From a virus: a stretch of 64,000 nt of DNA. The DNA is taken from positions 1-64,000 of the IMG/VR virus record IMGVR_UViG_3300031758_000010; one strand, given 5' to 3'. Every line of letters begins with the position of its first letter. The stretch's first letter is position 1. Below are positions 1-64,000 of this stretch, piece by piece. Made by a program: the position numbers and the translations under genes. Under the pieces are notes generated by a model, which saw nothing but the letters and a program-made list of their open reading frames with translations, ran no database searches and had not been told where the DNA came from.

Positions 1-2
1 AA

Positions 3-188
3 GACCAATCAGAACTAATTAATGGTTTACCGTTTGAAAAAGGTGACCAAGATACTTTGGAAGAAGTTTTGACAATATCAGAACCTGAAATGAAGTATTG
101 GGAAAAACGAGGATTACATCCTGATTATATGTATGAATTGGCGGATAAAGGGTGGGAAGAAAAATTAATTCAGTTTGAGTCCGTCTGA
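3..188 (+). CDS. C-terminal end of an unknown protein (partial)
   Basis: The last 61 codons of a gene that enters from the left edge, read in frame from base 3 to a TGA at 186-188. The piece is acidic and rich in Glu, Lys and Trp (for example MKYWEKRG and KGWEEKL) and has no motif I recognise. It converges with the minus-strand gene to its right, and the two stop codons overlap by 24 bases, so there is no room for a separate terminator. Its start and function cannot be judged from this window. Confidence 0.6.
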   Translation, partial: DQSELINGLPFEKGDQDTLEEVLTISEPEMKYWEKRGLHPDYMYELADKGWEEKLIQFESV

Positions 189-482
189 AGATATAATGTA
201 CCAAATATTGTTTAGTTTCAATAGATGAACACATGACCCTTTTTCTAATAAAATTTCATCATATTCTTCATCTATTTTATTTTCGGTACATGAAACAATC
301 ACAGGAGATAATGATTTAATTGTTATTTCATTAGTTTTTTTATTATCTAAAACAACTTTATCCACTGTATTTTTAACCAAAATAAATTCTTCATCACTCG
401 TCCAATATACAGGCTCCTCAACAATTTTTTTAATTGTGTAAACTTTTTGCCCCACTTGTTTTCGTAAAAATTTATTATCCAT
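165..482 (-). CDS. Hypothetical protein, 105 aa
   Basis: I do not recognise this protein. The ATG at 482 is preferred over an upstream TTG at 548 because it lies one base after the stop codon of the preceding minus-strand gene (TAA-T-ATG), a typical coupled arrangement; the longer form would overlap that gene by 65 bases. The protein is mixed Lys/Glu-rich with alternating beta-prone segments and no signal peptide or membrane helix. It is the last gene of the minus-strand block behind the gp13-like neck gene and is probably co-transcribed with it, so a virion or head-tail assembly role is possible but unsupported by any motif. Confidence 0.6.
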   Translation of the reverse strand: MDNKFLRKQVGQKVYTIKKIVEEPVYWTSDEEFILVKNTVDKVVLDNKKTNEITIKSLSPVIVSCTENKIDEEYDEILLEKGSCVHLLKLNNIWYIISSDGLKLN

Positions 483-483
483 A

Positions 484-1605
484 TTAAATAACGTATATTT
501 GTCTCGGCATTGCTGTAAATTTCTTTTGTTTGTTAAGATTTTCGGCAATCAATGCCTCTCTTTCCATTACTTTTTCAGGTTTCAATCTTGTCAAACGACC
601 TTCAGCTCCGATTAATTCTTCAATTAATTTTGATTTTTCATCTTTAGCCTCAGTGGCCAATGAAGCGTAGTCCATTGTTAATTCAGAATCAGGAGTTTTA
701 ATGTTACCACTAAACTTACCTCTTACTCTTGATAAAGTTTCTTTTGCATATGCGAAAAACCACCTACGAACCCATATTTGAGATGGATTATTTAGGTCAA
801 TCCAATTTATTTTTTCAAAAGGTACATCAGATGGTAACTTAATAATATCAGGATTGTCCTTTAAACATTTATCTCTATCGGCACCCTCAACATCATAATA
901 CCAATACCATACTTTTCCTCTCATTAGGGTGGCGTTACCGAAATCAAATTTACCTCCAGGTGTATTCATAAGATGTAACGCCTTTTTACCTTCAGGTAAT
1001 GCGGTTACTCTATATGTTAAATCTCCAGCAATGATTCTTCTTTGAATGTTGATTTCTTGCATTCTTAATAACATGTCGAATGCTGGCATCATAAAGTATG
1101 ACCCTGAATAACCCATCTGAGAATAACCCGCGGGTCCACCTAATCCAACACCACCTAAGGCTCCAAATGACCAAGGGTCAAATAGTAAATTATTTAACTC
1201 GGCCGGAGTAAACCATAAAAGTTCATTAAGTTCTCTATTAGCGGGAATTTCATAAATTTGTTGATTTGGTTGTAGTTGGACATAATCCTTCTTTAACACA
1301 GAATCACCTCCTGTCTGTAAACCAACTATCTTAGAATAGGCATAGGTATATCTTTCTTCATAGTCTAAACTTTTTGTAATAAAAGCCTTTGACAAAGACT
1401 GAGTATCTAAATTAAGTCCATATAACGAGGACCATTGTGACTCTATTAACCAATCTTGTACATATTGTGAATAATCATCAATAGATAATTCTAACAAAGA
1501 GTCTAATTGTTCGTCCTCAAGTTCCACACTTCTAAGTGGGGCACCTAACAAGTGTCTTAATCTCTTATAGAGCTCACTTCTATATGGTTCTTCAATTATG
1601 GCCAT
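484..1605 (-). CDS. Putative neck / head-completion protein (T4 gp13-like), 373 aa
   Basis: Residues 7-60 form a helical region with the pattern found at the start of T4-family gp13 neck proteins: a short helix, LGAP, then a Glu/Asp-rich stretch (VELEDEQLDSLLE) and an aromatic segment. In T4, gp13 and gp14 join the filled head to the tail. The middle holds a Gly/Met/Ser-rich stretch (about residues 150-175) and the C-terminus is charged and helical. The assignment fits position: gp14-like, gp15-like, sheath and tube genes follow in T4 order on the other strand. A TATTTATA element sits 14 nt upstream of the ATG. The family call is from remembered sequence patterns; a different connector family remains possible. 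Confidence 0.5.
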   Translation of the reverse strand: MAIIEEPYRSELYKRLRHLLGAPLRSVELEDEQLDSLLELSIDDYSQYVQDWLIESQWSSLYGLNLDTQSLSKAFITKSLDYEERYTYAYSKIVGLQTGGDSVLKKDYVQLQPNQQIYEIPANRELNELLWFTPAELNNLLFDPWSFGALGGVGLGGPAGYSQMGYSGSYFMMPAFDMLLRMQEINIQRRIIAGDLTYRVTALPEGKKALHLMNTPGGKFDFGNATLMRGKVWYWYYDVEGADRDKCLKDNPDIIKLPSDVPFEKINWIDLNNPSQIWVRRWFFAYAKETLSRVRGKFSGNIKTPDSELTMDYASLATEAKDEKSKLIEELIGAEGRLTRLKPEKVMEREALIAENLNKQKKFTAMPRQIYVI

Positions 1606-1619
1606 TGATTTGTTTATTA

Positions 1620-1627
1620 TATAAATA
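1620..1627 (-). promoter_or_regulatory. Late-promoter-like element (TATTTATA) for gp13-like gene
   Basis: Reads TATTTATA on the minus strand, 14 nt before the ATG at 1605. One of at least 16 similar sites. Confidence 0.55.
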
Positions 1628-1642
1628 TTTACTTAAATAGAA

Positions 1643-2422
1643 TTATTTTTGACCAAAGTTTACAGGTCCTTTTATACTCTCTAAAATTTGGGTTTTTGTG
1701 GTCTTTACTGACTCATTAGTTTCCTTATCAGTTTTCAACTTGTAAAGTTCATTTACAAATTGCCAATTTACTACATCCCAAAAATTTTTAATATACTCGT
1801 CTCTTTTACTTTGGTATTTTAGATAATACGCATGTTCCCAAAGGTCCAAACCTAGCAAAGGATATCCACCATCAATAACATTCATAAGTGGATTATCTTG
1901 ATTGGCGGTTGACATAATCTTTAATTTATTATTCTTGGTTAAGATTAACCAAACCCATCCCGAACCAAATCTATCTTTAGCAGTTTCCTCAAATTCTTGT
2001 TTGAACTCATTAACACTACCAAAATGTTTTTTAATTTTTTCTATAACTTCACCTTCGGCCTTTTGTTTTTTTGGTGACAACATTTTCCAAAACATTGCAT
2101 GATTAAAAGCCCCACCGGCGTTATTTCTAATTTTGTTATTATATCTACTTATTGATTTTACAATTTCCTCGAGTTCAACATCACCATAATCTTTTTTTGA
2201 CAAAGCGTCGTTTAATTTTTTGACATATGTTTTGTAGTGATTGTTATAATGAACATCCATTGTTTTAGAATCAATGAAATTTTTTAAAGAAGAATATGAA
2301 TATGGTAATTTATCGATACCAATTCGTTTCATTTCAGTTATAAGAAAGTTTTGATTATCTTTCTTTTCTTGTAAAATAATTTCTTCCTTAAGTAATTCGG
2401 CTTTAGACTCTAAGTTTTTCAT
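1643..2422 (-). CDS. Fe/Mn superoxide dismutase, Mn-type signature, 259 aa
   Basis: Converts superoxide to hydrogen peroxide and oxygen. All four metal ligands are visible: His58 in the first helix, His108 (FNHAMFW), Asp193 and His197 (DLWEHAYY). The gateway Tyr66 and the dimer-bridging Glu196 are also present. Gly103-Gly104 before the second ligand and Gln175 in NQDNPLM are the Mn-type pattern rather than the Fe-type. About 35 extra residues precede the SOD domain; they are charged and helical, not a signal peptide, and the tail after residue 225 is also longer than usual. The ATG at 2422 is used instead of a TTG one codon upstream. A TATTTATA element lies 16 nt upstream, so expression with late structural genes is inferred. 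Confidence 0.93.
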   Translation of the reverse strand: MKNLESKAELLKEEIILQEKKDNQNFLITEMKRIGIDKLPYSYSSLKNFIDSKTMDVHYNNHYKTYVKKLNDALSKKDYGDVELEEIVKSISRYNNKIRNNAGGAFNHAMFWKMLSPKKQKAEGEVIEKIKKHFGSVNEFKQEFEETAKDRFGSGWVWLILTKNNKLKIMSTANQDNPLMNVIDGGYPLLGLDLWEHAYYLKYQSKRDEYIKNFWDVVNWQFVNELYKLKTDKETNESVKTTKTQILESIKGPVNFGQK

Positions 2423-2438
2423 CAAGATATTTTATAGA

Positions 2439-2446
2439 TATAAATA
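2439..2446 (-). promoter_or_regulatory. Late-promoter-like element for the superoxide dismutase gene
   Basis: GATATTTATATC on the minus strand, with TATTTATA at 2439-2446 and 16 nt to the ATG at 2422. Flanking bases make a short palindrome. Confidence 0.55.
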
Positions 2447-2459
2447 TCTCATTTTAGAC

Positions 2460-4199
2460 TTATAAACGAGAGTTTATTCTATTCATCAATTCTTCTATAA
2501 AATCAGCCTTATCCAAATTATCCCCCATAACAGTATCGATTATATTTTTCTTTTTGGATAACATGTCATAAATAACCCCTTCAATCGTGTTGTCAAAAAT
2601 TGGATAATAAACGGATACTGAATTTTTTTGACCGTATCTATAAGCTCTATCTTCGGCTTGTTGATGATGAGCGGGAACGAAAGATAGGTCGTTGAATATA
2701 ACCGCCTCGGCAGCGGTCAAGGTTAAACCAACTCCTGCAGCCAACAAATTACCCACGAATACTTTAATCTTATCGTTCTCTTGAAATTGGTCAACGGCAT
2801 GTTGTCTCATTGGTTTACTTGTTGACCCATCTAAACGAACCGCTTGTTTACCAAAATGGTCGGCAATTTTATTTAATGTGTCAGTAAAGTTGGTAAAGAC
2901 TATAACTTTTTTATCTTGGTCAATAATATTTTGAATTAATTCTATGGTATCTGAGACTTTTTCATCGGCAATTGTTTGTCTTACTTTCATTAACTTGTTA
3001 AATTGAACAGTTAATGATGATGATTCGTCTTTTCTATTTTCATACCAATTGTAATAATCACCCATCAACTCCTCATAAACTTTTGACTTTAATCTGAGAT
3101 ATACAGGAGAAATAATTTTATCGGGTAAATCTAAAACTTCAGTTTTTAATCTCCTGAGAACCTGTCGAGAAGTCCTATCTCTTAATTCCTCCAAATTTGA
3201 AGCCCCTGTAACATTCCAAACTTTTCTATTTCCGGCCTTAAATTGATATCCTTGACAATATCTTATGGCGTAGGCCATCCAATTTTGAGCAACGGGACTA
3301 TCAATTAAACTTAATAGGTTAAAATAATTCATCGGACGAGATGTCATTGGAGTTCCCGTTAACAACCACAGTCTTTTTACATTTTTGGCAAAACTATTAA
3401 TCAATTTGGTTCTTTGAGCTTGAACATTTTGAACATAGTGAGCCTCATCTATTATAATTAAATCAAAATTTCCTTGGGTTATAGGTGAATTTTGTTTGTC
3501 TTTTAAATCATAAAAATTCTTTATGATATCATAGTTAACAATCACAAAATCATGTTCTAATGAGAAGTTTTTTCCCTCCGCAATATAAACACTCCTATCA
3601 GTGTAGTTTTGAATCTCTCTCATCCAATTAATTTTGAGAGATGCGGGACATATTATTAATACTTTTTGAATACCCGTCTCTAACGCGGCAATAATTGTTG
3701 CGGTGGTTTTACCCAATCCCATGTCGTCAGCCAAAATAAACCTTGTACTACCAACCAATTTTTCAATAGCAATTTTCTGATGTTCTAAAGCGGGTCTATG
3801 TTTATACTTTTCATAGTCAACTGTAACATCTTTAATAACGTGCGTTTTAATTATGGCACCTTTGGGTAACCAAAAATCGTGAAGAGTTTCCCCCGAAAAA
3901 ACTTTACCCCATACATGATATGATTTTTCTTTTTCAACTAATAGTTTCTCAATCCACAATTCAGTAGGTATTTCAGAATAAAGTTTTTCATCGGCAATTT
4001 TCTTAGCAAAATATGGGTCCAAATCAACCCATTTTTTAGCCACTTTCGGAACAACGTCATGATAAGTTGTAATATATTCAGATTGGGCTCTTGTAGGGTA
4101 AAACTTTTTGTTTGATTCTTTTTGAGTTTTTAATCTTAAAATATAATTGTTAGCACCCGAATACGACTCTAAAATATTCAGAGCTCTATTTTCAATCAT
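2460..4199 (-). CDS. SNF2-family DNA helicase/translocase, 579 aa
   Basis: Superfamily 2 ATPase of the SNF2 group, closest in look to SMARCAL1/HARP-like annealing helicases. Seen: a Gln-containing motif (HRPALEHQ, about 134-141), Walker A in DDMGLGKTT (158-166), DEAH (251-254), motif III LLTGTP, and the C-terminal lobe with GVGLTLTAA and an arginine-finger motif QAEDRAYRYGQ. T4 fills a comparable niche with UvsW, which rewinds DNA and restarts forks; that parallel is inference. The ATG at 4199 is chosen over a TTG at 4280 that would run into the divergent neck gene. The 72-base gap to that gene must hold promoters for both directions; the plus-strand one is visible at 4261. Confidence 0.9.
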   Translation of the reverse strand: MIENRALNILESYSGANNYILRLKTQKESNKKFYPTRAQSEYITTYHDVVPKVAKKWVDLDPYFAKKIADEKLYSEIPTELWIEKLLVEKEKSYHVWGKVFSGETLHDFWLPKGAIIKTHVIKDVTVDYEKYKHRPALEHQKIAIEKLVGSTRFILADDMGLGKTTATIIAALETGIQKVLIICPASLKINWMREIQNYTDRSVYIAEGKNFSLEHDFVIVNYDIIKNFYDLKDKQNSPITQGNFDLIIIDEAHYVQNVQAQRTKLINSFAKNVKRLWLLTGTPMTSRPMNYFNLLSLIDSPVAQNWMAYAIRYCQGYQFKAGNRKVWNVTGASNLEELRDRTSRQVLRRLKTEVLDLPDKIISPVYLRLKSKVYEELMGDYYNWYENRKDESSSLTVQFNKLMKVRQTIADEKVSDTIELIQNIIDQDKKVIVFTNFTDTLNKIADHFGKQAVRLDGSTSKPMRQHAVDQFQENDKIKVFVGNLLAAGVGLTLTAAEAVIFNDLSFVPAHHQQAEDRAYRYGQKNSVSVYYPIFDNTIEGVIYDMLSKKKNIIDTVMGDNLDKADFIEELMNRINSRL

Positions 4200-4260
4200 A
4201 TTTTCTATTTGTCCTGTTTCCAAAACAATCTTTAATGTTATAAAAATAGTAAAAATTAGA

Positions 4261-4267
4261 TATTTAT
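4261..4267 (+). promoter_or_regulatory. Late-promoter-like element for gp14-like gene
   Basis: TATTTAT only 4 nt before the ATG at 4272. If the element acts as a -10 box, the transcript would start at or just inside the codon. Confidence 0.5.
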
Positions 4268-4271
4268 CAAT

Positions 4272-4787
4272 ATGGGACAACCAAGAGTACCGATTTCAAG
4301 AATAGGTAAATTTTTCGGAGCGGAGGATTATGACCTTGATATATCAATGGGAGAGGAATGGTTACATGGTGATATGAATTTCACATTGGTTTTGTATAGT
4401 GTTGATAGATATAAGACTAAAACCGATGATGTTTATGGAGAAACTCTAACTGACGGTATAAAGTTTAATCCACCAGTTGAATTTAAGGCATTTGTTCAAA
4501 TAATGGCTCCTGAGAATAAAAATTTGGGAACTTCTAAAATAGAACAAACGGAACCTGGTAATATTAAAATTTCAGTATATCAAAAACATTTGGAGGAACT
4601 TGGGATTGATATAAACTTTGGTGATTACATTGGATATTATGAAACTGAATCACGAGTTAGATACTATACGGTTAATAATGATGGTCGTGTTGTTTCAGAT
4701 AACAAACACACATACGCTGGATATTTACCTTTTTATAGAACAATAACCGCATCACCTGTGACGGATAACGAATTTAGAGGATTATGA
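4272..4787 (+). CDS. Putative neck protein (T4 gp14-like), 171 aa
   Basis: First gene of the rightward run. The sequence begins MGQPRVPISRIGKFFG and later carries GIDINFGDYIGYY followed by a short beta-rich region, a layout like gp14 neck proteins, where an oligomer of gp13/gp14 caps the head. T4 gp14 is longer (256 aa). The call rests mainly on gene order between a gp13-like and a gp15-like gene and on general resemblance. The TATTTAT element ends only 4 nt before the ATG, so a transcript from it would be almost leaderless. The stop overlaps the next ATG (ATGA). Confidence 0.45.
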   Translation: MGQPRVPISRIGKFFGAEDYDLDISMGEEWLHGDMNFTLVLYSVDRYKTKTDDVYGETLTDGIKFNPPVEFKAFVQIMAPENKNLGTSKIEQTEPGNIKISVYQKHLEELGIDINFGDYIGYYETESRVRYYTVNNDGRVVSDNKHTYAGYLPFYRTITASPVTDNEFRGL

Positions 4788-4942
4788 AAATAAAAATAAC
4801 TGAATTACAATTACAAAAATTAACCGAAATGGTTGATTCAGAAAAAGTGGTTTGTGATGAGTGTGGGTGGTCGTGGAAATTATCAGAAGGAGGAGACGAC
4901 CTTTATATCTGTCATAAATGTGGACATAACAATGAAGAATAA
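4784..4942 (+). CDS. Small zinc-ribbon protein, 52 aa
   Basis: A compact ORF between two neck/tail genes, joined to both by stop/start overlaps (ATGA at 4784 and TAATG at 4940-4944), which strongly supports translation. It has two CxxC knuckles, Cys24/Cys27 and Cys43/Cys46, separated by a Trp-rich and acidic loop (WSWKLSEGGDD), the layout of a zinc ribbon. The first 15 residues (MKIKITELQLQKLTE) form a charged helix. Its partner is unknown; the tight coupling suggests a role in head-tail joining or in late transcription. Confidence 0.8.
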   Translation: MKIKITELQLQKLTEMVDSEKVVCDECGWSWKLSEGGDDLYICHKCGHNNEE

Positions 4943-5979
4943 TGCCATTACCTAAAAAAATTAAAAAACATATTCCTTTAACTCAACCTAAGACTTTATT
5001 AAGTAGGAGATATGAACTTGCTGAAAAAATTCAACAAGACGGGACATTTTTACCGAAGTCATTATTACATGCGGATTTGGATAAAGGATTTTTAGATTTT
5101 GTTAAAGATGAGTTAAAAACAATTGTTGATGGTAAAGTGGTCCCAATGGTTGACATTCTTATAACCACTCAAAATTGGGCTCAATTTACAGAAACTTGGA
5201 ATTTCCAAAATTTAGATAAAAACGCGGAACCTCCATTCATTACAGTAGTCAGGGCACCTGAAGTTAAATTTGGAACGAATCCTGCGGTAATGTACAATAT
5301 ACCAAATAGAAAACAATATTTTTATGCTCAAGTTCCGACTTGGGACGGGAATAGACAAGGGTTCGATGTATATAAAATACCACAACCTGTTCCTGTAGAT
5401 ATAACTTATTCTGTGAAAATTATTTGTAATAGAATGAGAGAATTAAACTCATTCAATAAAAATGTCATAGAAAAATTTGCATCAAGACAGGCTTATCAGG
5501 TTATTAAAGGTCATTATATTCCAATTATAATGGGTGAAATTTCTGATGAATCAGTTATGGAACTCGAGAAAAGAAAGTTTTATATACAAAATTATTCATT
5601 TACAATGTTAGGTTTTTTAATTGATGAGAATGAATTTGAGGTGTCACCCGCAATTTCAAGAGTTTTACAATTAACTGAAACTGAAAGAAAAGATGTTAGA
5701 AGGCAAAAGAAAAGAAATTCAAATCCTGATAGCACAACTATGAACATAGATTTTCCTGTGGATGTCGACATTTATACCAAAAAATTTGATTATTCAGTTA
5801 ATGTCAATATTAGTAATCCTGTCAATATATCGTCATATTCGGTTTATATTAATGACAATTATTTTGGTGATGATGTTTTACAAATACAGATTAATAATGG
5901 GGACGTTTTAAAAATATCGGTAGTTAAATCAGATTACTATAGTCAAACATCTATGGTATTCAACAATCTTTTGGTTTAA
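4942..5979 (+). CDS. Putative tail terminator / sheath stabiliser (T4 gp15-like), 345 aa
   Basis: Gene order (after neck, before sheath) and a middle segment of the form PVPVDITYSVKIIC...RMRELNSFN suggest the gp15 family, whose hexamer caps the tail tube and sheath and binds the neck. T4 gp15 is 272 aa; the extra length here is at the C-terminus, after residue 255, where a basic patch (RKDVRRQKKR) is followed by a beta-rich domain of about 80 residues. That extension could be a small Ig-like fold but has no motif I can name. The ATG overlaps the zinc-ribbon stop by one base. Confidence 0.45.
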   Translation: MPLPKKIKKHIPLTQPKTLLSRRYELAEKIQQDGTFLPKSLLHADLDKGFLDFVKDELKTIVDGKVVPMVDILITTQNWAQFTETWNFQNLDKNAEPPFITVVRAPEVKFGTNPAVMYNIPNRKQYFYAQVPTWDGNRQGFDVYKIPQPVPVDITYSVKIICNRMRELNSFNKNVIEKFASRQAYQVIKGHYIPIIMGEISDESVMELEKRKFYIQNYSFTMLGFLIDENEFEVSPAISRVLQLTETERKDVRRQKKRNSNPDSTTMNIDFPVDVDIYTKKFDYSVNVNISNPVNISSYSVYINDNYFGDDVLQIQINNGDVLKISVVKSDYYSQTSMVFNNLLV

Positions 5980-6140
5980 TCCTCACCGTAAATATCTTTT
6001 TTTTCTTTACAGGTTTCAATAATAAGTTTCTCTAAAAACCTATAAATCTTAACTCCTTTCTTGTCACAATAATCTTTTAATAGTTTGTGAACATCTTTTG
6101 AAATCTTTAAATTCTTTATTTCTCGACCGTTCTGCAACAT
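5976..6140 (-). CDS. Small ribbon-helix-helix-like DNA-binding protein, 54 aa
   Basis: Encoded opposite the tail genes in the gap before the sheath gene; its stop overlaps the gp15-like stop. A short strand (IKNLKIS, about 8-14) is followed by two amphipathic helices (about 15-28 and 32-48) separated by KKGVK, the Arc/MetJ ribbon-helix-helix plan. Such proteins dimerise and bind operators. A TATTTATAAAT element lies 35 nt upstream on the minus strand, and a hairpin with a T-run sits between it and the ATG. A role as a phage repressor or transcription modulator is inference. Confidence 0.7.
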   Translation of the reverse strand: MLQNGREIKNLKISKDVHKLLKDYCDKKGVKIYRFLEKLIIETCKEKKDIYGED

Positions 6141-6146
6141 AAGATA

Positions 6147-6170
6147 AAAAAGGCAGAAAATAGTCTGCCC
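6147..6170 (-). terminator. Hairpin with T-run in the leader of the ribbon-helix-helix gene
   Basis: On the minus strand, GGCAGA and TCTGCC pair around a short loop and are followed by six T, ending just before the ATG at 6140. It looks like an intrinsic terminator placed between promoter element and gene, so it could be an attenuator, or a stabilising 5' stem-loop if transcription starts just before it. Confidence 0.45.
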
Positions 6171-6175
6171 AATTT

Positions 6176-6182
6176 ATAAATA
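6176..6182 (-). promoter_or_regulatory. Late-promoter-like element for ribbon-helix-helix gene
   Basis: TATTTATAAAT on the minus strand, 35 nt before the ATG at 6140, followed by a hairpin with a T-run. Confidence 0.5.
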
Positions 6183-6219
6183 CTTATCATAAAGTCAAGA
6201 ATTTTGGTTTTTTCTCAAA

Positions 6220-6226
6220 TATTTAT
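6220..6226 (+). promoter_or_regulatory. Late-promoter-like element for tail sheath gene
   Basis: ATATTTATCTATAAA, 35 nt before the sheath ATG. The leader between is A-rich (TAACAAAAAAATTAATA), with no Shine-Dalgarno sequence. Confidence 0.6.
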
Positions 6227-6261
6227 CTATAAAAATAAATTAACTAACAAAAAAATTAATA

Positions 6262-9200
6262 ATGGCTTCTAACAGTAAAGTATTCGTATCTCCCGGGGTT
6301 TATACCTCTGAGGTCGATTTGAGTTTTGTATCACAAAGTGTTGGTGTTACAACTCTAGGTATTGTTGGTGAAACTTTAAAGGGTCCGGCTTTTGAGCCAA
6401 TCTTTATTACCAACTTTGATGAATTCACCACCTATTTTGGTGGGACTACACCAGAAAAGTTTATAAACACACAAATCCCAAAATATGAGGCGGCTTATAT
6501 AGCTAAGGCTTATTTACAACAATCTAATCAATTGTTTGTTACAAGAATTTTAGGTCTATCAGGATATGATGCAGGACCATCTTGGTCTATAAGAGTTAAA
6601 GCCAACGTTGATACAACTACAGTTGGGTTTAATTGTTTGTCATTTGCGGGTCCTGATATTTCTACAGGATGTGCTGTTGAATGTACTCAGTTTGAAGAAT
6701 ATCCATTCCAAATAGACTTTTCAGGATGTAATACAGGTATAGATTCGATTGTTTATTTAGATGAAACTCAGATTCCTGATATAATTTTAAATAAATTAAA
6801 TTTACCTTATGAGCAATTTGATGGTGGAATTTCGTCATTGGATGAAAATATTAAAACACAAATAAACAACGCAATCGAGGATAATAGTTTACAATCAACT
6901 CAAATAAATTATTACGGTGTTGTTCCGACAACAATATACAATGATTTTATAAGTTTTGGTTACACTGGAATATCAAATGTATTTGAAGTTGATAATATTA
7001 GTTTTGATAATGCTGATTTTTCAGACCCTAACAATGACCCTTGGTATTATGCAATGTTTGATAACGTAGGTAATGCGGTATACACAGGTTCATCTTTCTA
7101 TTCTTATTTAAGTATAACCCCAACAACAACCTCAACTAATTGTGCGACTTTCTATAATTATAGTGTTTTAGGTGTAGAAGGTAGTATAAATTATGATACA
7201 AATACAATTGATGTCGTTTTACCATACGCTTCTTTCTCAGGAACTGATTTAACATCAATCGTAAGTGATTTTAGCGCTTGTTGTAGCGGAGTTACTGTAA
7301 ATACAATACTACAAGAAAGTGGTATAACTACAAATGACTTTAGTTTCGGTAGTTTAACATACGAATTAGTATCGAATGACTCAACAGTTACAACATATTG
7401 GACAGTTTCTGTAACTATACAAAATCCATGTAATCCTATAGTTTCAGGAAACACTGGTTCTGGTAATGTAGGTGAAGTACTGGAATGTTTTAGTGGAAGT
7501 GTTTTCGGTGTGATTTATGTTTATTCAGGAATGGCTTATACTAATTATGATGATTTAGTAATTGCAACACTCCGTTCAAGAGGTTTGGCCACTTATTCAT
7601 CAGATAATGGAGCGGTATATGAAGTACCTAGTTTAACAGGTGTTACTTTAAATTGTACAGGTTCTTACTCAGGAATAACTAAAAACCCATACCTAACATT
7701 TGGAGTTAATGTAACAAGTAAAGATGGGGACGTGTATTTCTTTGAAACATCATTTACTAATTCAGATACCGAATATATAACTAAAGTTTTTGGAACAACT
7801 AACTTCTCAAAACCTAGAACTGTGGTTCCACTTTTTGTAGAAGAGAAATTCCAATTACTTTTAAACTATGGTTATAGAAAAGGTTATATAAGAGGTTTGG
7901 ATTGTGAGTTAATTGCTTTACCCGACGCAAGACAAGGATTTGACCCAACTTCAATTGGGTGGTATTTAGAACAATATCAATCCCCAACATCTCCTTGGGT
8001 TGTTTCTGAATTAAGAGGTAATAAAGTTTATAACTTATTTAAGTTTACAACTATTGCTGACGGTAACGACGCAAATACCGAAGTTAAAATTTCTATAGCA
8101 AATATTTCATTTGGTAATGGAACATTTGATGTTTTAGTTAGAGATTTTTATGATTCAGACGCCAACCCTGTTGTAATTGAGAAATTCACTAACTGTACTA
8201 TGAATCCAAATGAAAACAGTTTCATAGCTAAAAAAATTGGTACTAAAGACGGTGAATATCAATTAAACTCAAAATATGTTATGATTGAGATAAATGAGGA
8301 CGCTCCAGTTGATGCGTTACCTTGTGGATTCTTAGGTTACAATATGAGAGAGTATGCCGGTGCTAGACCTCCGTTCCCAATTTATAAAACAAAATATGAT
8401 TTCCCTGGAGAAGTAGTTTATGACCCACCATTTGGTTTGGCCACAGGTGGTAATGATGCGATTACATCTCCTGGTGACAATGTTCGTAGAACTTATTTAG
8501 GTGTATCAGATACTATAGGTATCGATGTTGATTTTTACCAATATAAAGGTAAACAAACACCATTAAATATTTGTACTGATACTACAGGTGATGATTGGGC
8601 ATATAGAACAAGAGGTTTCCACATGGATATAAACGCAAGTGCTATAACTATTGGAAACGGATATACAACCTCAGGTGCACCAGCATTCTATGTTGGGTCT
8701 GCATCATTCACTAGTGACCCTGATAATGAAACAAATCCATACTACAGAATATACGCTCGTAAATTCTCATTGTTGTGCCAGGGTGGTTTTGATGGATGGG
8801 ATATATACAGAGAATACAGAACTAATTCTGACAGATTTGTGTTAGGAAAGAGTGGATATTTAAGAGGGGCTTGTCCCGATACAAGATATCCAAACGCAAC
8901 AGGATGGGGAGCATTCAAACAGATATCAGTTGGTGATAATACTATGGACTATGGTAACACAGACTATTACGCTTATTTGTTAGGACAAAGAACATTCTCA
9001 AATCCTGAAGCTGTTAATATAAATGTGTTTGTTACACCTGGTATTGACTATGTTAATAATTCTAATTTGGTTGAGGCGGCTGTAGAAATGGTAGAATTTG
9101 ATAGAGCAGATTCGTTGTACATTACAACTACTCCTGACTATAACATGTTCTCACCAACTGCAGGTGAACCAACTGAATTAATTTACCCACAGGAAGCGGT

Positions 9201-9849
9201 AGACAATTTGGAAACCGCTGGTTTGGATTCTAACTACACATGTACTTATTATCCTTGGGTATTAACTAGAGACACAGTTAATAACACTCAAATTTACATT
9301 CCTGCAACCGCCGAGGTTACTAAAAACTTAGCGTTGACTGATAACATTGCGTTCCCATGGTTCGCAGCTGCTGGTTACACTCGTGGTATAGTAAATGCGA
9401 TTAAGGCTCGTAAGAAGCTAACTCAAGAAGACAGAGATACTCTTTATCAAGGTAGAATTAACCCAATTGCAACCTTTTCTGATGTAGGAACTGTAATTTG
9501 GGGTAATAAAACTCTACAGATTAGACAGTCGGCTCTTGACAGAATTAATGTTAGACGATTACTATTACAAGCTCGTAAGTTGATTTCGGCAGTTTCTGTT
9601 AGATTGTTGTTTGAACAAAATGACCAAAAAGTCAGACAAGATTTCTTGGATGCGGTTAACCCAATCTTAGATGCTATCAGAAGAGACAGAGGATTATACG
9701 ATTTCCGTGTAACAGTTTCTTCAGATACTGCTGACTTAGATAGAAACCAAATGACAGGTAAGATTTATATTAAACCAACTAGGTCACTTGAATTTATCGA
9801 TATTACATTCTATATAACCCCAACAGGTGCGTCGTTTGAAAATATCTAA
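6262..9849 (+). CDS. Tail sheath protein (T4 gp18-like), 1195 aa
   Basis: The N-terminus (VFVSPGVYTSEVDLS, then a GLVGETLKGP-like segment) and the C-terminal third (residues about 880-1195, with VNPILDAIRRDRGLYDFRV and IYIKPTRSLEFIDITF) are the hallmarks of contractile tail sheaths. Sheath subunits form the cylinder around the tube and contract to drive it through the cell envelope. T4 gp18 is 659 aa; here about 380-400 residues, Thr/Ser/Asn/Cys-rich and beta-prone, are inserted after residue 120. Such insertions sit on the outside of the sheath in other phages. A late-type element lies 35 nt upstream, and a strong hairpin follows the stop. Confidence 0.95.
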   Translation: MASNSKVFVSPGVYTSEVDLSFVSQSVGVTTLGIVGETLKGPAFEPIFITNFDEFTTYFGGTTPEKFINTQIPKYEAAYIAKAYLQQSNQLFVTRILGLSGYDAGPSWSIRVKANVDTTTVGFNCLSFAGPDISTGCAVECTQFEEYPFQIDFSGCNTGIDSIVYLDETQIPDIILNKLNLPYEQFDGGISSLDENIKTQINNAIEDNSLQSTQINYYGVVPTTIYNDFISFGYTGISNVFEVDNISFDNADFSDPNNDPWYYAMFDNVGNAVYTGSSFYSYLSITPTTTSTNCATFYNYSVLGVEGSINYDTNTIDVVLPYASFSGTDLTSIVSDFSACCSGVTVNTILQESGITTNDFSFGSLTYELVSNDSTVTTYWTVSVTIQNPCNPIVSGNTGSGNVGEVLECFSGSVFGVIYVYSGMAYTNYDDLVIATLRSRGLATYSSDNGAVYEVPSLTGVTLNCTGSYSGITKNPYLTFGVNVTSKDGDVYFFETSFTNSDTEYITKVFGTTNFSKPRTVVPLFVEEKFQLLLNYGYRKGYIRGLDCELIALPDARQGFDPTSIGWYLEQYQSPTSPWVVSELRGNKVYNLFKFTTIADGNDANTEVKISIANISFGNGTFDVLVRDFYDSDANPVVIEKFTNCTMNPNENSFIAKKIGTKDGEYQLNSKYVMIEINEDAPVDALPCGFLGYNMREYAGARPPFPIYKTKYDFPGEVVYDPPFGLATGGNDAITSPGDNVRRTYLGVSDTIGIDVDFYQYKGKQTPLNICTDTTGDDWAYRTRGFHMDINASAITIGNGYTTSGAPAFYVGSASFTSDPDNETNPYYRIYARKFSLLCQGGFDGWDIYREYRTNSDRFVLGKSGYLRGACPDTRYPNATGWGAFKQISVGDNTMDYGNTDYYAYLLGQRTFSNPEAVNINVFVTPGIDYVNNSNLVEAAVEMVEFDRADSLYITTTPDYNMFSPTAGEPTELIYPQEAVDNLETAGLDSNYTCTYYPWVLTRDTVNNTQIYIPATAEVTKNLALTDNIAFPWFAAAGYTRGIVNAIKARKKLTQEDRDTLYQGRINPIATFSDVGTVIWGNKTLQIRQSALDRINVRRLLLQARKLISAVSVRLLFEQNDQKVRQDFLDAVNPILDAIRRDRGLYDFRVTVSSDTADLDRNQMTGKIYIKPTRSLEFIDITFYITPTGASFENI

Positions 9850-9860
9850 TCAATAATATA

Positions 9861-9891
9861 AGACAGGTCGGCAAAAGTCGGCCTGTCTTTA
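9861..9891 (+). terminator. Intrinsic terminator after tail sheath gene
   Basis: An 11-12 bp stem AGACAGGTCGGC / GTCGGCCTGTCT with an AAAA loop and two G-U pairs, then a T-rich tract. Confidence 0.75.
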
Positions 9892-9898
9892 TATTTAT
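9892..9898 (+). promoter_or_regulatory. Late-promoter-like element for HAD gene
   Basis: ATATTTATTT directly behind the sheath terminator and 8 nt before the ATG at 9907. Confidence 0.5.
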
Positions 9899-9906
9899 TT
9901 AATAGT

Positions 9907-10725
9907 ATGAGAGTAAAATCAATTAACGAAGGAATCACAGAAACCGGAACTCCCGACATGAAGTATTACGCATTTGATTGGGATGATAATATTTTAATAA
10001 TGCCAACTAAAATAATTCTTAAAGATGAAAAGGATGATGAAGTTGGTATGTCTACCGAAGATTTTGCCGAATATCGAATGAAAATAGGTAAAGAACCATT
10101 TGAATATGATGGTCACAATATTGTGGGGTTTGCTGAAAATCCATTTAGATACTTCAGTGTGGAGGGTGATAAACAGTTTATAATTGATTCTCTATTAGGG
10201 AAACCAGGACCCGCTTGGTCTGATTTTGTGGAGGCAATTAATAACGGTTCAATTTTTTCAATTGTGACTGCTAGAGGACACACTCCTGAAGTTATGAAAG
10301 AGTCAGTCTACAACATGATAATTTCAAACCATATGGGAATTGATTCTAATGAACTTTTAAAAAACTTAGAAAAATTTAGAGACATAGAAGGTATTGGTAA
10401 ATCATCAAAAAAAGAAATGATAAGAGAATACTTAGATATGTGTCGATTTTACCCTGTGACTTATGGTAAAGGTAGTGCGGTTAGTCCCGAAGAAGGAAAA
10501 ATTAAAGCTTTAAATGAATTTGTGGGATATGTTAAAAGAATCTCTAAACACATAGAGAAAAAGGCATATTTAAAGAATAGAATATCAAATAATTTTGTAC
10601 CTACAATTGGATTTTCTGATGATGACCTAATGAATTTGGAAAAAGTTAAAAGTCATTTTGAAAATGAACCAGATAATATAATTAAAACAATTTCAACTGC
10701 AGGAGGAGTAAAAAAACCTTATTAA
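9907..10725 (+). CDS. HAD-superfamily phosphatase-like protein, 272 aa
   Basis: HAD fold with motif I as FDWDDN (nucleophile Asp24, general acid Asp26), motif II as Thr121 in SIVTARG, and motif IV as an Asp cluster at 238-240 (GFSDDD). The cap region between motifs I and II is about 90 residues. HAD enzymes remove phosphate from small molecules or, as in the 3'-phosphatase half of T4 Pnk, from nucleic acid ends; the substrate here is unknown. It lies between sheath and tube genes, has its own late-type element, and is preceded by a terminator. The C-terminus is longer than the catalytic fold needs. Confidence 0.8.
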   Translation: MRVKSINEGITETGTPDMKYYAFDWDDNILIMPTKIILKDEKDDEVGMSTEDFAEYRMKIGKEPFEYDGHNIVGFAENPFRYFSVEGDKQFIIDSLLGKPGPAWSDFVEAINNGSIFSIVTARGHTPEVMKESVYNMIISNHMGIDSNELLKNLEKFRDIEGIGKSSKKEMIREYLDMCRFYPVTYGKGSAVSPEEGKIKALNEFVGYVKRISKHIEKKAYLKNRISNNFVPTIGFSDDDLMNLEKVKSHFENEPDNIIKTISTAGGVKKPY

Positions 10726-10799
10726 TTATTTACTAGTGATTTATAACTAGAAGTTATTTGAAAAAACCCAAAAGTAAATAGAAAAAAATTATTATTAGA

Positions 10800-10806
10800 T
10801 ATTTAT
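10800..10806 (+). promoter_or_regulatory. Late-promoter-like element for tail tube gene
   Basis: GATATTTATAAATA, a near-perfect palindrome that also contains the T4 late box TATAAATA; 36 nt before the ATG at 10843. Confidence 0.62.
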
Positions 10807-10842
10807 AAATAAAAAGAATAAAAAATTTAAAACAAAAATACA

Positions 10843-11331
10843 ATGGCTGATTTATTAATGAAAATGCCCATACCTTATGAACCCAAAAGGAATAACCGAT
10901 TTATTTTACGTTTTCCTTCTACATTAGGTATAAACGAGTGGTTCGTTGAATCTGCCGCTCGACCTCATATTACGATTGTTAGTACTGAGATTCCATTCTT
11001 AAATACCTCAACTTATGTTGCTGGTCGTTTTACGTGGGGAGAAATAAGTGTGGTATTTAGAGACCCAATTGGACCTTCGGCTTCACAGGCACTTATGGAA
11101 TGGGTTCGTTTATGTGCGGAATCTGTTACAGGTCGTATGGGTTATGCTGCGGGTTATAAAAAGAATGTTGACCTTGAAATGTTGGACCCTACAGGTGTTG
11201 TAGTAGAAAAATGGATTTTAGAAGGAACATTCTTAAACGATGTTAACTTTAATTCTTTAAGTTATTCTGATGATAAGTTAGCAACAGTTACGGCTAAAAT
11301 GAGAATGGACCGTTGTATCTTGGTTTACTAA
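10843..11331 (+). CDS. Tail tube protein (T4 gp19-like), 162 aa
   Basis: Length and sequence match the gp19 tube family: FILRFPSTLGINEWFVESA near the start, then TYVAGRFTWGEISVVFRDPIG and a C-terminal AKMRMDRC. Stacked hexamers of this protein form the inner tube through which DNA leaves. T4 gp19 is 163 aa. It follows the sheath, with the HAD gene between them, and precedes the chaperone-like and tape-measure genes, as expected. A palindromic TATTTATAAATA element lies 36 nt upstream, and a hairpin plus T-run follows. Confidence 0.92.
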   Translation: MADLLMKMPIPYEPKRNNRFILRFPSTLGINEWFVESAARPHITIVSTEIPFLNTSTYVAGRFTWGEISVVFRDPIGPSASQALMEWVRLCAESVTGRMGYAAGYKKNVDLEMLDPTGVVVEKWILEGTFLNDVNFNSLSYSDDKLATVTAKMRMDRCILVY

Positions 11332-11355
11332 TTTAATACTTTACAATATTATATA

Positions 11356-11387
11356 AATCCCATATTATTAATATGGGATTTTTTTTT
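11356..11387 (+). terminator. Intrinsic terminator after tail tube gene
   Basis: Stem AATCCCATAT / ATATGGGATT, five-base loop, then seven further T. The mini zinc-finger gene begins 3 bases later. Confidence 0.8.
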
Positions 11388-11390
11388 ATT

Positions 11391-11522
11391 ATGGAAAACA
11401 ATACAGGATTTACATGTAATACTTGTGGTAAAGTCTTCGAAACCGAGGAAGAGTTTTTGAATAGACATAATAATAAGAAAAAACCCGAAGAAAATCAACA
11501 AAAAGACAATTTAAAGGAATAG
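11391..11522 (+). CDS. Mini zinc-finger-like protein, 43 aa
   Basis: A short ORF lodged between the tube terminator and the next gene, ending 4 bases before it. It has Cys9 and Cys12 (CNTCG), a Phe at 16, a Leu at 23 and His26, the spacing of a C2H2 finger, but no second His follows at the usual distance; Asn or His from another chain might complete a site. The rest is Lys/Glu/Asn-rich. The A-rich leader after the terminator, and AAGGA near its end in front of the next gene, fit translation. Function unknown. Confidence 0.6.
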   Translation: MENNTGFTCNTCGKVFETEEEFLNRHNNKKKPEENQQKDNLKE

Positions 11523-11526
11523 TATT

Positions 11527-12282
11527 ATGGATGAATCATTAATAAAGGCTGCGACTGAAAATTTTAATTTACCACATGACGTGGTGGTTCTACCAACTGG
11601 TGGAGTGTTTTACAAATCAAAAAAGAAAAGTATTAAAGTTGGTTATTTAACGGCTAACGATGAGAACTATCTAATGTCAGGATTGGGTACTAGGGACAAT
11701 ATAGTTATGACATTGTTAAGGAACAAAATTTACGAGCACGACTTAAGACCTGAGGAACTCTTAGAAGAAGATATTCAGGCAATACTTTTATTCTTGAGAA
11801 ATACCTCGTTTGGTCCTGAGTATATAGTCAAATTAGAAGACCCAAAAAGTAAAAAAGAGTTTGAGGAAACACTAATATTGGACGAAATTAACATCAAAAA
11901 GGGGAAAATTTTACCAAGTGAAGATGGTACTTTTACCACGAAATTACCGGTTAGCGGCAGTTCTGTAAAACTAAGACCCTTATCTTTTGGTGAATTGTTT
12001 GAAATAGATAAATTATTAGAAAATTACCCCAAAGGAAGGGTTGCACCTAGAGTGACTATGAGATTACAAAGACAAATTATGGAAGTTGACGGTAACTCAG
12101 ATACAAGTCAAATTTCTCTTTTTATAGATAAATTACCAATAGGTGACTCCAAATACATTAAAAACTTTATAAAAGAAAATATTCCGTCGTTAGATTTAAA
12201 TAAAACAGTAATTACCCCATCAGGAGATAAGATAGATGTTGACATCGTCTTTGGGGTAGAATTTTTTCGGCCTTTCTTCTAA
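11527..12282 (+). CDS. Baseplate hub / tail assembly chaperone-like protein (T4 gp26-like), 251 aa
   Basis: Resembles the T4 base plate protein family that includes gp26: an N-terminal strand with LPTGGVFY, a segment KVGYLTANDENYLMS, a helical Glu-rich middle (LRPEELLEEDIQAILLFLRN) and a later RPLSFGELFEIDKLL. Tube - this gene - tape measure is also the classic position of tail assembly chaperones made in two forms by frameshifting. It ends at 12282 just after a TTTTTT run at 12262-12267, beyond which the +1 frame continues for about 52 residues. Whether the protein is a hub part or a chaperone is not settled by sequence. Confidence 0.55.
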   Translation: MDESLIKAATENFNLPHDVVVLPTGGVFYKSKKKSIKVGYLTANDENYLMSGLGTRDNIVMTLLRNKIYEHDLRPEELLEEDIQAILLFLRNTSFGPEYIVKLEDPKSKKEFEETLILDEINIKKGKILPSEDGTFTTKLPVSGSSVKLRPLSFGELFEIDKLLENYPKGRVAPRVTMRLQRQIMEVDGNSDTSQISLFIDKLPIGDSKYIKNFIKENIPSLDLNKTVITPSGDKIDVDIVFGVEFFRPFF

Positions 12283-12424
12283 ACATAAAATTTCTTTAGC
12301 GAACGAATACATTATATTATCTAAGAATCTTAGTACATCTTACTTTGATTTTACATCAATGCCGACTTATTTCAGAAAATATCTGATAGATAAGGTTATT
12401 GAGATGAATACTCCTAAAACCTAA
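12260..12424 (+). CDS. Overlapping +1-frame extension of the gp26-like gene
   Basis: Open in the frame +1 to the preceding gene, from just after a TAG at 12257-12259 to TAA at 12422-12424. It has no early ATG, GTG or TTG; the first ATG is at MPTYFRK, about 34 residues in. The peptide is a convincing protein segment (KISLANEYIILSKN, then MPTYFRKYLIDKVIE), with the Met-Pro-Tyr-Arg helix typical of tail chaperone ends. A shift at ATTTTTTCGG would give a fused product of about 298 aa. An indel in the T-run is the alternative explanation. Confidence 0.6.
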   Translation, partial: NFFGLSSKHKISLANEYIILSKNLSTSYFDFTSMPTYFRKYLIDKVIEMNTPKT

Positions 12425-12431
12425 AACAAAG

Positions 12432-12438
12432 TATTTAT
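12432..12438 (+). promoter_or_regulatory. Late-promoter-like element for tape measure gene
   Basis: GTATTTATTTTAAAAGG, 15 nt before the ATG at 12454. Confidence 0.5.
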
Positions 12439-12453
12439 TTTAAAAGGATAATA

Positions 12454-14283
12454 ATGATGTATCAACCAACACCAGGAGGCTCAAATCAGGAGGCAGCGAG
12501 TGATTTTTATGATTACGTAAGTAAATTGGGTAGTAAAAGTATGGAAGCCTTTTTTGGCAACTTTTACCCAGGATTAAGAAATCTTGTTAACACAGTTCAA
12601 GAAATTGACGCTGACGCCACTAAAGTGGCTAAAACTTTTGGACAAGGTAGAGAAAATATTGCGGGTATTAAAATTGCGTTGGTCGACGCTGCGACTTCAG
12701 TTGAGGCTTTGGGAGGTAAATTTGTTGATGTTGCAAAAATACAAACTGACTTAACTAATAGTTTAGGTAGGTCGGTTATGCTAACATCAGAATCATACGA
12801 CGACATTTTTGCAACAACACAAGTAACTGGACAAGAAGCTGGAAAACTGTTTACTAGTTTTAAAAATATTGGGACATCCGCTTATGGTGTTGCCTCCGGA
12901 ATGCAAAAAATTGTTGACACCGCTAGACAACAAGGTCTTAGTGTTGAGAAGGTTAGTGAGCAGGCGATGAGTAATATGGAATCAATGAACAAGTACAATT
13001 TTCAAGGGGGTGTTGACGGATTGGCTAAAATGGCAGCCCAAGCAACTAGTTTAAGAATTGATATGGCAACTACTCTTAATTTTTCAAATGATTTATATAA
13101 GCCCGAAAAGGCGATTGAAATGTCAGCGGCACTCCAAAGACTTGGGGTTACTCAGTCTGAATTGTTGGACCCACTAAGATTAATGGATTTATCTATTAAT
13201 GACCCAACAGAACTTCAAAATCAGTTAGTACAAATGACTCAACAATTTGTAACTATGAATGAAGCCGGACAATTTGAGATTGCTCCTGAGGGAAAACTTA
13301 GAATGAGAGAATTAGAACAAGCCACTGGAATTGCGTATGGAGAGTTAACAAAAATGGCTTTAGGTTCCGCAGAATTAGAAAATAAGTTGTCTAAAATAAG
13401 ATTTCCTGAGTTTATGACCGAAGAGCAACAAAAAATGGTTGCAAATTTGTCCGAAATGAAGGATGGTCAATATGTAATATCAATTGATGGTACAGAACAA
13501 AACTTACAAGAGTTACTTGCTAGAACAGATAGTCAGGAAGAAATTAACAAAATATTAGAGGCTGCCAAACCTAAAACAATGGAAGATTTGGCTAAGGAAC
13601 AGTTGAACCTCCAACAAAGTATGGAAGCGAGCTTAGCAAAAATGGCCGGGAGAACCTCAAGAGCGTTGGCGACATCTAAAATAGGTGAGGAAGTTACTGA
13701 GGCGATAAAAGAAGGTTATACAAATATGACAGATGTTGTAACCGATAGAGATGTTATGTCGGCAAAAAGTATTCGTGAGTTGTTTAACATTGCGGACCCT
13801 AAAGAGATGACGAATTTAATGAAAGATGTTTTGTCAGGTAAAGATGTTGATGTTGGAGGAAAATTCATGGAAATGGGTGAAGATGCCGGAGGTTTATTAG
13901 GTGAACAAATGAAAAGTTTGGCTCAAAATTTGGCCGAACAAGGAAAAAAATTAGAAGAGTCTGATAATATATTTGCCGGTGTTGTAAATACGTTAGTTGA
14001 TGAACTTTCTGGATACATAAAAGAAGTTAGTGGAGTTGACATAAAAGCAAAAATTGCGGAATATCAAGGTAATGAAACACAGTCAACAAAAACTACCCCA
14101 CAAACCAATACACAAACTATTAACAATAATTCAACTGTGGATGTAAATATAAAATTAGATGTTCCACCTGGAATGTCAGTTCAAGAAGTTTCAGACGCAT
14201 TAAGAACCGAACAAATTAAACAAGAAATAGTTAAAATTGTTGAGGAAAAATATCCCGACCTTAAGTTAAAACCAGCACATTAA
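12454..14283 (+). CDS. Tape measure / baseplate hub protein (T4 gp29-like), 609 aa
   Basis: Largely helical with many Ala, Met, Gln and Glu residues, long stretches without Cys or Pro, and a Thr/Asn/Gln-rich linker near residues 545-570 before a small C-terminal domain (VDVNIKLDVPPGMSVQEVSDAL). Length is close to T4 gp29 (590 aa), the tape measure that sets tail length, so a tail of about T4 length is inferred. It sits just after the chaperone-like gene. A TATTTAT element lies 15 nt upstream, and AAAGGA before the ATG ATG is one of the few Shine-Dalgarno-like sites in the window. Confidence 0.75.
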   Translation: MMYQPTPGGSNQEAASDFYDYVSKLGSKSMEAFFGNFYPGLRNLVNTVQEIDADATKVAKTFGQGRENIAGIKIALVDAATSVEALGGKFVDVAKIQTDLTNSLGRSVMLTSESYDDIFATTQVTGQEAGKLFTSFKNIGTSAYGVASGMQKIVDTARQQGLSVEKVSEQAMSNMESMNKYNFQGGVDGLAKMAAQATSLRIDMATTLNFSNDLYKPEKAIEMSAALQRLGVTQSELLDPLRLMDLSINDPTELQNQLVQMTQQFVTMNEAGQFEIAPEGKLRMRELEQATGIAYGELTKMALGSAELENKLSKIRFPEFMTEEQQKMVANLSEMKDGQYVISIDGTEQNLQELLARTDSQEEINKILEAAKPKTMEDLAKEQLNLQQSMEASLAKMAGRTSRALATSKIGEEVTEAIKEGYTNMTDVVTDRDVMSAKSIRELFNIADPKEMTNLMKDVLSGKDVDVGGKFMEMGEDAGGLLGEQMKSLAQNLAEQGKKLEESDNIFAGVVNTLVDELSGYIKEVSGVDIKAKIAEYQGNETQSTKTTPQTNTQTINNNSTVDVNIKLDVPPGMSVQEVSDALRTEQIKQEIVKIVEEKYPDLKLKPAH

Positions 14284-14299
14284 AAAAAACCTTTTATTG

Positions 14300-14306
14300 T
14301 ATTTAT
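14300..14306 (+). promoter_or_regulatory. Late-promoter-like element for 1684-aa baseplate gene
   Basis: TGTATTTATATATAAAA, 15 nt before the ATG at 14322. Confidence 0.52.
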
Positions 14307-14321
14307 ATATAAAATGTTATA

Positions 14322-17300
14322 ATGTCAGAGAGCACTTTATCATTTGCATCTAGTGAATCTTTTCGTAAATCACTTATTGTAAGAAATTTACAACCTTATT
14401 CTGTTACAGGTGTTTATACTCCACCGTCTGGCGATATAACTTATGAGTATAATCAATCTGATTTTTCAGTAATTGATTCACCTGATAAATTGATTGCAAA
14501 AAATCCATTTGCAAATCAATTATATCCTCTTAATGAATTTGGACCATCGGGTGGATTTGATTTCAACATCAACTATAATGGACCTCTTGTTCCAGTAAAA
14601 CCAACCGCTCAACCGTACTATCCATTAATTGATAGCCCCTTAGTCGGGTTGAGTAATTATTGGTTAAATGAATTAGTTACAGGTCCTGCAAATCAAAACA
14701 GCTTTATACCCGATGGAGGATTCAAATTTTTATATGAGGTTGACGATTTACCTAACTTAAATAAATATTTTTCGCCTTATTGGGACCCACCAACATTTGT
14801 TCCATCATTTTATAGTCCGTATGAGATATTAACATCTACAAATCCGGTTGGTTCAGACGGACCATTATCACAAGATTCATTTATCGCTCGTTTAGGTGCT
14901 CAAACATTAAAGGAACTTTTTATTGAGAGAATTAATTTTGAGATTTATCAAAACACGGTAGGGGCTGTCAACTTAGCTAGTTTACAGGACCCATTCGAGG
15001 CTAGTTTATTAATAACAGGTCAACAACCTTTAGTTTACAGAAATTGGAGAATTACCGTACCTGAAAATCCTATATTAGCGGCGGTTGATTTTGCGACAAG
15101 ATTAGCTGGTGCTTATTGGCCCGTGTCACCAATACCTGGTGATTATTTTGATGAAAACACCAACGGTAATTTACAGACCAGTCAAACATCAACGGCATTA
15201 AATGTTACTAATAATTTAACAGGTGGTTTTTTAGGACCGATTTTAAATATAACTAGAAATCCATCCGAAATATTTTTAGCAAATACAGGAAATGGACAAA
15301 GGTCGGCACTATTCAATAATATAGATTATAATAGATATAGACCCGCATATGATAGAGGATTATTAGGTACTTTAGCTCAAGGGTTGACAAACCTACTAGC
15401 ATCCGCAATTAATCCTAATAATGGAACGTTAATAGGTGGTTATTATGTTGGAAGTAATACTTCAGAACCTTCACAAATAAATTCACCACCCAATCAGTTG
15501 CCAATAAATCCATATGGACAACAGGTCCAAACACCTGTTTATGGTCCATCCGAATTAGCTATATTATACGAAGGAAATCAAGAAGTTCTTAATTTTGGAT
15601 TAGCTGGAAAATCTTTATCAGATGGAGGAGGAATTGATGGTCAATTTGTTTGGACATCGCCAAAATATAAAGGAAATGCGGGATACAAACCAACACCAGG
15701 TGGCGGAGCGGGAAGTTTGGACGAACAATTCAATTTAGTTAGTTCTAATTATACTCGTGACTCATCAACAAATATTGATTTTAAAGATAACTCAATATTA
15801 GACCAAACTCAAAGGTTAATTGAATCTGCTGACTTAGTAGAAGGTATTGCTAGATTAAAACACGTAGGTAATGCAATCAATCAAGTTTCTAAAGTATTCA
15901 ATGATGGATATAAAGAAATGACTAAAGGTTCTAAAGTTTTATCTTATGTTGATAATACCACAGGAACTCAAGCGGGTATTGAATATTGTAGAGTCTTTGC
16001 TAAAGATACTCCTTACTATACCTACTCTGATTTACAAAAGACTGAGGGTATTACTAATTCAGGAAGAAGATTTTCATATTCCGTATTAGATAACACCTTC
16101 AATTTGAATATTTCTCCAACTAAAAACCCTGGCTCAACAAATATTATTGCTGACGGAAATAACGGAACAGGTGGGTATGCTAAAAAATATATGTTCTCTA
16201 TTGAAAATTTAGCGTGGAGAACATCCAGTAGACCCGGATATACCTATGACGAACTTCCAACATGTGAAAAAGGTCCAAATGGGGGTAGGGTAATGTGGTT
16301 TCCTCCATATGATTTAAAATTTAGTGATACAAGTAAACCAAGTTTTAGTCCGACTTCTTTTTTAGGTAGACCTGAGCCGATTTATACATATAAAGACACT
16401 AGTCGTAGTGGAACTTTAAGTTGGACTATTATAGTTGATAGTCCTTCAATTATGAATTTAATTATTGAAAAACAATTGAAAGGTACTGCAAGAGAAAGAG
16501 TTGATTCTATTATTGATTCCTTTTTTGCGGGGTGTGTAAAGTACGATATATATGAGTTAGCCCAAAAATTTAATACTATACCGGCCAAGGATTTATATAC
16601 CTACCAAGAAATTTTGAATAATCCACAATTAACCGAAGAAGAGGTAAACTATGTTGTTGAATCAATACCAAAAGACCCTGAAGTTTGTGTGTCGGATTTA
16701 TGGGGAGATGTTCCTGAAACTAAAAAAGTGTCTAATGAGCCTGAATTAGAAGCATTTGCCGATACCTATACTAATTTGTCATTTTATTTTGATAATAATG
16801 TGCCAGGGCCTAATAATGGTACAACATCGAATGAGGATTATTTGAGTGCTTACAACTCATATGTTAGTAATAAACAAGTTTACGGAGCTCAGGCTAATAA
16901 TTTATTTAATACTGATGATTTTAATGGTAATGTTCTTGATTTCTTTGATAATGTTATAACAAATAATTTTGAAAAAATTAATAGTGGTTCATCTTGTATG
17001 GTACAAGATTTATATAAGATATTATCAGAACAAAAGGGAACTATTGTTATAACTTTAGAAGGTGCGGCTTCGGCTAAGGCAACGCCTGAATATAATCAAA
17101 AATTATCCGAAAGAAGAATTGATTCTGTAATAAAATATTTACAAAATTATTCTGAAGGTGATGTTTCGTTTAAAAAATATTTAGAAGACGGTTCTTTAAA
17201 AATAAATTCTGCCGGAGGGTCTGGTGAAAACACAACAATTCCGGTTGGGGAAGGTAATATATCTCAAGACCCAATTAATTGTACCGAAGAAACTAAAGAT

Positions 17301-19376
17301 AAGAACGGTAAAACTAATCAAGGTTCGTTAATTTATTCTGTAAGTGCTATGGCCTGCAGAAGGGTAAGGATTACTAGTATTAACTATACCGATATACCAA
17401 AAGAAGAAACGACATTTGTTAATAAAGTTACAGGTCAAACAACTACAATTGAAAATCCCCCTTCTGACGAAACATCAGGACAAGGTATAACCCCTCAGTT
17501 TCCAAAACCACAACCAACCATAACTATTGAGAAGAAACTAAAAGAAGGTATTAGTAAAAAAATATTAAGAAACTTATTAAGTGAATGTGATTATTTTGAG
17601 GTACTAAAACAAGACGTACCAATGGTATATGATTCGATTAAAGAAAAAATTAAATATTTTAATCCGGCGTTCCACTCAATGACACCTGAGGGTTTAAATG
17701 CTAGATTAACTTTCCTTAATCAGTGTACTAGACCTGGAGAAACAGTTCCTACTATAGGAGCGGATGGTAAACCAAAAACAAATGATGCAATTAACACTTC
17801 ATTTGGAGCTCCCCCCATTTTAATATTAAGAATTGGAGATTTTTATAATTGTAAGATAGTGCCTGATAATATAGCATTTACATATGAGCCATTAATTTAT
17901 GATATGAATCCTGAGGGTATTGGATTACAACCAATGGTGGTGAAAGTTCAAATGTCTTTTTCCATGATTGGAGGACATGGATTGAAAGAACCAGTTGACC
18001 AATTGCAGAATGCGTTGTCATTTAATTATTATGCTAACACAGAAATTTATGATGAAAGGTCAACATGGACTGATGATTCATGGAAAGTAATTGATAAGAA
18101 ATTAATAGACTCAATTGAACAGTCAGAACAACCAGCAACAGTTGCTAATGTAGAGAACCAACGAACTAATGATGGAGGAACAACAATTGGTGAAATTATA
18201 ACTAATATACCTGTTGAAAGTGGTCAAACTGGTGAAATAGCATATCAAAAAATAATGGATACCCTGTTTGACCAAACAAAAGGATATATTGATGCGGTTC
18301 CTAATCTTTTAGAAAAAATAATGTTGAATACAAACCAAGGTATTGTTCAGATTATAAGTAATAATAGATTATATAGTGAAGGTTTACTTAATGTTGATTT
18401 GGATGAAGTTGGCTCGGCTCCAATTTACGGAGCCCCAAATAAAATGGACGCGAAAATAAAAGAAATTTTTGATAAAGTAATATTAGAAATTCAGGACCAA
18501 ACTAACCCAATTATTAGTGAATTAAACACTATTGAATGGCAACCAAAAGATTTATCTGCGGTCATTACCAATATGGTCGATTATATTAATTCTCTTTCTT
18601 CTGAATTCTCAAACGGAATATTCACTACTATACAGGAATTAGTTTTGTTGGAACAAGATTATGTGCAAAATTTAAGAAAAATAAATTTGGTTGCAGATTT
18701 AACTGATGGTAAAATTATTGATAAGGGAGTTCCAAGACCCTACACTCTTTCGGGAACTGATAAGGTGAGTGAATCAACAACCATTGATGACGATACTATA
18801 ACAACAACAGATGATGAATTGTGGAATGATATTGCGAGATTACAATTAACGCTAGAAGAGTATTATGAATTTTTACAAGATAAAAAGATATTTGAACCAA
18901 TAGGTGATTTTACTGCAGATTTTATCCCGATATATCAAGATTTTATAGGTAATGCAGAGTCACCAACACCGGAAAAAACATTCTTTTTAGTTGTCGGTAG
19001 AATTTTTGATAATAGAACAAAACGTCAAGAATTTGTAAATGCGGTAATAAAAGGTGATTTAGAAAATGTAAAAGACCCACAAAAATTAAAAAAGAAATTC
19101 GAGGATATTGTTGATGATTTAGCTAAAGAATACAGTAAAGAAATTTCCGCCGAAGAAAAGTTATATAAAGACTTTAAGAAAAGTAGTGAATTTAAAGATT
19201 TTTCTGAAGGTTTGGACGAAAAACTATACCCTAAAGGAAAAACTCGTAAATTTACTTATACCACAGTACCTGGAACTGATGCGGAAACTCAAAAAACTGC
19301 TATTTCACAGTTATATAGTGGAGGAAATACCGGTGAGGATAGTACATATATAGGAAAAGCAAAATTCAATTCATAA
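14322..19376 (+). CDS. Giant baseplate protein with OmpA-like domain, 1684 aa
   Basis: A structural protein far larger than the T4 genes at this place. Residues about 870-1030 contain an OmpA-family pattern: an initial IVITLEGAASAKATPEYN strand and loop, then LSERRIDSVIKYL, as in domains that bind peptidoglycan diaminopimelate. A later segment (about 1165-1230) with FTYEPLIYDMNPEG and VKVQMSFSMIGGHGL looks like a phage baseplate fold. The N-terminal 500 residues are rich in Pro, Asn, Gly and Tyr; the last 300 are helical and charged. It is followed within 3 bases by gp53. A role at the tube base or central baseplate is inferred from position. Confidence 0.7.
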   Translation: MSESTLSFASSESFRKSLIVRNLQPYSVTGVYTPPSGDITYEYNQSDFSVIDSPDKLIAKNPFANQLYPLNEFGPSGGFDFNINYNGPLVPVKPTAQPYYPLIDSPLVGLSNYWLNELVTGPANQNSFIPDGGFKFLYEVDDLPNLNKYFSPYWDPPTFVPSFYSPYEILTSTNPVGSDGPLSQDSFIARLGAQTLKELFIERINFEIYQNTVGAVNLASLQDPFEASLLITGQQPLVYRNWRITVPENPILAAVDFATRLAGAYWPVSPIPGDYFDENTNGNLQTSQTSTALNVTNNLTGGFLGPILNITRNPSEIFLANTGNGQRSALFNNIDYNRYRPAYDRGLLGTLAQGLTNLLASAINPNNGTLIGGYYVGSNTSEPSQINSPPNQLPINPYGQQVQTPVYGPSELAILYEGNQEVLNFGLAGKSLSDGGGIDGQFVWTSPKYKGNAGYKPTPGGGAGSLDEQFNLVSSNYTRDSSTNIDFKDNSILDQTQRLIESADLVEGIARLKHVGNAINQVSKVFNDGYKEMTKGSKVLSYVDNTTGTQAGIEYCRVFAKDTPYYTYSDLQKTEGITNSGRRFSYSVLDNTFNLNISPTKNPGSTNIIADGNNGTGGYAKKYMFSIENLAWRTSSRPGYTYDELPTCEKGPNGGRVMWFPPYDLKFSDTSKPSFSPTSFLGRPEPIYTYKDTSRSGTLSWTIIVDSPSIMNLIIEKQLKGTARERVDSIIDSFFAGCVKYDIYELAQKFNTIPAKDLYTYQEILNNPQLTEEEVNYVVESIPKDPEVCVSDLWGDVPETKKVSNEPELEAFADTYTNLSFYFDNNVPGPNNGTTSNEDYLSAYNSYVSNKQVYGAQANNLFNTDDFNGNVLDFFDNVITNNFEKINSGSSCMVQDLYKILSEQKGTIVITLEGAASAKATPEYNQKLSERRIDSVIKYLQNYSEGDVSFKKYLEDGSLKINSAGGSGENTTIPVGEGNISQDPINCTEETKDKNGKTNQGSLIYSVSAMACRRVRITSINYTDIPKEETTFVNKVTGQTTTIENPPSDETSGQGITPQFPKPQPTITIEKKLKEGISKKILRNLLSECDYFEVLKQDVPMVYDSIKEKIKYFNPAFHSMTPEGLNARLTFLNQCTRPGETVPTIGADGKPKTNDAINTSFGAPPILILRIGDFYNCKIVPDNIAFTYEPLIYDMNPEGIGLQPMVVKVQMSFSMIGGHGLKEPVDQLQNALSFNYYANTEIYDERSTWTDDSWKVIDKKLIDSIEQSEQPATVANVENQRTNDGGTTIGEIITNIPVESGQTGEIAYQKIMDTLFDQTKGYIDAVPNLLEKIMLNTNQGIVQIISNNRLYSEGLLNVDLDEVGSAPIYGAPNKMDAKIKEIFDKVILEIQDQTNPIISELNTIEWQPKDLSAVITNMVDYINSLSSEFSNGIFTTIQELVLLEQDYVQNLRKINLVADLTDGKIIDKGVPRPYTLSGTDKVSESTTIDDDTITTTDDELWNDIARLQLTLEEYYEFLQDKKIFEPIGDFTADFIPIYQDFIGNAESPTPEKTFFLVVGRIFDNRTKRQEFVNAVIKGDLENVKDPQKLKKKFEDIVDDLAKEYSKEISAEEKLYKDFKKSSEFKDFSEGLDEKLYPKGKTRKFTYTTVPGTDAETQKTAISQLYSGGNTGEDSTYIGKAKFNS

Positions 19377-19379
19377 GTT

Positions 19380-19706
19380 ATGGCAAAAAAACAATATTAT
19401 AATAGATATAGTGAGTTTCTTGTTGATGGTTCACCATCGGTAGTGACATATGTTGATTTGCCTTCTAAAAGTACTGACAAAAGGTACATTTATAAAGTTG
19501 GTCAATCTAGATTAGATAAGGTATCACAACAATATTATGGGACTCCTTTTTTTGGGTGGTTAATTTTAATGGGTAACCCAAAATTTGGAGGACAAGAATG
19601 GAATATAGTTGACGGCAGTGTATTGACTATTCCATTTCCGCTGATAACTTCATTACAGGACTATAAAAATCAGTTAGACAATCATTTCTTTTATTATGGC
19701 AGATAA
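19380..19706 (+). CDS. Baseplate wedge protein, gp53 / LysM-like, 108 aa
   Basis: A short protein with a LysM-like core (residues about 34-90): YKVGQSRLDKVSQQYYG, then GWLILMGNPK and a final VLTIPFPL. T4 gp53 (196 aa) also carries a LysM-like domain and clamps neighbouring baseplate wedges together. This version is close to the bare domain. The stop overlaps the start of the following giant gene by 11 bases, so the two are probably translationally coupled. Confidence 0.75.
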   Translation: MAKKQYYNRYSEFLVDGSPSVVTYVDLPSKSTDKRYIYKVGQSRLDKVSQQYYGTPFFGWLILMGNPKFGGQEWNIVDGSVLTIPFPLITSLQDYKNQLDNHFFYYGR

Positions 19707-22700
19707 TTCAGAGAACATATTAGTAGAATTTGATTACAACAACATTACCATAATAGACCCAAACAAAGTTATTGATGAAAATGGTAACGCTAAAGAAAGA
19801 TACGTAAGTCAGGAAGACTTAGTCATGTATGCTAATTTGGAATGTAAACCAATTCCAAGAACAAAATTAGCTGTTGGGTCTAATAATGACGATATCATCC
19901 GAAATACATCAATTGCCTCTATTAATTTCTTAAAACCGGGTGGTAAACGAATACTTGAAAATGATTATACAGATAATTTAACAGGTCAGGAGAATCTAAA
20001 GTCGGAAAACAAGATTAATTCAAAGGATGAAGAGTATTATGCAAAACAAACCAATTTATCGGGAGGAAATAATGGTACGGTAGATAGTGGGTTGTTAGGT
20101 ATAACATCAATTTCTATACAACAAAACACCTCTTTTACTCCTGTGATAACAATTGAGTTAGAAGACGTTAAAGGTAGAGCGTTATTTGAATCGGGTAATA
20201 ATTCACCATATGCTGCATTTTTTAATATGCCATACCCAATATTTTATTTGACTATAAAGGGATATTATGGAAAGGCGGTAAGATTACCATTAATGTTACA
20301 AAGTTTTAATAGTAGGTACAATACATCTTCGGGTAATTTCCATATTACTCTTAGTATGATTACCTATAAATATAATGTGTTAAATGAGGTAACTATGGCG
20401 GCAGCAATTGCAACACCACAAATGTATCAAAAAAATATTGATATAAAAGGTGTTGAAGGAGGACCGTCACAATTTGCAAATATAACTAGTGTATCGGTTT
20501 CGTTAGGTAAACAGAAAATGCACGAGATGTATAGTGAATATAAAACCAAAGGACTAATACCCGATGATTTTCCTGAGATAACAATTCTCCAAATGTATTA
20601 TAGATTGGAGAATTTTATCAAAAACACTTTAGAATCTTATATACAACAAAACCTTGACCCATTAAACAACGTACAAGAATATGAAAAAAAGTTAAGAGAA
20701 TATCAGGGAAATATCGCAACTTATCAAAAATCGTGGAAAGATAAGTATATGGATAACGAAAATTTCTATGTTAGTAATTTAAGTGGGGAAAAACTTTATT
20801 CGTTCAAAAAAGAGTTCGATGAACAATCGAAACGAGAGGTGGCCTTAGCGGAGTTAAAAAAATACATTACTGAGTATAATGAAATTTTGAATAAAAATGA
20901 AACAGTAGGTACTAACGGGTCATATGAAATAAATGGAAACTTAGAAAAATGTGCTATCCCAAATAATATAACCTTCGACATATTTTTAGAAATAATTGAT
21001 AAACCCGAAGATGTCAATTTACAAAAAACATTAAATCAAAGGTCGAGTAAGAAAAAATTTACTAACGATGAAATTAGTAAATTACAAGCCGAACTAAACA
21101 CAAATATGACATTTAATTCGGGAAAAATTATAATGAAAGATGGGGGCATTGTTCCTGAATATACGTATTACAAATTTGGTGATTTAAATGAAGAACAGTC
21201 ACCTGTACCATTGTTTAGAACATTTTTAGGTGAAATTAATAGAATGTTCAAAGATGTTAAATCATATCGAGAAAAAATTCAAGACGCTCTTACTAAAGCT
21301 TTAACAGAAAAAATTCAATCAAAAGATAACGGAATTGGATTTGTGCCTACGATTAGAAATGTTCTATCTGTTATTTTTGCAAATGGAGAGGCGTTTCTAA
21401 GAATAATGGACGATGTCCATGCAAAGGCGTGGGAAGTTAGAGACGACACAGACAGAAAGAAGGCTATTTTAGACCCATCAGTTTCGAACGCAAATCCTGA
21501 TAATTTATCAAGTGGTGATAATACTAACCTACCGATATATCCATGGCCACAATATATTGTAGAAACCGCCGGAGAAAATGGGCAAGAAAAATACATTGTT
21601 GCGTACCCTGGTGACCCTAAGTATTCTAATTTAACTAACGCTACTTCTTATGAAAAATGGCCTGAAGTTGAATTTGTTGAAGAATTTATTAATGCGTTTG
21701 TAAATAGAAATCCTGAAATAGATAATCCAGAACCAGTATCTAATGAACAAACCGATATTAATAGACTTAGTTTTAATGCTATAGAATTTCCTGTTGAGAA
21801 TATTGTTTATGGCAATAAAGAAGAAGTTAAATTTTTCTTTGAAATATACGAAAGACTATTTTATACAATTTATTATTCAAGGTTATCAAGAGCAGAATCA
21901 TCAATTCAAGAAAAAGATTTGGTTAGTAGTATCATCGCAGACGCTGAAAAAACTAATTTGCTTTATGCTTTAGGTACTGACAACCCATTTTTAATTGAAA
22001 AATTTAAACAGTATGGAATTAATTCTGCTAATTTTGAAACCACACTCAGACATATATCAAATGGAGGTACAGGACAAAGCTGGCAAAATTTTATTAGAGG
22101 TATATTCAATACAAGTTACATAAGAAATACGGTACAAAATTCACAATTTGAATTTTTAAATTTAGACAAAATTTTAGAAACTAAATCAAATCCACTACTT
22201 TCTTTGGATAGAGAGGATGATTTTTTAAATTATATAACAGGTAGTAGCTCTTCTAATAGTTATGATTATTCAGACATTTATCCTTTAACTAATTTAAGTT
22301 GGTGTAAAGATAAATTAGCTAATGGTCAATCAATTTCGGATAATAAATCGGCGTTTAACACTACAAAAATTTTGACTTATAATAAGTCAAATAAGACTAT
22401 TACTAATTTTCCTTATAATTTATCTACATTAGAAAAAAGACCAATAACTAATTTTATATACGAAAATACTGTAGTACCAACCGCTGATACTACAACAAAT
22501 CTAGTTGATTTTTATAACGAAAGAGTACGTTCTGAACAATTAGTAACTGAAGGAGATTTAATTTATTACAATTATTCAGGACAAGTAGGATTTTATCAAA
22601 CAACTTCCATGTTGAATACACCGTTTTATGTGAACTCAATACAACAGGCGGTAGAAAAATTTAGAAATTATGATGACTATCCTTACACCGTACCTGCGTA

Positions 22701-25700
22701 TTTGTTCTTAAATAGTTTACCACTATCAACTCTAAGAGAAAAGTATAAAACTTATAAAACTTCCGATTCAAATATTACTGTTGAAGATTTAGATTATATC
22801 TTGGCTAGTTTGAAAAAATTCGGAGCGATACACAAAGTACCTTATGCGTGGATTTTGAAAATTGGTTCAATTTACCACAGATACAAAAAATATGTTGAAG
22901 ACAATATTGACATATTAGATGATTGTTGGCAAAACTTTAAACAAGTTGAGAATTTTGACCCTATTACTAATGTACCAACTAGAAATTATGGTTTAATAAT
23001 TAATGGGGCAAATATCGACATAGTTTTAGAAAAAGATACAATCATTGGTACCGAAACATCCACTCTGATAAACACAGGTTTTTATCCAAAACTAATAAAT
23101 GATTTCAATGTGTTTTATCAGGGATATATGATTTATAGTACTTTTACCGATACTGATATTCAGAACGGTTTCGATAGTGGAGTGACTTTAAATTATGTGT
23201 CAGAAGCCATTATTGACGAACCTGAAGGGTTTGACGATGCCAACCCTATGAGAGATTTACGAGTAATACCATGGTCTGTTAATGTGGATAATATAATAAA
23301 AACTTTTACATATCCGATACCATCCCAAGGTTCATTACTTAACCAAACATTTAATGAATGTTTTATTAAGGAAGGTAACATTGACAAATTAAAATTGGAA
23401 GTTAAGGGTAATCAGGCAATGTACGATGGCTCAATTAGAAATTTTTGGGCGGCACCTCACTATGGATATTTTGATTTATCAAAAATAAAAAAACCAGAAT
23501 ATGATGAATATATAAAAATAATTTTTACCGAAAGCGATGTATCGTCACAAGAAAATTTTGGTTTACACAACCCTATTGTAGGATACTCAAAAATCAGTGA
23601 AATATTTTCGGCATTTGATACAGAAATTTTAAATAAGTTTGAAGAAGAGTTTTTAAATTTTTCCAAATCAGTATATGATTACGATTTAAAAAATTTATCT
23701 GAAACTTTAACCAAAACTGAAAAATCTTTCAAAAATTTCCAATTTTTAATGAGAGAAATGATGAAAGTGCCTAAACAAAGTACCACAGGAGCAACAGGTA
23801 CCGAAGCGGTTTCAAGAACTCAAGAAATTCAATGTCAAACAATTAATTCATACATTAAAGAATTTTTAAATTTTGACTACGTATTCAAATATGGAAATCC
23901 ATCGTCATTCGATAAAAAACTATTCTACAGTTTTTCCAATAAATTTATTGAAGACCCATACACATGGGAAAAATATACTGAGGCAACACCAGACGCATTA
24001 CCAGTTCAAGGGGGGTCTGTTACATTAACAACATCACAAACAAATTTCCCTGAAGAATGGAAAACTCTTAGAATATATGTTGGATTTTCAGATATACCTG
24101 AACTCACTTATAAAGATAGTGGTTCATTTATAACCGATTTCTTCATAGATTTAAATGTTGGATTTAATGTACAGAATATCAAAAATTTTGCACCGATAAT
24201 TAAAATTTATGCAACACAAAAATTAACACAAACTCAACCACAAACTTCGGTTTCCCCATTACCAATACCGCCTGTTTTACCTACACAACAATTTGTGGGA
24301 TTAATAATAGAAATTTTTACTTTAAATGATGGGTCAACTGTAACTATCTATAAACAAAACGAAAATAAATTTTCATTATTTAGGAATTTTTCACAGGAAA
24401 TAAAGTTTGTTGGAGAACAAGTAGGTATATCTGGAGAAACCAATTTGAATTTAGCAAAAATTGCAATAACTGAAATTTACGGTTTTTATTCACAATCACC
24501 TTTAGACCCACAATATATTGCCGCAGTAACAACTCCTCCCGAACCACAGTTCCCATTAGTACCGAGTTCAACCAACAATTGGGGTAAAGTCACATTCATT
24601 AACAATATGGATAACTACCTAAGTGCTGTTGACAGATTCCAAGGAACAATTGTAGATAATTTAATGATAACATTAAGGTCTAAATTACCTTTAATAACTG
24701 TTGAAAACAGTAAAGGTGTTAGAAAAGATTTAGATGGTTCTCAGACAAAATTAGAACTATGGGAGTCATTTAAAGCAACTAACGATAAATGGATTTCTGG
24801 TGGTGATTTTAAAAATAAAACAATTTTTGAAGATTTACTATTATTAGATAGAGCTAGTAGGAATATTGGTGACACGGTTATTGCCGACATTTTTCATTTG
24901 AAAAATTTTATAATGGATGCTAGTCCCAAAATGTCAGTATTAAGTTTTGCTCAGTCTGTCTTATTAAGAAATAACTTCATGGTGATGAATATACCATCGT
25001 ATGTTAATTTCTATAATGTACAAGATGCGGTTAAAAATCCAAAACCTAGACCCGAAGGTACTTTAGAATTCGCTAATACTTTGTTTGGTACTTTTTTGAA
25101 TGTTGACTATAGAGATTCATCATCTAAAATGGTTTGTTTTTTCATCTCAAAACCATCAGAACATTTAGCAATAAATAAAAATGTTGATTACAGGTTCAAA
25201 GATGACGCTTTTGATTTGAGAAAAACTTCTAATCCATTAGTAGAAAATCAAGTTGGTAAAACAGATTGGGACAAATCGAATAAAGTTGTAGGATTTAATG
25301 TTGATATTGGGACACAAAATCAACAAATATTCCAAAGTTTTGACGTATCTCAAGAGGCAGGAACCTCTACTGCTGAGTCATTAGAGGTGATTAATCAAAT
25401 GGCAAACCAATCAGGTAATAGAGGAGGTGCAACGCAGAATTTATCTTTATATAACATTTATAAAAACAGAAGTTATAAATGTAAGATAATGATGATGGGT
25501 AACGCAATGATACAACCAAGTATGTATTTTAATTTGAGGTATGTACCTATGTTCAGCGGACCATATATGATTTTGGATGTAACACATAACATAGTCCCTG
25601 GTATGTTTCACACCACAATTACCGGTATTAGACAACCAACCGCGTCTTTACCGAAAGTTGACCAATTTGTCCAAACGATAAGAACAAATCTTTTAAAAAT

Positions 25701-26832
25701 AATAAAGGATAAGTTAAAAGTTGAATCAAGTTCAAATACACCTCAAGTTGCGCAATCAACACAAAATGTAACAAATACAAACGCAGCCGCAGGAACATCA
25801 AATAGTGTGACTTCTCCGACTCTAACCACCGGACCAACCTCGAATACAACAACTAATTCAATTGACCAATTAAGATTATTGAATTATGAATTGAATAATA
25901 GTCCCGCAAGTACAAAATCTGCTAATCAAGAATGTGTATCTAATTCAGACTACGCATCTTACACTAAAGCTGAAATTGTTAAAAAAGAATTTAACTTAAC
26001 TCAAATGTATGAAATTGTTAATTCTGTTTTAAATTTAAATGGAGGTGCAAACATTAAGTTAGCCCATACAATTTATGCATTTATTTGGTTAAATTCAAAT
26101 GGTTCGGCAGCGGGTTTTTCGTCAAACAATTTCAATTTTGGGGGGATTGACTTAACAAGTTCATGGGGACAATCAGGAGAGTCAAACTTCTTAAAAGAAT
26201 ATTTTTGTTCTACCGACAATGTACCATATGCATCTTTCCAAAATACTGATAAGTTTGTTACATTTTTATCTAATAGGTGGAGAAGTAGAGTTGCGACAAT
26301 TAGTGAGGACAATTATAAAGAAATAACTAAATTTATTATTTTAAATTCTAAACAAAATATTAAACCTGAAACCATATATGAAGACATGGATATTGTTGAT
26401 TTAGGAAATATTGAAAGTCAAGTTCAATCTGCGATTTTTGCATACGACCAAGTTAATAGACAATCTGCAACTTCGACAGAACCAACACAGTTATTAAGTA
26501 TAACAAGAACCTCAGTAGGTGACCCCAAATTTGTTGTGACAGTTAATAACACAAATAATGAAAAATGGGTTATGATAGTTGCGGAGTATAAAGTGACTTC
26601 ACCATCTGAATGTTCACAAACTGATTATCAATATAATATATCAAACTTGATTTCTAGTGACAAACAAAGTTTATCAATATCTTTAGAGGACATTCAATTA
26701 GATTCGGATTGTTCAGACACTCCAGTAGAATCTGTGAAATTTAGAGTAACTTTGAACCCTGTATTGTCCGATGGAGTAACGCTTGATAATAGTAGAAGTC
26801 AAACTGTACAATATATTAGTGGAAATTTCTAA
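19696..26832 (+). CDS. Giant baseplate hub protein with wall-hydrolase-like C-terminal domain, 2378 aa
   Basis: One of the longest genes here. The N-terminus (about 130-240) has ITIELEDVKGRALFE and YPIFYLTIKGYYGK, a beta-barrel-like hub segment. Residues about 1915-1985 (CKIMMMGNAMIQPSMYF, then GPYMILDVTHNI and TTITGIRQ) resemble the gp27/gpD hub fold that joins tube to baseplate. A Thr/Asn/Ser linker (about 2010-2060) leads to residues 2090-2215, which look like a glucosaminidase/lysozyme-type domain (NNFNFGGIDL, FVTFLSNRW), but the expected catalytic Glu seems to be replaced. The end is Ig-like. Fusion of hub and puncturing functions (T4 gp27 and gp5) is inference. Confidence 0.7.
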   Translation: MADNSENILVEFDYNNITIIDPNKVIDENGNAKERYVSQEDLVMYANLECKPIPRTKLAVGSNNDDIIRNTSIASINFLKPGGKRILENDYTDNLTGQENLKSENKINSKDEEYYAKQTNLSGGNNGTVDSGLLGITSISIQQNTSFTPVITIELEDVKGRALFESGNNSPYAAFFNMPYPIFYLTIKGYYGKAVRLPLMLQSFNSRYNTSSGNFHITLSMITYKYNVLNEVTMAAAIATPQMYQKNIDIKGVEGGPSQFANITSVSVSLGKQKMHEMYSEYKTKGLIPDDFPEITILQMYYRLENFIKNTLESYIQQNLDPLNNVQEYEKKLREYQGNIATYQKSWKDKYMDNENFYVSNLSGEKLYSFKKEFDEQSKREVALAELKKYITEYNEILNKNETVGTNGSYEINGNLEKCAIPNNITFDIFLEIIDKPEDVNLQKTLNQRSSKKKFTNDEISKLQAELNTNMTFNSGKIIMKDGGIVPEYTYYKFGDLNEEQSPVPLFRTFLGEINRMFKDVKSYREKIQDALTKALTEKIQSKDNGIGFVPTIRNVLSVIFANGEAFLRIMDDVHAKAWEVRDDTDRKKAILDPSVSNANPDNLSSGDNTNLPIYPWPQYIVETAGENGQEKYIVAYPGDPKYSNLTNATSYEKWPEVEFVEEFINAFVNRNPEIDNPEPVSNEQTDINRLSFNAIEFPVENIVYGNKEEVKFFFEIYERLFYTIYYSRLSRAESSIQEKDLVSSIIADAEKTNLLYALGTDNPFLIEKFKQYGINSANFETTLRHISNGGTGQSWQNFIRGIFNTSYIRNTVQNSQFEFLNLDKILETKSNPLLSLDREDDFLNYITGSSSSNSYDYSDIYPLTNLSWCKDKLANGQSISDNKSAFNTTKILTYNKSNKTITNFPYNLSTLEKRPITNFIYENTVVPTADTTTNLVDFYNERVRSEQLVTEGDLIYYNYSGQVGFYQTTSMLNTPFYVNSIQQAVEKFRNYDDYPYTVPAYLFLNSLPLSTLREKYKTYKTSDSNITVEDLDYILASLKKFGAIHKVPYAWILKIGSIYHRYKKYVEDNIDILDDCWQNFKQVENFDPITNVPTRNYGLIINGANIDIVLEKDTIIGTETSTLINTGFYPKLINDFNVFYQGYMIYSTFTDTDIQNGFDSGVTLNYVSEAIIDEPEGFDDANPMRDLRVIPWSVNVDNIIKTFTYPIPSQGSLLNQTFNECFIKEGNIDKLKLEVKGNQAMYDGSIRNFWAAPHYGYFDLSKIKKPEYDEYIKIIFTESDVSSQENFGLHNPIVGYSKISEIFSAFDTEILNKFEEEFLNFSKSVYDYDLKNLSETLTKTEKSFKNFQFLMREMMKVPKQSTTGATGTEAVSRTQEIQCQTINSYIKEFLNFDYVFKYGNPSSFDKKLFYSFSNKFIEDPYTWEKYTEATPDALPVQGGSVTLTTSQTNFPEEWKTLRIYVGFSDIPELTYKDSGSFITDFFIDLNVGFNVQNIKNFAPIIKIYATQKLTQTQPQTSVSPLPIPPVLPTQQFVGLIIEIFTLNDGSTVTIYKQNENKFSLFRNFSQEIKFVGEQVGISGETNLNLAKIAITEIYGFYSQSPLDPQYIAAVTTPPEPQFPLVPSSTNNWGKVTFINNMDNYLSAVDRFQGTIVDNLMITLRSKLPLITVENSKGVRKDLDGSQTKLELWESFKATNDKWISGGDFKNKTIFEDLLLLDRASRNIGDTVIADIFHLKNFIMDASPKMSVLSFAQSVLLRNNFMVMNIPSYVNFYNVQDAVKNPKPRPEGTLEFANTLFGTFLNVDYRDSSSKMVCFFISKPSEHLAINKNVDYRFKDDAFDLRKTSNPLVENQVGKTDWDKSNKVVGFNVDIGTQNQQIFQSFDVSQEAGTSTAESLEVINQMANQSGNRGGATQNLSLYNIYKNRSYKCKIMMMGNAMIQPSMYFNLRYVPMFSGPYMILDVTHNIVPGMFHTTITGIRQPTASLPKVDQFVQTIRTNLLKIIKDKLKVESSSNTPQVAQSTQNVTNTNAAAGTSNSVTSPTLTTGPTSNTTTNSIDQLRLLNYELNNSPASTKSANQECVSNSDYASYTKAEIVKKEFNLTQMYEIVNSVLNLNGGANIKLAHTIYAFIWLNSNGSAAGFSSNNFNFGGIDLTSSWGQSGESNFLKEYFCSTDNVPYASFQNTDKFVTFLSNRWRSRVATISEDNYKEITKFIILNSKQNIKPETIYEDMDIVDLGNIESQVQSAIFAYDQVNRQSATSTEPTQLLSITRTSVGDPKFVVTVNNTNNEKWVMIVAEYKVTSPSECSQTDYQYNISNLISSDKQSLSISLEDIQLDSDCSDTPVESVKFRVTLNPVLSDGVTLDNSRSQTVQYISGNF

Positions 26833-26841
26833 AATAAAAGA

Positions 26842-26848
26842 TATTTAT
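26842..26848 (+). promoter_or_regulatory. Late-promoter-like element for 74-aa gene
   Basis: GATATTTATAAATA, the same palindromic form as at the tube gene, 12 nt before the ATG at 26861. Confidence 0.58.
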
Positions 26849-26860
26849 AAATAAAAACTT

Positions 26861-27085
26861 ATGGGTACTAAAGAGATATTAGATAGTTATTTGGGTAAGA
26901 ACACTCGAATAACAGAAAGAGATAACGGTAACGGTTATAAAGAAGTTTGTGATTTAGATACGGGTGAGTGTTATACTCTTAGAATTAAAGATGGTTTAAT
27001 TGAGAGAGTTGATAACACTATGAATACCAATAAAAAAATTCAGGTTGAAACTTTACATGGAGTTAAACAACTTTTAAACGGTTAA
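26861..27085 (+). CDS. Hypothetical protein, 74 aa
   Basis: Small, soluble and charged, with beta-prone alternation (KEVCDLDTGECYTLRIKDGL) and two Cys residues that could pair. No family recognised. It has its own TATTTATAAATA element 12 nt upstream and ends 3 bases before the Pro-rich gene, so it is expressed as a late gene with it. A minor virion or assembly role is the simplest inference. Confidence 0.65.
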   Translation: MGTKEILDSYLGKNTRITERDNGNGYKEVCDLDTGECYTLRIKDGLIERVDNTMNTNKKIQVETLHGVKQLLNG

Positions 27086-27088
27086 AAA

Positions 27089-27745
27089 ATGGGAATAGAT
27101 ACTAAAATATTAAACGAATTAAAAAGATATAACGATATCAATCGATATATAACTGAACAAGACGTTCCACCTCCACCTCCTGGAGAAGAAGCAGTTCCAC
27201 CACCAGCACCCGCCGACCCAGGCGCGGTCCCACCACCTCCTGGTGCTCCGGCCCCTGAAGCGGCGGTACCACAACCTGTTGATGTTGCAACAGACCCTGA
27301 TGTTGAAAAAATTGGGGACGAGGAAGGAAAAGAATCTAAAGGTGAAGAGTTAGAAATAACTGACTTAGTTAAGTCACAAAAAAATATTGAAACAAAACAA
27401 GAAGAATACTTTGATAACTTATTTAAACATTTAGAAGAGTTGGAAAGTAAATTGTCTAATATGGACTCTATAGTTACCAAATTGAATGATTTGGAGGCTA
27501 AAGTTGAAAAATATAGAACAAAAACTCCGGAGGAAAAACTTGAATTACGTAGTTTAGATTCAGGACCGTTTAATCAGAAACTTAGTGATTTTTTTGAAGA
27601 TAAAGAGATTGATATGGAAAAAACGGGAAAGAATGATTATGTTTTAACTCAGGATGATGTTGAAGGTTATTCACCTATAGACATCAAAAAAAGTTTTAGA
27701 GATTTTGGAGATGAGGAATCGGGAGACTTCACCGAGGTAAGATAA
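27089..27745 (+). CDS. Pro/Ala-rich, coiled-coil protein, 218 aa
   Basis: Three parts are visible: a short N-terminal helix (LNELKRYNDINRYITEQ), a Pro/Ala-rich linker at about 26-63 with runs of four or five prolines, and an acidic helical part with a likely coiled coil (about 95-145, FKHLEELESKLSNMDSIVTKL). The C-terminus is acidic. The linker DNA is distinctly GC-rich compared with all around it. No family recognised; the shape suits a virion scaffold or bridging protein. It ends the first structural block, with a strong terminator right after it. Confidence 0.7.
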   Translation: MGIDTKILNELKRYNDINRYITEQDVPPPPPGEEAVPPPAPADPGAVPPPPGAPAPEAAVPQPVDVATDPDVEKIGDEEGKESKGEELEITDLVKSQKNIETKQEEYFDNLFKHLEELESKLSNMDSIVTKLNDLEAKVEKYRTKTPEEKLELRSLDSGPFNQKLSDFFEDKEIDMEKTGKNDYVLTQDDVEGYSPIDIKKSFRDFGDEESGDFTEVR

Positions 27746-27746
27746 T

Positions 27747-27772
27747 AAAAGGGGTCATTTGACCCCTTTTTA
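27747..27772 (+). terminator. Intrinsic terminator ending first structural block
   Basis: Perfect 10 bp stem AAAAGGGGTC / GACCCCTTTT with an ATTT loop. It isolates the late tail genes from the replication island. Confidence 0.82.
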
Positions 27773-27774
27773 AT

Positions 27775-27806
27775 TTGACAAAACAAAGGCTGACACTTAT
27801 TATTAA
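27775..27806 (+). promoter_or_regulatory. Possible host-type promoter before SSB gene
   Basis: A TTGACA at 27775-27780 is followed about 20 bases later by TATTAA. The late element is absent here, so a different (early or middle) promoter is expected for the replication island. The match to a Bacteroidota promoter is weak; low confidence. Confidence 0.28.
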
Positions 27807-27830
27807 TAAACAATTTTAAATTTAATTATT

Positions 27831-28682
27831 ATGGCGACAAACAATTCTTTAGATGCGATTCTTTCGCAGTACGAAAATTCAAAACAAGGCGGTTCATCTA
27901 ACGCCTCAAAAATGTCTCAAGATGAAAGAATGAAAAAGTATTTCGCGGCTATCCTCAAGGATAACGAGAAACAAGGTCAAAAACGACTACGAATACTCCC
28001 AACAAAAGACGGAAGTTCACCATTCAAAGAGGTATGGTTCCACGAAGTTCAAGTTGATGGAAAATGGCAGAAGTTTTTTGACCCAGGTAAAAATGACAAC
28101 GAGCGTTCTCCATTGTCTGAAGTTTACGAAGAACTTATGTCAACAGGAAAAGAGTCTGATAAGGAACTTGCAAAACAGTACAAACCACGTAAATTCTATA
28201 TTGTTAAGGTTATTGACCGTGACAACGAACAAGACGGAGTTAAGTTTTGGCGTTTCAAGCATAACTATAAGAACGAAGGTATCTTGGATAAAATCATCCC
28301 AATTTTCCGTCAAAAAGGAGATATCACTGACCCTGAAAATGGTAGAGATATCATTCTTGAATTGACAAAGGCTAAGACCCCAAAAGGAGCTACTTATACT
28401 GTCATTCAGACAATTATGCACGATGACCCATCTCCTCTACATGAGGATAAGGAGACAAAAGAAACTTGGGTTAATGATGAATTGACTTGGGGTGATGTAT
28501 ATTCTAAGAAGCCGGCCGAGTATCTCGAAGCTATTGCTCGTGGCGAAGTTCCACGTTGGGATTCTGACGCTGGTAAGTATATCTACGGAAGTGAAATTGA
28601 GGAAACGGTATCTATGGGTGGTAAGAAATCAGTCGTTGACCCACAGTCAGACGATGAACCATCAGACGACCTTCCTTTCTAA
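27831..28682 (+). CDS. Single-stranded DNA-binding protein (T4 gp32-like), 283 aa
   Basis: Coats single-stranded DNA at forks and recruits partners. The fold is suggested by KRLRILP (about 50-56), PFKEVWFHEVQV, and RKFYIVKVIDRDNEQDGVKFWRFKHN with aromatic residues spaced as in gp32 DNA-binding regions. The Cys/His zinc site of T4 gp32 is not visible; the protein has no cysteine. The last 16 residues are acidic and end DDLPF, much like the DDDIPF tip of bacterial SSB. Codon use looks more GC-tolerant than in the tail genes, as for highly expressed genes. It lacks the late element; a TTGACA lies upstream. Confidence 0.82.
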   Translation: MATNNSLDAILSQYENSKQGGSSNASKMSQDERMKKYFAAILKDNEKQGQKRLRILPTKDGSSPFKEVWFHEVQVDGKWQKFFDPGKNDNERSPLSEVYEELMSTGKESDKELAKQYKPRKFYIVKVIDRDNEQDGVKFWRFKHNYKNEGILDKIIPIFRQKGDITDPENGRDIILELTKAKTPKGATYTVIQTIMHDDPSPLHEDKETKETWVNDELTWGDVYSKKPAEYLEAIARGEVPRWDSDAGKYIYGSEIEETVSMGGKKSVVDPQSDDEPSDDLPF

Positions 28683-28697
28683 TAAAAAATGTTAAAC

Positions 28698-28728
28698 AAA
28701 CTACCCCTGAAATATGGGGTGGTTTTTA
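28698..28728 (+). terminator. Intrinsic terminator after SSB gene
   Basis: Stem AAACTACCCC / GGGGTGGTTT (one G-U pair) and a T-run. It may set SSB output above that of the genes downstream. Confidence 0.72.
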
Positions 28729-28741
28729 ATACCTTAAAAAA

Positions 28742-28966
28742 ATGACAACTCAAGAAAAAATTACGCAAAAATTGTATGAGGCGTTGACAAACAAGTACTC
28801 CGCCCAAATTTCAGAAGCTGAAGCAACATTAATGGTCTATTTCAATAATCCTGTTGGTATCGGAGAACATCCTCAACATTTGGAAGAGATGGATAAATTT
28901 GTTGACCAATTGGCAAGTGCAAAAGATAAGCTAGACGCTTTACAACAATTCAAGAAATATAGTTAA
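28742..28966 (+). CDS. Hypothetical helical protein in replication island, 74 aa
   Basis: Predominantly helical and acidic (ITQKLYEALTNKYSAQISEAEAT, later DKLDALQQFKK), with no Cys and no motif that I recognise. It starts just after the terminator of the SSB gene and ends one base before the UvsX ATG, so it is most likely expressed with the recombinase. A small accessory to SSB or UvsX is possible from position alone. Confidence 0.6.
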   Translation: MTTQEKITQKLYEALTNKYSAQISEAEATLMVYFNNPVGIGEHPQHLEEMDKFVDQLASAKDKLDALQQFKKYS

Positions 28967-28967
28967 T

Positions 28968-29978
28968 ATGGCAATTAAGAAAAAAGAATTAGGTTTAGAT
29001 TCAATCAAATCTAAGTTCTCTACTTCGGCAAAATATAAACCTCAAAGATATTTTGACTTGGGTACAGAATTTTTGGATGCGGTTGGAATACCAGGGCCGG
29101 CGATTGGACACATCAATATGTTCTTGGGTCACTCTGATACGGGTAAAACCACTGCACTTGTAAAGGCGGCGGTCGATGCTCAGAAAAAAGGAATCCTACC
29201 TGTATTCATTATCACCGAACAAAAGTGGTCATTTGAACACGCTCGTATTATGGGGTTCCAATGTGAGGAGGTTGTGGATGAATCAACAGGTGAGATTGAT
29301 TGGGATGGTTTTTATCTATTCAACAATAATTTTGATTACATCGAACAAATTACCGAGTATATCAACAACTTGTTGGATGCCCAAGAAAAAGGTGAATTGG
29401 ATTATAGTTTGCTTTTCCTTTGGGACTCAGTTGGTTCAGTTCCTTGTAAGATGACTTTTGAAGGTAAAGGTGGTAAACAACACAATGCTTCAGTTCTTGC
29501 TGACAAGATTGGTATGGGTATTAACCAAAGAATTTCAGGTAGTCGTAAAGCTGATTCAAAGTTTGAAAACACACTTGTAATTGTTAATCAACCTTGGGTT
29601 GAACTTCCTGATAATCCATTTGGTCAACCAAAAATTAAGGCAAAAGGTGGTGAAGCAATTTGGTTAAACTCATCTTTGGTATTTTTGTTTGGTAATCAAA
29701 AAGGTGCTGGTACTACAAAAATTACCGCCACAAAAGATAAGAGAACTGTTAAATTTGCAGTTCGTACCAAAGTATCTGTACTTAAAAATCATATCAATGG
29801 ATTAGGTTATGAGGATGGTAAAATTATAGTAACACCACACGGATTTATGGCTGGTAAAGAACCGGCAGAAGAAAAGGCATCTATCGAAAGTTACAAAAAA
29901 GAACACGCTGAATATTGGAAAGATATTTTGGGTGTATCTGATTTGGATTTTGATTTGAAAGAAGAAGTCGAACCTTAA
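28968..29978 (+). CDS. uvsX: UvsX/RecA-like recombinase, 336 aa
   Basis: Strand-exchange ATPase for recombination-dependent replication and repair. Walker A is GHSDTGKTT (residues 54-62), the catalytic Glu is in FIITEQKW, and Walker B is in LLFLWDSVGSVP. A later LVIVNQPW segment and KAKGGEAIWLNSS match the L2 region of UvsX/RecA proteins. T4 UvsX is 391 aa; this one is shorter at the C-terminus, which is acidic. It is followed by a FEN-type nuclease gene and preceded by SSB, so the recombination/replication genes are together. Confidence 0.93.
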   Translation: MAIKKKELGLDSIKSKFSTSAKYKPQRYFDLGTEFLDAVGIPGPAIGHINMFLGHSDTGKTTALVKAAVDAQKKGILPVFIITEQKWSFEHARIMGFQCEEVVDESTGEIDWDGFYLFNNNFDYIEQITEYINNLLDAQEKGELDYSLLFLWDSVGSVPCKMTFEGKGGKQHNASVLADKIGMGINQRISGSRKADSKFENTLVIVNQPWVELPDNPFGQPKIKAKGGEAIWLNSSLVFLFGNQKGAGTTKITATKDKRTVKFAVRTKVSVLKNHINGLGYEDGKIIVTPHGFMAGKEPAEEKASIESYKKEHAEYWKDILGVSDLDFDLKEEVEP

Positions 29979-29989
29979 TTAAATAAAAG

Positions 29990-30994
29990 GTGACCAAAAC
30001 ATTATTAATTGACGGAAACAATTTATTAAAAATTGGATTTCATGGTGTGAAAGATTTCTTTCACGAAGGTAAACACGTTGGGGGTATTTGGCATTTTCTA
30101 AATACTACCCGACGTTTTATTGAAGAAGAAAACTTTGATAAAGTAGTCGTATTCTGGGATGGTGAAGGGAGTTCTCTCACAAGAAAAATAATATACCCCC
30201 AATACAAGGAGAACAGAAAACCTGGTTATGACTTTAAAGAGGAGTCGTTTTACCAACAAAAACATAGAGTAAAACAATATCTTGAAGAGATGTTTGTTCG
30301 TCAGGTTGATATTAACAACAATGAGGCTGATGACCTTATTGCTTATTATTGTCAGATTGCAAATGATGAGATTATAACCATTTTCTCGAGTGATAAAGAC
30401 CTAACACAGCTTATATCACAAAACGTGTCTATATACTCACCCAGTAAAAGATTAACCTATAAAAAAGGTGATTTTATCAAACTACACGAGGTTGAGATAC
30501 CCCACTATAATGTAAAAACATATAAAATATTGTCAGGTGATAAGTCTGATAATATTGATGGTATCTATTATTTGGGTGAAAAAACTTTAGTCAAATTATT
30601 TCCTGAGATACTTGACCATGAGGTTTCTTTTAACGATATTTTAACAAGAGCCGAGGTATTACTTACTGAGGACAAAAAAAACAAAATATTACAAAACTTA
30701 CTTTCAGGTAAAACAAAATCAGGTATCTATGGAAATGAATTTTTTGAGATTAACAACAAAATCGTGGATTTGTCTAATCCGTTAATCACAGAGGAAGGTA
30801 AGGAAATAGTCAAATTATATTATAGTGAAACATTAGACCCCGAGGGGAGAGGGTATAGAAACCTAATCCGTATGATGATGGAGGATGGGTTCTTCAAATT
30901 TCTCCCAAAACATGACGAGGCTTGGGTAAACTTTGTAAAACCGTTTATGAAATTAACAAGAAAAGAAAAAAAACAATTTAAAACCAAAAAGTAA
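29990..30994 (+). CDS. rnh: 5'-3' exonuclease / RNase H of the FEN family (T4 Rnh-like), 334 aa
   Basis: Removes RNA primers and 5' flaps during lagging-strand synthesis. The metal-binding acids lie in LLIDGNN (Asp8), FWDGEGSS, NNNEADDLI and SSDKDLTQL, and the helix-hairpin region has LSGDKSDNIDGI. T4 RNase H is 305 aa and has the same plan. The start is a GTG at 29990, preceded by AAAAG; no better ATG exists before the DGNN motif. It ends 6 bases before the next gene. Confidence 0.9.
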   Translation: MTKTLLIDGNNLLKIGFHGVKDFFHEGKHVGGIWHFLNTTRRFIEEENFDKVVVFWDGEGSSLTRKIIYPQYKENRKPGYDFKEESFYQQKHRVKQYLEEMFVRQVDINNNEADDLIAYYCQIANDEIITIFSSDKDLTQLISQNVSIYSPSKRLTYKKGDFIKLHEVEIPHYNVKTYKILSGDKSDNIDGIYYLGEKTLVKLFPEILDHEVSFNDILTRAEVLLTEDKKNKILQNLLSGKTKSGIYGNEFFEINNKIVDLSNPLITEEGKEIVKLYYSETLDPEGRGYRNLIRMMMEDGFFKFLPKHDEAWVNFVKPFMKLTRKEKKQFKTKK

Positions 30995-31000
30995 TTTTTT

Positions 31001-31453
31001 ATGAAAGAGCAAGATTTAACAAAACTTGAGTTTTTGATGATGGTTAACGATAACATCATCGTTCAGAGGTATTTTAATGTTCGTGATTACAATCCCGAAG
31101 CAAAATACTCATCCGAACTTTATGAGTTTATTTTAGAATTTAAAAATACTCTCATGCATCGTTTGAAGATGAAAACTGTGGATTATATGCTTGAAAATTC
31201 TTATGAGATTCAGGGTAACCCATCTATTTTGGATACGTCATATACCGACGGACCAGAACACTTTAACATCTTTATTAAACATGGGGACATGACAATTTGT
31301 CATCGTCAGATTGATGCTAAGATTTTCCCTCCTAAAATAAGATACACCGTAGATATCCGCCCTCATATAAAAAGTTTGCTTTCATCACTTACTGACATTT
31401 TTTCAGCGAAAAATTTAACTTTTGAATTCGCGGGAATTAGTACTAAGCGATAA
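31001..31453 (+). CDS. Hypothetical protein in replication island, 150 aa
   Basis: No family recognised. The N-terminal half is helical (DLTKLEFLMMVNDNIIVQRYF, then LYEFILEFKNTLMHRL), the C-terminal half beta-prone (HFNIFIKHGDMTICHRQID). Its position between the FEN nuclease and the replicative helicase is where T4-like phages often carry replication accessories such as the gp59 loader, but there is no visible similarity to gp59. It ends one base before a late-type element that serves the helicase gene. Confidence 0.6.
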   Translation: MKEQDLTKLEFLMMVNDNIIVQRYFNVRDYNPEAKYSSELYEFILEFKNTLMHRLKMKTVDYMLENSYEIQGNPSILDTSYTDGPEHFNIFIKHGDMTICHRQIDAKIFPPKIRYTVDIRPHIKSLLSSLTDIFSAKNLTFEFAGISTKR

Positions 31454-31460
31454 TATTTAT
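31454..31460 (+). promoter_or_regulatory. Late-promoter-like element for DnaB-like helicase gene
   Basis: AATATTTATCAAAAA, 22 nt before the ATG at 31483. The only copy inside the replication island. Confidence 0.48.
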
Positions 31461-31482
31461 CAAAAACGAACAAAAATTTACT

Positions 31483-32865
31483 ATGGCGTCAAACAAAAAT
31501 TTCGATTATTTAGGGTCTTCTTTTCAAATACAATTATTGAATCAAATCATTATTGATAAAGAGTTCGGAAGGTCCATAATTGACGTTATAGAACAACAAT
31601 ATTTTGAAAATAAGTACTTCAAAATCATCTTGCAAATGATTAAGGAGTACTATTCCAAATACGAACACGTACCTACTTTTGATACATTAGAGCAAATAAC
31701 CAAGTCTGAACTACAACAAGAATTGGCCTCTAAAATTGTGTTGGACACTATCACAAAAATCAAAGACTCCCCAATTGAAGGCAGTGGTTTTATTCAAGAA
31801 AAGGCTCTCAAGTTTTGTAAACAACAAGAACTACAAAAAGCCATTACTAAAGCTCAAAAAGTTATTGATGGTGGTGAGTTTGAAAGTTATGACAAACTAG
31901 AAGAACTAGTTAGAGAAGCTCTACAAGTTGGAGAACGAGAAGATGGAATGGCCGATGTATTCTCTAATTTGGATGATGTACTTAACGAAGACTATCGTCA
32001 CCCAATTCCGATGGGAATACCAGGTATCGACAGATTGTTAAAAGGAGGTTTGGCAAAAGGAGAATTAGGAGTTATCTTAGCCCCCACGGGAGTAGGTAAA
32101 TCTACATTCTTAACCAAAATTGCAAATCACTCATTTAATTTGGGATACAATGTACTTCAAATATTCTTCGAGGATAACCCAAAAATTATTCAACGTAAAC
32201 ACATCACACTTTGGACAAAAGTCCATCCCGATGAGTTATCAACTAAAAAAGATGAGGTGATGGATAAGGTTAGAGAGGTACAAAGTAAGATGGAAAACCG
32301 TCTTATTTTAAAGAAACTACCATCAGATACTTTAACAATGCTTCAAATCAAAAATCAACTTCGCAAGATGATTGCTGATGGAGTTAAGTTAGATATGGTT
32401 GTATTAGACTATATTGACTGTATCGTTCCTGATAAAAATTTGGGTGATGAATGGAAGAGTGAAGGTTCGGTTATGAGAGGTTTCGAAGCAATGTGTCACG
32501 AGTTGAATCTGGTTGGGTGGACGGCAACACAGGGTAACAGAAGTTCGATTTCATCAGAGGTCGTAACAACAGACCAAATGGGTGGGTCAATTAAGAAGGC
32601 TCAAGTTGGTCACGTTATTATATCTGTTGCGAAAACATTACAACAAAAAGAGATGAAACTGGCCACAATTGCAATAACCAAATCAAGAATTGGTGACGAT
32701 GGTATTGTGTTTGAAAATTGTAAGTTCGATAACGGTATGTTAGAAATCGATACCGAAAGTTCGGTAACGTTCTTAGGACTTGAAGAACAGAAAGAAGAAC
32801 AACAAAGACAACGAGTAAAAGATTTACTCGAAAGAAGAAAACAAAGAGAACAACAAAATAATTAA
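31483..32865 (+). CDS. Replicative DNA helicase (T4 gp41/DnaB-like), 460 aa
   Basis: Hexameric 5'-3' helicase at the fork. An N-terminal helical domain (about 1-165) is followed by a RecA-like core: [19 protein letters not shown], Walker [10 protein letters not shown] (about 200-208), Walker B in [12 protein letters not shown], and the Gln sensor region [11 protein letters not shown]. The C-terminal tail is charged (Gln/Arg/Glu-rich). T4 gp41 is 475 aa. Unlike its neighbours it has a TATTTAT element, 22 nt upstream, so it may be transcribed late as well as by read-through. Confidence 0.9.
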
Positions 32866-32870
32866 TTAAT

Positions 32871-33818
32871 ATGGAAAAGATTTTAGTAGAGAATCCTAAT
32901 AGGTTTGTAATATTTCCTATCGAACATAACGATATATGGGAATATTATAAAATGCACCAAGCCGCGTTTTGGACGGCTGAAGAGGTTGATTTATCAGGTG
33001 ATATTCGTGATTGGGAAAACCTTTCAGAAAATGAACAATACTTTGTTAAAAATGTACTGTCATTCTTTGCAGCATCCGATGGTATTGTAAATGAAAACTT
33101 GGCGGAGAATTTCTATAGAGAAGTACAATACCCTGAAGCAAAATTCTTTTACGGATTTCAACTTGCAATGGAAAACATTCACAGTCTAATGTACTCACTC
33201 TTGATTGATACATATGTGTCAAATCCAAAAGAAAAAGATGAATGTTTTCATGCGATTGACAGACTTCCAGCGGTTCAAAAGAAAGCAAAATGGGCTCTTG
33301 ATTGGATTACAAACGCATCATTCCAAGAAAGACTTGTGGCTTTTGCGGCCGTAGAAGGAATTTTCTTTTCAGGTTCATTCTGTTCAATATTTTGGTTGAA
33401 ATCAAGAGGACTTATGCAAGGTTTATGTAATGCAAATTCGCTCATCTTTAAAGATGAAAATCTTCACTGTGACTTTGCAATTCACCTCTTGAATAATCAC
33501 TGTGAAAACAAACCAAGTGAAAAGAGAATTAAAGAGATTTTGTTGTCAGCTCTTGAGATTGAAAAAGAATTTATTACCGAATCACTTCCAGTTTCACTTA
33601 TCGGAATGAACTCAAATCTTATGAAACAATATCTTGAGTTTGTTGTTGATGGTCTACTTGTTAAAATGGGATGTAAGAAACAATTTAATGTTGAACAACC
33701 ATTTAAATTTATGGAACAAATCGCAGTTGAAACAAAAGGTAACTTCTTTGAATCAAGAACTGTTGAGTACCAAAAAGCAAAGTTGAACGAAACATTGTCC
33801 TTTACGGACGACTTTTAA
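32871..33818 (+). CDS. nrdB: Class Ia ribonucleotide reductase, beta subunit, 315 aa
   Basis: Carries the di-iron centre and tyrosyl radical that start ribonucleotide reduction. Ligand Asp70, Glu101 and His104 and radical Tyr108 are in the same register as E. coli Asp84, Glu115, His118 and Tyr122 (a constant offset of 14). Further ligands are in FAAVEGIFF and KDENLHCDF. Length is shorter than E. coli NrdB (376 aa). It lies directly after the helicase and before nrdA, the reverse of the usual nrdA-nrdB order. Confidence 0.95.
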
Positions 33819-33837
33819 TTGATTATCTTTTAAAACT

Positions 33838-36270
33838 ATGATGTCTTTAAAAATTAAAAAAAGAAGTGGGGAGGACTCGTCCTTTAACCCACAGAAAATA
33901 TATAACCGAATTAAAAGAGCGGCAAAAGGTTTGAACGTAAATTCGGACGAAATCTTTATTAAAGTAATCACTTCGGTACCAACCGAAGGTGAGATTATGA
34001 CCAAAGATTTGGATAAATTAATTTATGAAATAGCCGCCGCTTATACTGGTAGTCACCACGATTATTCTAGACTCGCATCGTCTGTTGCAATTTCATCTTA
34101 TCACAAAGAAACAAACCCAAGTTTCTCAAACACTATGATGGAACTTTACAAAGAAAGAATTGTTAATGATGAGTTTATCAATATGATTAGCAGTTACGGT
34201 CCGTCAAATATTGATGAGGTTATCAATCACGACAATGACTATAATTTTGATTACTTTGCTTGGAGGTCATTACAAGAGATGTATCTTTTGAAACTACCAA
34301 GTGGTAAGACAATCGAGCGTCCACAACATATGTATATGCGTGTTGCAATATGGGTAACTAAATCATTTGAACAAGCGGTCGAATACTATAAGTCACTATC
34401 AAGTCAGCTTATTTCACCGGCAACACCAATTATGATTAATGCCGGTACAAAAATTCCACAACTCGCCTCTTGTGTTCTTCACTATAATGATGCGGACTCT
34501 AGAGAAGGTCTTTTGAACACGATGAAAGATATTTCAACATATTCATCAGACGCTGCGGGTATTGGTTTATCTATGTCAAATATCCGAAGCAAAGAAAGTA
34601 GAATTTCATCATCAGGTGGATTTGCGGGAGGACTTTTAAAGTATTTAAAAATTGTTAATGAATCACTTCGTTTCTTTAACCAACAAGGACGTAGACCTGG
34701 TTCCGCAGCAATTTATTTGGAACCTTGGCATAAAGATATTTTTGACCTTTTAGATATTAAAAAGAATACGGGAGCTGAAGAATTGAGAGCACGTGATTTG
34801 TTTACCGCACTTTGGATTCCTGATAACTTTATGAAAGCTGTTAAGAACAATGGTGATTGGTATTTGTTCTGTCCTAACGATATTAAGAAAGCGGGTGTTA
34901 AACCCCTCCAAGAATGTTATGGTGATGAATATGAAGAAAACTATAACAAAGCAGTTGAATTAGGTCTTGGTAAAAAAGTTAAAGCCCAAGAAATTTGGTC
35001 AAAGATTATTGAGTCACAGATTGAAACTGGTGTACCATATCTCTGCTCAAAGGATAACGCAAACAAAAAGACAAACCACCAAAACATCGGTGTAATCAAA
35101 CAGTCAAATCTTTGTAATGAAATTTATCAATACACAGATGAAAACACAACTGCGATTTGTACACTATCATCAATGGTATTAAAGAACTTCATTAAAGAAG
35201 GAACATTTGACCATCAGTTGTTGTACGAGGAAACTCGTAAAGTTGTAAGGGCTCTTAACAAAGTTGTGGATATTAACAACTACTCAACTGAAAAGGGAAA
35301 CAAGGGTGGTCGTGAACAAAGAGCAATTGCCATTGGAACACAGGGTCTTGCTGATGTATTCTATTTGATGGATTATATCTTTACATCTGATGAAGCGAAG
35401 AAACTAAATAAAGAAATATTTGAAACAATTTATTTTGCGGCAATTACTGAAAGTTGTCGTTTATGTAAGTCAGAAGAATATAAACCATATGATTTCTTTA
35501 ACGGCTCACCGATGTCAGAAGGAGTGTTCCAATTTGATATGTGGGGACTCAATGAAGGTGATTTATCAGGAAGATGGGATTGGAAATTACTTAAAGAAGA
35601 AGTTAAAGATTATGGTGTTTGCAATTCTTTATTCACCGCTCAAATGCCTGTTGCGTCATCTGCTAAAATTACAGGCTCATATGAGATGACAGAACCCGCT
35701 CACTCGGCAATCTTTAACAGACGTGTTGTTGGTGGTGAAATTATGATTGTTAACAAATACTTGATTAATGATTTTGAGAAGCTCGGTATTTGGGGAGAAG
35801 ACCTGAAGAATGAAATTATTCTTAATGAAGGTTCAGTTCAGGGGATTAATTTCAATAACTACCTTGACCCTGAGGACAAACAGTACAATAAGAAAGTTAA
35901 AAGAATTGAGCACCTTATTCCAAAGTATAAAACAATTTGGGAAATCTCACAGAAGGAATTGATTGAAATGGCGGCCGACAGAGCTCCGTTTATTGACCAA
36001 TCACAGTCGATGAATATCTATATGGGTAACCCAACTCTATCTAAGATTTCATCATCACACTTCTATGGTTGGGAAAAGGGGCTAAAAACACTTTGTTATT
36101 ATGTTAGAACAAAGGCAATTTCAACAGGGGCAAAACACTTGGCGGTTGACATATCAAAAATGTCAAAACCAAATGTTACACCTGAACCACCAAAAGTTGA
36201 TTATAGTAACATGAATTTACCACCAAAACCAGCTAATTCTGAGTTTGAATGTTTTGGTTGTTCATCATAA
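33838..36270 (+). CDS. nrdA: Class Ia ribonucleotide reductase, alpha subunit, 810 aa
   Basis: Reduces ribonucleotides to deoxyribonucleotides, feeding phage DNA synthesis. An ATP-cone regulatory domain occupies about residues 3-95 (IKKRSGEDSSFNPQKI). Active-site residues are visible: Cys212 (ASCVLHY), then Asn424, Cys426 and Glu428 in NLCNEI; the C-terminal shuttle pair is Cys805/Cys808 (CFGC). The segment PVASSAKITGSYE corresponds to the substrate-phosphate loop. Two ATGs in tandem (33838 and 33841) are both possible starts. A terminator follows, ending the unit. Confidence 0.95.
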   Translation: MMSLKIKKRSGEDSSFNPQKIYNRIKRAAKGLNVNSDEIFIKVITSVPTEGEIMTKDLDKLIYEIAAAYTGSHHDYSRLASSVAISSYHKETNPSFSNTMMELYKERIVNDEFINMISSYGPSNIDEVINHDNDYNFDYFAWRSLQEMYLLKLPSGKTIERPQHMYMRVAIWVTKSFEQAVEYYKSLSSQLISPATPIMINAGTKIPQLASCVLHYNDADSREGLLNTMKDISTYSSDAAGIGLSMSNIRSKESRISSSGGFAGGLLKYLKIVNESLRFFNQQGRRPGSAAIYLEPWHKDIFDLLDIKKNTGAEELRARDLFTALWIPDNFMKAVKNNGDWYLFCPNDIKKAGVKPLQECYGDEYEENYNKAVELGLGKKVKAQEIWSKIIESQIETGVPYLCSKDNANKKTNHQNIGVIKQSNLCNEIYQYTDENTTAICTLSSMVLKNFIKEGTFDHQLLYEETRKVVRALNKVVDINNYSTEKGNKGGREQRAIAIGTQGLADVFYLMDYIFTSDEAKKLNKEIFETIYFAAITESCRLCKSEEYKPYDFFNGSPMSEGVFQFDMWGLNEGDLSGRWDWKLLKEEVKDYGVCNSLFTAQMPVASSAKITGSYEMTEPAHSAIFNRRVVGGEIMIVNKYLINDFEKLGIWGEDLKNEIILNEGSVQGINFNNYLDPEDKQYNKKVKRIEHLIPKYKTIWEISQKELIEMAADRAPFIDQSQSMNIYMGNPTLSKISSSHFYGWEKGLKTLCYYVRTKAISTGAKHLAVDISKMSKPNVTPEPPKVDYSNMNLPPKPANSEFECFGCSS

Positions 36271-36274
36271 AATA

Positions 36275-36298
36275 AATCCCGAGTAATCGGGATTTTTT
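36275..36298 (+). terminator. Intrinsic terminator after nrdA
   Basis: Stem AATCCCGA / TCGGGATT with a GTAA loop and a T-run, closing the replication/nucleotide island. Confidence 0.8.
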
Positions 36299-36306
36299 AT
36301 TTAAGA

Positions 36307-36313
36307 TATTTAT
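36307..36313 (+). promoter_or_regulatory. Late-promoter-like element for 207-aa gene
   Basis: GATATTTATTAAT, 4 nt before the ATG at 36318, after the nrdA terminator. Nearly the same sequence and spacing as at 4261. Confidence 0.52.
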
Positions 36314-36317
36314 TAAT

Positions 36318-36941
36318 ATGGCGGTATATAATGAAAATATCGAATTATTTAAATGTTTAGTTAGGGTATCACATTTTACAAAAAATCCTAACGATGATAA
36401 TAAATTCCACAAGGCTTATGCTTTTGCCATTCAATCAGTTGCTGGAAAAATATTAACATTCCATGTAATGACGGATTATGGAATGATGAGGTCAAGAGTT
36501 CCAATTTCTGAAATATTCATGAAAGAACCGACTAACGACATACCGTTTCACTTTAAACAATTATGGGATTGTTTTTCTGAAAACGTAACTGTAACAACTT
36601 ATGATTATTTATATGAAAAAAGGTGTCAGGTTGTTTTAAGAGATGGGTCAAAAATTTGGGCAACATATCTTATGACGGTTGATTGGTACAGAAATCCATA
36701 TTCTGATGAACCTTCAGATTATAAGTGCGGGCACATTTTAATTGGTGATGACGGTTATCTTTTGTGCCAACCCAATAATAGAATTTATTGGAAGGATTCA
36801 AATTGGGTTACAAACAAATTCCCAATAGAACCAAAAGAGATTAAAGTTGACACTGATTTACCTTCAGTCGAAACTTTATCCGATAGATGGGTTGCAGAAG
36901 ATGGGGATTGTTATTATTATAATATAAAATCGACCGAATAA
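36318..36941 (+). CDS. Hypothetical protein, 207 aa
   Basis: Not recognised. The protein is mostly beta-prone and aromatic (many Trp and Tyr, for example YLMTVDWYRNPY and CGHILIGDDGYLLCQ), with no signal peptide or membrane segment. It is a single gene between the nrdA terminator and gp25. A TATTTAT element ends only 4 nt before the ATG, so it should be transcribed late and nearly leaderless. A structural or assembly role is inferred from that and from the adjacent gp25 gene. Confidence 0.65.
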   Translation: MAVYNENIELFKCLVRVSHFTKNPNDDNKFHKAYAFAIQSVAGKILTFHVMTDYGMMRSRVPISEIFMKEPTNDIPFHFKQLWDCFSENVTVTTYDYLYEKRCQVVLRDGSKIWATYLMTVDWYRNPYSDEPSDYKCGHILIGDDGYLLCQPNNRIYWKDSNWVTNKFPIEPKEIKVDTDLPSVETLSDRWVAEDGDCYYYNIKSTE

Positions 36942-36948
36942 TATTTAT
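36942..36948 (+). promoter_or_regulatory. Late-promoter-like element for gp25-like gene
   Basis: AATATTTATTATAAAA, 17 nt before the ATG at 36966. Confidence 0.52.
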
Positions 36949-36965
36949 TATAAAATATACACACA

Positions 36966-37412
36966 ATGACATACGGTATAAATTTTCCATTCAGAGATTC
37001 TTTCAACGGAACTTATTTTGATTTATCATCAACCAATGATGAAGAGATAAGAACTGATTTGGTTCATTTATTATTAACAAGAAAAGGAACTAGATACTTT
37101 TTACCTGATTTTGGAACAAGATTGTATGAATATTTATTCGAACCATTAGATGGTCCTACTTTTTCCGATATCGAAGCTGAGATTAGGGATACTGTGTCAG
37201 AATATATACCCGGTATTACAATAACTAAAATAGATATAAAACCAGCTTCAAGTGATGACGAGGATAAAGGTTCATATGTTAACGACAATGATGAAAGAGT
37301 TTTCAGAGTCCCTGGAATTGGTACTTTGGAACATACTGCTAAAATAAAAATTGATTATAAAATTAATAACGATGTTTTTAATTCTAGCGATTTCGTTATT
37401 ATTAATATTTAA
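36966..37412 (+). CDS. Baseplate wedge protein gp25-like, 148 aa
   Basis: Matches the GPW/gp25 family: LVHLLLTRKGTRYFLPDFG followed by LYEYLFEPLD and an acidic central helix. In T4, gp25 sits at the sheath-baseplate junction and starts sheath assembly with gp6 and gp53. T4 gp25 is 132 aa; this one has a slightly longer charged loop at about 95-118. A late-type element is 17 nt upstream. It ends 5 bases before the gp6-like gene. Confidence 0.9.
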   Translation: MTYGINFPFRDSFNGTYFDLSSTNDEEIRTDLVHLLLTRKGTRYFLPDFGTRLYEYLFEPLDGPTFSDIEAEIRDTVSEYIPGITITKIDIKPASSDDEDKGSYVNDNDERVFRVPGIGTLEHTAKIKIDYKINNDVFNSSDFVIINI

Positions 37413-37417
37413 AAGTT

Positions 37418-39256
37418 ATGGCGAATAAAAAAATATCGTATACTACAAGAGATTTTCAGTCGATTAGGACTGAGTTAATAAATTTCACACAAACATATTA
37501 TCCTGATTTAGTAAGTAACTTTAATGATGCTTCGGTTTTTTCTGCTTTATTAGATTTAAACGCGGCGGTTTCAGACAACCTACAGTTCAATATTGACAGA
37601 AGTATACAAGAAACAGTACTTCAATACGCTCAACAAAGGTCATCAATTTACAATATCGCCCGAACTTATGGATTAAAAATTCCAGGTCAGAGACCATCTG
37701 TTGCATTAGTTGACTTTTCGATTACAGTACCGGCTTTTGGAGATAAGGAAGATTTGAGATATTGTGGTATTTTAAGAAGAGGAGCTCAAGTTAACGGAGG
37801 AGGACAAGTTTTTGAAACCGTATACGATATTGACTTTTCATCACCAATTAGTGGTGATGGGTTTCCTAATAGATTAAAGATTCCTGTATTTGATTCAAAT
37901 AACAAGTTAATTAATTATACAATAGTAAAAAGAGAAACGGTTGTTAATGGAGTTACTAAAGTGTTTAAAAAAGTTGTAACACCAAATGATGTTAAACCAT
38001 TTTTTGAATTGTTTTTACCTGAAAAAAATGTACTAGGGGTTACTAGTGTTATACTTAAAGATGGAACTCAATATGCTAACATACCTTCGGCTCAAGAATT
38101 TTTAAACAATGACATCAGATGGTATGAGGTTAAGGCCTTAATTGAGGATAGAGTTTTTGTAGAAGACCCAACTAAAACTTCGGACAGACCAGGTATCAAG
38201 GTTGGGAAATATGTGGTAACTAATAACAAATTTATAACTGAATATACACCTGAAGGGTTTTTAAAAATGACTTTCGGTGGAGGTAGTCAATCTGCGGACG
38301 AACAATTAAGAGAATTCGCTCGAAATGGTTACAAATTAGACCTATACAAATACTCGAATAATTTTGCATTAGGTAGTACCTTAAAGGCTAATACGACTAT
38401 GTTTGTTCAATATAGAATTGGAGGTGGGTCTACAAGTAATTTAGGGGTGAATGTTATAACACAAATAGGTACGGTTTCATTCTTTGTTAATGGTCCTTCA
38501 GAATCTGTAAATAATAATGTTGTAAATTCATTAAGATGTATAAATGTTACTGCGGCAATAGGAGGAGCGCCGGCTCCGACCACTGAAGAGGTAAGAAATT
38601 ATGTTTCATTTAATTTTGCGGCACAAAACAGGGCTGTTACAGTTAATGACTATGAGTCTATAATAAGAACCATGCCGTCACAATATGGAGCACCGGCAAA
38701 AGTGTCAATAACTGAAGAAAATAATAAGATAAAAATTAAAATGTTATCTTATGATGATTCGGGTAAATTAACTGAGATAATATCAAACACTTTGAAAAGT
38801 AATGTTGCTAATTATTTGTCAAACTACAGAATGATTAATGATTATATTTCAGTTGAGACGGCAAATGTGATTGATTTATCGTTAACTATAGATGTTGTGT
38901 TAGATTCAACTCAAAACCAAGGAGTTGTAATTTCTTCTATTATAAATTTAGTTTCAGATTATTTTGACCCTGCTAATATGCAGATGGGACAAAATGTTAA
39001 TGTATCAGAAATACGTAGACTAATCCAAAGTGAAAATGGGGTATTGTCGATATCTGATATTTTGGTATTTAATAGAATTGGAGGTCAATATTCATCGTCA
39101 CAAACGTCTCAGAGATACTTAGATTCGGACACAAAACAGATTGAATTGGTGGATGACACAATATTTGCGGAACCAAATCAAATTTACCAAATTAGATTCC
39201 CCGGTAAAGATATTAATATCAGAGTTAAGAACCTTTCTACGGTTAATTTTTCTTGA
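37418..39256 (+). CDS. Baseplate wedge protein gp6 / baseplate J-like, 612 aa
   Basis: Begins with YTTRDFQSIRTELI and SVFSALLDLNAAVSDNLQFNID, the typical start of gp6/baseplate-J proteins, in which dimers form the baseplate iris ring. The conserved segment with VNDYESIIRTMPSQYGAPAK (about 408-427) and a C-terminal half with DYFDPANMQMGQNVNVSEIRRLI agree. T4 gp6 is 660 aa. It follows gp25 as in T4. The gene after it is the likely gp7 equivalent. Confidence 0.92.
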   Translation: MANKKISYTTRDFQSIRTELINFTQTYYPDLVSNFNDASVFSALLDLNAAVSDNLQFNIDRSIQETVLQYAQQRSSIYNIARTYGLKIPGQRPSVALVDFSITVPAFGDKEDLRYCGILRRGAQVNGGGQVFETVYDIDFSSPISGDGFPNRLKIPVFDSNNKLINYTIVKRETVVNGVTKVFKKVVTPNDVKPFFELFLPEKNVLGVTSVILKDGTQYANIPSAQEFLNNDIRWYEVKALIEDRVFVEDPTKTSDRPGIKVGKYVVTNNKFITEYTPEGFLKMTFGGGSQSADEQLREFARNGYKLDLYKYSNNFALGSTLKANTTMFVQYRIGGGSTSNLGVNVITQIGTVSFFVNGPSESVNNNVVNSLRCINVTAAIGGAPAPTTEEVRNYVSFNFAAQNRAVTVNDYESIIRTMPSQYGAPAKVSITEENNKIKIKMLSYDDSGKLTEIISNTLKSNVANYLSNYRMINDYISVETANVIDLSLTIDVVLDSTQNQGVVISSIINLVSDYFDPANMQMGQNVNVSEIRRLIQSENGVLSISDILVFNRIGGQYSSSQTSQRYLDSDTKQIELVDDTIFAEPNQIYQIRFPGKDINIRVKNLSTVNFS

Positions 39257-39309
39257 TAATTTATTTATCTAAATAATGGTCTATCTTTTTTTGAAAATAG
39301 CAAATAAAC

Positions 39310-39316
39310 TATTTAT
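39310..39316 (+). promoter_or_regulatory. Late-promoter-like element for 1843-aa gene
   Basis: CTATTTATAAAAAAGG, 14 nt before the ATG at 39331. Confidence 0.52.
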
Positions 39317-39330
39317 AAAAAAGGTTTTTC

Positions 39331-42300
39331 ATGTCGAATTCATACAGAATAAGAACTCAAGTTGGAGTTGATAAAGCGGTTAATGTATTATTAGAACAAG
39401 ACTTTGAGTCATTAGAGATTTTATCTCTTAAAATATTACAAAGTCAGATTTATAATAGACAATGTTCTGATTATGGTGTTGTTGTAGGTAGAGTTAGTGC
39501 AAATAACGGATTTGGAATACCGAATGCTAAAGTTTCTATATTCATTCCTTTATCATTAGAGGATGAATCCAATCCAACTATATCTGAATTGTATCCATAC
39601 AAAACTTTAAATGATTTAAATGAAGATGGATATAGGTATAATTTACTACCTTATGAAGTATCTCATGGGGGGCATACGCCAACAGGAACATTTCCATCGA
39701 GAGAGGATGTTTTAATAAATCAATCATTAATTGAGGTTTTTGACAAATATTATAAATTCACTGCAAAAACAAATGATAGTGGTGACTTTATGATTTTTGG
39801 TGTTCCTATAGGGTCTCAAACAGTTCATATGGATGTTGATTTGTCGGATATTGGAGAATTTTCTTTGTCTCCTCAAGACTTGGTTAGACTGAACCTTGCG
39901 ACTGAAGGGCAATTAAACGGTACTAAATTTAAGTCTTCGACTAACCTTGGAGAACTTCCTCAAATAAAACAAGCAAATAGAACAATCGAGGTTGTACCAT
40001 TATGGGGTCAACCTGAAATATGTTATTTGGGTATAACTAGAATTGATTTTGACCTTTCACAGGAGTTCGGTATTAAAATAGAACCTGCTGCAATTTTTAT
40101 GGGGTCAATTTTATCGAATACTGATGAAAATATTATTAAGAGAAATTGCAAGGCTAACAAAAAAATAGGTAATTTGTGTAGTATGGTTACTGGTCCTGGT
40201 AGAATTATATCGATTAGACAAACAATTGAATTGGACAACCTTGGAAGACCTTTATTGGAGGAATTCGACTTAGAAAATGGGGGTAATTGTATAGATGAGG
40301 AAGGAACATGGTTGATAGATTTACCTATGAACTTGGATTATATATACACAAGTGAATCAGGGGAAAGACTAATATCGACAAACAAATCTATAGGGATACC
40401 AACAAGGGCTAGATATAGATTTAAAATAAGCTGGCAACAACCTCCAACAATAACTGGTAAAATACTAAGAGCCTCCTATTTAGTTCCTAATATTAAAGAG
40501 TGGGGATGGACTGGTACCTCTTATCAGGACCCATTACTTGTAAATTATGAAGATACAGGTAACACAACAGGTGTTATTGAAATACTTGGGGATATTTTTG
40601 GAGTTTGTCGAGCGCCTGAAGATTCTTTTCTTAATCAAGAAACTTATAAGATGGCGGCGGCTTCTTATGCGTTTAGTGTTGATTGGGAAGAATACGGAGC
40701 GGGTCCCGACAAAAACCAGATGATTTTAGAGGCAATAACATGTCAGGACAGATTTTTTGAATTTAGACACAGTAAAGTTTATACCGTATCAAGTTTAATA
40801 ACTGAGTTCAGAGCCTCCTCAAATAATGACTATAGGTATTTGGCAATTAAAGACATTTTGAACAGTGAATGTGAATCAACAACAAATACATTTCCGGCTA
40901 ATGATGGACAAAAAAATAATGACATTATATATTTGTTGTTTTCTATTTTAATGACTCTTATGGTACCAGTGATGTTTGTATTAATGTTACTTTCACACTT
41001 TGTTACTCTTATATTTTGTATATTAGCCTTTATATTAGGGGCACTAAAGGTTGTTATTTGTGGAATTGCTGATTTTTTAAACCTTTTGGGTGACATACCC
41101 TTATTGGGTCTTCCATTTCGATTGGCAGCAATACCTTTTGAGTTTTTATGTAATCCGATTGAAGATGCATATGACAAAATGAAAGAGGAGTGTGGGACCT
41201 CAGGTTTACAATTACCTGTTTTTGTTTACCCTGATTGTAATTTTTGTGAGTGTGCTCCTTTGACCGCTGAGAAAGTACCCGCAGATTTAGGAGATTTGGG
41301 GTATCCTGGTTTAAATGAGGCTTTACAAGCGGCAGGAGGGACTAGTCTATTACAAGATTTTCATTCTCCAAGTAAATGGGAATGTAGTAGAGTCCCACAA
41401 CTTTGGTACGACACTAGCGGGAGTGGGCTTCCTGAAATAGAAACAACACCAATAGCAGGTGAAGATATATCTAATAATATTGGTGCATTACAAACAGGAG
41501 GTCCGGCTTTAAGTGGTGTTAAAGTACACGCACCAATACAACAAGATATAATAGTAGATGATATTGAAACTGATGCTGGAGGTAGAGGAAATGTCGATGC
41601 TTGGAAAATGTTTACAACTAGCATTCCATTTTTTGAACGGATAAATCTACTTAATACTAAGGCAAAATACTTTATCCCAACTGTAACAAACCCTGGAGGT
41701 GGAAGGAATAGAATCAGAGTAAAATTCGCGTCTGATAATGCCTCCAATACTGGATTTCACGAAGATAATGTTTTAATATTATTTGTAAAACCAAGTCAAC
41801 TTGGTAATTTTGAATCAGGAAAGATTTTCTCACCGGTAGAAAAAGATTTTTCACAAGACCTAAATTTAACAAACCCAAGTTTGACCGAAGAAACTCAGTT
41901 TGGTAATTTTGCAACAACAGGAACTACTTTAGGTACTCCTGTATTAGATTCGAATGGTAATATAACACATTTTGAACGAGATATTGATGTTTACTACGCT
42001 AATGCAAGTGGTGCTGGAAACACAGGACCCATCAATTATACAATAACCGCATCAACAGGTGACCTCGGAACCAACGAAAATTTCTACAAATTTCCAAGTG
42101 ATATTGAGTACTTTCAAGTTATAACAGGATTAACGGTTGCTGATTATCTTCCTTTATCAAATCCTGGTAGTACCTCGGAAACAATTAGAGGTAGAGTATT
42201 AGGTAGTTATATGGACATTGTTCATGATTTGTGGGATGATGCTCCTGCACCTCTTGGTGATATTAATAATAGTACACAATTATATTATGACCCCGACACA

Positions 42301-44862
42301 ACTGGACCAATTCCAATGGGAGAAGCTTCGGGTAATCCGACTAGATGGGATTGTCAGAAAGATGCTCAAGAAATTGGTATAGTGTTTTTAGTTAGAGGAG
42401 TTGACCCTTATAGTAGTAGACAAACATGTTCATATGATTTAAGTTTATTATTCGGTCACACTAGTTGGCTAACACCTGGATTAACTATTGAAGGACAGTT
42501 CAAATTGAACATTCCAATTCAAGGGAATATAAGAAATGTTAGACACGGTACTTCATCTATAACAAACAACACATCGATTGACACATACTCAGGGATACAT
42601 CTTTTTTATCCATCATATAGTTTTTCTGTTGATAGTACCATGTACCAACAATATACCACTACGGCAACTTCTTATTACATTCGTGGAGATATTGGAGATA
42701 CCACTGGAATTGGTACAGTTGCGGCAGGTGCGTTTATAAGTGGGTTAAGAGTGAGTGATAATAACTGGTTTACAAGACAATTTTGGGAAAGATGGACAGG
42801 AGGATATTTCTACAACCCTGAAGTTGAAGGTTCTTTTTTACTTGGATGTAAGTCAGCATATCCCGACGGTGATAATGACCCAAATGATTTTGATAGTTTT
42901 AATCAACCTACTAATACTAGAAACAGAGGTTATTTTAAAGATGAAGTTGTTGAAGGTGCGGGGGTTATGTATTTAGATGCTAGTGAATATCAACCTGCGC
43001 ATGTTGGAAATAATACCATATGTCTGGCCGGAAATGTTACGTCAGGGTATCTTTCTTATTCTTATCGTTCATACAATTCATCAGTTCCTACGTATTCAAT
43101 TAACATAAACATGAACAATTCACAAAGAATTGTCATGAGGAGTGATAGGTTACCAACAAGCAGTTCTGAACAAATAAATGGTAGTTTTTCTTACGCATTA
43201 CACGCCAATCAAAATTTCACATTATTTGAAGTTAATGATGATGGATATGTGCAGTCTTCAGGTATTGGAAGTGGAGAAGGGGGTCCAAGTGAAGTGGATG
43301 TTAGTGGTAATCCTACTTTATCAGGTGCTGGAGATACTTTTAGCTGTGATGGTATAATACCATTAGAATGTTATCAGTATGATGAAAATACTGGTATGGT
43401 AACAGTCGCTCCGGCTGGAGACGATTGTTATTATAATAATGACCAACCCGGAAAACAAAAAATTGTAGTAAATGGATGTTACGTGTTGGTTACAACACCA
43501 ATGTTAAGTATTCCATTGGATTCAAAATTAATTTTTGAATGGGCGGCTAGAGTTAGACTAGGATTTGCCGCTTGTAGAAATATTTTTGGTCTTATTTTTA
43601 CTAATTATTGGGTTAATGGTACTTTATTTATGTTCCCTTTCGGTAATAGAATACAATATACATCACCGCCTTCTAATTCACCATATCCTTGTATTTGTCC
43701 TGATGTTGCATTTGTAGACCATATAACCAACAATGTTTATTATAGGTCGGCTCCGTATAGGTACAATGTACCACCACTTAGTACCGGGTTTATAGGTAAA
43801 GATAGTCCTATTAATAATGGCGAAGGTGGTCCCGGAAGTGGTACATTTAAAAACAAACCTAATTATAAGAATTTATTATTTCCGACGACAGTAATGGATT
43901 TAGGACCAAGAACATTATATACTACAGAATTAGTTTTAGACGACAGTTATTTAGGATATGTCATGGATAGATTATCAACAACCTCTTACCAAGACACCTC
44001 TGACCTTTTGAATCAATTTATAATGTCTCGATTATTATCGCAGTCTTTGATTGGTGAAATTATATCTTCTTTAGGTGGGCCAGCGACCGATATTGTGAGA
44101 AGACTGTTCTCAAGAGGTTATAATAAGGTAGACGGAGACTACGCTCAAATGGTCGCAATAAATTCACAAATAGGTGTTTTTCCATACGATACTGATGAAT
44201 ATTTAACACCTGAACCTACAGAGGTACCAGCGGCACCACAAGGATATGTTTATACAAATCCAAGTAGTTCTAAGTATAATGTTTTTGGAGTTTTTTATAA
44301 ACAGAATTTTGAACTAAGAGATTGGTTGTCACCACACAGACTCTTGACAACCCCTGATGGATTAACGGCCAATCCATGTGTTTTTGAGGATTACCCAATT
44401 TTTACACAAACAGTACCTTTTTATCAGTGGTATACTATAGAAAATAGAGGTAGAGACGAAACTCCTAACCCTGACAGTATTTTTGGTGACCAAAGGAATG
44501 ATTGGTGGACCCCCCAAATTATTGACGGTCCCGATACTTTTTTCACATCATATTATCAAGGGATGGATAGATTAAATTCAGGTTTCATGCAACCCGCGGA
44601 CGGCTCAATTTATTCATTCCACGGAGGGTTTTTATATAATGTAACTGCGGGACAAATTGACGCAAACCCACCAACGGGGGCGGGACTACCAATTTACCAA
44701 GTTGAATTTAAAGTTGATTTTAAACCAACTAATGAGGTATATACTGGTAGAATTATGACACCATCTGGACCTTATTATTTTTATTTTGGATTAAATAGAG
44801 GTAAAAGTGCTTTTGATAGGTTTTTAACTAAATGGATAAGAAGTGATGTATTTGAAATTTAA
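39331..44862 (+). CDS. Giant baseplate wedge-like protein with membrane-type helices, 1843 aa
   Basis: Position after gp6 suggests a gp7-type wedge protein (T4 gp7 is 1032 aa). Residues about 45-175 look like a carboxypeptidase-regulatory (Ig-like) domain: VVGRVSANNGFGIPNAKVSIFIP, then TNDSGDFMIFGVPIG. Residues about 531-586 form two long hydrophobic helices (with LLFSILMTLMVPVMF and VTLIFCILAFILGA), followed by an amphipathic segment to about 607. The remaining 1200 residues are Ser/Gly/Tyr/Pro-rich and beta-prone, as in tail fibres or tailspikes. There is no signal peptide. Membrane helices in a soluble virion protein are odd; they may be buried until infection. Confidence 0.7.
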   Translation: MSNSYRIRTQVGVDKAVNVLLEQDFESLEILSLKILQSQIYNRQCSDYGVVVGRVSANNGFGIPNAKVSIFIPLSLEDESNPTISELYPYKTLNDLNEDGYRYNLLPYEVSHGGHTPTGTFPSREDVLINQSLIEVFDKYYKFTAKTNDSGDFMIFGVPIGSQTVHMDVDLSDIGEFSLSPQDLVRLNLATEGQLNGTKFKSSTNLGELPQIKQANRTIEVVPLWGQPEICYLGITRIDFDLSQEFGIKIEPAAIFMGSILSNTDENIIKRNCKANKKIGNLCSMVTGPGRIISIRQTIELDNLGRPLLEEFDLENGGNCIDEEGTWLIDLPMNLDYIYTSESGERLISTNKSIGIPTRARYRFKISWQQPPTITGKILRASYLVPNIKEWGWTGTSYQDPLLVNYEDTGNTTGVIEILGDIFGVCRAPEDSFLNQETYKMAAASYAFSVDWEEYGAGPDKNQMILEAITCQDRFFEFRHSKVYTVSSLITEFRASSNNDYRYLAIKDILNSECESTTNTFPANDGQKNNDIIYLLFSILMTLMVPVMFVLMLLSHFVTLIFCILAFILGALKVVICGIADFLNLLGDIPLLGLPFRLAAIPFEFLCNPIEDAYDKMKEECGTSGLQLPVFVYPDCNFCECAPLTAEKVPADLGDLGYPGLNEALQAAGGTSLLQDFHSPSKWECSRVPQLWYDTSGSGLPEIETTPIAGEDISNNIGALQTGGPALSGVKVHAPIQQDIIVDDIETDAGGRGNVDAWKMFTTSIPFFERINLLNTKAKYFIPTVTNPGGGRNRIRVKFASDNASNTGFHEDNVLILFVKPSQLGNFESGKIFSPVEKDFSQDLNLTNPSLTEETQFGNFATTGTTLGTPVLDSNGNITHFERDIDVYYANASGAGNTGPINYTITASTGDLGTNENFYKFPSDIEYFQVITGLTVADYLPLSNPGSTSETIRGRVLGSYMDIVHDLWDDAPAPLGDINNSTQLYYDPDTTGPIPMGEASGNPTRWDCQKDAQEIGIVFLVRGVDPYSSRQTCSYDLSLLFGHTSWLTPGLTIEGQFKLNIPIQGNIRNVRHGTSSITNNTSIDTYSGIHLFYPSYSFSVDSTMYQQYTTTATSYYIRGDIGDTTGIGTVAAGAFISGLRVSDNNWFTRQFWERWTGGYFYNPEVEGSFLLGCKSAYPDGDNDPNDFDSFNQPTNTRNRGYFKDEVVEGAGVMYLDASEYQPAHVGNNTICLAGNVTSGYLSYSYRSYNSSVPTYSININMNNSQRIVMRSDRLPTSSSEQINGSFSYALHANQNFTLFEVNDDGYVQSSGIGSGEGGPSEVDVSGNPTLSGAGDTFSCDGIIPLECYQYDENTGMVTVAPAGDDCYYNNDQPGKQKIVVNGCYVLVTTPMLSIPLDSKLIFEWAARVRLGFAACRNIFGLIFTNYWVNGTLFMFPFGNRIQYTSPPSNSPYPCICPDVAFVDHITNNVYYRSAPYRYNVPPLSTGFIGKDSPINNGEGGPGSGTFKNKPNYKNLLFPTTVMDLGPRTLYTTELVLDDSYLGYVMDRLSTTSYQDTSDLLNQFIMSRLLSQSLIGEIISSLGGPATDIVRRLFSRGYNKVDGDYAQMVAINSQIGVFPYDTDEYLTPEPTEVPAAPQGYVYTNPSSSKYNVFGVFYKQNFELRDWLSPHRLLTTPDGLTANPCVFEDYPIFTQTVPFYQWYTIENRGRDETPNPDSIFGDQRNDWWTPQIIDGPDTFFTSYYQGMDRLNSGFMQPADGSIYSFHGGFLYNVTAGQIDANPPTGAGLPIYQVEFKVDFKPTNEVYTGRIMTPSGPYYFYFGLNRGKSAFDRFLTKWIRSDVFEI

Positions 44863-46655
44863 TGGGAAATAATAACGAAATAAGAATAATTTTAGGTTCA
44901 CTAAGATACAAATCAGCGTCTAATGTTGATATGGCAATTAAAGTGCCATTTATTCAGACATCAAAATTAATTACGGAATACGATAAAAATATTGATTTAG
45001 ATTTACAACAATTATTTGATGACGAAAGACAGAAATCTACAAAATTTAGACCGAGCTCAAAATTTTTATTTGTTTTCAAAAACTCATATACTGGTACTTC
45101 AACATATGAACCATTTAGAAATAACTTATATTATGTAAATGCCGAAAATGACGCAGCAATAGAGTGTACTATTGGTAACGCGGAATGGGCGGGATTTCCG
45201 CAGTACACTGAATTTGATTTCATAAGGACAGATTACGGAGCAACAGGATATACTCAACCAGACTCATCAAGTCCCCCAAATTACCACTTAAAATTTGAAC
45301 CTCAAAGTGCTAGTTCTTACAATTGGAGTTTTTATATGAGTTATGCATTTGAGAATGATTATAATAAACCTTTAAGTGCGGTTTTATTAGATAGAGGAAT
45401 AAAATACACTTTAAATTGGACCGCTCAAGATGGGATACCTTTTGTTGTTAGACTTTCAGATGATGGAGGTAAAGATATTGTATCTTTTGTTTCTCCTTTA
45501 AAACATGGTATTAGGGTCGGAGAGTTTGTAAAATTAGATTTTAGTTATGGAACTAGTACTGGACCCACCGATACGTTCCAAGTTTATTCTTTAGGTGACG
45601 GAACATTCGAAAGTGATTTATATATTTTTAATCTTTTGAATCCTGGTTTTTTAGGAACTACTTTTATTGATGGTACTATCGGGACGGCAAAAAGAGTTGT
45701 TATCGATACAAATTTAACTGAAACAACCTCTAAATATTATGTGAGAAGAAACAAAATTTTGACTAACCCCCAAAATGCTATTATGTCTAAAGCGGCCTTC
45801 GAACAAAACATATTTAAGGATAATAGAAAATTAGAAAGGTCGTCCCTTACTCCAAATGCTATACGAAGGTTTTCAATAAAAGAAGGTTCTCAATCATACA
45901 CACTTAGTTTTAATGAGGATTTGGATTTATTGAATTTAATAGACAATCAAAAAAGACCCGTTACCGAATTATTTTACACAGTTATTTGGAGAGGTTATTT
46001 TGGATGGATGAATGATTTGAAACTAGGTTATGAGTTTAATCTACCCTTAGACCCTATTACAAAATTACCAACAAGTTGGTGGTCCTCACCAAATTCTGAC
46101 TCAAATTTGAGTAGTAGTCAATATTTTAATTTGGCGCCATATGGAACAAATCCAGTCGGTATACCCTATCAATTTTTTTATGTAAATGTATTACAATCTG
46201 GAGATACTATTGACGGAGATTTATGTGAATGGAATGACTACGAACAAAGTGAAAGAGTTATCTCTGACATATATCATAAATTAACATTTAATCAAAATAA
46301 TTTTTCAGTTTCAGTTTTTGTTGACGACGAAAATTATTATTACCCTGGGTATTATTATAGACCACTTCATCCAATCACAATACGAGCTTTTTCAGACTAT
46401 ATTGAAGAAAGTGAGTCAACTAATGTGGAGGGAATTCCTAACTGGGCATATTTTTCCGAAAATAGAAATTTATTCATTTGGAGAGACATATATACATATG
46501 GTTATATAGATTCAGATGGAATTGGAGTAGACCAACCATTTTTAAATGGAAAACACCACCCATTTAAAAATATAATTTTTAGATTGATACCTGAAGGTAC
46601 TAACTATTTACTATTAAATAACGTAGCTGACCCAATAACTGACCCCTGTGAATAA
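44862..46655 (+). CDS. Putative baseplate wedge protein, 597 aa
   Basis: Not assignable to a named family, though position (after gp6 and the large wedge-like gene) would suit a gp8-type wedge protein. The protein is beta-rich and aromatic, with a helical N-terminus (MGNNNEIRIILGSLRYKS) that looks like a structural start. The C-terminal region contains NRNLFIWRDIYTYGYID and PFKNIIFRLIPEG. No Cys pairs, membrane helix or signal. The ATG overlaps the preceding stop by one base, and its own stop overlaps the next start. Confidence 0.6.
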   Translation: MGNNNEIRIILGSLRYKSASNVDMAIKVPFIQTSKLITEYDKNIDLDLQQLFDDERQKSTKFRPSSKFLFVFKNSYTGTSTYEPFRNNLYYVNAENDAAIECTIGNAEWAGFPQYTEFDFIRTDYGATGYTQPDSSSPPNYHLKFEPQSASSYNWSFYMSYAFENDYNKPLSAVLLDRGIKYTLNWTAQDGIPFVVRLSDDGGKDIVSFVSPLKHGIRVGEFVKLDFSYGTSTGPTDTFQVYSLGDGTFESDLYIFNLLNPGFLGTTFIDGTIGTAKRVVIDTNLTETTSKYYVRRNKILTNPQNAIMSKAAFEQNIFKDNRKLERSSLTPNAIRRFSIKEGSQSYTLSFNEDLDLLNLIDNQKRPVTELFYTVIWRGYFGWMNDLKLGYEFNLPLDPITKLPTSWWSSPNSDSNLSSSQYFNLAPYGTNPVGIPYQFFYVNVLQSGDTIDGDLCEWNDYEQSERVISDIYHKLTFNQNNFSVSVFVDDENYYYPGYYYRPLHPITIRAFSDYIEESESTNVEGIPNWAYFSENRNLFIWRDIYTYGYIDSDGIGVDQPFLNGKHHPFKNIIFRLIPEGTNYLLLNNVADPITDPCE

Positions 46656-47463
46656 TAGTTATAGATTCATATTATCCGATAATAACCAATCAATTGATAT
46701 ACCAATTGAAATTAAATGGGATTTTAATGGTCATACCGATAGTATTGAAATTTACGAAGATGAGGTTATTGAAGAAATCATCGGACTACCTAAAGATTAT
46801 GAAATATCAAGATTTGCTCACGATTATTATGGTACTGAGAATCAAAGCTCAATAGAGTATCAATTCTATTTTTTTAATGGAACTTCGGTTGACATACCAA
46901 CCTCGGTGGACACCGATTGGGTAATGAGTTATCAACAGGCAGGATTCTCAATCGAAGAATTATATTATCAAACTAGACCTGTGGTAAAATCATTTTTTAA
47001 GGTTGATTTTTATGACAGTACGGATAACTTAACACAAAAAAATTATTTTACTATCATTTTACCTACAAATTCTGTAAAAAGGGAAACAGTTATTTTAAAT
47101 TCTATTTTAGGAACAACCGCTGACGTAATCACTCCAAATTTTGTGTTAGATTATGTTTTCGATAAGGAAGGATTTTTTATCTATTGGTTAAGAGATAAAA
47201 ATATTCTAAACTTGACTGAGTTTTATATGAGTATAAAATTTTTTGATGCTAAAAATGGAGTATTTGTCAGAATGATGACAATACCTCAATCTCAATTAAC
47301 AGGAATGAAGTTTTTGTTTGACCAAGAGTTGTATTTTTATAGAAAGGTTGTATTAGATTATACAAATTTTACTTATAAACTTTACGATTTAATAAGTAAT
47401 TCCAGAATTGCTAATGGAACTCCATTCATGTGGTATGAATATGTAAATCCCCCAAAAGTATAA
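46648..47463 (+). CDS. Putative baseplate/tail protein, 271 aa
   Basis: Starts at a GTG (46648) that overlaps the end of the previous gene by 8 bases; no ATG serves the N-terminus better, and the overlap implies coupled translation. Highly aromatic (Phe/Tyr) and beta-prone, for example SIEYQFYFFNGTSVD and LTQKNYFTIIL. It has no recognised motif. It is embedded in a string of overlapping tail genes, so a virion role is a fair inference. Confidence 0.6.
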   Translation: MNNSYRFILSDNNQSIDIPIEIKWDFNGHTDSIEIYEDEVIEEIIGLPKDYEISRFAHDYYGTENQSSIEYQFYFFNGTSVDIPTSVDTDWVMSYQQAGFSIEELYYQTRPVVKSFFKVDFYDSTDNLTQKNYFTIILPTNSVKRETVILNSILGTTADVITPNFVLDYVFDKEGFFIYWLRDKNILNLTEFYMSIKFFDAKNGVFVRMMTIPQSQLTGMKFLFDQELYFYRKVVLDYTNFTYKLYDLISNSRIANGTPFMWYEYVNPPKV

Positions 47464-48638
47464 TGCAAGATAGAACTTATTACATAAGAATTTCTCCTGA
47501 AGTTATTACTAATGATATTTTTGGGATACCATATGTTGAGGATGGATATTCTAATATTATACCATTTGACCCTTGTTGTAATATAAATATTGAAACTACC
47601 GGTGTCACTACTGGAACTGCATTTGTTTATTCATCTATGACCGAAATTTTGTCAGGAGGGACAAACGGAGATTCATTATTGACTGATTTAACTATACCTA
47701 TTTTTTTAAGTGAAAATACCGTTGATGTCGGATACTATTCTGTTTTTGATGGTGCTATAACTCAAAAAGATACAATGTTAAATTTTTTATTTACAGGTGA
47801 TACATCTACCCCTAACACTGTATATTTTTTTAATACTTCAGATAAAGAATTTAAAAAATACTTAGAATTTTCTAATTATTATGTTGATTGGGGTGACGGA
47901 AGTTCTATACTGACTGTGACAACGGTATCACCCAATTATTATACGCATAATTACTCTTCAAATGGTACTTACACAATATCTATGTCAGGTTTGAGTCCAT
48001 GGGGTTATAATGTTATAAAAAAAGATATTACAATACCTATTACTGATATTATTATTAGTGACCCATATGGTACCGCTTATTTTATTCCTGCAGCAGGTAG
48101 TTGGTCAGCGACACCAATTCAGTATAATTATATTTTTTCAGGAGATGCGATTTGTGAAACAACTGTACCTTGTTGTGAGTTCACATCAATTCCTTTTGTT
48201 GTTACAGGATATACTCAATCAACTTTGAATGATTTAACACAATACGGACCAAAAGGTAACCCTAGTAGATTAGCGGGTAAGTTTAAACCAGATGTTTTTG
48301 TTACTGGTTCGTCAGGTGCTCAAGGGATAGTTTATTCCCCAACTCCGAATTCATTATTTACGGCATATACGGTAAATGACATTGACTATTATGATTATGC
48401 TGACGGTACTACAATATTCGTAGTTCAATCATCAGGGTGTTCCGATTTGGTTTGTTCTGCCATAACTAAGAATGAAGTTTTATTAAATGTTGTATTTGAA
48501 CCTGAGGTACAGAGTAACATTTTTATTGAAAGAGGTAAAAATTCTGCATTAGAAAGAATCCAAAGATTGGGTGAGATTGACAATATGGGTGACTTAGTTA
48601 ATTATGGGTATGGATTCTTTAATATCGTAGAAATATAA
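47463..48638 (+). CDS. Tail protein with a PKD domain, 391 aa
   Basis: Contains a PKD-type Ig-like domain at about residues 135-185, with the characteristic WGDGSS followed by a YTHNYSSNGTYTISM strand pair. PKD domains are spacers or carbohydrate-contact modules in bacterial surface proteins and phage tails. Before it is a Thr/Ser-rich region with a CC pair at 37-38; another CC pair precedes residue 240. The end is helical (ALERIQRLGEIDNMGDLVNYG). It overlaps the previous gene by one base. Confidence 0.65.
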   Translation: MQDRTYYIRISPEVITNDIFGIPYVEDGYSNIIPFDPCCNINIETTGVTTGTAFVYSSMTEILSGGTNGDSLLTDLTIPIFLSENTVDVGYYSVFDGAITQKDTMLNFLFTGDTSTPNTVYFFNTSDKEFKKYLEFSNYYVDWGDGSSILTVTTVSPNYYTHNYSSNGTYTISMSGLSPWGYNVIKKDITIPITDIIISDPYGTAYFIPAAGSWSATPIQYNYIFSGDAICETTVPCCEFTSIPFVVTGYTQSTLNDLTQYGPKGNPSRLAGKFKPDVFVTGSSGAQGIVYSPTPNSLFTAYTVNDIDYYDYADGTTIFVVQSSGCSDLVCSAITKNEVLLNVVFEPEVQSNIFIERGKNSALERIQRLGEIDNMGDLVNYGYGFFNIVEI

Positions 48639-48652
48639 AACACAAAAAAAGG

Positions 48653-48659
48653 TATTTAT
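48653..48659 (+). promoter_or_regulatory. Late-promoter-like element for 302-aa gene
   Basis: GGTATTTATAATAAAG, 27 nt before the ATG at 48687. Confidence 0.5.
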
Positions 48660-48686
48660 AATAAAGTTTAATAATTTTCTAATAAA

Positions 48687-49595
48687 ATGGCTACAGGTAC
48701 TTATGGAACTATACGACCCGCGGATGTCTCACCAGAAGACGTTGAAATAATTTTGAATTATACACCGTCAAGAGATGAAACGAGTAACTTTCTTTTAACT
48801 AAATTAGATGCTCCGTCCATACTGAGACCGTATTTTAATAATGCGAATACTGGTGGAAATCCTGATGTCGAAATTTTGGGTGGTTTATATAATTTAAAAC
48901 TACCGGCAGATGTGTTTAATCGTATTGGGATTTATACTTTAATGGTTAGACCTGCTCAAATAAGAACAACAATTTTAGATTGCGGTGTGTTATCCGCTTT
49001 ACCAAACGTAAGAGGACTTGTTATTGATTTGAATTCGGTCCCATCACAATATAGGAACAAATTTATAAATCAGGGTCTTGTTGGATTTAGAGTTGAATAT
49101 TTAAATTCAGATGGAACTAAAATACCTAATTTTTTTAGAATTATAACTTCTTCATTCTTTTGTGAACCAGTTGTTCAAAATCTAACTAATACATCGGCAA
49201 AGGCGATTAGATATCGATATACCGATAATAACACAAATATAATTTTTTGTACATTATCACCTTCTTCATCACCATCTAACAAACCAAACGCGATACCTTA
49301 CATAGGACAACCAAATCAAGATATAATAATCACAAATACATTTTTTAACCCAATAACCCTTGATATTGAGATTGCCGAACATGATTTCTCAACTATAGCA
49401 ATTGCACTATTTGGAAATCAAACCAAGTCAATTGATGACGGAATTTATACAATGTACGACACTCAAAATAACATTTACAGACAATATAATTTATACGAAG
49501 TTAGAGACCAATTTAATAATTTATTATATGAAGTTAGACAAGATAGAGGTAACAATATCGACTTCAGTAAGAACTTTACAAATATAATTTCTTAA
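48687..49595 (+). CDS. Putative baseplate/tail protein, 302 aa
   Basis: Unrecognised. The sequence starts with a Thr/Gly/Pro stretch and continues beta-rich (GGLYNLKLPADVFNRIGIYTLMV, then LRNVRGLVIDL-like strands) with a helical end (EVRDQFNNLLYEVRQDRGNN). A TATTTAT element lies 27 nt upstream, so this gene opens a new late unit that runs through the adhesin genes. The stop overlaps the next ATG by one base. Confidence 0.6.
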   Translation: MATGTYGTIRPADVSPEDVEIILNYTPSRDETSNFLLTKLDAPSILRPYFNNANTGGNPDVEILGGLYNLKLPADVFNRIGIYTLMVRPAQIRTTILDCGVLSALPNVRGLVIDLNSVPSQYRNKFINQGLVGFRVEYLNSDGTKIPNFFRIITSSFFCEPVVQNLTNTSAKAIRYRYTDNNTNIIFCTLSPSSSPSNKPNAIPYIGQPNQDIIITNTFFNPITLDIEIAEHDFSTIAIALFGNQTKSIDDGIYTMYDTQNNIYRQYNLYEVRDQFNNLLYEVRQDRGNNIDFSKNFTNIIS

Positions 49596-52500
49596 TGGCG
49601 ATAAAAAAATTTATCTGTCCGCCGACACCGGCATCGGGCAGTGGGACATTCTCAGATGATTTAGTTGGATTTCAATTAGTCCAAGGAGGAGGTCTTACGC
49701 AAGGTAACTTTCAATTTACAAATGCTGTTACAGAAAAAGTAGATAGAACATTTTACACAGGTGTTTTTTCAGACCCAATCAATTTAGAAAATTTGGGTAT
49801 CGTAACCGTAGAACAGTCCAAATTAATTTTTGAGAATAATTTTAAAGTATATCCAAATTTTGATTTAACTCAGATAAATAATTTTGTTCAATACGGGTCA
49901 ATGTCGAAAAGAATTTCTACATCCGTTACAAAAATTATTAGTTATTTCCCTGCAGCAATTGAATCCCACAAAATGGGTTTAAATTATAAAACAGGGGCGA
50001 CGGCTACAAATATTGTGTATGATATAGTTCAGGAAATAACAACATTTAATTTAGATATAGCAAGATTAAGAAATCCATTTGATGTTGATTTTACAGTAAA
50101 TTCGACAAGAAACCTTTCACTCAAAGATATTGAAGTTTCTAGTTTAAGAAATTTAACAGTGGAATTTTCCAAATTTTCATTATATTACGAAGGAGAAGGT
50201 TATGAACTATCAAGTATTGTACCTACCAACTCTTTAACTAGCGGTATTTTAACTGTAACCGTTAAAGGAAATCCATTCTCAGGAGAAAGTGTTGTTTATA
50301 ATACTTTGGTTATTAGACCAAATGATTATGAAGTTAATAAAGTTTACAATGAGGATTTTGATGAGGTTGAGAATTTCTTATTAAATAGAAATCAAACTCC
50401 AAAATATACTTGTTCGTTTAGAAGTCCAAAAGAGGCGGATGACGGAACTTTCTTCATAACAAATGTAACTGCAACATGGCCCTCAAACGGAGTATGGAAT
50501 TTAGATATCTATACTGCGAATTTTGATAACTATTTGGTTCAATTAGATGAAATAAGTCAAAATTTTGACTCATTTAAATCAAACTTAATATCCCGTTTTT
50601 TAACCACAGGTGCCTTCAAAGACTTTGATACGATAGGTCAAAAAATGGAAAAGGTTTTACAAATTTATGGACGTAGTTTTGATGAAACAAATATGTTCAT
50701 AAATGCGTTGGCCTTTATGAATTCTGTAAATTATACAGTTAAGAATGATATACCATCACAACTTTTAAAAAATTTAGCTCAAACTTTAGGTTGGGCAACG
50801 AATATATCTCCGATAACAAATGAGGACTTTTTATCATCTGTTTTTGGACAAAAAAATAGTGGTCCGTCTGACTTCACGGGAGTTGCGGTAAAATCAACTC
50901 CAGATGAATTAAATTATCAATATTATAGAAACTTAGTATTAAATTCTGCTTATTTATTTAAATCAAAAGGAACTAGAAAGTCAATTGAGAATTTATTAAG
51001 ATTAATTGGGGCACCTGATGCTTTGGTTGAATTTAATGAATATGTGTATGTAGCGGACCAAAAAATAAATATGTCCCAATTTAACACACAATACCTACAA
51101 ATATCAGGGGGGACATATATTAATGAAACTGCGGTTTTAGACCCAACAAATGTCTTTTCTATTTTTGGAACAACTTATACGGGTTACACAACATCATTAG
51201 TCATTAAGGATGTTAATGTGTTAAGAGAAGAGTATCCAATGGATGATGAAGGGTATCCAACAACTCCCGAGGACAATGAAAATTTCTATTTTCAAATAGG
51301 TTCGGGTTGGTTTGAATCAACACCACAACATAGGTCACCTGAGCAAGTTGATTTAACAAATAGTGTTTTTACGGGACAGAATCCAAATTATCAAACATCA
51401 TTAACTCCATTCACATATGGTCAAATTTATTTGAATCGATTCAGAAATTTCCCATTTATGAACTTGGGGTACGAATTAACATCGATTGTTGATAATAATA
51501 AAAGTTGGACTAATGATGAAGTTGGACAAAGAGTAAACATTGATGGGTCTTTTAACGCTCGATATGTTGTTGAGGATGACAGACTTGTTTTGAATGTGAA
51601 AAACATTGATGTATTTTTAAATCCAGGACAGGCCTTGTTATATGATGTTTGGTATATGTCAAGACAATACAATTATCCTATACCGAATCAAGGATTATTT
51701 TATCAAAGACCAACAAGGTGTAATCCAAATCCAAACATCGAATACCCATATAGAGGTGGAGTCGATTGGACAGAGATAAATCCTCAACCAAAAAGAAAAT
51801 CGTTTTTTGAATTTGCTCAAACATTTTGGCACAACACTATAAATGTTAGAAATAGACAATTCCAAACCGACGGTAAAACTGGAGGTTATCCAACTTTACA
51901 GTCAATATTTTGGAAATATTTAAATTCAAATAAAACAACTGACACGTCTAGATATAACGGAGAACCATGTTCTCAAGTTTATTCTGATATTGACAATGGT
52001 ATTGGGGTTACTAATAACAATTTCAATTATCAAAACATGATTGAATATGTTAATGGTTTGGGTGACTATTGGATAAGACTAGTTGAACAAATGGTTCCCG
52101 CAACCACCATTTGGAATACTGGTGTTAAGTATGAAAATTCAATATTTCACAGACAAAAATTTGTTTGGAGAAGACAGGCGGGATGTAATTTGGTTCCTGC
52201 TAGATGTAACCCATGCTCAACAACTGCGTCAATATTTCCATACGATTGCGCTTCGTTTTCAACATCATGTCCAATTTATCCTTGGCAGGGTCAAATCCAA
52301 AATTTTAATGGTGTTTTAGGTAATGTTTTAACAAGTTATTTATCCTCTAATGGTTTGTTTTTAACTGATTGTCAACTTAACACTTTAATTACTACTTGGA
52401 CAATTGAAATACTGATAGACAACCAAATGCAATTTTATCAAGAATTTTTTACTGGTTATGGATATTCTTCTGTTGGTAGTACTCCTTCTGAGCAAGGATG

Positions 52501-52669
52501 GTTAAATATTTTAATAGATGGTTTAGATAGTTTAGAAAATTTAGGATATAGTTATTATTTAACAAATAACGAGGAAGTGGTAGTATATAACTCTAATTGC
52601 TCGTTTAATGGACCTTTATCTAATATAAAAATAAACGTTGGAATAAATTTTAATATAGTTTGTAGTTAA
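49595..52669 (+). CDS. Large tail protein with a tail-protein-I-like segment, 1024 aa
   Basis: Residues about 440-490 hold LNSAYLFKSKGTRKSIENLLR followed by LIGAPDALVEFNEYVY, a pattern found in phage tail protein I/gp7-type wedge components that anchor fibres. The N-terminal 430 residues are beta-rich with a helical section (LISRFLTTGAFKDFDTIGQKM). Near residues 860-900 there is a Cys-rich patch (CNLVPARCNPCS and two further Cys), perhaps a metal site or disulphide knot. Neighbours suggest it links the baseplate to the adhesins that follow. Confidence 0.6.
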   Translation: MAIKKFICPPTPASGSGTFSDDLVGFQLVQGGGLTQGNFQFTNAVTEKVDRTFYTGVFSDPINLENLGIVTVEQSKLIFENNFKVYPNFDLTQINNFVQYGSMSKRISTSVTKIISYFPAAIESHKMGLNYKTGATATNIVYDIVQEITTFNLDIARLRNPFDVDFTVNSTRNLSLKDIEVSSLRNLTVEFSKFSLYYEGEGYELSSIVPTNSLTSGILTVTVKGNPFSGESVVYNTLVIRPNDYEVNKVYNEDFDEVENFLLNRNQTPKYTCSFRSPKEADDGTFFITNVTATWPSNGVWNLDIYTANFDNYLVQLDEISQNFDSFKSNLISRFLTTGAFKDFDTIGQKMEKVLQIYGRSFDETNMFINALAFMNSVNYTVKNDIPSQLLKNLAQTLGWATNISPITNEDFLSSVFGQKNSGPSDFTGVAVKSTPDELNYQYYRNLVLNSAYLFKSKGTRKSIENLLRLIGAPDALVEFNEYVYVADQKINMSQFNTQYLQISGGTYINETAVLDPTNVFSIFGTTYTGYTTSLVIKDVNVLREEYPMDDEGYPTTPEDNENFYFQIGSGWFESTPQHRSPEQVDLTNSVFTGQNPNYQTSLTPFTYGQIYLNRFRNFPFMNLGYELTSIVDNNKSWTNDEVGQRVNIDGSFNARYVVEDDRLVLNVKNIDVFLNPGQALLYDVWYMSRQYNYPIPNQGLFYQRPTRCNPNPNIEYPYRGGVDWTEINPQPKRKSFFEFAQTFWHNTINVRNRQFQTDGKTGGYPTLQSIFWKYLNSNKTTDTSRYNGEPCSQVYSDIDNGIGVTNNNFNYQNMIEYVNGLGDYWIRLVEQMVPATTIWNTGVKYENSIFHRQKFVWRRQAGCNLVPARCNPCSTTASIFPYDCASFSTSCPIYPWQGQIQNFNGVLGNVLTSYLSSNGLFLTDCQLNTLITTWTIEILIDNQMQFYQEFFTGYGYSSVGSTPSEQGWLNILIDGLDSLENLGYSYYLTNNEEVVVYNSNCSFNGPLSNIKINVGINFNIVCS

Positions 52670-55530
52670 TGGCTTCATATTGTGGACTTTCATTTGAAAT
52701 ACAAGTTACTGGAGATTGTTCTAACACAAGTTCGGGTTCTTTTAGCGTTGCAATAAACGGAAATGCTCCTGATTATACTATTCAGTTTATATCCCCGACC
52801 ACTGATGTTTATTATTTAGGTAATAATGTTACCGCAACAACCTTCACATCATTATCGGCGGGAACATATGTATTTGAGGTAATTGATTCTTGTTTGACCG
52901 CTGGAACTCCAAATATAGGGTCAGCCTACATTTCAAGCGGAACTACTGTTACCTGTATTGATATATCTAATACTTCATACGATACGAATAATGGCTCGAT
53001 AACTGCCCAAACATCAAATTTCTATAATGTTAGTAGTTTTTATTTATATGATTATTATAATGGATATATAACTTCAGGGAATTCATTTTTTGATTATTTT
53101 ATATTTGATTCATTATCTGCGTCAACATATTACGTTATTGCTGACGACGGAGGAGGATGTACAGGTCAATCTGAAACTGTAATTATTAAAAGTTCAACTA
53201 CATTTGATTACGGTTTTTATGTTATTAATGAATCAGGATGTAACATAAATAATGGTAAAATTTTTATAACAGGACTAACAGGCAACGGTCCATATACTTA
53301 TCTATGGAATAATGGACAAACAACATCATCAATTAGTGGGTTAAGTGCTGGTGGTTATACAGTTTCGGTTACCGATAAAGATTCAGTCGAATTAAAAAAA
53401 GGTACTACGGTAAACAAAGTGCCTAGGTTATCTTATGTTACTAATCTACAAACCGCGCCATCTTGCTATGGTAGTGACGGTCAACTTACATATATTATTA
53501 GTGGAGGAACTCCTCCATATAACTACCAACTTTCTAATGGTATAACAAATGTAAGTTTTTTAACCAGTATAACAATACCTAATCTTTCCGCCGGAGATTA
53601 TACTATGACGGTTACCGATGCTGGAACATGCGTTGTGACGACTAATTTTTCACTTTTATCCCCTAAAGGGCTTAATGTTGTATCGGTAAACACCACAACC
53701 GCAACTTGTGATTTAAACAATGGAACAGTTTCGATAAGATTAGTTGGTGGTTCACCACCTTATACGTATGTATTGACTAACCAAAATGGAAAAACTACAA
53801 ACTACACTACTCAAAATCAATCACAAATATTTTCTAATTTATATGAGGGTGAATATACTTTATCAATTAGTGACTTAGGCCCATGTACATTTGAAGAAAC
53901 GGTTACAATTGGAAGTGTAAATAGTTTTCAAATTAATACTAATGTTTATGATATTACTTGTAGTAATGAATATGGTAGTGTTGGTATTGAAGTAGTTGGG
54001 GATGGTGTATCTCCGTATACTTATCAAATAACAGGAAAACCGTCAGTCACTAAAAATCAAAAAGAAATGGTTTTTGAGTATTTGGATGAGGGTTCCTATT
54101 TAGTACAAGTTATCGATTCATCAGGATGTACACAAACTACTAATGTTTATGTCGGTAGCGGTAATAAAGTCAATTTTAATTATTTAACTAAAAAAACTAA
54201 AGATGGTGTTGACGGTAAAATTGATTTGTATATTACTCAAGGGACTCCTCCCTTTGAAATAGTTTGGAGTGATAATGTTGGAGGTCAAACCGGTAAAACT
54301 TTAACTAATTTGTCTGCAGGCACATATGATGTCACGGTTACCGATGGTAATGGATGTGCCCAAACAAGAAGTCTTGATGTTGGAGGAACTAACTTAATTT
54401 CGTCATATCAAATTTACAATGTTTGTGACAGTGATTTATCCAATAGTGGTGAAGTTCTTAAGAAAGGACTCCAACAAATGTTATTAGAAGGTTTTTATGA
54501 TTTAACATATGGTGATAATAATTGCGTACTTAATCAAGCTATTTTTACTGCCATAGTTAACTTAAGTGGGATAACATCAACCGCGCAATTCTATACTACT
54601 GAGTCATTAAATGATTTTCCATTTGATAATGATTTTTATACAGTTGTCGAACAAATATTATTAACATATGATGGTATTGATAATGTTATTTTTAATTCTA
54701 ATACAAATCAAGTAGTTATTAATACAGGATGTGGAGACCAAAATGTATCACTAATTGATTTTCCAATACAAGTTTCAGTACAGATAGATTATGATATAAC
54801 GTGTGAAAGTTGTGATGGTGCTTCAGTATTACCATTCTTCCCATATGTTGTCATGGATTATGGAATCTATGGATTTGACCCTCAAAACAGAATTTTCTTA
54901 GAATTGCCCGAGAGCGATAAATATACGTCTATTTTAGGTGCAACAAGAAGTCCTGATAATAGTAAATTATGGGTTTTAAATGACACTGGAAATAGTATTT
55001 TCGAATATGATGTAATATCCTTAATACCTTATATAGTTACATTTAACAGAGAAATTAATTTAAGTTCAACAATTAGTCGAGCATTAACTTATGTGAATTC
55101 TACCACATTATATGGAGGTAATGATTCATCACAATACATCTCTTCAATTGACCTAATAAACGGAAATGTTGCCAATGGTATTTTCTTGAGTACGGTTCCA
55201 TTTACGGTTGTTGATAATACTTTACTTATTAATTTATCAGGTAATACAATAGTATTGACACATGATATTGATGGATTCCAGTATATTAGACAGTATGATT
55301 CGGTAAGTAATCTTTTAGTTGAAATTAACCTTCCAGCAACTATAGGGTACACAATGTATGAATATGATTCGGTATTTTATTTAGTCGATTTGGGTAATTA
55401 TCAAGTCTATTCTATTTTAACAACTTCACCATACACATTAACACCTGAATTTATAATAGAACCACCTGTAACTACTAACACATTTATCATGTCACAAATA
55501 AACACTTATGTAACAACTAATTTCACATAA
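52669..55530 (+). CDS. Tail adhesin with SprB repeats and a propeller-like C-terminus, 953 aa
   Basis: About seven repeats of 80-90 residues (residues 1-575) follow the SprB pattern: GGTPPYxY, a NGxTT-like turn, an LSAGxYTVxVTD strand and GC at the end. SprB is the gliding adhesin of flavobacteria, and this repeat family is mainly found in Bacteroidota. Residues about 725-950 have recurring KLWVLNDTGNSIFEYD-type segments, suggesting a beta-propeller. No signal peptide is present, so the protein is more likely a virion part than a secreted one. A role in receptor binding is inferred. It starts one base inside the previous gene. Confidence 0.75.
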   Translation: MASYCGLSFEIQVTGDCSNTSSGSFSVAINGNAPDYTIQFISPTTDVYYLGNNVTATTFTSLSAGTYVFEVIDSCLTAGTPNIGSAYISSGTTVTCIDISNTSYDTNNGSITAQTSNFYNVSSFYLYDYYNGYITSGNSFFDYFIFDSLSASTYYVIADDGGGCTGQSETVIIKSSTTFDYGFYVINESGCNINNGKIFITGLTGNGPYTYLWNNGQTTSSISGLSAGGYTVSVTDKDSVELKKGTTVNKVPRLSYVTNLQTAPSCYGSDGQLTYIISGGTPPYNYQLSNGITNVSFLTSITIPNLSAGDYTMTVTDAGTCVVTTNFSLLSPKGLNVVSVNTTTATCDLNNGTVSIRLVGGSPPYTYVLTNQNGKTTNYTTQNQSQIFSNLYEGEYTLSISDLGPCTFEETVTIGSVNSFQINTNVYDITCSNEYGSVGIEVVGDGVSPYTYQITGKPSVTKNQKEMVFEYLDEGSYLVQVIDSSGCTQTTNVYVGSGNKVNFNYLTKKTKDGVDGKIDLYITQGTPPFEIVWSDNVGGQTGKTLTNLSAGTYDVTVTDGNGCAQTRSLDVGGTNLISSYQIYNVCDSDLSNSGEVLKKGLQQMLLEGFYDLTYGDNNCVLNQAIFTAIVNLSGITSTAQFYTTESLNDFPFDNDFYTVVEQILLTYDGIDNVIFNSNTNQVVINTGCGDQNVSLIDFPIQVSVQIDYDITCESCDGASVLPFFPYVVMDYGIYGFDPQNRIFLELPESDKYTSILGATRSPDNSKLWVLNDTGNSIFEYDVISLIPYIVTFNREINLSSTISRALTYVNSTTLYGGNDSSQYISSIDLINGNVANGIFLSTVPFTVVDNTLLINLSGNTIVLTHDIDGFQYIRQYDSVSNLLVEINLPATIGYTMYEYDSVFYLVDLGNYQVYSILTTSPYTLTPEFIIEPPVTTNTFIMSQINTYVTTNFT

Positions 55531-55531
55531 A

Positions 55532-58153
55532 ATGACGGCTTTTTGTGGTCTATATATAACATCTGAATGTTTTGGTCAAATTCAAGCATCTCAAGACGGG
55601 ATGTATAATGGTAGACCTCAGTATTTCTTTTCAATAACTTACAATGGTAATTTAATTAATGGTTGGATTTATTGGAGTCCTGATGATAATAGTTGGTTTG
55701 TCCAAGATTTATCTACCAATCAAAATATAAGTTATTTACCATTCGATAGGGTTCATCCAAACGGAACTTATTTGGAATGGGAAAATGTTTCACTATTAAG
55801 TTATGGTTGTTTAACTAATTCAACATCATTTGAAACTGATTGGTTTTCAGAATGTCCACCAACTTATTTTGAATTTTGTTGCCCCAAAGAAAGTCAACCT
55901 GAAAATTTTATTGGATTACAAAGTTTTGAATACTATGGTTACATTGATAGTGTTTTTTATTTAGAATCACCACAATTTAGTGGATGTGCAACGGTAATTG
56001 AAGGGCCAATACCTAGTAGTTCAGTTATTTATAACTCAGTTGATTTAACAACCCAATACGATAGATGTAATACTTGTACTGGAAGCACACAACCCTGTTA
56101 TTCACAACCAATTTATACAACACCAACACCGATAAGTCCATTAACCGCTGATACAGGATGTGGAGTTAATTATGTTTTAGTTAACGAATGTCAAGTTATA
56201 ACTGTAAGTCCATTGTCGGTTTTATGTTCTGTAACTAATGTGTCAACATATGGTGGGAATGACGGTTCGATAGAATTATTAATAAGTGGAGGAACTCCTC
56301 CATATACGATAAGTTGGGATAACGGGTATTCAACTCCAATTATCAATAATTTAATCTCAGGTTCCTATAGATACACGGTTACAGATTATTATGGTGATTT
56401 TACTGTTTCAAATGCATGTTCAGTTGGACAATTACCAATGCCGACACCGGTCCCAAATCCATCTAATTTCTGTTTAACAGTTAATATTGATGGTCAGATA
56501 TTTAAGATTCAATTTGAACCTTTTTTACCATATACAGGTGGAATACCGGCTTACAAGGGATATGATGCAAATGGAGAATGGGTATATGATTTAGTTTTTT
56601 ATACCGATTCTTTAAGATGGATGTTAGACGGTCCTATAACTGCCGGTGACTTAGTTAACTATGACCCTAGTTATCCACCATTAAATGGTTGGGAATGGTT
56701 AAATCCTGGTATCGGGATTGCAAATGGTGTTGTTGGAGATTGTCAAAACAACGGTAATTTTTGTATGACGATTAATGTAGATTCTTTCGCAACACAGCCA
56801 TATAAAATTTATTTTAATGAATATGGGGAAGCAAATGGTAAACCAATGTGGATTGACAATTTAGACCAATACCAAATCTCATGGAGTGAGAACTCACAAA
56901 ATTCATCTTGGATTTTACAGGGATTACCTGAGTACGCAACATTTACTTTAATTAATTCTAACCCATCAATTCCCCCCACAAATCAGTGGTTTGTTAATGG
57001 TAAAAATGGAGAGGCGATAATTACATATGATAATTGTTTTAGTTCTACTATTTGTGCTACTATTTCTGATTTATGTGAAACTGAAAGTATTGAATTAGTG
57101 TCAGGTGAATTAATTAATGGACAACAAAGTTGGTCAGGACAATTACCTTGTGGTAATGTCGGAACATGGTCTATATATTATGATAATGTGAATAATCAAT
57201 GGGTTACAGATGGGTTGGATTCAGTTGCAACTAATGACGCTATAAATTATAATAATGTTTATTTGGGACCATTTGGTTATTACAACACTAATGGATACTA
57301 TAATCTTTTTGTTACCGATGGAAATTGTAATTCACAAGGTAATCTAAAAATGGTTGTTACATATAATGACCCAATTTCAGATAGTGACGGGGGTATAGTT
57401 TTAGAAGTCGAAGGAGGTAATCCCCCATATCAATATTCCATAGATAACGGAACAACGTATCAAAATTTTCCAATTTTTTCAAATTTAAAATTTGGAACTT
57501 ATGTCGTTACAGTTAAGGATGTTAATGGTTTAATAATTAAACAAAGTATAATATTACAAAAACCACCACAGATAGTAACATATGAGGTTTCTTTGAACAC
57601 TACATCTAGACGAACAGTAAATACCGTCACTACGACAACTGTGGAATATACAACAACATTAAAAGTCACACCGCCATTACCTAGCGGTGTTACAATAAAC
57701 TTTAATCTAACTCACAATGATGTTTATAAAGTATCTCCTTCAGAATCGGCGTCTTCGTTAACCCTCGGAACAATATTATTGAAAAATAATGAAGAAATTT
57801 CAATTGATGATACTATAACAGGTAATTATACTTACTCTAACACACTTTTATCTTGTCAGTCAAATTTAGTTTATGTTACTGCAACAACTAATGATTGGTA
57901 TAATTTATCAGTTACATATGGTGATAATATTATTATAACCACAACGGTTACTAATGTTAAGAATGGTAAATACCCTTGTTATCTTGCCGAAAATAACGAA
58001 TTATATTCTTTATCAAACTTAAGAATTAATGGGTGTAGTAACTGTAAAACGTCAAATCAGGATTCTCCACCACCTATAAGTCAAACACCAACTAAAACCC
58101 CAACACCAACTCCTACACCATCTAAACCAGCGACTACATCACCAGGTATATAA
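55532..58153 (+). CDS. Tail adhesin with four copies of a Trp-rich domain and Thr-Pro tail, 873 aa
   Basis: A domain of roughly 90-100 residues appears about four times: NGRPQYFF...WIYWSPDDNSWFVQ near residue 30, PYTGGIPAYKGYDANG near 330, NGKPMWIDN...SSWILQG near 430, and NGQQSWSG...NNQWVTDG near 530. I do not recognise it as a named family. Two SprB-like units also occur (GGTPPYTISWDNG near 250, GGNPPYQYSIDNG near 630). The C-terminus ends in a Thr-Pro-Lys-Ser linker. The start MTAFCGL resembles MASYCGL of the upstream gene. Probably a fibre or adhesin part. Confidence 0.7.
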   Translation: MTAFCGLYITSECFGQIQASQDGMYNGRPQYFFSITYNGNLINGWIYWSPDDNSWFVQDLSTNQNISYLPFDRVHPNGTYLEWENVSLLSYGCLTNSTSFETDWFSECPPTYFEFCCPKESQPENFIGLQSFEYYGYIDSVFYLESPQFSGCATVIEGPIPSSSVIYNSVDLTTQYDRCNTCTGSTQPCYSQPIYTTPTPISPLTADTGCGVNYVLVNECQVITVSPLSVLCSVTNVSTYGGNDGSIELLISGGTPPYTISWDNGYSTPIINNLISGSYRYTVTDYYGDFTVSNACSVGQLPMPTPVPNPSNFCLTVNIDGQIFKIQFEPFLPYTGGIPAYKGYDANGEWVYDLVFYTDSLRWMLDGPITAGDLVNYDPSYPPLNGWEWLNPGIGIANGVVGDCQNNGNFCMTINVDSFATQPYKIYFNEYGEANGKPMWIDNLDQYQISWSENSQNSSWILQGLPEYATFTLINSNPSIPPTNQWFVNGKNGEAIITYDNCFSSTICATISDLCETESIELVSGELINGQQSWSGQLPCGNVGTWSIYYDNVNNQWVTDGLDSVATNDAINYNNVYLGPFGYYNTNGYYNLFVTDGNCNSQGNLKMVVTYNDPISDSDGGIVLEVEGGNPPYQYSIDNGTTYQNFPIFSNLKFGTYVVTVKDVNGLIIKQSIILQKPPQIVTYEVSLNTTSRRTVNTVTTTTVEYTTTLKVTPPLPSGVTINFNLTHNDVYKVSPSESASSLTLGTILLKNNEEISIDDTITGNYTYSNTLLSCQSNLVYVTATTNDWYNLSVTYGDNIIITTTVTNVKNGKYPCYLAENNELYSLSNLRINGCSNCKTSNQDSPPPISQTPTKTPTPTPTPSKPATTSPGI

Positions 58154-58167
58154 AAAAACAAATGGTA

Positions 58168-58174
58168 TATTTAT
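58168..58174 (+). promoter_or_regulatory. Late-promoter-like element for 801-aa gene
   Basis: TATATTTATAAG, 5 nt before the ATG at 58180; another near-leaderless case. Confidence 0.5.
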
Positions 58175-58179
58175 AAGAA

Positions 58180-60585
58180 ATGGGATACATAATTAAAAAT
58201 ACTTCAGGTTTAATAAATTCAAGACTTACTGATACAGGTAGGAAAAAATTATCACAGGGTAATTTTAATATATCCTATTTCCAAATTGGTGATAGTGAGG
58301 TAACATATAATACCTTACCTGACACATATAATCAATTCGATACAATGATTTTAGAACCCGGGTTCAATTCCCAAAATTCGGCTGGGGTTCCTGAATCTAA
58401 TAAACAATATGTTAAATACCCTTACTATGTTAGTGGTTCACAAGGGAATACATATGGAATTCCATTTATGGATTCTAAAATAAGTGATGTTTTTAATACC
58501 GCGGCTTTACGAGGATTTTTTTACGCCGATTTAACTCAAGACCCATTAGTTTGGAGCGCTTTAACTAGTTCTGATATATCTATTAATACAAATTACATTA
58601 TCGATATGACCACTTTAACAGGTGGAACAGGAACAACTTATGGAGTAATCTATGATTCATGTAATGAGAGTATTTGTAGATTACCACAAGCCGGTGATAT
58701 TGTTACTATATATTTTAATGGAGTTGGTGAGGGAAATTGTAGTTGTGAAATAGTTCCTACACCAACACCAACACCATCGGCAACACCTGCCGCAGAACCT
58801 TGCTATACATGTGACCCATGTGAAACCCCAAAACCAACACCCACACCATCGGGTACCCCGTGTTTACCAACACCACCTAGAGTAGTTTGTACTCCACCAC
58901 AACCAACACAGTGTGTCATGTCTATGACAAATTGTTATCCGATTTTAACTTATAGAATAATTTCTTTCTGTAATAACACTATAGAACTTGATAGACCTCT
59001 ACCAAACTTTGATTACTTCCTAAATGGTTGTTATGGTAGAATCATGATTTACCCATCAGGTATGACTCAGTTGTATGATAGTACAACACCACGACCTCAT
59101 TGGAATGACGATGTTATTAATTTTGAATCGGTTTGTGATGTTGACCAAAAAGATGTAAGAATTTGGAATATGAATATTCCTTGGTCAGAAAATCCGGCTG
59201 GTTTAATCTCAAGTACATATGTTGATTATACGGGGTTTGGTTCAAAACAGTACTTAGGGTCGAAAGAATATTATGGGTATGCTTCAGATTCGGGTCAGAC
59301 AGATAGTAGTTATGTATTTTTCTATAATTCATTTGATGAAAGACAAACTGTTTTACCAAAAGACCAAAAGGCAATTGCTATCATACATTATACTAACTAT
59401 ACAATTGATTTCTTCTATGGTGAAAAATTTGCAATGAGACCTCATGATGACACTAATCCCGTAGATACAACTGGAGAGGCTCGAAATTTTAGATTACATA
59501 TACCATGGTTAATGTGGCACAAATCCCCCGAATGTTGTAGTGGACAAACTTTTTGGGTTGACCCACCTAACTTCGATGGATTAGACCTTTTCCAAGTACA
59601 ATATTTACAATCTACTAAAAATAGTGATATGAACACACCTGGATTAAGATATTTCCATCTTTGGGATGAAAATCCTAATTCTGATGGTTATCCAAGTAGA
59701 ATTGGTAAAGTGTTTCCTGATGACAAAATTATAATTATTGATGATGAAGAGATAATAGCTGCAATGTCATACAAATCTAATCGAAATTGGACATTACCGG
59801 CTCCTCGAGTAACACTGATAACACCAAATACTTGTAATACGGAAGGAGAATCAGATGTCGGATTGTTAAGTGCTAATACGGAATATGTTTATGTGACGTA
59901 TCTATTAACTAATAGTAGTACGTTTACTAACTTCCTACATTGTAATTACTATGTGAGAATACAAGGACCAAACTTAGATTGTTCAACTTCAGGTTCTCAG
60001 AACATAGCAATTAGATTTGGTAATGAATTTAATTGTTTGAATACTCCTGAAGAAAGTCCTGCGGATGTTAATGGATTTATTGCCGACGGATTTTATGTTT
60101 TAGTTCAAAAAGTAACAGGAGATACTAGACCAAATTCATCCGAATGGAGAATTATTGATAAAACGTCCGATTTATCCTCTTATTTGGTAAATAATTATAT
60201 AACATCAAATGGTATGTCAAGTGTAACATTTACAATTACAAATGATGAATACAATGGGGCGGCTTATTACGATTTAAATGATTATATACCATTGGTACCA
60301 ATTAATCCAACAGGGATTACTTTAAATTTTGGAGATGAATATTATTTCTACGGTTCATTAGAAACAGATATACAAGCAACAATATATGAAATGAGATATA
60401 AGGTTAACTTGGGGTCTGCGGATTTCCAAAATACAAGTAACCCGACTTGGACACCAGGTACGTCTTCGTACATAACTGACATTGGCCTTTACGATTTAGA
60501 TAAAAATCTTATGATTATATCAAAAATGCAATCACCTGTTTTAAGAACAGGACTACAGCAGTTTTTGATAAAGTTCGATTTTTAA
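58180..60585 (+). CDS. Tail fibre/baseplate outer protein with Thr-Pro linker, 801 aa
   Basis: The N-terminus has RLTDTGRKKLSQGNFNI then YFQIGDSEV, a start shared by many phage baseplate-attached fibre proteins. Residues about 190-250 form a Thr/Pro/Cys linker (PTPTPTPSATP, then several Cys). The C-terminus has ITDIGLYDLDKNLMIISK, a strand-turn found at fibre ends or wedge proteins. The TATTTAT element ends 5 nt before the ATG. T4 gp8/gp10-like functions are possible but unproven. Confidence 0.65.
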   Translation: MGYIIKNTSGLINSRLTDTGRKKLSQGNFNISYFQIGDSEVTYNTLPDTYNQFDTMILEPGFNSQNSAGVPESNKQYVKYPYYVSGSQGNTYGIPFMDSKISDVFNTAALRGFFYADLTQDPLVWSALTSSDISINTNYIIDMTTLTGGTGTTYGVIYDSCNESICRLPQAGDIVTIYFNGVGEGNCSCEIVPTPTPTPSATPAAEPCYTCDPCETPKPTPTPSGTPCLPTPPRVVCTPPQPTQCVMSMTNCYPILTYRIISFCNNTIELDRPLPNFDYFLNGCYGRIMIYPSGMTQLYDSTTPRPHWNDDVINFESVCDVDQKDVRIWNMNIPWSENPAGLISSTYVDYTGFGSKQYLGSKEYYGYASDSGQTDSSYVFFYNSFDERQTVLPKDQKAIAIIHYTNYTIDFFYGEKFAMRPHDDTNPVDTTGEARNFRLHIPWLMWHKSPECCSGQTFWVDPPNFDGLDLFQVQYLQSTKNSDMNTPGLRYFHLWDENPNSDGYPSRIGKVFPDDKIIIIDDEEIIAAMSYKSNRNWTLPAPRVTLITPNTCNTEGESDVGLLSANTEYVYVTYLLTNSSTFTNFLHCNYYVRIQGPNLDCSTSGSQNIAIRFGNEFNCLNTPEESPADVNGFIADGFYVLVQKVTGDTRPNSSEWRIIDKTSDLSSYLVNNYITSNGMSSVTFTITNDEYNGAAYYDLNDYIPLVPINPTGITLNFGDEYYFYGSLETDIQATIYEMRYKVNLGSADFQNTSNPTWTPGTSSYITDIGLYDLDKNLMIISKMQSPVLRTGLQQFLIKFDF

Positions 60586-60588
60586 TTT

Positions 60589-61188
60589 ATGAAAAAATCT
60601 TTAAAGGAAAGTCCAAAAATTCTTGGACTTGATGTATCTACGAGTACAATAGGATGGGCGTTATTTGATATTATGTCTAAAGAGTTATTAGAGTTAACTC
60701 ATATATCCCCTAGACCAAAACCTAAAACTGAGAATAAGATACATGAACTATTATCTAAGGCTGAAATATTCAGAACAAAGTTATTACAGTACAAAGATTT
60801 AGGTATTACTAATGTGGTAATCGAAGAGCCATTACTTAATTCGAATAATGTTTATACCATAGGTACATTATTGAGATTTAATACTCTGATTACTAAAGAA
60901 ATATACGATGTTTTAGGAATAGTACCCGAATTTATTTCAACTTATAATTCAAGAAAAAATGCGTTTCCTGAGTTAGTTCAAAAAAACGACAAAGGTAAAC
61001 ATGTATTGTTTGGAGGATTACCTAAAGATATTGATAAAAAACAAATTATATGGGATTTGGTTGCTAAACGAGAACCTCAGATTCAATGGCAATATACTAA
61101 AAACAATACTCTTAAAAAAGAGAATTTTGACCAATCGGATGCTTATTGTTGTGTTCTTGGTTATATGAATCAAGAAAAAGTTTGGTAA
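60589..61188 (+). CDS. RuvC-like Holliday junction resolvase, 199 aa
   Basis: RNase H-fold nuclease that should cut branched DNA, the job of T4 gp49 before packaging. Acidic residues are in place: Asp15 in LGLDVSTSTIGWAL, Glu79/Glu80 in VVIEEP, and Asp181/Asp184 in FDQSDAYCC near the C-terminus. Length is like bacterial RuvC (about 170-200 aa) and unlike T4 gp49, which has a different fold. It starts 3 bases after the fibre gene and ends at the bidirectional terminator, the only DNA-metabolism gene in this tail run. Confidence 0.88.
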   Translation: MKKSLKESPKILGLDVSTSTIGWALFDIMSKELLELTHISPRPKPKTENKIHELLSKAEIFRTKLLQYKDLGITNVVIEEPLLNSNNVYTIGTLLRFNTLITKEIYDVLGIVPEFISTYNSRKNAFPELVQKNDKGKHVLFGGLPKDIDKKQIIWDLVAKREPQIQWQYTKNNTLKKENFDQSDAYCCVLGYMNQEKVW

Positions 61189-61212
61189 TCAAAATAAAAT
61201 ATTAAATAATTT

Positions 61213-61242
61213 AACCACGTATTAAGTACGTGGTTTTTTTTT
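61213..61242. terminator. Bidirectional terminator between convergent genes
   Basis: Stem AACCACGTA / TACGTGGTT, five-base loop, with a T-run on the plus side and A-rich sequence on the other. It serves the RuvC-like gene and the minus-strand LRR adhesin, whose stop codon touches it. Confidence 0.78.
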
Positions 61243-64000
61243 ATGGTGTTACGGACCAATTTCTACCGGCACTTGTTAAAGTTGTTTTACATGCTATTCC
61301 AGCGGGTGATGGACTTGAGTTTGGATTAGCGGTACCAACAGCATTAGATAATGTTAATGTACCATTTGTTAAACTGGTGCTATTTGCCAAGTTACATAAA
61401 ATAAAATCAACACTACTTTGATTCAAAGCGCAGTTTCCGGCAATAACTCTCTTTAAAGAAGTTGCACTTGCAAAAGAAATTGACCAATTTACAATAGGAT
61501 TTATCGACATAGTTAATGCAGTTAATGATGTTGGGAAAGTATTTCCTAATGGTAAAATGTTATATTGGTTATTTATTTGATTTGATGAAATATTTAAATC
61601 CGCAACTTGTATTGATGAACTAAAATTAGTTATCGTTGTTATAAAATTATTACTTAAATTTAATGTGAAGTTAGATGCGGTGGACAAATAGCTCATATTA
61701 AACGTGGTTAAATTATTATTAGTTAAAGAAACTAATTTAACATTAGATGGAAAGTTTTGAGTCCACGATGATAAAGAAACACCGTTTAATAAAAATGTTT
61801 GTAGATTAGGGCTAGTCGTTAAAGTTTGAGTCCAAGTGGGGATAGTGTTTATGCCTCCTCCGACACTTCCAGTAACTGTGTTAGCGTTAAAATAAATTAA
61901 ACTGGTTGGTAATGTCACAGGTAGAGAAGTTAAAGCGTTAGCTTCTAAATTTAAAGTTTGTATTGAATTCGGTAGAGGTGGTATAGTAGTTAATACGTTA
62001 TAAGATAAATTTAAAGTTATTAATGAAGTACAAGATATTATTGTGTTAGTAAAAGTGTTTATTCTATTATTATTTAAATCAAGTGTTTGGAGTAAAGTAT
62101 TTGAGGTTAAGTTTATTGTGAATGATGATAAACCAAATAGTAATGGGTTACCTGTATCTCTATTTTGAACCATACTAATGGTCTTAACACTAGCGGGGAA
62201 GTTATAAGTCCATCCGGTTAATCTGTTTCTATCAAAATTCACATTCTCTAAGGTTGTACAACTTAATAAACCATTTGGAGCATCAAAAAACTTTAAATTA
62301 TTTTGACCTGAAGAGTTATAAACCTGAAAATCTCTAAGACCTGGAGGAGGTATTAATGTGAAATTAACTAATTGAGTGTCCGCAAATAAAACGAAAAGTA
62401 TATTAACACTAGTCCAAGATGATAAATTATGACTAAAGTCTGTAAAATTACTATTCCAAATTTGGAAATTATTAATTCTAATTCTACTAGATAAATTAAA
62501 TGAATTTAACTCTAAATTTGGATTGTTGTGGTTAAAAAATCCTATTCTTGTGAATACACTATTTACAACATCAATACCTGATAAATTAGAGAAAGTACAA
62601 AATTCAAATCTTAAATTAGATATTGATGACCAACTATCAAATGTGCCTGGGTTATCTATTACTTTTGATATTCTTCTAAAAGTTATTGCACCAATTGTTC
62701 CTGATGTTTGAAAAATTCCGTTTAATTGATAATCGGCAAATGTTGCGGTATATAACGCCGAATTATAAGTTTTACTTGTTGTGTGAGTGGTAGTATTTGG
62801 TAAATTAACACCAAAAGTTTGACCATCACCCAAATCAACATAAAACTTTTTAGTTCCACTTCCAAAATCTTGTCTAACCTCCATTGGATTTGAACCGACC
62901 ACATTTTGAACTTGCCAAAATGGGCTTGAACCTGTGAAACTTCTACCAATACATTGTGGTGATTGTGAGGCTCCTTTAACTCCGGTTACACCTATATTAA
63001 AAGTTGTTGTTGCTGTATATGGTGGGTCTGAATTTACATTGAAAACATCACCAGTACTTTGGTCGATAAAGTAAAATTCATTATTTATTTGATAAATAGC
63101 ATTTGCGTCTGTAATATTTGGTGTTGGAGGGTTTGGGCAATTTGTGCATCCTATCTGTATCTCAGGGAAGTCTCTTAAATTAGTTATATAGTCATGTTGA
63201 GTAATATAGAAGAATGTAGGAGTACCTGGATTTGTTTGGGTAAATATAACTTTATTATTTGTGGTCAATAAAATATCACCAGTAACTGTATTTGGGGTGA
63301 GTAAACTTCCTGGTAAATTAAACATCGACACAAAACTTGAAGTATTATTAGGGAATGGGTTTAGAGTGATTTTAATAATTCTATTTGGATTAACCAAAGT
63401 TTCACTACCAATTAAAGTATTTGAATTAACCGCAACTAAACCTTTGCCTAAGAATGAAATACCAGGAGGGAAACTTATATCCCTGAAAGAACCAACCGTA
63501 AATGGCGTTAATGAAGTTATTATCCATTCTCTAATAAAAATATTACCAGAACCAGGGCCACCATATAGCCAAAGTTTACCTGTTTGAGAACCTGGGTCCC
63601 AGTAATGGGCAATATCCTCGGAATTGAAAAATCCTGGTATTATTATTTCAGATAGTGTATTACCAATTGGGTTAAAGTAATATATTTTTGTTGAGGTGTT
63701 GACCAAAATAAAACAATCATCTAAAATAACTGGTGGTTGATATGGGTTAGTTGGAGTTGGGGTTGGAGTCGACGTATTTGTAGGGGTTTGAGTTTTAGTA
63801 GGGGTTTGACTTTGAGTTGGTGTTTGAGTTTGAGTTTTAGTAGGGGTTTGACTCTTAGTTGGAGTTGATGTTTGGGTCGGTGTTTGAGTTGATGTTTTTG
63901 TTGATGTTTGGGTTGATGTTTGGGTTTGGGTCGGTGTTTGTGTTGATGTATTTGTTGGAGTTTTAGTTTGCGTAGGGGTTTGAGTCTGTGTTGGAGTTGG
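61241..64000 (-). CDS. Adhesin with Thr/Pro/Gln stalk, propeller-like domain and leucine-rich repeats (partial)
   Basis: The frame is open from the window edge to TAA at 61241, so the N-terminus is missing; a TTG at 63706 is not the start. Visible residues 1-85 are almost only Thr, Pro, Gln, Ser and Lys, a stiff stalk. Residues about 90-330 are propeller-like (KIYYFNPIGN, KLWLYGG, NEFYFIDQSTGDVFNV). From about 480 to 890 leucine-rich repeats dominate, for example LQTLDLNNNRINTFTN and IQTLNLEANALTSLP. The end is SAGRNWSVTP. The layout fits a host-binding fibre; no signal peptide can be judged. It converges with the RuvC-like gene. Confidence 0.8.
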   Translation of the reverse strand, partial: PTPTQTQTPTQTKTPTNTSTQTPTQTQTSTQTSTKTSTQTPTQTSTPTKSQTPTKTQTQTPTQSQTPTKTQTPTNTSTPTPTPTNPYQPPVILDDCFILVNTSTKIYYFNPIGNTLSEIIIPGFFNSEDIAHYWDPGSQTGKLWLYGGPGSGNIFIREWIITSLTPFTVGSFRDISFPPGISFLGKGLVAVNSNTLIGSETLVNPNRIIKITLNPFPNNTSSFVSMFNLPGSLLTPNTVTGDILLTTNNKVIFTQTNPGTPTFFYITQHDYITNLRDFPEIQIGCTNCPNPPTPNITDANAIYQINNEFYFIDQSTGDVFNVNSDPPYTATTTFNIGVTGVKGASQSPQCIGRSFTGSSPFWQVQNVVGSNPMEVRQDFGSGTKKFYVDLGDGQTFGVNLPNTTTHTTSKTYNSALYTATFADYQLNGIFQTSGTIGAITFRRISKVIDNPGTFDSWSSISNLRFEFCTFSNLSGIDVVNSVFTRIGFFNHNNPNLELNSFNLSSRIRINNFQIWNSNFTDFSHNLSSWTSVNILFVLFADTQLVNFTLIPPPGLRDFQVYNSSGQNNLKFFDAPNGLLSCTTLENVNFDRNRLTGWTYNFPASVKTISMVQNRDTGNPLLFGLSSFTINLTSNTLLQTLDLNNNRINTFTNTIISCTSLITLNLSYNVLTTIPPLPNSIQTLNLEANALTSLPVTLPTSLIYFNANTVTGSVGGGINTIPTWTQTLTTSPNLQTFLLNGVSLSSWTQNFPSNVKLVSLTNNNLTTFNMSYLSTASNFTLNLSNNFITTITNFSSSIQVADLNISSNQINNQYNILPLGNTFPTSLTALTMSINPIVNWSISFASATSLKRVIAGNCALNQSSVDFILCNLANSTSLTNGTLTLSNAVGTANPNSSPSPAGIACKTTLTSAGRNWSVTP
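63746..64000. repeat. Low-complexity imperfect tandem repeats coding the Thr/Pro/Gln stalk
   Basis: On the plus strand, short units such as GGGGTTTGAGTTT and GGTGTTTGAGTTGATG recur irregularly to the window edge. They are in frame with the minus-strand adhesin and code for PT, QT, KT and ST pairs. Length changes in multiples of three would be tolerated, so stalk length may vary among relatives. Confidence 0.8.

Follow-up and report, generated by a model that had tools for sequence, protein, structure and literature searches.

A probable +1 frameshift at UUU_UUU_CGG would give short and long tail assembly chaperones from one gene of a T4-related phage

Introduction

In phage lambda, a −1 frameshift produces the tail proteins gpG and gpGT (Levin 1993; Xu 2004, 2013; reviewed in PMC5009743). 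According to the same 2016 review, G-T frameshifting of the lambda type is a widely conserved feature of phages with long tails, "except T4", and the archaeal myovirus HSTV-2 is very likely to use a +1 shift (PMC5009743). A +1 shift in a phage structural gene is described for haloarchaeal HSTV-2 and also for Listeria phage PSA, in proteins unrelated to the one studied here (PMC9024508, PMC5009743). Our gene resembles the lambda pair in that a short and a long chaperone would come from one gene between tail tube and tape measure, and differs from it in that lambda shifts −1 at another heptamer.

Vladimirov, Gautam and Davidson reportedly identified the tail assembly chaperones of T4-like phages in 2022 (Virology 566:9-15). 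Passages of PMC10885494 credit that study with the observation that a frameshift is replaced in some T4-like phages by a pair of chaperone genes, one short and one long, and passages of PMC12846349 give poly-T −1 signals as known in T4-like TAC-N genes. The first-pass annotation of this locus, made from the sequence alone, knew of no such behaviour in T4-like phages; these descriptions of short and long chaperones and of poly-T sites correct that statement (PMC10885494, PMC12846349). As portrayed in such passages, the chaperones of Vladimirov 2022 form the same functional pair as the one proposed below, made from two genes, one short and one a long fusion, or at poly-T −1 sites. In passages citing that study, neither a +1 class nor UUU_CGN nor a hairpin upstream was found. 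Judged against them, a +1 class with UUU_CGN, a rare Arg codon and a conserved 5′ hairpin appears to be new, while this kind of frameshift is itself known.

Influenza A PA-X and plant amalgaviruses have UUU_CGN as their +1 motif (PMC5052127). Their sites have a core identical to ours and use all four CGN codons, but belong to RNA viruses read by eukaryotic ribosomes, and no upstream hairpin was found described for them (PMC5052127). The likeness between these sites and the one reported here is convergent.

The chaperone gene and its neighbours

The window, the whole 64,000-nucleotide stretch of DNA analysed here, derives from an IMG/VR virus record of 126,766 bases (126.8 kb); the chaperone gene, the slip site, the +1 stretch, the hairpin and the tail tube and presumed tape measure genes described below lie on its plus strand. 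An open reading frame at 11527–12282 encodes a protein of 251 aa ending in ...GVEFFRPFF, the candidate short chaperone (TAC-N; T4 gp26-like). The protein matches PF12322 (T4_baseplate; E 9e-8, 32.6 bits, above the curated cut-off of 24.5) and phrog_150 ("baseplate hub"; E 2e-10), and on these profile matches it is a T4 gp26/gp51-type protein. An AlphaFold (AF2) model of the plain 251-aa form (pLDDT 87) was compared with predicted viral proteins by Foldseek and matched the SP-15 baseplate hub subunit (TM 0.80, E 6e-18) as well as predicted baseplate hub proteins of many T4-like phages, e.g., Aeromonas phage 25 gp26. Against the PDB, the model found no solved structure at E ≤ 0.001, TAC structures (HK97 gp13 or other) included. 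Fold matches of the model to actin and a PDB sequence match of the protein to Rab-8A (E 0.005) were judged to be chance.

The gene sits between those for the tail tube and the presumed tape measure. The 5′ neighbour (10843–11331) is assigned as tail tube by its match to phrog_4542 (E 3e-22), and the 3′ neighbour (12454–14283) as tape measure by position only. The product of the latter has no reliable match among Pfam-type and PHROG profiles, and Flavobacterium phage immuto and Listeria phage LIS04 have a gene annotated as tape measure in the same position. A small ORF (11373–11522), placed between the genes for tail tube and chaperone, encodes 49 aa that include a zinc-finger-like motif, FTCNTCGKVFETEEEFLNRH. 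Further upstream, 6262–9849 encodes a tail sheath protein of 1195 aa, far above the size of T4 gp18, with its sheath domains C-terminal.

The slip site and the overlapping frame

A run of six T at 12262–12267 is followed by CGG at 12268–12270, and the 0-frame closes four codons after this UUU_UUU_CGG (12262–12270) at a stop at 12280–12282. The +1 frame opens past a TAG at 12257–12259 and is open from 12260 until its stop at 12422–12424 (stretch 12260–12424), the candidate tail of the long form (TAC-NC; T4 gp51-like tail) on the dN/dS and homology evidence given below. A +1 shift through UUU_UUU would resume reading at 12269 and give a fusion of 298 aa, with 51 C-terminal aa read after the shift. 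Short and long forms encoded with a common N-terminal domain, and a shift site near the 3′ end, are found here at the sequence level. In the +1 frame, no ATG, GTG or TTG is reached until 30 codons past the site, so the bulk of the extension could not be started separately from one of these codons. No sense codon is used less in the 34 window genes than CGG and CGC (2 each among 20,254 codons), and the site itself accounts for one CGG. The site sequence TTTTTTCGNCC occurs only once in the whole 126.8-kb record. The 0-frame stop, the TAG and the end of the +1 frame were re-derived exactly as the first-pass annotation had placed them, and its remarks on the missing early start codon, the rarity of CGG and a joined product of about 298 aa agree with these values.

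Conservation and selection in the clade

A search of IMG/VR yielded 203 relatives, of which 80 were kept; 77 are readable at the site, the remaining three being truncated where the contig ends. All 77 carry UUU_UUU_CGN in the form TTTTTTCGNCC[TG]TTCTT together with a +1 frame open for at least 45 codons, and in each, at the sequence level, UUU is followed by an in-frame CGN and a +1 product is encoded. The +1 site of Listeria phage PSA is a proline codon before a stop, and not UUU_CGN. A separate scan with a DNA pattern returned at least 120 contigs, and every one of the 73 distinct contigs among those fetched has the open +1 frame, the few short frames ending at a contig edge. The alignment with related phages that had been proposed as a check on the frameshift accordingly finds the T-run and both frames kept in all 77 readable loci.

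The extension behaves as coding sequence in the +1 frame. Across 36 non-redundant sequences it holds a mean of 0.0 stops in this frame, compared with 4.2 in −1 and 7.5 in frame 0. Nucleotide diversity past the 0-frame stop is 0.33/0.23/0.52 by +1 codon position, and the median dN/dS of the +1-frame extension is 0.29 (123 pairs), values that indicate that the extension is under purifying selection. On the clade tree, 0 synonymous changes fall on the two slippery UUU codons, compared with 5–7 at four other invariant Phe columns. A homopolymer at the site might point to a mistake in sequencing or assembly, or to a gene broken recently, but the same site recurs in many independent metagenomes (77 loci) and in 73 distinct contigs found by pattern, and both reading frames are under selection. 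We regard this explanation as negligible, and the sequences already refute it by the breadth of the site's occurrence. Conserved TTC TTC codons downstream, considered as an additional signal, are accounted for by dual coding (Leu-Ser-Ser).

The arginine codon placed in the A site is CGC in 17, CGG in 13, CGT in 4 and CGA in 1 of 35 clade sequences. CGG or CGC thus occupies the site in 30/35, compared with 0/322 among Arg codons upstream in the same gene (Fisher 8e-39, relatedness ignored). This preference is confounded because the third base of CGN is at the same time base 2 of the codon read first in +1, which becomes Gly, Ala, Val or Asp. As that codon may want Gly or Ala, we downgraded the third-base bias as pure evidence for a rare codon.

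A conserved hairpin upstream of the site

Synonymous constraint upstream of the site falls on [AG]CC-CC, UCA-GGA-GAA and UUU-GGG-G, and the CCCC and GGGG runs pair as a hairpin with a loop of ~32 nt. In the window, the 5′ arm ACCCCA lies at 12214–12219 and the 3′ arm UGGGGU at 12252–12257, ending 4 nt 5′ of the T-run. Pairing is kept in 97.6% of alignment cells and two pairs have changed on both sides (shuffles 2/500 and 7/500), and it is lost when the partner arm is slid; covariation is limited to these two cases, and the folding energy of the region is no better than that of shuffles (z −0.2). The hairpin is present in 70 of 73 distinct contigs gathered by a pattern that excluded it. The GGG codon of the 3′ arm is kept in 34/36 sequences, with 2 changes compared with 8–14 at four other invariant Gly columns of this gene. 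Loci L061 and L062 carry changes in the hairpin arms and in the AGGAGA stretch, and the hairpin is partly lost in both.

Within the loop, UCAGGAGA (12220–12227) is synonymously conserved (TCA 31/35, GGA 34/35, GAA 28/29). It resembles a Shine-Dalgarno (SD) sequence, yet its distance to the slip site is ~35–42 nt, and these phages barely use such sequences. SD-like motifs are absent upstream of 32/34 window genes, and an SD-type stimulator is therefore unlikely; genes poor in SD motifs are expected for phages of Bacteroidota. For GGGG, an SD-like role was ruled out, as the window genes are without SD motifs and GGGG pairs with the conserved CCCC. The layout also departs from the +1 arrangement of prfB, in that GGGG lies 8 nt before the second UUU and the SD-like stimulator of prfB 3 nt upstream. 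The hairpin probably re-forms as the mRNA exits the ribosome, favouring a forward step.

Relationship of the extension to T4 gp51

T4 gp26 and gp51 both match PF12322, gp51 being longer by ~48 residues. The window record and six relatives of 173–322 kb each have one PF12322 gene per genome, and T4 has two. Profiles of the fused proteins connect the two arrangements: that of the class shifting −1 aligns to T4 gp51 through its C-terminus (E 7e-8), and that of the window clade aligns with the −1 profile over its whole length, the extension too (E 3e-15). Extensions compared alone gave E 1e-6 (window and other +1 clades), 8e-8 (other +1 and −1), 3e-4 (window and −1) and 5e-4 (−1 and the gp51 tail), with reversed controls at E 0.1 or worse. 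A direct hhalign comparison of the window-clade profile with the single T4 gp51 sequence returned nothing (E 0.57). By this chain of alignments, the extension is homologous to the C-terminal tail of T4 gp51, linked through the −1 class. T4 genes 26 (short) and 51 (long) thus share PF12322 with the window gene and gp51 bears the homologous tail, but they are two genes, on opposite strands, with no frameshift.

Homologous sites across the family

Frameshift sites in this family share one FF position, with +1 in some lineages and −1 in cyanophages and jumbo phages. Locus L084, with UUU_UUU_AGU, looked at first like an exception, but a slip is possible there at the first UUU. The architecture is shared by annotated distant relatives, and those with a +1 extension include Bacillus SP-15 (TTT TTT CAC), Listeria LIS04 (TTT TTT AGT), Streptococcus phage GXN1 (TTC TTT CGT), Microcystis Mel-JY01 and Rhodothermus RM378 (both TTT TTT TGG), a huge phage (AAC TTT CTA) and Flavobacterium immuto (TTT CTT TGG). 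In the immuto clade (L091, L104–L183), 79/79 readable loci fit +1, through TTTTTTTGG in 40, TTTCTTTGG in 34, TTTCTATGG in 4 and TTTCTTTAC in 1, and UUU is followed by a pyrimidine at every one. UGG follows the slip site in 78/79 of these loci, Trp being otherwise very rare in the protein; UGG could be the slow A-site codon of this lineage.

These sites bear on the possibility that RNA polymerase slips on the six T, so that some mRNAs carry the joined frame. The run is invariant in the window clade, as such slippage would predict; however, TTTCTTTGG, without a homopolymer, stands at about half of the immuto-clade loci, and transcriptional slippage needs neither the conserved CGN nor the hairpin. 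Six T is also a short run for this process, and we consider it very improbable.

A −1 extension at U_UUU_UUN is found in 78/80 cyanophage-clade loci, one of the others being truncated and one broken upstream, and in the jumbo phages 121Q, RaK2, GAP32, Munch, Hallingskeid, Phosso, XaC1, XacN1, PA5oct and Atu_ph07. We found nothing specific in the literature on cyanophage or jumbo-phage frameshifts in this gene. The gp26-like genes that have a −1 site at their end (cyanophages L094 and L185–L264; jumbo phages L089, L090, L095–L101 and L103) have their gp51 unannotated or as a tiny separate gene, and no joined CDS annotation exists among the fetched records. In cyanophages L185–L264, an SD-like run, GAG-GG[AT], often lies ~8–10 nt before the −1 heptamer, resembling the layout of a dnaX-type −1 stimulator. 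Deep in the cyanophage group, L261, L263 and L264 now have Leu (TTG/TTA) as the second Phe codon and retain six T; the slippery run, not the Phe residue, seems to be conserved there.

In S-SCSM1, Cygsa01 and LR756511 the extension is a separate or overlapping ORF. Such cases (an ATG of its own in L093, TAATG overlaps in L102 and L087) would suit an extension expressed as a separate small gene, by re-initiation or from its own start, as would the TTG or ATG that many clade members have in the +1 frame ahead of the site. These upstream codons, however, are not at a conserved place, and in the window phage, L002, L006 and L007 the +1 frame is closed by a stop 2 nt ahead of the T-run and then offers no ATG, GTG or TTG for 28–30 codons. 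Separate expression has, in our estimate, a very small chance of being correct for the window gene.

The window clade shares the UUUUUUC heptamer with most −1 members, but in a phase that differs by one base. An X_XXY_YYZ heptamer for −1 is not found in the window clade, where UUUUUUC is off phase by one base and the −1 frame is closed. We suggest, tentatively and at a little less than even confidence, that UUUUUUC, at one and the same position in this protein family, may be read +1 (UUU_UUU_C) or −1 (U_UUU_UUC) according to lineage, with +1 driven by the hairpin and the PA-X-like UUU_CGN.

Direction of the shift and proposed mechanism

The first-pass annotation had proposed a programmed frameshift in a G/GT-like chaperone between tube and tape measure, and the comparative evidence supports it. 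It had left the direction as +1 or −2, and of these +1 is preferred. Re-pairing two bases back, as in phage Mu, would be possible for a P-site UUU on the six T of the window clade, and would give a product of 299 aa with one extra Phe. The first UUU is, moreover, as constrained as the second, and a simple +1 shift at the second UUU needs no such constraint. However, GAA TTC TTT CGT, AAC TTT CTA and ACN TTT CTT TGG have no run for −2. Such a shift is impossible in L082, in L086 and in those immuto relatives that have TTTCTTTGG, yet the extension is in the +1 frame at all of these sites. Constraint on both UUU codons also fits forward re-pairing at either or both. We favour +1 because homologous sites without the T-run keep the extension in that same frame; going by these alignments, +1 is the likely direction and −2 an unlikely one, the little that remains belonging to other routes.

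It is therefore very likely, from the comparison of sequences, that one gene yields a short and a long tail chaperone through a +1 frameshift at UUU_UUU_CGG. Under this +1 mechanism, the majority of ribosomes would end at 12280–12282 and release the 251-aa form. A minority would hold tRNA-Phe on UUU in the P site while the CGG Arg codon in the A site is slowly decoded; the tRNA would then re-pair from UUU to UUC, one base forward, and reading would continue into the 298-aa form. Tandem re-pairing at the first UUU may accompany that at the second, and re-formation of the GCCCC/GGGG hairpin behind the ribosome would favour the forward slip. If the analogy with lambda gpG/gpGT holds, the short form would coat the tape measure and the tail of the long form would recruit tube subunits. 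T4 would obtain the same chaperone pair from its paralogous genes 26 and 51.

Implications for the family

Many phage genomes are annotated with the short chaperone, its tail missing or listed as "hypothetical". One protein family shows all solutions, namely a +1 shift, a −1 shift, an overlapping or separate ORF and two paralogous genes, and the switch between them is thus open to direct test. If the +1 reading is true, UUU_CGN with a conserved 5′ hairpin would extend to bacterial ribosomes a motif described until now in eukaryotic RNA viruses.
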